This document shows positions 1 through 23,238 of a stretch of DNA of 23,238 nt, one piece after another. This DNA comes from a virus: positions 1-23,238 of IMG/VR virus record IMGVR_UViG_3300035698_001452. One strand, 5' to 3'. Each line of letters starts with the position of its first letter. Within the stretch, counting starts at the first letter, position 1. A program made the translations under genes and the position numbers. The notes beneath the pieces are model-generated. The model was not told the DNA's origin. It saw nothing but the letters and a program-made list of their open reading frames with translations, and did no database searches.

Positions 1-2
1 AG

Positions 3-209
3 CAGTCCATTTTCGGCGCGGTGAATATTGAGGATAAGTGTTCCATCGCGATAGCAGCCAGCAAGTTCGCGGGATTGTGCGGTGGAGTGATGTTCGCAGC
101 ACATGGCAGGCTGACGCTTACGGATGACGAGTTAGCGAGCGTGAGCGGGATATGCGCGGAGCGGTTGCGGATTGAATTAGAGATGTTAGGAGTGAAGGAC
201 GGTGAGTGA
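3..209 (+). CDS. Small hypothetical protein, probably 5'-truncated by the window edge
   Basis: The frame is open from the first bases of the window, so the gene may begin outside it. The first possible in-window start is a GTG at 21, which would give 62 aa. I recognise no family. The visible product is a small, mixed-charge, probably soluble protein, with an Ala/Gly-rich stretch near residues 10-28 and an acidic helical C-terminus. Its TGA (207-209) overlaps the start of the next gene, so the two are probably translated as a coupled pair. Function unknown. The overlap with a well-supported downstream gene is the main reason to believe it is real. Confidence 0.5.
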   Translation, partial: QSIFGAVNIEDKCSIAIAASKFAGLCGGVMFAAHGRLTLTDDELASVSGICAERLRIELEMLGVKDGE

Positions 210-988
210 TGAGAATAATTAGTCTAGGCTGGGGAACACAATCAACGGCACTCGCAGTCATGGCGGCACTCGGCGACATCGAACCGGTTGACTTTGCGAT
301 ACACGCAGATACGACACACGAACGGACAGCAACTTATGAGTATGCCAAGATGTTTACGCCGTGGCTGGAAGATAGAGGGGTGAAGGTATTGACCGTTACC
401 GGTGATAATCTACCTGTTGAAATAATGCCAAACGGCAAGACAAGAACAGGGTTACCCTGTTTCATGTTTACAAATTCAGGCAAAGGACAATTATCTAGAA
501 ACTGTACAAATAATTGGAAAATAGCTCCAATGCGCAGAGCTATTTCAGCAGAACTAAAGGCTCATGGATTTAAAAAGACGCCGGGGATTGTGAAACAATT
601 GTTGGGTATAAGCATGGATGAATATCAGCGGATGCGTGATAGTGATGTGAAGTATATAACTAATGAATACCCGCTGATAGATAAACACATGAATAGACAT
701 GATTGTAAGCGGTATATCAAGGATGCAGGATTACCAATACCTGCACGCTCTTCCTGTATGTTTTGCCCTTACCAACGAAAAAGTGAATGGCGCGAATTGA
801 GGAATAATTCAAAGAAGGATTGGCGGCGTGCGGTTGAGGTGGATGCGGAAGTACGGAAAGCACGCCCACCTTATGATTTGTTCATATGCGACCAGATAAA
901 ACCACTTCCTGAATGTGACCTCTCAACCCCGCAAGACCACGGGCAGATGGAGTTTGACTTGTGCGACTCAGGATATTGTTTCGTATGA
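209..988 (+). CDS. PAPS reductase-like / adenine nucleotide alpha-hydrolase (PP-loop) family protein
   Basis: The N-terminus SLGWGTQSTAL is a modified PP-loop (SxGxxST type), the ATP-pyrophosphate binding signature of PAPS reductases, thiolases and N-type ATP pyrophosphatases. Further family marks are RNCTNNWKIAP near residue 90-100, LLGISMDEYQRMRDS, YPLIDKHMNRHDCKRY and a C-terminal SSCMFCPYQ cysteine cluster that could bind metal or an Fe-S centre. This layout is common in phage proteins annotated as PAPS reductase family. Their substrate is generally unknown, and sulfur transfer to a base, tRNA or DNA backbone is conceivable. No DndD/E partners or nearby modification genes are seen. The ATG at 209 overlaps the previous stop (TGATG); a GTG at 206 is the alternative. 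AAGGA at 195-199 serves either. Family assignment is firm, activity is not. Confidence 0.82.
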   Translation: MRIISLGWGTQSTALAVMAALGDIEPVDFAIHADTTHERTATYEYAKMFTPWLEDRGVKVLTVTGDNLPVEIMPNGKTRTGLPCFMFTNSGKGQLSRNCTNNWKIAPMRRAISAELKAHGFKKTPGIVKQLLGISMDEYQRMRDSDVKYITNEYPLIDKHMNRHDCKRYIKDAGLPIPARSSCMFCPYQRKSEWRELRNNSKKDWRRAVEVDAEVRKARPPYDLFICDQIKPLPECDLSTPQDHGQMEFDLCDSGYCFV

Positions 989-1257
989 GACGCGCCGCCA
1001 GGACTGACCGCAACCACGCCGAGATCCGGGATGGGCTGCGTCGTATGGGTATCAAGGTAATCGACACGTCCAGGCTGGGCGATGGTTTCGTAGACATTGT
1101 TGTCTGTCACGGCGGGCGCGTTTACCTGATGGAAATCAAAATGCCAGGCTGCAAGCTGACGCCGGACGAAGGAGCATTTCATACAGTTTATGACGGCTAT
1201 GTATCGATAGTGTACAGCGTCGAGGATGCGCTGATAGAATTAGGATTGATGACGTGA
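985..1257 (+). CDS. VRR-NUC-like PD-(D/E)XK nuclease
   Basis: This is a 90-aa single-domain protein with the restriction-endonuclease-fold core: E13 in the first helix (RNHAEIRDGLRRMG), D37 in GFVDIVV, and E50-x-K52 in YLMEIK, followed by LTPDEGAFH. That is the pattern of small phage VRR-NUC proteins, thought to cut branched or junction DNA during replication or packaging. I chose the ATG at 985 because it forms an ATGA overlap with the upstream stop (986-988). An in-frame GTG at 961 would add eight residues that match nothing in the family. It lies in a tight run between the PP-loop gene and the HNH gene. Fold assignment is good; the actual DNA substrate is inferred. Confidence 0.78.
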   Translation: MRRAARTDRNHAEIRDGLRRMGIKVIDTSRLGDGFVDIVVCHGGRVYLMEIKMPGCKLTPDEGAFHTVYDGYVSIVYSVEDALIELGLMT

Positions 1258-1258
1258 A

Positions 1259-1768
1259 ATGCCAATAAACAATGTTACAGGATATGCTCTGGTAGAAATA
1301 TATAGAAAATCAGATGGTAGATGTTGGTATTGTGGTGATTATTTGAATACATTAAATATTCATGTAGACCACGTTATACCAAAACGCAGGGGTGGCACAG
1401 ACGATCATCGCAATATTGTATTAGCTTGCGGCGCGTGTAATCTTGAAAAAGGCGCGATGATGCTGGACGATTATAGATTATTATGGGAACAGCGGGGCAG
1501 GCGTACATTTTATGCAGAAGGTGGCGACGTATTTGACAGACACAAAATCAATGATGTCATTGTTTTACCAAAATGGTTTTGGTTAGAAGGCGCAGTAGAG
1601 GGTGATGATATTGGAAAACATGTAAACCACAACATTCACGGGCACGGGGTATTAGTTACAAAACCGAGGTGGTCGGTTATTGCCGGTGTTTTATGTGCAA
1701 TAGTTAAATATAATGATGACCCAACCGAACGCGATGCATATTTTGCACACAATGGACATAAGGAGTAA
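1259..1768 (+). CDS. HNH endonuclease domain protein
   Basis: A classic HNH/McrA-like zinc-bound module lies in the N-terminal half: C22-x2-C25, then D37-H38 in HVDHVIP, N52, and C57-x2-C60-N61 with K64. H38 is the expected general base, and the four cysteines bind a structural zinc. Residues 75-169 have no recognised domain and are His- and Trp-containing. The gene starts one base after the previous stop and has no strong Shine-Dalgarno, so it is probably translationally coupled. It may be a free-standing homing-type nuclease or a packaging- or replication-associated HNH protein. It is far from the terminase genes, so a TerL-cofactor role (HK97 gp74 type) is possible but unsupported. It is unrelated by eye to the second HNH protein on the minus strand, apart from the HNH core. 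Confidence 0.85.
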   Translation: MPINNVTGYALVEIYRKSDGRCWYCGDYLNTLNIHVDHVIPKRRGGTDDHRNIVLACGACNLEKGAMMLDDYRLLWEQRGRRTFYAEGGDVFDRHKINDVIVLPKWFWLEGAVEGDDIGKHVNHNIHGHGVLVTKPRWSVIAGVLCAIVKYNDDPTERDAYFAHNGHKE

Positions 1769-1770
1769 AA

Positions 1771-2424
1771 ATGAACCAACCAAACTACAATCAAATTATC
1801 CCACAAGAGATACAAGAAATACTGATAGCAATCCGTGATCAAGATACTGCCCATTGCTGGACAGTCGGAGATATTTGCTGGCAGATAAAGAAGTATGCAG
1901 ACGAGCAAAAGAACATGATCCCAACAATGGAGATTTATTCAGCGGTGGGCTGCTTTGTAGGCAAGTCGAGTAGGACGGTACGCGAGTATGCAATGCTGAG
2001 TAAATTCTACGTGTTGGAGATGCGGGAAGTCTACGCGGTGTTGTCATTTGCACATTTCAAAAAGGCTAGGTCTGCAGGCCCCCGCTGGCAAATGGCTCTT
2101 GAGTGGTGTGTGGAAATCGGGGAGCTTGCAGGCAGGCCCGCCACGGTTGACGCGCTGGAGGCTTACATAGCCACAAACATCACAACGTATCAGGATATGC
2201 AGGACGAGCAGATATCCGGGGACCAGAAGCAAGCCCCCGATGATACCCAGGTGCACGACCTAAAATTATTCCTTGAGGGCGTTATACACAAGACGCACGG
2301 AATAAAAAAGGCTTTGGCGATACGAACCCCGAACCTACTGACGGAGAAAGACCAGCGGCGCATTGATGAAGCCGTAAACGAGATCGAGGAAGTCTTGAAT
2401 GAGTGCCTGGTAAGAACACGTTGA
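1771..2424 (+). CDS. Unknown protein with possible helix-turn-helix, last gene before the late control region
   Basis: A 217-aa soluble protein that I cannot place in a named family. Residues 60-75 (GKSSRTVREYAML) read like the turn and recognition helix of a ParB/KorB-type HTH. They are followed by a helical segment containing FAHFKKARSAG and GRPATVDALEAYI. The last 60 residues are strongly charged and helical, possibly a coiled coil. The start ATG at 1771 is preceded by AAGGAG (1758-1765 region). Its stop codon (2422-2424) lies inside the -35 hexamer of a strong promoter that fires into a short RNA and terminator. That position is equivalent to the lambda Q gene next to pR', which makes a transcriptional regulator role attractive. 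It lacks the cysteines of lambda Q, so this is only a positional argument. Confidence 0.6.
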   Translation: MNQPNYNQIIPQEIQEILIAIRDQDTAHCWTVGDICWQIKKYADEQKNMIPTMEIYSAVGCFVGKSSRTVREYAMLSKFYVLEMREVYAVLSFAHFKKARSAGPRWQMALEWCVEIGELAGRPATVDALEAYIATNITTYQDMQDEQISGDQKQAPDDTQVHDLKLFLEGVIHKTHGIKKALAIRTPNLLTEKDQRRIDEAVNEIEEVLNECLVRTR

Positions 2425-2449
2425 CTTTTATGACGATATATGAGATAAT
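2421..2449 (+). promoter_or_regulatory. Strong sigma70-type promoter with extended -10
   Basis: TTGACT (2421-2426) and GATAAT (2444-2449) are separated by exactly 17 bp. A TGA triplet directly before the -10 gives an extended -10 (TGnGATAAT). The predicted start is near A2456. The -35 box overlaps the stop codon of the preceding gene. It is the best promoter match noted in the window and points into a gene-free stretch that ends in an intrinsic terminator. Confidence 0.75.
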
Positions 2450-2455
2450 ACCTAT

Positions 2456-2572
2456 ACGGCACACTCGGCCTAATAAGCGGAATGTCCCGGAGCAAGAGGC
2501 AGCCATCTACTGCCGAAGCTCCTATGTCTGGTGAAAAAGGAAGGTCACCCGCTCCGGTGATCTTTCGTTTTA
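2456..2572 (+). ncRNA. Putative short structured RNA of about 115 nt (late leader RNA or phage sRNA)
   Basis: Between the extended -10 promoter and the intrinsic terminator is a stretch without a well-started ORF. It folds into a two-tier hairpin: GGAGC (2489-2493) pairs with GCTCC (2518-2522), enclosing GGCAG (2498-2502) paired with CTGCC (2510-2514). The internal loop is AAGA/GAA, which could form tandem sheared G-A pairs. The terminator hairpin follows. CCGGAGC (2487-2493) can alternatively pair with GCTCCGG (2551-2557) inside the terminator hairpin. I recognise no known riboswitch or tRNA. A 33-codon ORF (2482-2583) overlaps it but has no usable ribosome binding site and would read through the terminator. 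RNA status rests on promoter, folds and terminator together and is an inference. Confidence 0.55.
2534..2572 (+). terminator. Intrinsic (Rho-independent) terminator
   Basis: GGTCACC (2543-2549), loop CGCTCC, GGTGATC (2556-2562) form a 7-bp stem with one G-U pair. The stem extends outward through GGAA/TTTC and is followed by a T-rich tract (TTTCGTTTT, 2563-2571). The A-rich left flank means it may act in both directions. It would end transcripts of the preceding gene cluster as well as those from the promoter at 2421. It must be passed or bypassed for that promoter to reach the terminase genes. Confidence 0.72.
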
Positions 2573-2588
2573 AGGGATCATAAACAAC

Positions 2589-2617
2589 TTGATATAAATG
2601 GTATTATCCGATACAAT
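2589..2617 (+). promoter_or_regulatory. Sigma70-type promoter at the head of the packaging/structural operon
   Basis: TTGATA (2589-2594) and TACAAT (2612-2617) are spaced by 17 bp, directly behind the terminator. The predicted start near 2624 leaves a leader of only about 15 nt before the ATG at 2639. The GGAG ribosome site (2625-2628) would then lie at the very 5' end. It offers a second, terminator-independent route into the late genes. The motif match is good; activity is unproven. Confidence 0.55.
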
Positions 2618-2638
2618 GAATTTTGGAGACTTGTAAAA

Positions 2639-2692
2639 ATGGCTATTACCTTGCAGACTGAGAGAGGAATTATTGCAGAAGTGGTGTTATGA
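2639..2692 (+). CDS. 17-aa leader ORF coupled to the next gene
   Basis: An ATG at 2639 preceded by GGAG (2625-2628, 10-nt spacing) opens a 17-codon ORF, MAITLQTERGIIAEVVL. Its TGA (2690-2692) overlaps the next ATG as ATGA. The next gene has no good ribosome site of its own, so this short ORF may serve mainly to deliver ribosomes to it. It resembles no known peptide, and the length is too short for coding statistics. Confidence 0.42.
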   Translation: MAITLQTERGIIAEVVL

Positions 2693-2907
2693 AATCTAAG
2701 AAATCCGTTATCTCTGCCGATCTTGAGGTTATCAGGGTTCAAACGATGGCAAGTAAAGCTATCAGGGTTATTCTTGAGATGCCAGAACACATGATCCCAC
2801 AAATGGCGATGTTCGCTGAATGTCAAAGGAATGGTATTTATTTACATGGAGATTTTACGGCTATTGTGACAGAGGACAAAGATAATGCGAATGATTTTGA
2901 TTTTTAG
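2689..2907 (+). CDS. Small hypothetical phage protein
   Basis: A 72-aa protein with a basic N-terminus (MKSKKS), a central helix-rich part with repeated Met residues (EMPEHMIPQMAMF) and an acidic tail (EDKDNANDFDF). I recognise no family and see no signal peptide or membrane segment. It starts through an ATGA overlap with the 17-codon ORF and ends 26 bases before TerS, so it is the second ORF of the late operon. Its location suggests a packaging accessory, but nothing in the sequence demonstrates that. Confidence 0.6.
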   Translation: MKSKKSVISADLEVIRVQTMASKAIRVILEMPEHMIPQMAMFAECQRNGIYLHGDFTAIVTEDKDNANDFDF

Positions 2908-2908
2908 C

Positions 2909-2931
2909 CCTGTAATACTGGCGAATACAGG
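2909..2931 (+). promoter_or_regulatory. Inverted repeat just upstream of the TerS start
   Basis: CCTGTA (2909-2914) and TACAGG (2926-2931) form a 6-bp stem with an 11-nt loop, ending two bases before the TerS ATG at 2934. The only Shine-Dalgarno-like bases (AGG) sit inside the right arm. TerS may therefore be translated weakly or by coupling to the upstream gene. The stem is short and chance formation is possible. Confidence 0.35.
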
Positions 2932-2933
2932 CA

Positions 2934-3362
2934 ATGGCAGCTAATAATACGTCTTTCAAGAAGGGCGACCCGCGCATAAATCGCAACGGGCGACCAAAGT
3001 CTTTTGACGCGCTCCGTAAGTTGGCGCAACAGATAGCGCATGAGGAAGCTCAGGCAGGCGGGAAGACTGTCGTTATCAACGGTAAGAAAGCTACGGTCGC
3101 AGAAATGGTTATGCGCCAGTGGGCGGCGAGTAAGGACCCCCGATTGCAGAAAACGTTCATAGAGATCGCGTTTGGTAAGGTGCCGGACGCGGTTGAGGTG
3201 AGCGGTAAGTTACTTTTGAAGGCTTATGAGACCGTATCCCCGGATGATTGGGATAAGGAAATTTATGACAATAACCAGATCGATGGAGAACTTGAGGACG
3301 GGCAGACCGAAGAACGCGCAATTTCAGCCTCTACCGTGGCAGACGAAACCGTGGAGGGATAA
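2934..3362 (+). CDS. terS: Terminase small subunit-like protein (DUF5681-type N-terminus)
   Basis: The N-terminus SFKKGDPRINRNGRPKSFDA is the Gly/Arg/Pro-rich lead of DUF5681-type proteins that often precede TerL. It is followed by a helical region with AEMVMRQWAASKDPRLQKTFIEIAFGKVPD, of which the last part resembles the helix before the oligomerisation domain of small terminases. TerS recognises the packaging site on the concatemer and loads TerL. At 142 aa it is in the usual size range. The C-terminal 30 residues are acidic and are encoded in sequence shared with the TerL N-terminus, so they may be a by-product of overprinting. The role is assigned by position plus the N-terminal motif; a pure DUF5681 protein of other function remains possible. 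Confidence 0.7.
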   Translation: MAANNTSFKKGDPRINRNGRPKSFDALRKLAQQIAHEEAQAGGKTVVINGKKATVAEMVMRQWAASKDPRLQKTFIEIAFGKVPDAVEVSGKLLLKAYETVSPDDWDKEIYDNNQIDGELEDGQTEERAISASTVADETVEG

Positions 3363-4605
3363 ATCAAAAGTCCTACTTCTTACGGGGTCTGCAGGCGGTG
3401 GGAAAAGCCGAGTAGCTGCAGAGAAGGTTCACGCCTTTATGCTAAAGTATCCTGGGGCCACTGGCATTATAGGACGTAAGGATAAGACATCAGCTAACAA
3501 ATCAATAGTCCCATTTATGCGAAGGACTATTCAGGGGAAAACTGAGTGGGGTCAATACAGGGCCGTAAGCGGTCTTTTTGATTACGACAACGGCTCTCAA
3601 TTATGGGTGGTGGGATTACGCGATGAACAGCAGCGGGAGAACTTGCGTTCTATTGGGCAGGATGGGTCAGTTGATATTGCATGGTTTGAAGAAGCCAACA
3701 AACTCATAGAGGCTGATCATAACGAGGTACAGGCTAGAATGCGTGGCAATGCTGCAGGCTGGCGGCAAATCATTTATACAACTAACCCGGACAGGCCAGA
3801 CCACTTTATAAAAAAGATGCTGATTGACGATAAGCAGGCAGCCACATATTATTCCAGCGCGAAGGATAATATATACAACCCAGAAGACTACCTCGAAACG
3901 CTGGAAGGGCTCACGGGCGTATTTTATGACCGTCTTTGTCTCGGGCTATGGGTACAGGCCGAAGGGGCGATTTATACAGAATACGACCCGGCTATCCACC
4001 TGGTAGACCACTTTGATGTGGAGGGCGTGGGTAGATATATTGTGTCAATTGACTTCGGGTATATCCATCCGTTCGTGGCTACGTTGTGGTACATTGATCA
4101 AAATGATATAATATATTTGTACCGGGAAATATTCCAAACAGGACGATTAGTCGAAGACCATGCAAAAGAGATAAAGCGAATGACAGCAGGGCTGCCTATT
4201 GAAGCCTACATCACAGACCACGACGCGGAAGACAGGGCGACATTGGAAAAGCATCTCAAGATAAAGACTAAACCAGCATACAAGGGAGTAATACCTGGGA
4301 TACAAGCTGTAAAGGCAAGATTGCGAGATAAGCGATTATTCATTATGAGAAACGCACTTATGCAGGCAGATATGAAATTAGAACGAGCAAAACGCCCAAC
4401 TTGCACACAAGAAGAAATCTCCGGTTATCGGTGGGGAAATAACGAGAAGCCGGTGAAAGAGTTGGATGATGGAATGGATAGCCTCCGCTACCTCGTCGCG
4501 TATGTTGACAAGATCAGCAGGGCGTTTTCTCTTGGTTCCGTTGGTGTGGGCGTAGACAATTGGGCGGGCAGGGGCGAGATCAAGCGTCCTGAAATTAGAT
4601 ATTAA
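3265..4605 (+). CDS. terL: Terminase large subunit (packaging ATPase-nuclease)
   Basis: TerL powers DNA translocation into the prohead and cuts the concatemer. An adenine-binding Q-motif-like FQPLPWQTKPW lies at residues 20-30, Walker A GSAGGGKS at 41-48, and Walker B VDIAWFEE at 136-143 with the catalytic acid E142/E143. The RNase H-like nuclease domain has D263 in SIDFGY, D318/D320 in ITDHDAED and D401/D402/D405 in ELDDGMDSLRYL. I place the start at ATG 3265 because AAGGA (3255-3259) sits 5 nt upstream. ATG 3226 or 3283 are alternatives. Any of these overlaps TerS by about 80-137 nt, and the overlap encodes the Q-motif. The 446 aa is typical of compact siphovirus TerL proteins. Confidence 0.95.
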   Translation: MTITRSMENLRTGRPKNAQFQPLPWQTKPWRDKSKVLLLTGSAGGGKSRVAAEKVHAFMLKYPGATGIIGRKDKTSANKSIVPFMRRTIQGKTEWGQYRAVSGLFDYDNGSQLWVVGLRDEQQRENLRSIGQDGSVDIAWFEEANKLIEADHNEVQARMRGNAAGWRQIIYTTNPDRPDHFIKKMLIDDKQAATYYSSAKDNIYNPEDYLETLEGLTGVFYDRLCLGLWVQAEGAIYTEYDPAIHLVDHFDVEGVGRYIVSIDFGYIHPFVATLWYIDQNDIIYLYREIFQTGRLVEDHAKEIKRMTAGLPIEAYITDHDAEDRATLEKHLKIKTKPAYKGVIPGIQAVKARLRDKRLFIMRNALMQADMKLERAKRPTCTQEEISGYRWGNNEKPVKELDDGMDSLRYLVAYVDKISRAFSLGSVGVGVDNWAGRGEIKRPEIRY

Positions 4606-4617
4606 AGGAGTAGAAAA

Positions 4618-6135
4618 ATGCCAGACGTGACCGATAATTCACAATTGATTATATCTGCCTTACAAAAGACGGACAAAGAGCTCGCTTTGCAGGTGGACGC
4701 TGAAAACACCCTGCAGGAGTACATCATAAGGAAAGGCGCCAGAACAAGCACGTTCCGGGAATACGAACGGGGCGATCATAAAGCCAACATGACTGACGAG
4801 ATAAGGAAGATGCTACGGCTCACGCCTGATGACGCGGCACTGAATGAGTTATGTGATAACTACTGCTCCATCGTGGTTGACAAAATGGCTGGCAGGTTGC
4901 GTATTGATAAGATGCTCACTGACACAGAGCCGGGTACAGAATGGCTTGACGGTATAAAGGAAAATAGCGACTTTGACAAGCTGCAGTCCACCATAGGTAG
5001 AGCAGCGGTCAGGGACGGGGACGCTTATATTATGGTTGACCCTGTAACCCTCAAATGGACAGCCGAGCCCGATTATGACGGGTTCACGGGCGTTTTTGCT
5101 TTGTTCGGTCAGGATGATATGCCGGTTTGGGCCTGCAAGCTATGGAGCGAAGCTGATTACCAGCGCAACGATGACGATACCGCAAACACGTCTGAAACGT
5201 ACATCAAGATAATTGTCTACCAGCCGGATCAAATTACTTATTGGTTGGGTGATGTGGGCGGGCAGGACGTAACACTTATGCCTGAGGAACAGGCGCCGGA
5301 CGGAAACAATACAGTTGATTGGAGCAAAGTCGGTAAAATACCCATGGTTCATTTTGCGAACCGACAGGACAATTACATCCCCTACGGGCTGTCAGAATTA
5401 CGTCCAGCAATCCCACTGCAAAATATCCTGAACCGCACACTACACTCGATGCTCATGGCAGCTGAACTTTCAGCCTTCAAAATACATTACGTGGTCGGTG
5501 CGGAAGTTGAAGGTAAGGCGATTGTGCCTGGATCGATAATAAACCTTGTACTCAAGGACTCTAGCGGTACGGTCATTACAGACCCATCCCCGGATCAAGT
5601 TGAATTATTGAAGGCAATACGGGTTGGAGAGCTTGGCACAACGGACATGAGCCAGTACATCTCACAGATCGAGAAGTTGGTGCAGGAGATTTCACAGACC
5701 ACACAGACGCCGATTTATGGGGTCACAACACAAGGGGTCGTTTCTGGGGACGCATTGAAGCAGTTGGAAATCGGGCTTATTGGCAAGGTGCTCCGGTTCC
5801 AGCAGGAGAATACGGACGCATGGAGTGAGCTTGTGTTCCTCACGGCTCTTATACAAGGGACATTTGTAAACCACGCGGCACCCCCGAAATTCACCTCTGT
5901 AGAGATAAACTGGAAATCACCCGAGATATTAAACGTCACTGAGCGTATAAACATGTTTACAGAGATGCGAAAGAATATGCCGGGTCTGTTCACGGATGAT
6001 TTTTACAGGCAGAATATAGGCGGTTTACTGATGATGAAGGAAACCGACATTGAGGAACAAAGCACTAAAGCCGCGCAGGAGCAAGCGTTCACTTTCGAGA
6101 CGTTCACAGCCGCGGGAGCGGGGATAGGCGCATAA
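4618..6135 (+). CDS. Portal protein (SPP1 gp6-like)
   Basis: The 505-aa length matches SPP1-type portals (about 500 aa). The protein forms the dodecameric ring at the unique capsid vertex through which DNA passes and to which TerL and the neck bind. Family-like segments are NELCDNYCSIVVDKMAGRL near residue 80, a tract with GRAAVRDGDAYIMVD around 125, IPMVHFANR around 240, and the C-terminal GDALKQLEIGLIGKVLRFQQ followed by helices that make the crown. AAGGAG (4605-4610 area) provides a strong ribosome site before ATG 4618. Position between TerL and the MuF protein is the canonical order. Confidence 0.93.
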   Translation: MPDVTDNSQLIISALQKTDKELALQVDAENTLQEYIIRKGARTSTFREYERGDHKANMTDEIRKMLRLTPDDAALNELCDNYCSIVVDKMAGRLRIDKMLTDTEPGTEWLDGIKENSDFDKLQSTIGRAAVRDGDAYIMVDPVTLKWTAEPDYDGFTGVFALFGQDDMPVWACKLWSEADYQRNDDDTANTSETYIKIIVYQPDQITYWLGDVGGQDVTLMPEEQAPDGNNTVDWSKVGKIPMVHFANRQDNYIPYGLSELRPAIPLQNILNRTLHSMLMAAELSAFKIHYVVGAEVEGKAIVPGSIINLVLKDSSGTVITDPSPDQVELLKAIRVGELGTTDMSQYISQIEKLVQEISQTTQTPIYGVTTQGVVSGDALKQLEIGLIGKVLRFQQENTDAWSELVFLTALIQGTFVNHAAPPKFTSVEINWKSPEILNVTERINMFTEMRKNMPGLFTDDFYRQNIGGLLMMKETDIEEQSTKAAQEQAFTFETFTAAGAGIGA

Positions 6136-7983
6136 ATGCTCCCCAAAACCACTAAACGCATATCACTAAAAGCGGCTACAGATCAAGAGCTTGACAAGGC
6201 GTACCTCACAACCGCCGGGGACATGCTAAGAATGGTAGAGCGTGTCTCAAACGCGCCGAGTGGCGAGATGCAGCTATCACTTGCTGCTCTGGACGAAGAA
6301 GCCGCCAGGTTGGAAGAAGCCGATGAAATGATGGCTGTAAACAACCCCCAACTAGAGCAGACGCTAAAAACCTACGGGGGCACGATGCAAACCACTCAAG
6401 GGCTGATTGCTTCCAATGCCGATATTATACAAGCCTCAGTGATCCCGATCGCGATACAAGCGGTTACTATGAAGGTATTCGGTGGTTTATCTGGGAAGGT
6501 GGTTCAATCAGGTGGGGACGTGTTTTCACCGGCTGCTGCAAAGTATGTCAATGACTCAGTGAGTGCAGCAGGTATTCCCTGGAAGAAGATTTCTCCTGAT
6601 GCGGCAATGCAAGCGGCAGGTTATGTTCAATCAGACGCTTGGAAAAACAGGCTCAACGGCTGGGGCGACGGCTACGCTGATATGACAGAAAAGACGATTA
6701 TTGGCGGGATCAGGAACGGGGCGGGTCCAACAGCTACAGCGGCTCAAATGCGTAAGATAGCCCAGAATATACCGCTCTCGTCTGCAGAAAACCTCACACG
6801 TACTTTACAGCTAACGTCTTACAGGGACGTGTCGGCGGCGCAAGAAAAGATAAACGGCGGGTACATTCGCGGAAAAATCAGGATTGCCAAGCTGGACGAT
6901 AAAACGTGTTTGGCCTGCGTGAGCCTCCACGCCACAGAGGTACCAGTCGGTGAACCAATCTCGGATCATTACAGAGGTAGGTGCAGTTCTTGGCTGCGCG
7001 TCGAAGGCGGCCCCGATTTTCCAGATACCATGCAGGCCGATAGCACACCTGGTAATCGGCAGTTCACAAAGTTCCAAAATGGAGAGGATTGGTTTGCTTC
7101 ACTTCCACCAGAACGCCAGGCTGCGCAGCTATCCATGCAGAAAACCCCTGCTAAACTCAGAGCCTACCAAGACGGAACTCCGCTAAACAAATTCGTGACA
7201 GAGGTTGATGATGATGTTTTCGGAAGGCAGGTGACAGAAGGATCACTGAAAGGCGTTCTTGGTGATGGGGCAGAGCAGTATTATAAAAGAAATCAGGTAA
7301 CAAGTGACGCAGTGAGCTTGTACAAAACAGAAGGTGGCAATATTTCAACAATCCCAGCGGTGGAGAGACAAGCATACGTGGAAAACATATCTTCTGACAT
7401 GGCAAAGGAATTAGATTTTGTGGGCAAGGTCTTGTATTCCGATTTACCACCTGACAGTCTAGGCTATTTACCAGACAATGCAGGGGCGGCGTTCGATATT
7501 CGTAGTGGTGACGTCCATATATTCGATGCGGCATTTCAGGACGGGGCACCCATTGAGGGGATACTGGCTCACGAAATGACACACCCAACATTACTAAATC
7601 TCAATGCGGAGCAAACCAGAGAAGTTTTAGAAGAGATATATAAAGACACGGGCTTACCGTTGGATGAACTTGAATTTTACTTTATGAAGGAGGACGGTTT
7701 TACGAAATATGCAGAATACAACTGGACAACCCAATTACTTGAAGATAACACCTTCACAAATGCAGTAAGGGAGACAGCCTGTGAAATCTCGCGTATTGAT
7801 ATAGGTGGAGCTAAGATATCAAAAGAAGTTACTGACGTTTGGAGAAAGGCGCATACTGAATTGCTCGCAGAAGCGAACAGAGAAGCGGCCAGAAAGGTTG
7901 CAGAAAAAGCGGCGTTTGAGGCGCAATCAAAAACAAGAATGAATGATTTATTTGCTGAATTCGGTATCGAGAGGAAAAAGTAA
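6136..7983 (+). CDS. MuF-like minor head protein fused to a C-terminal HExxH metallopeptidase-like domain
   Basis: Residues about 1-300 look like an SPP1 gp7/Mu gpF-type head morphogenesis protein. They end in the characteristic metal-binding block C258-x2-C261, H265, H278 and C283 (DHYRGRC). MuF proteins bind the portal and enter the prohead. Residues about 400-575 form an extra domain with ILAHEMTH, a perfect zincin HExxH signature (H479, E480, H483). E546 or E550 in AVRETACE is a possible third zinc ligand. A charged helical tail ends the protein. At 615 aa it is about twice a plain MuF protein. MuF proteins with C-terminal toxin domains are an established class in temperate phages, so the zincin may be an injected effector. 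An alternative is a head maturation protease, since no separate prohead protease gene is seen here. It starts directly after the portal stop. Confidence 0.82.
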   Translation: MLPKTTKRISLKAATDQELDKAYLTTAGDMLRMVERVSNAPSGEMQLSLAALDEEAARLEEADEMMAVNNPQLEQTLKTYGGTMQTTQGLIASNADIIQASVIPIAIQAVTMKVFGGLSGKVVQSGGDVFSPAAAKYVNDSVSAAGIPWKKISPDAAMQAAGYVQSDAWKNRLNGWGDGYADMTEKTIIGGIRNGAGPTATAAQMRKIAQNIPLSSAENLTRTLQLTSYRDVSAAQEKINGGYIRGKIRIAKLDDKTCLACVSLHATEVPVGEPISDHYRGRCSSWLRVEGGPDFPDTMQADSTPGNRQFTKFQNGEDWFASLPPERQAAQLSMQKTPAKLRAYQDGTPLNKFVTEVDDDVFGRQVTEGSLKGVLGDGAEQYYKRNQVTSDAVSLYKTEGGNISTIPAVERQAYVENISSDMAKELDFVGKVLYSDLPPDSLGYLPDNAGAAFDIRSGDVHIFDAAFQDGAPIEGILAHEMTHPTLLNLNAEQTREVLEEIYKDTGLPLDELEFYFMKEDGFTKYAEYNWTTQLLEDNTFTNAVRETACEISRIDIGGAKISKEVTDVWRKAHTELLAEANREAARKVAEKAAFEAQSKTRMNDLFAEFGIERKK

Positions 7984-7987
7984 GGTT

Positions 7988-8122
7988 ATGAATATTGTAT
8001 ATCTTACGTTTGATTTTGATCCAGTAGAAGAAGACAAAGCGGACATGGCTAAGATCACACCGGACACAGAAGGTGCCCCGCCGTTTTTTGTCATGCTAAG
8101 AAAAGATGATAATGACAGATAG
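7988..8122 (+). CDS. Small acidic protein of unknown function behind the MuF-peptidase gene
   Basis: This 44-aa ORF starts 4 nt after the MuF stop, with AAGG (7982-7985) very close to the ATG and AGGAAAA slightly further upstream. The product is acidic (FDFDPVEEDKADM) with a hydrophobic patch (APPFFVMLRK). It overlaps the following ORF by 17 nt, which suggests operon coupling. I recognise no family. In MuF-toxin loci, the genes directly downstream are where a protective immunity protein would be expected, so this and the next ORF are candidates, without direct evidence. Confidence 0.5.
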   Translation: MNIVYLTFDFDPVEEDKADMAKITPDTEGAPPFFVMLRKDDNDR

Positions 8123-8390
8123 AATCATATTACATAAAAAGGGACACACGCCACTTGTAATTCGTCAATACCGCAAAGAAACTGGCGTTATCGGTTATGA
8201 AATGTTAGCCTATACAGATCATTACGGTGGTGAACGGTGGGAGAAAATGCCACACTCTCTTGATGTGATTGAAGATAATATATCGAAATATTCCACAAGA
8301 TATTGGCAGCATGAGGACACTGGATGTGTTTGCGAAGCCATAAACAGACCGTCAGAAAGGTGGTATGAGATTGACAAAATAATTATATAA
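8106..8390 (+). CDS. Hypothetical 94-aa protein
   Basis: The ORF encodes a soluble protein with several aromatic residues (four Trp, many Tyr) and alternating hydrophobic and charged stretches that suggest a small beta-rich domain. Two cysteines lie close together in TGCVCEA near residue 76. Starts at 8106 and 8112 (MIMTDR or MTDR) are both possible, and neither has a strong ribosome site. It overlaps the preceding 44-aa ORF and is followed by a gap with a promoter for the scaffold gene, so it ends a small block tied to the MuF gene. Family unknown; candidate antidote or head accessory. Confidence 0.6.
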   Translation: MIMTDRIILHKKGHTPLVIRQYRKETGVIGYEMLAYTDHYGGERWEKMPHSLDVIEDNISKYSTRYWQHEDTGCVCEAINRPSERWYEIDKIII

Positions 8391-8399
8391 ACACACAAT

Positions 8400-8431
8400 C
8401 TGATTGAATTATATTCAAAATCAGGTATAAT
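8400..8431 (+). promoter_or_regulatory. Promoter for the scaffold/capsid genes overlapped by an inverted repeat
   Basis: TTGAAT (8404-8409) and a perfect TATAAT (8426-8431), 16 bp apart, lie 54 bases before the scaffold ATG. An inverted repeat, CTGATTGAA (8400-8408) against TTC-AA-AATCAG (8414-8424), covers the -35 box and spacer. It could be an operator or simply an A/T-rich hairpin. No T-tract follows, so a terminator is unlikely. A separate promoter here would raise output of scaffold and capsid proteins. Confidence 0.55.
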
Positions 8432-8484
8432 AAAATTCAAATCCCCCCGTGTCGTTGCACGATAAACTCGAAAAGGATAAAAAA

Positions 8485-9108
8485 ATGACTGACGATGAGA
8501 AACTTAACAAAGGAACAGACGAAGACCCGGAAGCTAACAAAGGCGATGACACGTCCGCGGAGACGATAAAACCCGATACGACTGAGCCAGGCGATGAAAA
8601 AGATTACATGGTAACAAAAACACGCCTCGATCAGGAAATCGCCAAGCGCCAAGAAGCTGCGAAGGCACTCAAAACGCTCGAACGCAAGGTTGCAAAAGAG
8701 TCAGAAGATCGACTCGTGGAAGATAAAAAATGGCAGGAACTTGCAGAAAAACGAGCGGAACAACTGGACGCACTCAAGCCAATTGTTGACGAAATTGATG
8801 CCAGTAAGCAGGTTTTAGAAGATTTACTCGCAGCACAAATGGCTGACATTCCGGAAGAGATGCAAGGACTTGTTCCCGATGAATTAACTACACGTCAGAA
8901 ACTTGCTTGGATTGCGAAGAACAAAACACTACTCATGAAGCCGGTTGCAGCCAGCGATATTGGAGGCGGTAATCGGGGTGGCAATAAACCTATCAACACA
9001 AAACTCACACAAGAAGAAAAGGATACCGCCGCAAGCTTCGGCATGGCAGAAACAGAGTATGACGCGCTAATGAAAGGTGACTTCTCGCAGTCCTCCAAAA
9101 AAGAATAA
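8485..9108 (+). CDS. Head scaffolding protein
   Basis: The 207-aa protein has the look of a siphovirus scaffold. It has a highly charged, disordered N-terminus rich in Asp/Glu/Lys/Thr, then a long predicted coiled coil (residues about 45-115, with LERKVAKESEDRLVEDKK and EKRAEQLDAL), and a short C-terminal segment. It would direct capsid shell assembly and be lost or degraded on maturation. I chose ATG 8485 because AAGGAT (8473-8478) sits 6 nt upstream. An in-frame GTG at 8449 would be close to the predicted transcription start and lacks a ribosome site. The gene lies just before the capsid genes, as expected. Confidence 0.85.
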   Translation: MTDDEKLNKGTDEDPEANKGDDTSAETIKPDTTEPGDEKDYMVTKTRLDQEIAKRQEAAKALKTLERKVAKESEDRLVEDKKWQELAEKRAEQLDALKPIVDEIDASKQVLEDLLAAQMADIPEEMQGLVPDELTTRQKLAWIAKNKTLLMKPVAASDIGGGNRGGNKPINTKLTQEEKDTAASFGMAETEYDALMKGDFSQSSKKE

Positions 9109-9120
9109 GGAGTTAACAAG

Positions 9121-9567
9121 ATGACTGCCCCCGCATATACATGGAGTTTTCACTGCGACCTTTGGGGTGATCGCGTCCCAAAAGTTGTTACACTTGAAGC
9201 GACTACCGACCTCTTAACAAAAGTCGGCACTTTGGTTTTCATGTCCTCGGGACAGGTCGATAACGCTGGGGATGCAGCTTCGACATTGATTGGCCTTGCT
9301 GCAGAAGTAATCTCTACGGCGGCCACAGCCGCCGACCCGGTCAAAGTTGCATTGATCGCCCCTGGAATGGTTATTAAAGGCACGGCTGATGCTGACGCCT
9401 CAACCCTTTCAGGTTTCAACGGTAAACTAGGCGACCTTAACTCAGATGGTTCATTTGATACAGCAGATACTACGGACGGCTGTCTTTCAGTTTACCGAAC
9501 GGAAGACAGCGGTATCACGGTATATTGCACAATCACCGAGTTTGACATGGGTTGCGTCAATTCGTAA
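9121..9567 (+). CDS. Small capsid-associated (decoration-like) protein
   Basis: The 148-aa protein is rich in Ala, Thr, Val and Gly with short beta-strand-like stretches (KVGTLVFMSSGQ, PVKVALIAPGMVIKG). This style is typical of head decoration/stabilisation proteins of the lambda gpD or DUF2190 kind, which trimerise on the capsid surface. The placement between scaffold and major capsid protein supports that. AAGGAG (9108-9113) gives a good ribosome site for ATG 9121. A sequence such as NSDGSFDTADTTDG is reminiscent of an acidic exposed loop. Exact family is not certain. Confidence 0.65.
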   Translation: MTAPAYTWSFHCDLWGDRVPKVVTLEATTDLLTKVGTLVFMSSGQVDNAGDAASTLIGLAAEVISTAATAADPVKVALIAPGMVIKGTADADASTLSGFNGKLGDLNSDGSFDTADTTDGCLSVYRTEDSGITVYCTITEFDMGCVNS

Positions 9568-9611
9568 TTGACTAAGACCATGTTTATTCACATAAAATCA
9601 GGAGAAATAAT

Positions 9612-10547
9612 ATGACTGCCACACCTATGATTTCCGATCAGTGGCCCAGATTTGTACTACCAATCGTTCGAAAAGAATGGTACCAGCAAATGCAGGAGAT
9701 CACTTCAACCGCTGCACAGTTCTACGGCGTGGATACCTCTACTTCTTCGGTAGAGTATTCTCAAGGTATAGGCCAGTTCGGTGATGTTCCCGAATATAAT
9801 GCCAGTACCGCCGAAGGCGACCCGGCGGCAATTCCATACGACAGCTTTGGCAAGTTGTATGAGAAAACATTCACTCACAAAGAGTACGCCAAAGGCGTCG
9901 CAATCGAACGCAAATTGTGGGACGATGACCAGAAGGGCAATATTCGCCGACGTGCCGCCAATCTTGGCAACTCGTTCGGCTCAACCATCGCAACCCACCA
10001 GTCCAGCGTGTTCGTGAACGCTTTTGATGCTACCGTAGTCGGTTCAGATGCCGTTGCACTTTGCAGCGCGGTTCACCCTAACCGAGAAGATGACGCTACC
10101 ACGTATCACGACAATCTCGGATCTTCGGCATTGAGTTATGATGCAGTAGTCGAAACCCTGGAAGCAGGGCGGCGCATGGATAATGACAGGGGAAAGCCCC
10201 TACCGTCACGCTACAATGTGCTCTATGTTCCTATTGAGTTACAGGCCACCGCGGTTGAAATCGTGAACGCTCTTGCAAAACCGGGCGGCGCGAACAATGA
10301 CGCTAACTTCCTCTCAAGTCAGGGCTTGCAGGTTGTAGTCGATGACTATCTGACCGATGCGAATAACTGGTTCATGGTGGACAGCCGTCAGGCTAATTTG
10401 CACCTGCTCTGGTTCTGGCGCGTTCGCCCAGGTATTACCGTTGATCCATCAAGTGACTATAACCTGGTTGCGAAATATCGCGGATATATGCGTTTTTCTT
10501 ATGGTTGGGATGATTTCAGGTTCATTTTTGGACATGAAGTAACCTAA
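9612..10547 (+). CDS. Major capsid protein (Mu gpT-like / HK97 fold)
   Basis: A 311-aa protein with an N-terminal IVRKEWYQQMQEI helix and a block containing FTHKEYAKGVAIERKLWDDD that corresponds to the E-loop/spine region of gpT-like capsid proteins. The central part carries ALCSAVHPN (as in many gpT-like heads), and the C-terminal A-domain-like segment contains LYVPIELQATAVEI and LHLLWFWRVRPGI. It would form the icosahedral shell. AGGAG (9600-9604) lies 7 nt before ATG 9612. No N-terminal delta domain is obvious, which agrees with the separate scaffold gene. Its stop overlaps the stop of the convergent HNH gene by 4 nt. Confidence 0.9.
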   Translation: MTATPMISDQWPRFVLPIVRKEWYQQMQEITSTAAQFYGVDTSTSSVEYSQGIGQFGDVPEYNASTAEGDPAAIPYDSFGKLYEKTFTHKEYAKGVAIERKLWDDDQKGNIRRRAANLGNSFGSTIATHQSSVFVNAFDATVVGSDAVALCSAVHPNREDDATTYHDNLGSSALSYDAVVETLEAGRRMDNDRGKPLPSRYNVLYVPIELQATAVEIVNALAKPGGANNDANFLSSQGLQVVVDDYLTDANNWFMVDSRQANLHLLWFWRVRPGITVDPSSDYNLVAKYRGYMRFSYGWDDFRFIFGHEVT

Positions 10548-11092
10548 TCAATCCACTCGCTTAACAGCTTGCTTCCTTTGCTACGATTACAAAGGGGGCA
10601 GGCTATAGCGAGATTGTCAGGATAATTTGAACCCCCGCGAGAAATAGGAATAACGTGATCAACATCGTAAATGGAACCAACAGGAACACCGCAATAAGCG
10701 CACTTACCACATTGCTTTTCATAAAGCATATTGATGTCTTCTGCGGTATGTGTGCCTTCCGCATTGGCAAGTCTAGCTTGTCTGTTTGTAACGTGGACTC
10801 TGCCCTGCTCTTTATGATTTTGACGGTATTTCTTGCTATTAGCTTTATGTTTGAGTGGGTTATCTATTTTCCACTGAGTAGCACGTTCAACAGCTTTGCT
10901 GCTGTGATCTTTGGAATACTGACGCATCTGTTCACGAGCCTTTTCACCGTTGAGCACATGGTGTTCTTTTCGTTCTTGGCTCCTACACGTTTTACAACGT
11001 GGGTGAAGTCCAGACGACTGGATATGATGCTTATGAAAATATTGAGTATTCGCCGGAAAAGTTTTACCGCATTTTGTGCATGTTTTCTTCAT
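10544..11092 (-). CDS. HNH homing-type endonuclease inserted antisense behind the capsid gene
   Basis: This is the only convincing minus-strand gene. The 182-aa product has an N-terminal zinc ribbon (C5-x2-C8 and C33-x2-C36, with YFHK between). A long basic helical linker rich in Lys, Arg and Gln follows. The C-terminal HNH module comprises C131-x2-C134, D145-H146 in DVDHVIP, N160 and C165-x2-C168-N169. Zinc-ribbon plus HNH is typical of free-standing phage homing endonucleases, which cut a target in related phages and spread by repair. AGGA seven bases before the ATG is the ribosome site. Opposite orientation within an otherwise uniform late operon, and insertion exactly at a gene boundary, point to horizontal arrival. 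Upstream (11109-11201) lies a strong inverted-repeat/pseudoknot element. Confidence 0.9.
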   Translation of the reverse strand: MKKTCTKCGKTFPANTQYFHKHHIQSSGLHPRCKTCRSQERKEHHVLNGEKAREQMRQYSKDHSSKAVERATQWKIDNPLKHKANSKKYRQNHKEQGRVHVTNRQARLANAEGTHTAEDINMLYEKQCGKCAYCGVPVGSIYDVDHVIPISRGGSNYPDNLAIACPLCNRSKGSKLLSEWID

Positions 11093-11108
11093 AGCCTATT
11101 CCTGACAA

Positions 11109-11201
11109 TAAAGCGCGCCGTTCGTGTGGTTCGCCAGACTTGTCTAGGGTCTAACGCACACAAACAGCGCGCTTTACTGGCAAATTATATTGACCCTAGA
11201 C
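11109..11201 (-). repeat. 20-bp inverted repeat with loop-to-flank pairing (pseudoknot-forming element)
   Basis: Arm 11109-11128 pairs with arm 11157-11176 over 20 positions, including a perfect 10-bp TAAAGCGCGC/GCGCGCTTTA end. The two mismatches (11119/11166 and 11123/11162) are C-A on the + strand but G-U in minus-strand RNA, so all 20 pairs form in the HNH transcript. Within the loop, GTCTAGGGTC (11142-11151) is perfectly complementary to GACCCTAGAC (11192-11201) outside the stem, giving a possible 10-bp pseudoknot. The right arm ends 6 nt from the HNH ribosome site. It could be an HNH leader structure, a recognition site, or the edge of the inserted element. Confidence 0.7.
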
Positions 11202-11217
11202 TATGTAATTATACCAT
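11190..11217 (+). promoter_or_regulatory. Possible weak promoter for the gene at 11241
   Basis: TTGACC (11190-11195) is followed after 16 bp by TACCAT (11212-11217), a poor -10 that keeps the T, A and final A, T bases. It overlaps the minus-strand HNH promoter. It could restart rightward transcription behind the inverted HNH gene. The match is moderate only, and late read-through would make it unnecessary. Confidence 0.3.
11208..11216 (-). promoter_or_regulatory. Extended -10 promoter for the HNH gene
   Basis: Read on the minus strand, TGGTATAAT (11216 down to 11208) is an extended -10 with a perfect TATAAT hexamer. No good -35 box is present (TCCTCC at that place), as is tolerated with an extended -10. 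The predicted start is close to 11201, so the transcript would begin with one arm of the pseudoknot pairing. It would let the HNH gene be expressed independently of the late operon. Confidence 0.5.
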
Positions 11218-11240
11218 GGTTAGGGTTTGAGGAGGAATAC

Positions 11241-12179
11241 ATGACTACATTTGCAGATGGATTATATCAATATGGAGGAATGCCGGTTGGATCGGGATTG
11301 ATTCCATTTGGCCCTGATTCACAGGCGTTCTTTGTCGATCCGGCGAACGGGTCTGACAGCAATGACGGCACTACGCCCGCACACGCAAAAGCTTCTGTGT
11401 TGGCGGCGTACAACTTGACGACAAGCGGCAATAACGATGTTGTTTATTTTATCGGCGGTGCAACTGCTGATACAGAAACAGCAACGCTCACATGGGCGAA
11501 TGATTACACCCATTTAATCGGACTGTCGTCACCCTTGCCAGGTGTTGGCCAGCGTTGTCGATTGGTGGCAGCAGCGGCTAATGATGTGACTTCGGTCATA
11601 ACATGGTCGAGTGACGGCTCAATATGTATGAACATGCAATTTTTTAACGGAAGCGATGCCGATGTTGCTAGCGGCGCAGTTGTCGTAAGCGGACATCGAA
11701 ACGCTTTTATCAACTGCATGATTTCAGGCATGGGTCACGCAACACCGGCGGCGAAGGCGGCATCATACTCGCTTACAGTAAGCGGTGTAGAGAACCATTT
11801 TAACAGATGCTATATCGGGCTGGACACGGTCACCCGCGCAGCTGCAAACGCCGAACTGCTGATCACCGGCTCAAAAGATAGCTATTGGGATTGCACTATT
11901 GCCTCGTTTTCTGACACTGCTGCACATTTTGCGGTGAACGTTACAGGCGCAGGTACGCACACGTTTAAGCGGTGCATCTTCCACAATATGTCAACCAACG
12001 CATCAACAGCATTAACAGATGCGTTCAGCGTGACGGTTGGCACAACGCACTATATTCTCATAGACCCGATGTGTATGTCTGTTGGGTATACGGGGTTGAG
12101 TGATACAGTTGGGAGTTTGCACGGTTCAGGAGCGGCACCTAACGCCGGATTTGGTCTGGCAACTAACCCAACGGCGTAA
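11241..12179 (+). CDS. Virion protein with right-handed beta-helix-like fold
   Basis: ATG 11241 is preceded by GAGGAGG (11229-11235), a strong ribosome site; earlier in-frame starts lie within the regulatory sequence. The 312-aa protein opens with a short Gly-rich lead. It then has FFVDPANGSDSNDGTTPAHAK, the hallmark of parallel beta-helix/pectate-lyase-like phage proteins (residues about 30-50). Repeated short strands with stacked polar turns follow (VVVSGHRNAFINCMISG, LTVSGVENHFNRCYIG, LLITGSKDSYWDCTI, HTFKRCIFHNM). Such proteins decorate heads or form spikes. Its location after the capsid gene and before the connectors favours a head decoration/fibre role over a tail spike. No catalytic site is evident. 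Confidence 0.72.
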   Translation: MTTFADGLYQYGGMPVGSGLIPFGPDSQAFFVDPANGSDSNDGTTPAHAKASVLAAYNLTTSGNNDVVYFIGGATADTETATLTWANDYTHLIGLSSPLPGVGQRCRLVAAAANDVTSVITWSSDGSICMNMQFFNGSDADVASGAVVVSGHRNAFINCMISGMGHATPAAKAASYSLTVSGVENHFNRCYIGLDTVTRAAANAELLITGSKDSYWDCTIASFSDTAAHFAVNVTGAGTHTFKRCIFHNMSTNASTALTDAFSVTVGTTHYILIDPMCMSVGYTGLSDTVGSLHGSGAAPNAGFGLATNPTA

Positions 12180-12193
12180 TATCAGATTTATAA

Positions 12194-12213
12194 GGGGCGG
12201 GGAAACCCGCCTC
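12194..12213 (+). promoter_or_regulatory. GC-rich GAAA-tetraloop hairpin between genes
   Basis: GGGGCGGG (12194-12201), loop GAAA, CCCGCCTC (12206-12213) form an 8-bp stem with one G-U pair and a stable GNRA tetraloop. It lies 15 bases after the beta-helix gene stop. There is no T-tract, so it is more likely an mRNA stability or processing element, or a weak Rho-type end, than an intrinsic terminator. Confidence 0.5.
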
Positions 12214-12236
12214 TATTCAATCGGAAAGAATTGCTT

Positions 12237-12503
12237 ATGTACATATATTTGAAACATCAACAGCATGGCAATGGAATGGAATTTTCACCGGGGCAACTGG
12301 TACGGGAACAGTTTTTTCACGATGCAGCTTTAAAAGAAATGCTCGATCAAGGCGTGATTTGTGTGAAGGAGGCCGTAAAGCCTGTTGAAGCACTCCCACA
12401 GCCGCAAGAAATAAAAATGAAGGCTCCTCAAGAGAAAACCCCGCCTAAACCGATTGCTAAAAAGCCCGGAAGAAAACCCGCAAGGGCCAAGACTTCCAAG
12501 TAA
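12237..12503 (+). CDS. Small hypothetical structural-region protein with Lys/Pro-rich tail
   Basis: An 88-aa protein. The first 45 residues form a compact segment (FSPGQLVREQFFHDAALKEM, then LDQGVICV). The remainder is a low-complexity Pro/Lys/Ala tail (PPKPIAKKPGRKPARAKTSK) that should be disordered and strongly basic. I chose ATG 12237 over TTG 12231 because GGAAAG (12223-12228) is 8 nt upstream. The basic tail could contact DNA or the acidic capsid surface, but no family is recognised. The gene is bracketed by two strong hairpins (12194-12213 and 12522-12546). Confidence 0.65.
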   Translation: MYIYLKHQQHGNGMEFSPGQLVREQFFHDAALKEMLDQGVICVKEAVKPVEALPQPQEIKMKAPQEKTPPKPIAKKPGRKPARAKTSK

Positions 12504-12521
12504 TCATGCTAACAAAATGTA

Positions 12522-12546
12522 ATGGGGGGATACAATCTCCCCCCAT
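12522..12546 (+). promoter_or_regulatory. Perfect 9-bp G-tract/C-tract hairpin
   Basis: ATGGGGGGA (12522-12530) and TCCCCCCAT (12538-12546) form a perfect 9-bp stem with loop TACAATC. The right arm runs into a small coupled ORF (ATG 12559) and contributes to the region just ahead of its GAGG ribosome site. No T-tract follows. It may insulate expression of upstream and downstream genes or protect mRNA ends. Confidence 0.5.
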
Positions 12547-12558
12547 GAGGCTGATGGA

Positions 12559-12639
12559 ATGTCGATCTCAAGAACAAAAGTAATCAACGGCCATTTGCGA
12601 AAAGACGACGCTGGTGGTAAGGTAGAAAAGAGAGAATAA
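12559..12639 (+). CDS. 26-aa ORF coupled to the DUF115-like gene
   Basis: ATG 12559 has GAGG (12547-12550) 8 nt upstream and opens 26 codons of a basic, polar peptide (MSISRTKVINGHLRKDDAGG, then KVEKRE). Its TAA overlaps the next ATG as TAATG, a typical reinitiation junction. The next gene lacks an independent strong ribosome site (only AGAGAG), so the small ORF may be needed for its translation. No family recognised. Confidence 0.45.
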   Translation: MSISRTKVINGHLRKDDAGGKVEKRE

Positions 12640-13238
12640 TGACCGATATCAAAAAGCTGGTCATAGTTGGGGCCCATAAGCTAACACGGGACAATGCGCC
12701 CTATAATGACCATGAATGCGACATCTGGGGAATATGCCACTATGGACGCGCCCCATGGATGCTGCGTTGTGATGCGCTGATTGAGATCCACAAGCCTATT
12801 TTATACATGCATCACCCGGAAGATACAGGTTATTGGGAATGGCTTCAAGAAACAGTGATGCCGGTTTACATGCTTGACCCACATCCAGACATAAAAAACG
12901 CCGAACCATACCCGCTACATGCCATTGAGTACAATCTTCTAGGAAACGTTTTTGTTCATGGCGAGCCGGTTATGAATTTAGGATCTTCAATTGACTTTGC
13001 CCTTGCTCTTGGGATATTTTTTAGGTACGAGAGTATTGACGTCTACGGCGTTGAAATGGGTATTGATAGCAAGTATGTAACACAGCGGCCAGGCTTCGCG
13101 TTCTGGGCAGGGTTGGCAGCCGGGCTCGGTATTGAAGTGAATATAAATTGTACAGACGGGTTATTTCCCAATAAGATATATGGGCGTGAAATGGTAGACA
13201 AAAAGAACCACGTTGCATTTTTGAGAATAGGAGTATGA
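12639..13238 (+). CDS. DUF115/MptE- or glycosyltransferase-like Rossmann protein
   Basis: The 199-aa protein starts with a Rossmann-type strand-loop (KKLVIVGAHKLTRDNAPYN). It later has NLGSSIDFALALGIFFRYES at about 113-132, followed by IDVYGVEM (D134-M140). That pattern (a Ser-rich turn, a helix full of Ala/Leu, then a strand ending in YGvEM/D) recalls DUF115/6-hydroxymethylpterin pyrophosphokinase MptE-like proteins and the related bacterial sialyltransferase-like domains. HECDIWGICHYGRAPWML carries several potential ligand residues. It would be a cytoplasmic enzyme; nucleotide-sugar transfer onto a virion or host component is a guess. It sits inside the structural gene run. Assignment rests on recalled motif similarity only. 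Confidence 0.5.
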   Translation: MTDIKKLVIVGAHKLTRDNAPYNDHECDIWGICHYGRAPWMLRCDALIEIHKPILYMHHPEDTGYWEWLQETVMPVYMLDPHPDIKNAEPYPLHAIEYNLLGNVFVHGEPVMNLGSSIDFALALGIFFRYESIDVYGVEMGIDSKYVTQRPGFAFWAGLAAGLGIEVNINCTDGLFPNKIYGREMVDKKNHVAFLRIGV

Positions 13239-13239
13239 T

Positions 13240-13704
13240 ATGAGAATCAATAAGCAAGAAGTAATTGAAAAAGCACTAACCATCACAACATCCGCGTACA
13301 CGGCAAACGATGTCATAGGCGGGCTGATTACCTTCGATGTATCAAACTCTGGCGGCTCCGGTATTATCCGCTGGGGGCGTGTCGTGGATGATGACGCGGA
13401 AGATGCAGAATTGACCTTGTACCTTTTTGACACTTCCCCGACCGCGATCCTTGATGCCGCTGCATTTGCCCCAACTATTGCAGACTTGAAAAACATGATC
13501 GGCAAGATATTGTTTGAAGCCGCCGATTATGAGGATATCAATAGTAACGGAATTGCAATTCGCGGGCGCGGTGCTGATGCGGTTGATATTGATTTCAAGA
13601 CTGACCTGGGTAATATCTTCGGTTATCTGGTTTGTACTTCAACACCGACTTACACAGCCGTGACCGACCTGCATTTGACTATTGGGGTATGGATGGATGG
13701 ATAG
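13240..13704 (+). CDS. Virion-associated beta-rich protein
   Basis: A 154-aa protein composed mostly of predicted beta strands (DVIGGLITFDVSN, IIRWGRVVDD, LTLYLFDTSP, GYLVCTSTPTYTAVTD, LHLTIGVWMDG). This layout is seen in phage proteins near the capsid genes that are suspected to be jelly-roll surface or fibre-base proteins. AGGAG (13229-13233) lies 6 nt before ATG 13240. The last codons run through an ATGG tetranucleotide repeat into a TAG at 13702-13704. The next ORF, an Ig-like domain, begins inside this repeat. That suggests the two are sometimes joined or are coupled by reinitiation. No enzymatic motif is present. Confidence 0.62.
   Translation: MRINKQEVIEKALTITTSAYTANDVIGGLITFDVSNSGGSGIIRWGRVVDDDAEDAELTLYLFDTSPTAILDAAAFAPTIADLKNMIGKILFEAADYEDINSNGIAIRGRGADAVDIDFKTDLGNIFGYLVCTSTPTYTAVTDLHLTIGVWMDG
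13689..13702 (+). repeat. ATGG tetranucleotide repeat (3.5 copies) at an ORF junction
   Basis: ATGG is repeated at 13689, 13693 and 13697 with a final AT at 13701-13702, directly before the TAG of the preceding gene. The third ATG (13697) is the likely start of the Ig-like ORF. Loss of one 4-bp unit would remove the stop and join the two ORFs in frame. Gain of one unit would lead quickly to another stop. Confidence 0.7.
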
Positions 13705-14044
13705 ACGTAGAAGGTTTCTTCTAGCAATGACAGGCGATGATAGCGGCGATACAGGAAAGCCCACCGTTGTTATCACATCAACGGAGAGCAGCCCTACAGC
13801 CGCTGACCCTATTCCTATTACGTTTACCTGGTCTGAGGGCGTGTATGGCTTTAGTAGCTCAAGCGTAACCCTTACAAACGCGACAGCTACAGAGCTTATT
13901 ATTTATGGGCAGAATTTATATGTCTTAAATGTGTCACCAACAGGGGCGGGAGCAGTGACGGCGAAGGTTGACGCGGGCGAATGTCAGGACGTATCTGGAA
14001 ACGATAATACTGCATCCAGCACGTTCTCGATAACGGCTTCTTAG
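13697..14044 (+). CDS. Ig-like domain virion protein
   Basis: After a short basic lead (MDRRRRFLLAM), about residues 20-115 form a single bacterial Ig-like domain: KPTVVITSTESSPTAADPIP, then ITFTWSEGVYGF, VTLTNATA, YVLNVSPTGAGAVTAKVDAG and a closing DVSGNDNTASSTFSI. These domains are well known on phage capsid, tail and decoration proteins, where they are often attached by frameshifting and help bind surface carbohydrates. ATG 13697 lies inside the ATGG repeat and overlaps the preceding stop by 8 nt. A TTG at 13682 is also open. A free-standing Ig domain is unusual, so a fusion product with the 154-aa protein upstream is plausible. Confidence 0.75.
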   Translation: MDRRRRFLLAMTGDDSGDTGKPTVVITSTESSPTAADPIPITFTWSEGVYGFSSSSVTLTNATATELIIYGQNLYVLNVSPTGAGAVTAKVDAGECQDVSGNDNTASSTFSITAS

Positions 14045-14055
14045 GAGAATAAATA

Positions 14056-14442
14056 ATGGCAGCCACCTATGATACTTCACTTGCAGATGATGTTTCACTT
14101 GTAAGATTTCACATTGGGGACACGAACACAGACGCCCCGTTCCTGCAGGATGAAACGATCCAGTATTGGATAACGAAATATACGACCATAGGCCGGGCGG
14201 TTGTGTACTGCCTCACGTTTATTATCTCCCAACTATCGCAGCCTGATTTCACCCTGGATTGGTTGTCAGTATCAAATGATAATGCTAGAAAGGCGTATGA
14301 AGTCCTGCTAAAAAAGAAAGCGCAAGAGTTCAATATCTCACTTTCTGGCGCGGTGCTTGGTGCTTCTGTAGGAAGTCCAGTGCGGGCTGACAGCCTTCAA
14401 ACGGTTGCAGATAGTGATTATGACGGATCATCGGCGGTATAA
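14056..14442 (+). CDS. Head-tail connector (adaptor) protein
   Basis: A 128-aa, mainly helical protein that begins ATYDTSLADDVSLVRFHIGDTN, continues with AVVYCLTFIISQLSQPD, and ends in a flexible Ser/Asp-rich tail. This is the pattern of HK97 gp6/SPP1 gp15-type adaptors that sit under the portal. AGGAG (14043-14047) is the ribosome site. It heads a four-gene neck block (adaptor, stopper, gp10-like, terminator) in standard order, which supports the call more than the primary sequence does. Confidence 0.78.
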   Translation: MAATYDTSLADDVSLVRFHIGDTNTDAPFLQDETIQYWITKYTTIGRAVVYCLTFIISQLSQPDFTLDWLSVSNDNARKAYEVLLKKKAQEFNISLSGAVLGASVGSPVRADSLQTVADSDYDGSSAV

Positions 14443-14832
14443 ATGACCAGACTACCAAACGCTAATTCTGTAGCACGCCTCAAAGAACGAATGCAAGATA
14501 TGTTTTTTGGTGATACTGCTGCTGTTCTGCAGGATACGGTTACAAGCCTGGACTCTTACGGGCAGCCTAATGTTACAACTGTCACCACTGCGATTGATTG
14601 CAGTTTTACGGATAAACCAAATCCTGAGGTATGGAAGAACTTTGCTGACATTACGGAAGTGAGCGCAGAGATCCGCTACACCGGTGCCCCTGTTCCTGTA
14701 AAGGGAAACAGGATCACGCTCAAAGGACGTTTTGACGGGACGAGCTACGTGGATCAAACTTTTGAGATTATTGACATTCAAGACCGGGATGTGTTCGGGT
14801 ATGTTTGCGCCTTGAAGAAGGTTGAAATATGA
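14443..14832 (+). CDS. Head closure / head-tail joining protein (stopper type)
   Basis: The 129-aa protein has an N-terminal helix (ARLKERMQDMFF) and a beta-barrel part. The beta part contains VTTAIDCSFTDKPNPEV, VSAEIRYTGAPVPVKGNRIT and QTFEIIDIQDRDVFGYVCAL, where a small strand-rich domain ends with the usual 'knowledge of reference point' beta turn. It is consistent with SPP1 gp16/HK97 gp7-type stoppers that plug the connector after packaging. It begins immediately after the adaptor stop and ends with an ATGA overlap with the next gene. Confidence 0.7.
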   Translation: MTRLPNANSVARLKERMQDMFFGDTAAVLQDTVTSLDSYGQPNVTTVTTAIDCSFTDKPNPEVWKNFADITEVSAEIRYTGAPVPVKGNRITLKGRFDGTSYVDQTFEIIDIQDRDVFGYVCALKKVEI

Positions 14833-15215
14833 AACCGACTTTTGAGTTTGACGATTCTCAATTACAGATGGCTATAGCTGCTGGCGCCTTCACCGTGGGC
14901 GATATGCTTGATATTGAAAAGCCCGTCGCTATGTCAATTGTAAACCGTCAAAGGGAGCTTGTGCCGGTGGATACAAGCGCAACCCAGAACAGTATCGGGC
15001 AGCATATTCAGAAAGCAACCGGCAAAGAGGTTATTGATCATATTGGGCCCGAGACAGATTACGCCCCGTATATCGAGTTCGGGGTACCATCGAAACCCAA
15101 TTATCCAATTCAGGCATTTGTAAGACCTTCCATTTTTACAAAAAGACAACAGATCATAAACGTTGCAATCGCATCCATAAAAAGAAAGCTGGTCGAGAAA
15201 TATGGCAGAAGTTGA
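14829..15215 (+). CDS. HK97 gp10-like neck/tail completion protein
   Basis: A 128-aa protein with the family mark of gp10-like proteins: VPVDTSATQNSIGQH, then IGPETDYAPYIEFGVPSKPN, and AFVRPSIFTKRQQI near the end. The 'vDTG/S.l..s' and 'YA.y.EfG' elements are the strongest signature among the neck proteins here. It probably takes part in head-tail or tail-tube completion. The start overlaps the stopper stop (ATGA), and the end overlaps the next gene by 14 nt. Confidence 0.88.
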   Translation: MKPTFEFDDSQLQMAIAAGAFTVGDMLDIEKPVAMSIVNRQRELVPVDTSATQNSIGQHIQKATGKEVIDHIGPETDYAPYIEFGVPSKPNYPIQAFVRPSIFTKRQQIINVAIASIKRKLVEKYGRS

Positions 15216-15597
15216 AAGTAATCTCAGAGCTTATTTAGTGGCGCAAGCGGGCGTTCTGGCTGTCTATTCAACACGGATTTATGTAGACAGGATAGACCCC
15301 AGCATTACAACGGCGTATCCATTTGCCATTATTCGCACCGTTACCGAGTCGCCAGAGTATGCTATGGACGGGGCCTTACCTGATAAGACGTTGATACAAA
15401 TCGACACATACAGTACAATAAAATCAGAAACGAATACAGGCGTAGCCGCTTTGGAAGTCGAGCTTTCAGCACACACGGGCGCAATCAGTTCAATAACTGC
15501 AGGGTCTTGTTTCATAACAGATATTAGAGGTGACTTTGATCCAGTAGGGCAGGTGTTTCGCCGGTCAATGGATATCTTGATTAGTCAAAACGGATAG
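15202..15597 (+). CDS. Tail terminator protein (DUF3168-like)
   Basis: The 131-aa protein contains an N-terminal helix (NLRAYLVAQAGVLAVYSTRI), then AYPFAIIRTVTESPEYAMDG, then LIQIDTYSTIKSETNTGVAA with its aromatic/Asp pattern, and a strand-rich end (FRRSMDILISQNG). The order and motif match the DUF3168/lambda gpU-type tail terminators that cap the tail tube and join it to the head. It comes right before the major tail protein genes. Confidence 0.8.
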   Translation: MAEVESNLRAYLVAQAGVLAVYSTRIYVDRIDPSITTAYPFAIIRTVTESPEYAMDGALPDKTLIQIDTYSTIKSETNTGVAALEVELSAHTGAISSITAGSCFITDIRGDFDPVGQVFRRSMDILISQNG

Positions 15598-15606
15598 GAG
15601 AAAATT

Positions 15607-16365
15607 ATGGCAAATTTTGATGCTTATGGAACAGGACTAAAGACAGGCACTAACCAGGTGGAAACGGCTACAGTGGCAGTTACTACCGTTACAGCCGGGA
15701 ACGCTGATTTCGTCCTGACAGCTAACGGGATGACAGGGTCAGCAATTACAACGGTTGTCGCGGTTGCAAACGGGGACTCGGCTGATGACGTTGCAAGAAA
15801 AGCCGCTACAGCTATGAATACCGATAGCGATATTACGGATCTGTTTTCAGTTGTGGCGAATGGCCCTTATGTCACTGTCACCAGGTTAGTAGCAATTGCC
15901 AATGATGGGACCCTCAATCTGGCTTATGCAGATGATACAAGCGGTGGGATCACGGACGCCGCCACTTCTGCGAACACCACTGCAGGAGCTGTATTAGCGA
16001 CTGTCGCACAAATCACGGGCGTTACGGGACCGAGTATGTCTCTTGACAGTGTGGACGTAACAACTCATGACAGCACAAGTGCATTTGAGGAGGTGGTCGC
16101 AACCGTTTTGCGCTCTGGTGATTTATCAGTGGATATTGTATATGACCCTGCAGATGACAGTCAAGATGCTACCGCGACTACAGGGTTGGCATATCGTTAC
16201 AAGAACAGGGTATACACTAATTTCTCAATCACGTTCCCTGACACAGCAGGCACCGTCTGGAATTTTGACGGGTGGATAACTGCATTTGAACCATCTGAGC
16301 CGGTTGATGGTGCGCTAACCGCTTCAGTTACAATCAAGGTCGATGGCGTTCCGACGCTTCGATAA
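15607..16365 (+). CDS. Major tail protein 1, with inserted beta domain
   Basis: Residues 1-16 and about 132-252 match, block by block, the whole of the next gene's product (DAYGT, GPSMSLDSVDVTTHDSTSA, LRSGDL, DIVYDPADD, AFEP, VDGALTASVTIK). Both are therefore paralogous tail tube subunits of the lambda gpV/HK97-type family. Residues about 17-131 are an insert absent from the paralogue. It has the TAGNADFVLTANGMTGSAIT, NGDSADDVARKAATAMNTD, LNLAYADDTSGGIT and ANTTAGA elements of a widespread phage add-on domain. A decorated subunit may project from the tube surface. GGAG (15597-15600 area) is the ribosome site. Confidence 0.85.
   Translation: MANFDAYGTGLKTGTNQVETATVAVTTVTAGNADFVLTANGMTGSAITTVVAVANGDSADDVARKAATAMNTDSDITDLFSVVANGPYVTVTRLVAIANDGTLNLAYADDTSGGITDAATSANTTAGAVLATVAQITGVTGPSMSLDSVDVTTHDSTSAFEEVVATVLRSGDLSVDIVYDPADDSQDATATTGLAYRYKNRVYTNFSITFPDTAGTVWNFDGWITAFEPSEPVDGALTASVTIKVDGVPTLR
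15655..15999 (+). other. Inserted domain in major tail protein 1
   Basis: This segment encodes residues 17-131 of the first tail tube protein and has no counterpart in the adjacent paralogue; alignment resumes with (A)QITGVTGPS against (S)ITGPS. It is Thr/Ala/Val rich, with a helix containing ADDVARKAATAM flanked by strands. It resembles domains found as inserts in other phage tail and baseplate proteins. Boundaries are by eye to within a few residues. Confidence 0.7.
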
Positions 16366-16379
16366 ATAAGGAGTAAGAT

Positions 16380-16802
16380 ATGGCTACTAAATACGATGCT
16401 TATGGAACCGCACTCTACAAGGGGACAAATACCGGGACAGCCTACGCTCAAGTAACAAGTATCACCGGGCCGAGTATGTCTCTGGATACGGTAGATGTTA
16501 CCAGCCACGACAGCACAAGTGCCTGGGAAGAAGTCGTTGTAACTATTCTACGCAGTGGCGATCTCACGATGGATATCGTGTACGATCCAGCTGACGCTAC
16601 CCACAAGAACGCTTCTGGTGGATTACTTGCTGATTTCATTGCAAGAACAGCGGTTGTTTTTACGTTGATCTTCCCAGATGCGGCAACAACTGAATGGACA
16701 TTCAGCGGGTACATTACCGCTTTTGAACCGAGTGCTCCTGTAGATGGTGCATTGACCGCGAGTGTTACGATAAAACCTTCGGGCGTGGTCACGCTAGTCT
16801 GA
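16380..16802 (+). CDS. Major tail protein 2 (short paralogue)
   Basis: The 140-aa minimal tail tube protein includes KYDAYGTALYKGTN, ITGPSMSLDTVDVTSHDSTS, LRSGDLTMDIVYDPADA and a C-terminal AFEPSAPVDGALTASVTIK. Over the shared part it is closely similar to major tail protein 1, with many identical residues and some short identical DNA runs such as GACAGCACAAGTGC. This indicates a tandem duplication, now diverged. It may be the principal tube subunit, with the longer one incorporated at a fraction of positions or in a separate layer. AAGGAG (16368-16373) precedes the ATG. Confidence 0.88.
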   Translation: MATKYDAYGTALYKGTNTGTAYAQVTSITGPSMSLDTVDVTSHDSTSAWEEVVVTILRSGDLTMDIVYDPADATHKNASGGLLADFIARTAVVFTLIFPDAATTEWTFSGYITAFEPSAPVDGALTASVTIKPSGVVTLV

Positions 16803-16835
16803 TCTGGTTATACCTAAACTAGAAAGTAGGCAAAA

Positions 16836-17240
16836 ATGACAAAGAAGTATTTAACTCGTGAGGATATCCTCAAAGCAGTTGATATTGAGATTGAAGAAGT
16901 GCATGTCCCGGAATGGTTTGACGGCTATGTTTTTGTAAAGGGTTTGACAGGCACTGAGCGAGACTCGTTTGAAATGAGCATCGTCAAACAGCGCGGAAAA
17001 AGCGCGTCGGTGAACATGAGTAATATCCGGGCCAAACTTGCAGCACTCACTTTATGTGATAAAGAAGGTGTGCGGCTATTTACAGAAGCGGACGTCAAGG
17101 CACTTGGGAAAAAGTCAGCAACTGCCCTGCAGCGGGTGTTTGACGTTGCTCAAAAACTGTCCGGTATAGGTGAAGATGATATTGACGAGTTGGCAGAGGA
17201 GCTTGAGGAAAACCCTTTAGAAGGTTCTGCTTCCGACTAG
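16836..17240 (+). CDS. Tail assembly chaperone, G-type (upstream frame)
   Basis: A 134-aa mostly helical protein with an N-terminal LTREDILKAVDIEIEEVHVP and a folded part containing FVKGLTGTERDSFEMSI, typical of gpG/XkdN-like chaperones. The C-terminus is acidic (EDDIDELAEELEENP). The chaperone coats the tape measure and recruits tail tube subunits. Codons 126-128 (AAC CCT TTA) form overlapping slippery heptamers. At this point part of the ribosomes should shift -1 to produce the longer GT protein, and the unshifted frame ends 21 nt later at a TAG. Position between tail tube and tape measure genes is canonical. Confidence 0.85.
   Translation: MTKKYLTREDILKAVDIEIEEVHVPEWFDGYVFVKGLTGTERDSFEMSIVKQRGKSASVNMSNIRAKLAALTLCDKEGVRLFTEADVKALGKKSATALQRVFDVAQKLSGIGEDDIDELAEELEENPLEGSASD
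17210..17219 (+). other. Programmed -1 ribosomal frameshift site (overlapping A AAC CCT and C CCT TTA)
   Basis: In the zero frame of the G gene the sequence reads GAA AAC CCT TTA. It contains A AAC CCT (17210-17216) and C CCT TTA (17213-17219), both of the X XXY YYZ form. A -1 shift here removes the G stop and continues into the downstream frame through 17220-17257 without a stop. This gives a GT protein of about 234 aa. The UUA A-site codon of the second heptamer is favourable for slipping. Confidence 0.78.
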
Positions 17241-17257
17241 CTCTTGCTCTTGGTGGC

Positions 17258-17539
17258 ATGACGGTTGCAGAATTATTGTCCAGGATCTCAAGTAAGGAGT
17301 TGACCCAATGGATGCTATTTTACGAAATCGAGCCATTTGGAACGGACGTTGAACTTCTTGGGCATAGTATCACCAGTAGTACCATTGCGAATGTCAACCG
17401 GAAGAAAGGTTCAAAGGCTTTTAGCCACGATGACTTTATGCCAAAATTCGAGAGAAAGAAAACACAGTCAATAGATGAAATGATAGGACTTGCTTCAATT
17501 ATGACAACCGCCATGGGTGGTGAGGATTTGAGAGAATGA
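17258..17539 (+). CDS. Tail assembly chaperone, T part (expressed as GT by -1 frameshift)
   Basis: The frame is open from the slippery site onward. The shifted reading continues as RRFCFRLALALGGMTVAELL, then SRISSKELTQWMLFYEIEPF, which is the recognisable T-domain sequence of phage GT chaperones (MTVAELL, then W, YEIEPFG). The independent ATG at 17258 lies in the middle of this conserved block and has no good ribosome site, so the biological product is almost certainly join(16836..17219, 17219..17539). The T part binds the tape measure or tail tube subunits. Its stop overlaps the tape measure start as ATGA. Confidence 0.85.
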   Translation: MTVAELLSRISSKELTQWMLFYEIEPFGTDVELLGHSITSSTIANVNRKKGSKAFSHDDFMPKFERKKTQSIDEMIGLASIMTTAMGGEDLRE

Positions 17540-19389
17540 GTACAATTGCCACACTCTTTGTAAAATTGGGACTGAATACTGAGGGATTTGACTCTGGTAT
17601 GCAGGGCGTCGCCGATACGACAGGGGCCAAGATGCAGAACATCGGCGGGAGTATGATGAAGACTGGTGGTTTGATGACCGCTGGATTGACTGCGCCTATT
17701 GTCGGGGGGGCTATCGCAATTGGCAAAATGGCAAGTGACGCAGAACAAGCTATGGGCGGTGTCGAGTCTGTATTTGGGGATGCCACAAAAGAAATATTTG
17801 CTTTTGGAGAAACAGCAGATCAGACCGTAGGATTGTCAAAAACACAATTTAATGAGCTTTCAACAGTGACAGGATCGTTTTTACAAAACCTGGGATTTAC
17901 AGCATCCGGGGCAGCAGAAGAAACAATTGGATTAACAGAGCGGGCCGCGGATATGGCGGCAACGTTTGGCGGCCCGGTATCCGATGCGCTTGGTGCAATC
18001 CAGTCTGGATTAAAAGGTGAATTCAACCCTCTTGAAAATTTCGGTGTAAAAATGAACGCTGCTATGATTGAAGCAAAAGCCCTCCAAATGGAATTGGTTG
18101 GTACAACTGCGGATTTAACAGAGATCAACGGGGCAACTCTCGCAGTGGAAAAAGCAATGGGCGCAACCGCTGCGGCTACTGAGGAATTCGGATCAAGCAG
18201 CATTGAAGCCCGCACAGCCGTCCAAAAGGAAGCAGAGGCTAACGAGAAACTTGAAGAGGCTCTTGCTGGAAATACTAACAAGATTACAGATAACATGAAA
18301 GCTGAAGCGGCACTGGCTCTTGTCTATGAACAAACCGCAAAAACACAGGGGCAGTTTGCCTCAGAAATAGACACGGTTGCAGGACAAACAGAGAGAGCTA
18401 AAGCCCAATTCGCGAACGCGGCTGAAACGCTAGGCACTCAGTTATTGCCAATTGGTCTTAAGATAATACAGTTTGTTAGTGATTTAATAGATAAATTTAC
18501 AGCCGTTTCGCCCGAAGGTCAAAGTATGATCTTGATAGTGCTTGGTATTGTCGCAGTTGTTGGCCCACTAATCACAATTATCGGTGGTCTTATAACCGCA
18601 TTTGGAGTAATTATCCCCGCGGTCACAGCTGTAATAGGCGTTATCTCAGTCCCCTTGATTGCGGCAATAGCCGCTATAGGCGTAATCATTGCGGCCATGG
18701 CTTTGATATGGAGCAACAACTGGAAGAACATTAAGAAGATCGTGAAGTGGGCCACCGAGTTTATTGAGAAGCATATCAAGGAACCCTTCCAAAGAGCGAT
18801 GGCTTTTGTGGAGATTATTTTTGATGCGTTCCGTGCAGCATTTCAGGGCGATTGGACAACGTTCGGGGAAAAGTTACGGGAAGCATGGGATAAGGCCTGG
18901 GAGTTTATCAAGACCGCATTCATAACAGCGAAACAGGGACTTCACGACAAGTTGGAGGAAATGGTTACCGGACTTGTTGATTTAGTTCGTGATACGGACT
19001 GGCTTGAGGTAGGTGCAGACATAATAAGGGGGCTTGTAAAAGGTATACTATCGCTTAATCATTGGTGGAGGACACAGATACAAACTCTTGCCACAAACAT
19101 GATTGACGCATTCAAGGGTTTCTTTGGTATCCAATCACCCTCTAAAGTATTTGCCGAGATTGGTGAATATTCAGCGGTTGGATATGTAAACCAATTCCAG
19201 AGATCGATGTCCAGCTACGAGTCACAAATGGCTTTGAGAATGAGACCTAGTTTGGCCCCGGCGAGTGTTGCAACACCTACGGGTAACGGTATGTCCTCCG
19301 AAGATTTAGAAAGTCTAAAAGCAGAACGTATTGATTATGCGAGACTTGCAAGATCAATGCGCGACGCTTTCTTGCGGGAAACGCTATGA
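17536..19389 (+). CDS. Tail tape measure protein
   Basis: The 617-aa protein opens as tape measures do (MSTIATLFVKLGLNTEGFDS, with GADTTG-like repeats). It then has an Ala/Glu/Lys-rich coiled-coil region (about 60-320), a hydrophobic block of two or more membrane-type helices (about 330-391: ILIVLGIVAVVGPLITIIGG and similar) and amphipathic helices. The C-terminus contains FFGIQSPSKVFAEIGEYSAV, a very common tape measure end motif. It sets tail length and may enter the membrane during DNA ejection. With roughly 1.5 angstrom per residue, the tail would be on the order of 90 nm. The start overlaps the T stop; the end overlaps the next gene by ATGA. Confidence 0.95.
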   Translation: MSTIATLFVKLGLNTEGFDSGMQGVADTTGAKMQNIGGSMMKTGGLMTAGLTAPIVGGAIAIGKMASDAEQAMGGVESVFGDATKEIFAFGETADQTVGLSKTQFNELSTVTGSFLQNLGFTASGAAEETIGLTERAADMAATFGGPVSDALGAIQSGLKGEFNPLENFGVKMNAAMIEAKALQMELVGTTADLTEINGATLAVEKAMGATAAATEEFGSSSIEARTAVQKEAEANEKLEEALAGNTNKITDNMKAEAALALVYEQTAKTQGQFASEIDTVAGQTERAKAQFANAAETLGTQLLPIGLKIIQFVSDLIDKFTAVSPEGQSMILIVLGIVAVVGPLITIIGGLITAFGVIIPAVTAVIGVISVPLIAAIAAIGVIIAAMALIWSNNWKNIKKIVKWATEFIEKHIKEPFQRAMAFVEIIFDAFRAAFQGDWTTFGEKLREAWDKAWEFIKTAFITAKQGLHDKLEEMVTGLVDLVRDTDWLEVGADIIRGLVKGILSLNHWWRTQIQTLATNMIDAFKGFFGIQSPSKVFAEIGEYSAVGYVNQFQRSMSSYESQMALRMRPSLAPASVATPTGNGMSSEDLESLKAERIDYARLARSMRDAFLRETL

Positions 19390-21680
19390 CAGCTGTATAC
19401 CCAGATAGCCTACGCGTAGAGGCTTATCTTGTTGCAACGTGGACTGACATCACATCTGATGTTATACGAGAGCCAATCGCTGCAAATTGGGGGATAACGA
19501 ATAATACAGCGGTTGACCTTGTTGCAGACGGGGGATCGCTGGTTTTTCTATTAAATAACGTTGACGATAAATATATTCCGGGGCACACTTCCGCGACTAC
19601 AGGTTGGGATAAGAACACGCCCATTCGCCTTTTCGTTGTTTACCAGGATGATGATTATGTGAGGTTTCGGGGGTACGTTGACGATCTTGATATTATCTCG
19701 GAGGATTTTAACAGAAAACAGGTACGCGTCACTTGTATTGACTACATGGATTATTTAGCAAAAACCCCGCTTGTAAGCCCGGCAATCCAGGAAGACAAGA
19801 GAGCAGACGAAGCCCTCACGACCCTTGTCGCCGCGCTTCCTATCGCGCCACAATCTACCAGTTATGAAGAAGGACAGGAAACTTTTCTAACTGTGTTTGA
19901 CGCGGTTACACCAAAGACAAAAGCATACAGTGAAGCGGTCAAGCTGGTGAATTCGGAGTTCGGTTATCTTTACTCGAAAAAAGATAAGATAAACGGTGAA
20001 ACGCTGGTATTTGAAGACAGGCATTTCAGAAACGGACTTAGGACATTATCTCAAGTGCCTATAGAAAGAGGCTACAGCTTATTATTAGAAACGGGAGATC
20101 ATTTATTGCTTGAGGATAGCGGTAATCTTCTTTTAGACAAATTGCCGTTCGATGCTGAATTTGACAACAGCATGACTTCTTTAAAAATACAGTATGGAGA
20201 GGATGTAGTCAACTTCTTCAAAACCACGGCGTACCCAAAGGGGATAAGCGCAAGCGCAGAAGTATTATTTAACCTTGAGTCAACGATTGAATTAGGATCT
20301 GGAGAGGTACTCGTTTTTAGAACAAACTATGCAGACCCAACAGGCGGTAATCAGATAAATGCGGTCAGCACTTCTATGGAAACACCCGTTGCCACGACCG
20401 ACTATTTATTAAATGCGCAATCTGATGGAGGCGGCGCAGACCTGACAGCGAATTTTACAGTGACAGCGGATTACGGCACGGACGGGGTCGGTTACACCCT
20501 CAGGAATTCAAGCGCATCTATTGGCTATGTTACGCATCTACAGGCCCGTGGAATTGGCGTGTATTCTTATAACCCGATTAGTGACGAGGCAAAAAGCGCG
20601 GCGTCCCAATTGGCATACGGGTATCATGTGCAGAAAATAGACCAGCGATACCAACAGACGCCTGAACTTGGGCAGAGAATGGGGAATACAATCGTTGGTT
20701 TAGAAAAAGATCCGCGTGTTGATTTGCAAAAAGTTAGATTTGTTGCTAATAGAAGCGTGGAGCTTATGGCTGCATTTCTTACGTTGGACGTAGGCGATTT
20801 GATACACATAAAAGAAGACGATGCAGAGATAGATGATTATTTTTATATTCAAGGAGTAGATTTCATGATAGATTTGGGTGGTGTTATTCGTTTCACTTGG
20901 ACGGTGGCATTGATGATCAGCTTGATATCTGGTGGTCTTACGCCAGTTGCTATCGAGTTCTTTGGCGCCGGTTCTGACGATGGCACGTTCTACGGGGTTG
21001 TCCCGGAAGTGCTTAATCTGGAAAAAAGAACTATGGCCGCATGGGTAAAGATACCCGCGTTTTCTGGAACTTCCAGGACAATATTTTCTTTGAATGGCGA
21101 CGGTGCAAGAACCTTTTTTTATTCTGGCTCTGATGGAAAACTAAAATTTTATTCAACCGTTTATACGGGTGCTGCTGGGTGGTGGGTAGCAGACAATACT
21201 CATGCAGTAGACACATTGATACACGTAGCAGTGACGCATGATGTTTCCGTTAACGAACTGGCAGATCCAATATTGTATATCAACGGATCGGCAATTGCAA
21301 TAACAGAAAGCTTAACACCAGCCGGAACAAGATTGTCAGAAACAGGCAAGAGGCTCGGAATTGGAAAAGTGTACTACTTACTGGATTATGAGATGGAAGG
21401 GCAAATTGCTGATCCGCGAATTCATGATGTTATTCTAACCTCTACCGAATTGACGACGCTTTATAATGCCGGTAACCCGGACGAGTCCCTTGTAACTCGT
21501 GGTTTAGTGTTTCAGGGATTTAATGTCAAAACGGCTGATTATGCTGGGTTGTTGGATACCGTTCTTGATAATTCGGACAAATTGATAGATAATATTTACA
21601 ACGTCATTGGCGCATCTGATAGTTCAGCCGATGGAACCGGTGGCGACGACGGCACTGCAACCTTGAGAGTATTCCCGTAG
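19386..21680 (+). CDS. Tail tip/hub protein with C-terminal LamG-like lectin domain
   Basis: The 764-aa protein directly follows the tape measure, where Dit/hub (Tal) proteins lie. Residues 1-130 contain a distal-tail/hub-like strand pattern (FRGYVDDLDIISEDFNRKQ, then VRVTCIDYMDYLAKTPLVSP). Residues about 235-252 carry the repeat LLLETGDHLLLEDSGNLLLD, seen in many phage tip proteins. Residues about 520-715 are a concanavalin/LamG-type fold: EKRTMAAWVKIPAF, RTIFSLNG, GKLKFYSTV, THAVDTLIHVAVTHD, PILYINGSA, GIGKV and MEGQIADPRIHDVILTSTEL. The latter probably binds host surface glycans. No separate Dit gene is seen between this and the tape measure, so the N-terminal part may fulfil that role. 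Confidence 0.8.
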   Translation: MTAVYPDSLRVEAYLVATWTDITSDVIREPIAANWGITNNTAVDLVADGGSLVFLLNNVDDKYIPGHTSATTGWDKNTPIRLFVVYQDDDYVRFRGYVDDLDIISEDFNRKQVRVTCIDYMDYLAKTPLVSPAIQEDKRADEALTTLVAALPIAPQSTSYEEGQETFLTVFDAVTPKTKAYSEAVKLVNSEFGYLYSKKDKINGETLVFEDRHFRNGLRTLSQVPIERGYSLLLETGDHLLLEDSGNLLLDKLPFDAEFDNSMTSLKIQYGEDVVNFFKTTAYPKGISASAEVLFNLESTIELGSGEVLVFRTNYADPTGGNQINAVSTSMETPVATTDYLLNAQSDGGGADLTANFTVTADYGTDGVGYTLRNSSASIGYVTHLQARGIGVYSYNPISDEAKSAASQLAYGYHVQKIDQRYQQTPELGQRMGNTIVGLEKDPRVDLQKVRFVANRSVELMAAFLTLDVGDLIHIKEDDAEIDDYFYIQGVDFMIDLGGVIRFTWTVALMISLISGGLTPVAIEFFGAGSDDGTFYGVVPEVLNLEKRTMAAWVKIPAFSGTSRTIFSLNGDGARTFFYSGSDGKLKFYSTVYTGAAGWWVADNTHAVDTLIHVAVTHDVSVNELADPILYINGSAIAITESLTPAGTRLSETGKRLGIGKVYYLLDYEMEGQIADPRIHDVILTSTELTTLYNAGNPDESLVTRGLVFQGFNVKTADYAGLLDTVLDNSDKLIDNIYNVIGASDSSADGTGGDDGTATLRVFP

Positions 21681-21690
21681 GAGAAAAACG

Positions 21691-23133
21691 ATGGCAGATA
21701 CAAAACTTACTGATCTAACTGCACTTACCGCTCCAATATCGACAGATATGATGTACGTTGTTGATGATCCCGGAGTCTCTTCGTTATCCAAGAAGGTAAC
21801 TATCGGCAATCTCTATGAGGGCGCATTTGCAACGGCTACTGAAAAGACCGTCTCTGGTGGAGTTCTTACGGTTGATCTGAATAGCCACAAGGTACAACCA
21901 CAATCAGGAACAGCAGACGATATTGATACTATATCAGGGATGCCGGATGACACTACCCTGTTTCTTTGGCCTTCTGATGAAGGCACAGACATACTCACCT
22001 TCAAGCACGGAACTGGGAACCTGTCTTGTTTTGGCGGTCTTGATATTAAATTAATCGAAGGTATGGTTATTTGTCAATATGACGGGACAACTGTTTATGT
22101 AAATGGTGGGAATACTTATGTCGGTAATAACGTCCTCATCAATAGCAGAATGCAAGTTCCGCAACGTGGCACATCGTTCACAGCTGCAACAACACCAGCC
22201 AACTCAGACGATACCTATCTGTTGGATAGGTGGGTATTGTTGTCTGACGGAAATGATATTGTAGATGTGTCGCAGGAAACAACAACAATTCCAACCAGCG
22301 GGACATCGGCTGCAAAATTCCTGATTGCAACAGAAGATAAAAAATTCGGCTTCCTGCAAATCTTGGAGAATAAAGATTCGTTGTCGCTTGTGGGAGGTGT
22401 GGTATCGCTTTCATTCAAAGCGGCTATGGCTGCAGGCGACACATCAACGTTACTTAGAGCGGCGGTGATCTCTTGGAGTAGTACGGCAGACACCGTGACA
22501 AGAGACGTTGTTTCGGCGTGGAATGCAGAAGGAACAAATCCGACACTGGCGGAAAACTGGACTTATGAAAACACCCCGGCGGCACTTTCAGCGTTGACAG
22601 CCACTTACCAAACATTCACTATTGAAAATATTTCAGTTGACACCGCATCTACTGCGAATGTTGCGGTCTTTATTTGGTCTGATGATATGACGAATGCAGC
22701 CGGAGATATTGTTTATCTGACAGACGTCGAACTTGAAACAGGAAGAACAGCAACACCATTCAGAACGAGGGGTGTTGGTTTTACGGAGGAATTAGTGCTG
22801 TGTAAACGCTACTACAAAAAATCTTATACAGACGGAGTGTTTGCGGGAGCCGTTACTTCAACCGGAAAACTTGTTGGGATAGTTGCAAACACTTTTTATT
22901 TGGTGTTTGATTACATGCCGTTTGGAATACCTATGCGGGCTGCCCCGACCATAACGTGCTACTCACCCGCAACAGGAGCGAGCGGAAAAGCCAGGGACTC
23001 TTCAGGGGCGGCGGATGTGGATTTTATAGGGATAAACATGGCTACCAATGGTACAAGATTTTACAATAGCGGTGGAGGACTGACAGCACCAAGAACTACA
23101 GAGTGGCACTATACAGCAGAAGCGGAGTTATAA
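21691..23133 (+). CDS. Tail fibre / receptor-binding protein
   Basis: A 480-aa protein beginning with MADTKLTDLTALTAPISTDM, the common N-terminal anchor of tail fibres. The motif NNVLINSRMQVPQRGTSFT lies at residues 146-164 (compare the 'NLLINGaFQIWQRGTSF' class). A jelly-roll carbohydrate-binding-like domain follows to about residue 360, with YLLDRWVLL, TTYQTFTIENI-type strands and VELETGRTATPF. The C-terminal part (LCKRYYKKS to the end) may be the receptor-binding tip. AGGAG (21679-21683) is the ribosome site. It should trimerise; no enzyme signature and no intramolecular chaperone are seen. Confidence 0.85.
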   Translation: MADTKLTDLTALTAPISTDMMYVVDDPGVSSLSKKVTIGNLYEGAFATATEKTVSGGVLTVDLNSHKVQPQSGTADDIDTISGMPDDTTLFLWPSDEGTDILTFKHGTGNLSCFGGLDIKLIEGMVICQYDGTTVYVNGGNTYVGNNVLINSRMQVPQRGTSFTAATTPANSDDTYLLDRWVLLSDGNDIVDVSQETTTIPTSGTSAAKFLIATEDKKFGFLQILENKDSLSLVGGVVSLSFKAAMAAGDTSTLLRAAVISWSSTADTVTRDVVSAWNAEGTNPTLAENWTYENTPAALSALTATYQTFTIENISVDTASTANVAVFIWSDDMTNAAGDIVYLTDVELETGRTATPFRTRGVGFTEELVLCKRYYKKSYTDGVFAGAVTSTGKLVGIVANTFYLVFDYMPFGIPMRAAPTITCYSPATGASGKARDSSGAADVDFIGINMATNGTRFYNSGGGLTAPRTTEWHYTAEAEL

Positions 23134-23134
23134 A

Positions 23135-23238
23135 ATGACAAAAAAATATAAGCTGACAAACGAGGATGTTGTGATCATATCTGATACAGGAGGGTCATTC
23201 GATCCAAATTCTAAAAATATAGATGCGATTAATTATAA
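23135..23238 (+). CDS. Tail fibre-associated protein, 3'-truncated by the window end
   Basis: ATG 23135 starts one base after the fibre stop, and the frame is open to the window end (about 34 codons). The visible residues, MTKKYKLTNEDVVIISDTGG and then SFDPNSKNIDAINY, resemble the start of small phage proteins behind fibre genes. Those typically begin with a Tyr-Lys-Leu lead and a 'd...V.R..DG..IP.D..N.D' core. The function is probably fibre assembly or decoration, by position. Too short for a firm call. Confidence 0.6.
   Translation, partial: MTKKYKLTNEDVVIISDTGGSFDPNSKNIDAINY

Follow-up and report, generated by a model that had tools for sequence, protein, structure and literature searches.

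A candidate early/late boundary cassette at the late-gene entrance of a virus from an uncultured bacterium

Order of elements at the late entrance

Between the early part of a viral genome and its terminase genes lies a compact series of sequence elements which we read, with moderate confidence, as an early/late boundary cassette in which the RNA from a first promoter (P1) would be short and terminated and the late genes would start at a separate promoter (P2). The window, that is, the whole stretch of 23,238 bases analysed here, is an IMG/VR virus record from a virus of an uncultured bacterium. The final gene of its early part, termed q217, is followed by P1, about 115 nt without a gene, a hairpin, a P2-like stretch and then TerS and TerL, with portal and further structural genes downstream (Table 1). 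An earlier sequence-only reading had described this succession of promoter, gene-free stretch, terminator and TerS/TerL, which is confirmed at the sequence level, and had likened it to lambda pR'-6S-tR'; the physical layout behind that comparison stands and recurs in the related contig L008 and, more weakly, in L189, whereas lambda-type control is unsupported.

In the scheme that we favour, P1, at the 3' end of q217, would drive a transcript that stops at the hairpin, and the hairpin would also close the q217 operon. Transcription of the terminase genes and of the structural genes would begin at P2 just behind this terminator, possibly activated by q217 as by RinA/Ltr proteins, and the short RNA would be a terminated leader, a 3'-UTR transcript or possibly an sRNA, not a switch that controls late expression. 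The second promoter behind the terminator together with the gene order of the relatives suggests such an ordinary boundary instead of a new antitermination switch.

Table 1. Predicted features around the early/late border (positions in the window)
Feature	Position	Strand	Basis or remark
q217, 217-aa protein gene, last before the cassette	1771..2424	+	small family, possibly DNA-binding
Promoter P1, TTGACT-17-TGaGATAAT, overlaps q217 stop codon	2421..2449	+	28/36 identity to G403 promoter
ATACCTATA, possible operator half-site across -10/+1 region of P1	2448..2456	+	perfect copies elsewhere are those in G403's three promoters
Predicted short non-coding transcript, ~115 nt	2456..2572	+	low coding scores, fold z -2.85
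Hairpin GGAGC-AAGA-GGCAG...CTGCC-GAA-GCTCC within the transcript	2489..2522	+	z about -3.7, chosen 36-nt stretch
Intrinsic-terminator-like hairpin, probably bidirectional	2532..2572	.	-16.9 kcal/mol, z -2.6
Promoter P2 of late operon (predicted), extended -10 TGGTATTAT	2599..2607	+	same -10 in L185 and L189
P2 alternative, TTGATA-17-TACAAT	2589..2617	+	promoter scan
17-aa ORF, GGAG ribosome site, ATGA overlap with next gene	2639..2692	+	sequence reading
72-aa ORF, first longer late-operon gene	2689..2907	+	no family match
TerS, small terminase subunit	2934..3362	+	position and homology; 53% identical to ORF shortly before TerL in L189
TerL, large terminase subunit	3226..4605	+	Terminase_3, Terminase_6N, phrog_2

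The true start of TerL is probably near 3361. At the head of the late operon, the 17-aa ORF has a good ribosome site, and its stop/start overlap suggests translational coupling with the next gene. Motif reading also places an HNH-type endonuclease gene behind the major capsid gene (10544-11092, minus strand), and another HNH gene lies at 1259-1768. Two adjacent similar proteins of 252 and 140 aa at 15607-16802, also paired in the contig G403, are probably duplicated tail proteins.

A promoter class common to two phages

P1 combines a match to 10 of 12 consensus positions with an extended -10, and the TGA stop of q217 (2422-2424) falls inside its -35 box. Counted by hexamers, the window has hardly more promoters (15) than shuffled sequence (9.8 ± 2.7), and it is the comparison with G403, which carries the closest q217 homolog found, that lends credence to the 17-bp-spaced promoter of the sequence-only reading. 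P1 and the best G403 promoter agree at 28 of 36 positions, more than any of 572 promoter-like control sites from other loci (at most 23/36), which makes P1 a credible promoter. In G403 there are three near-identical promoters of this form, each ahead of a non-structural gene. Since every copy precedes a ribosome site and gene within about 30 nt and the late entrance of G403 has none, we class P1 as early-type, and by the comparison as a whole it is very probably a real promoter.

P1 itself, unlike the G403 copies, has no ribosome site and gene within that distance, as would be expected of a relic, namely an early promoter copy whose gene was lost and whose RNA has no function. However, its -35, -10 and right half-site are all intact and L008 has a comparable leader, so that we consider a relic very unlikely.

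A perfect TATAGGTAT/ATACCTATA half-site occurs once in the 23-kb window, inside P1, and only three times in the 29 kb of G403, in each case within one of its early-type promoters; by resampling, no perfect half-site is expected. A regulator may bind this half-site. When the pattern of bases common to P1 and the G403 promoter was searched for in the IMG/VR collection, this contig was the only match, which we take as supporting evidence only, the pattern having been drawn from those two sequences themselves. By eye, the best hexamer for a -10-like pause element early in the transcript is CCTAAT (4/6, about +14 to +19), and it is not distinctive.

Two further arrangements around these promoters deserve mention. 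The -10 regions of P1 (2439-2452) and P2 (2600-2613) form a 14-nt inverted repeat with 86% agreement (GATAATACC / GGTATTATC), and a similar inverted pair spaced by 8 nt is present in G404 (L215 near 16125). On the reverse complement of G403, at about 5005-5040, the gene upstream of TerS is immediately preceded by the extended -10 TGCTATAAT and then the palindrome TTTTGGCGAAGTTCGCCAAAA, an arrangement that looks like an operator-controlled promoter.

A gene-free interval ending at a hairpin

Two small ORFs can be read in the interval behind P1, at 2430-2534 (also from 2421; 34-37 aa) and at 2482-2583. Their codon scores lie below those of 99.7% and 95% of real-gene windows, respectively, and are typical of wrong frames; a search with the longer ORF found no homologs, and we therefore reject a small protein gene here.

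The region 2456-2578 folds better than 200 of 200 shuffles (z = -2.85), a signal due to the hairpin at 2489-2522 (z about -3.7 for this chosen stretch) and the terminator hairpin, and the 77 nt ahead of the terminator, taken as a whole, are unremarkable (z = -1.3). Of the earlier description of about 115 nt with strong folds and no convincingly started gene, the gene-free character thus stands and the folds hold for the two hairpins, but not for the leader overall. An alternative antiterminator fold pairing CCGGAGC with GCTCCGG (2487-2493 with 2551-2557) is possible but lies 5 kcal/mol above the best fold. Chance alone would supply a 7-bp complement in a stretch like this one, and we set the fold aside. 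A known RNA family was likewise discarded, Rfam giving no match in the window, nor at permissive thresholds for 2380-2700.

The terminator was expected at 2534-2572 before TerS/TerL, and a terminator-like hairpin is indeed present there. It consists of an 11-bp stem (2539-2566) followed by GTTTT, or alternatively of a 7-bp stem followed by TTTCGTTTT. On the plus strand it is only moderate, with an interrupted U-tract that counts against the boundary cassette, and on the minus strand it is as good; because the automatic terminator scan also reported it on the minus strand only, the terminator is probably bidirectional.

Besides the terminated leader of the boundary cassette, the transcript could be a phage sRNA with a function of its own that begins at the 3' end of q217 and stops at the terminator. 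The precedent is StxS, an sRNA that Stx phages make from their pR'-tR' region (PMC7873438), to which the window is alike in its predicted short RNA running from a late-entrance promoter to an intrinsic terminator. A putative promoter and terminator of its own, the lack of coding signal and the stable hairpin agree with this possibility. The predicted RNA is unrelated to StxS in sequence. Against an independent sRNA, no sequence relative was found in 400 genomes of the phylum of L090 (an Anaerolineae MAG), in phage records or in the fetched relatives. The single match to the central hairpin (35 nt, 89%, genome G018) is inside a purH-like gene and was dismissed as chance, its per-genome E of 8e-5 giving about 0.03 over 400 genomes. 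Taken together, we find an independent sRNA rather unlikely.

Start of late transcription in the window and its relatives

Two related contigs, L185 (756-786) and L189 (about 6968, portal gene), carry the extended -10 TGGTATTAT immediately ahead of a gene as well, and in L185 the order is a terminator, TTGACA-17-TGGTATTAT and a gene. Because the form recurs close to genes in these two contigs, we take it to be P2, the late promoter, and the late operon appears to have a promoter of its own behind the terminator. The sequence-only reading had placed a second promoter at 2589; a promoter-like stretch is present there, but the relatives favour the -10 TGGTATTAT at 2599-2607 over TACAAT at 2612-2617. 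P2 has an extended -10 without a clear -35, which is a counterpoint to the boundary cassette. The late region itself contains more promoter-like sites, such as TTGAAT-16-TATAAT at 8404 ahead of 8449, and together with P2 they argue that the late operon does not rely on read-through. Late transcription would then come mainly from P2.

Relatives were collected by TerL and portal, yielding about 30 contigs, most with 42-58% identity. L008 has the same layout at its late entrance, with a gene end, TATAAT, about 150 nt of folded leader (z -4.5), a 13-bp terminator (3351-3380), a second TATAAT near 3403 and TerS. L172 has a terminator (2098-2126) and then TATAAT before TerS, without a leader, and L087 has TTGAAC-17-TATAAT ahead of TerS. 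The terminator with a -10 just before TerS in L008 and L172 and the promoter before TerS in L087 support the boundary cassette, as does the promoter class common to the window and G403. The leaders of the window and L008 show no sequence similarity, and we rejected both a conserved RNA between the two and, by comparison, the L008 upstream protein as a relative of q217. Related phages had been proposed as the place to look for base-pair conservation in this interval; on comparison, the RNA sequence is not conserved. That L008 has a strongly folded leader in the same place is nevertheless a counterpoint to the view of the RNA as a by-product, as the leader may be functional.

In lambda, the pR'-6S-tR' arrangement works with the Q antiterminator (PMC6266700, PMC4604602). 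The window is like lambda pR' and Stx pR' in that a predicted sigma-70 promoter directly follows the last early gene, and an untranslated leader and intrinsic terminator precede the late genes. By analogy P1 would be the late promoter, the short RNA a 6S analogue and q217 an antiterminator allowing read-through into the late genes; this agrees with the gene order in the window, with the leader and terminator at the late entrance of L008, and with L189, where the q217 homolog is followed by the extended -10 TGATACAAT, about 60 nt, a 14-bp hairpin (z -5.95), three genes and TerS, without another clear promoter before those genes, although no clear -35 accompanies TGATACAAT, which could be there by chance. 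The window differs from lambda in that q217 matches no Q family, a second promoter-like site lies behind the terminator, and q217 homologs are not tied to the cassette layout, which most other relatives lack. In G403 a terminator comes directly after the homolog, no promoter follows on that strand, and TerS is about 5.8 kb away. Of the functional readings, lambda-like antitermination faces the most contrary evidence, and we judge it quite improbable.

A side observation from G403 (L206 640-745, minus strand) is an extended -10 promoter (TGCTATAAT) on the opposite strand, which would give an RNA of about 65 nt that stops at the terminator following the q217 homolog.

The q217 family

The product of q217 had been called uncharacterised, and rightly so: it matches no Pfam, PHROGs or NCBIfam family, and its homologs likewise match no antiterminator family there. 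The G403 homolog is 46% identical over 144 aa and 57% in the core; further homologs are in L189/G404 (about 30%) and in G272, one genome of the L090 phylum (E 2.6e-9), and no additional ones were found in phages and plasmids. In L189 the homolog lies 2 kb from TerS. The proposal that q217 is a new type of antiterminator is unsupported, given the lack of an antiterminator family, the homologs 2-6 kb from TerS and P2 behind the terminator.

The predicted structure is all-helical with low confidence (pLDDT 60), and ParB DNA-binding domains are among its structural matches (Z about 6.5, which the tool's own notes grade as weak), which would make a DNA-binding role plausible. By sequence, membership in ParB is unsupported: no HTH_ParB profile matches in the window, and the q217 and ParB profiles do not align.

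Ltr-type binding sites are repeats, and no direct repeats were found between the 3' part of q217 and P2 (2250-2700). This weighs against late activation of the RinA/Ltr kind, where the terminator would insulate and P1 and its RNA would be secondary, and so do the q217 homologs in G403 and L189, which do not adjoin TerS, and the missing sequence support for the ParB resemblance. The position of q217 in the window does agree with the published logic of RinA/Ltr activators, which sit before terminase genes (PMC13123087), the weak structural resemblance to ParB DNA-binding domains points the same way, and a promoter without a clear -35, like P2, would be common among activated promoters. Compared with RinA/Ltr/Alt of Gram-positive phages, q217 is longer (217 vs. 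about 130 aa) and has no family match. On balance we hold this kind of activation to be unlikely. Lambda, StxS and the RinA/Ltr systems are the closest known systems and resemble the window in layout, and it can be assigned to none of them.

Implications

To our knowledge, how phages of uncultured bacteria control their late genes has hardly been studied. The q217 family could be an unrecognised late-gene regulator, acting by antitermination at the terminator of P1 or through the TATAGGTAT/ATACCTATA operator and accompanying a unit of promoter, short RNA and terminator in phages whose uncultured hosts are possibly Chloroflexota, a thought that we regard as a long shot. Even so, a promoter class common to two distant phages provides a concrete starting place, together with a possible operator and a candidate regulator that co-occurs with it. 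If the RNA or q217 does control entry into the late genes, the virus would have found its own answer to the problem that lambda solves with Q, independently of lambda.
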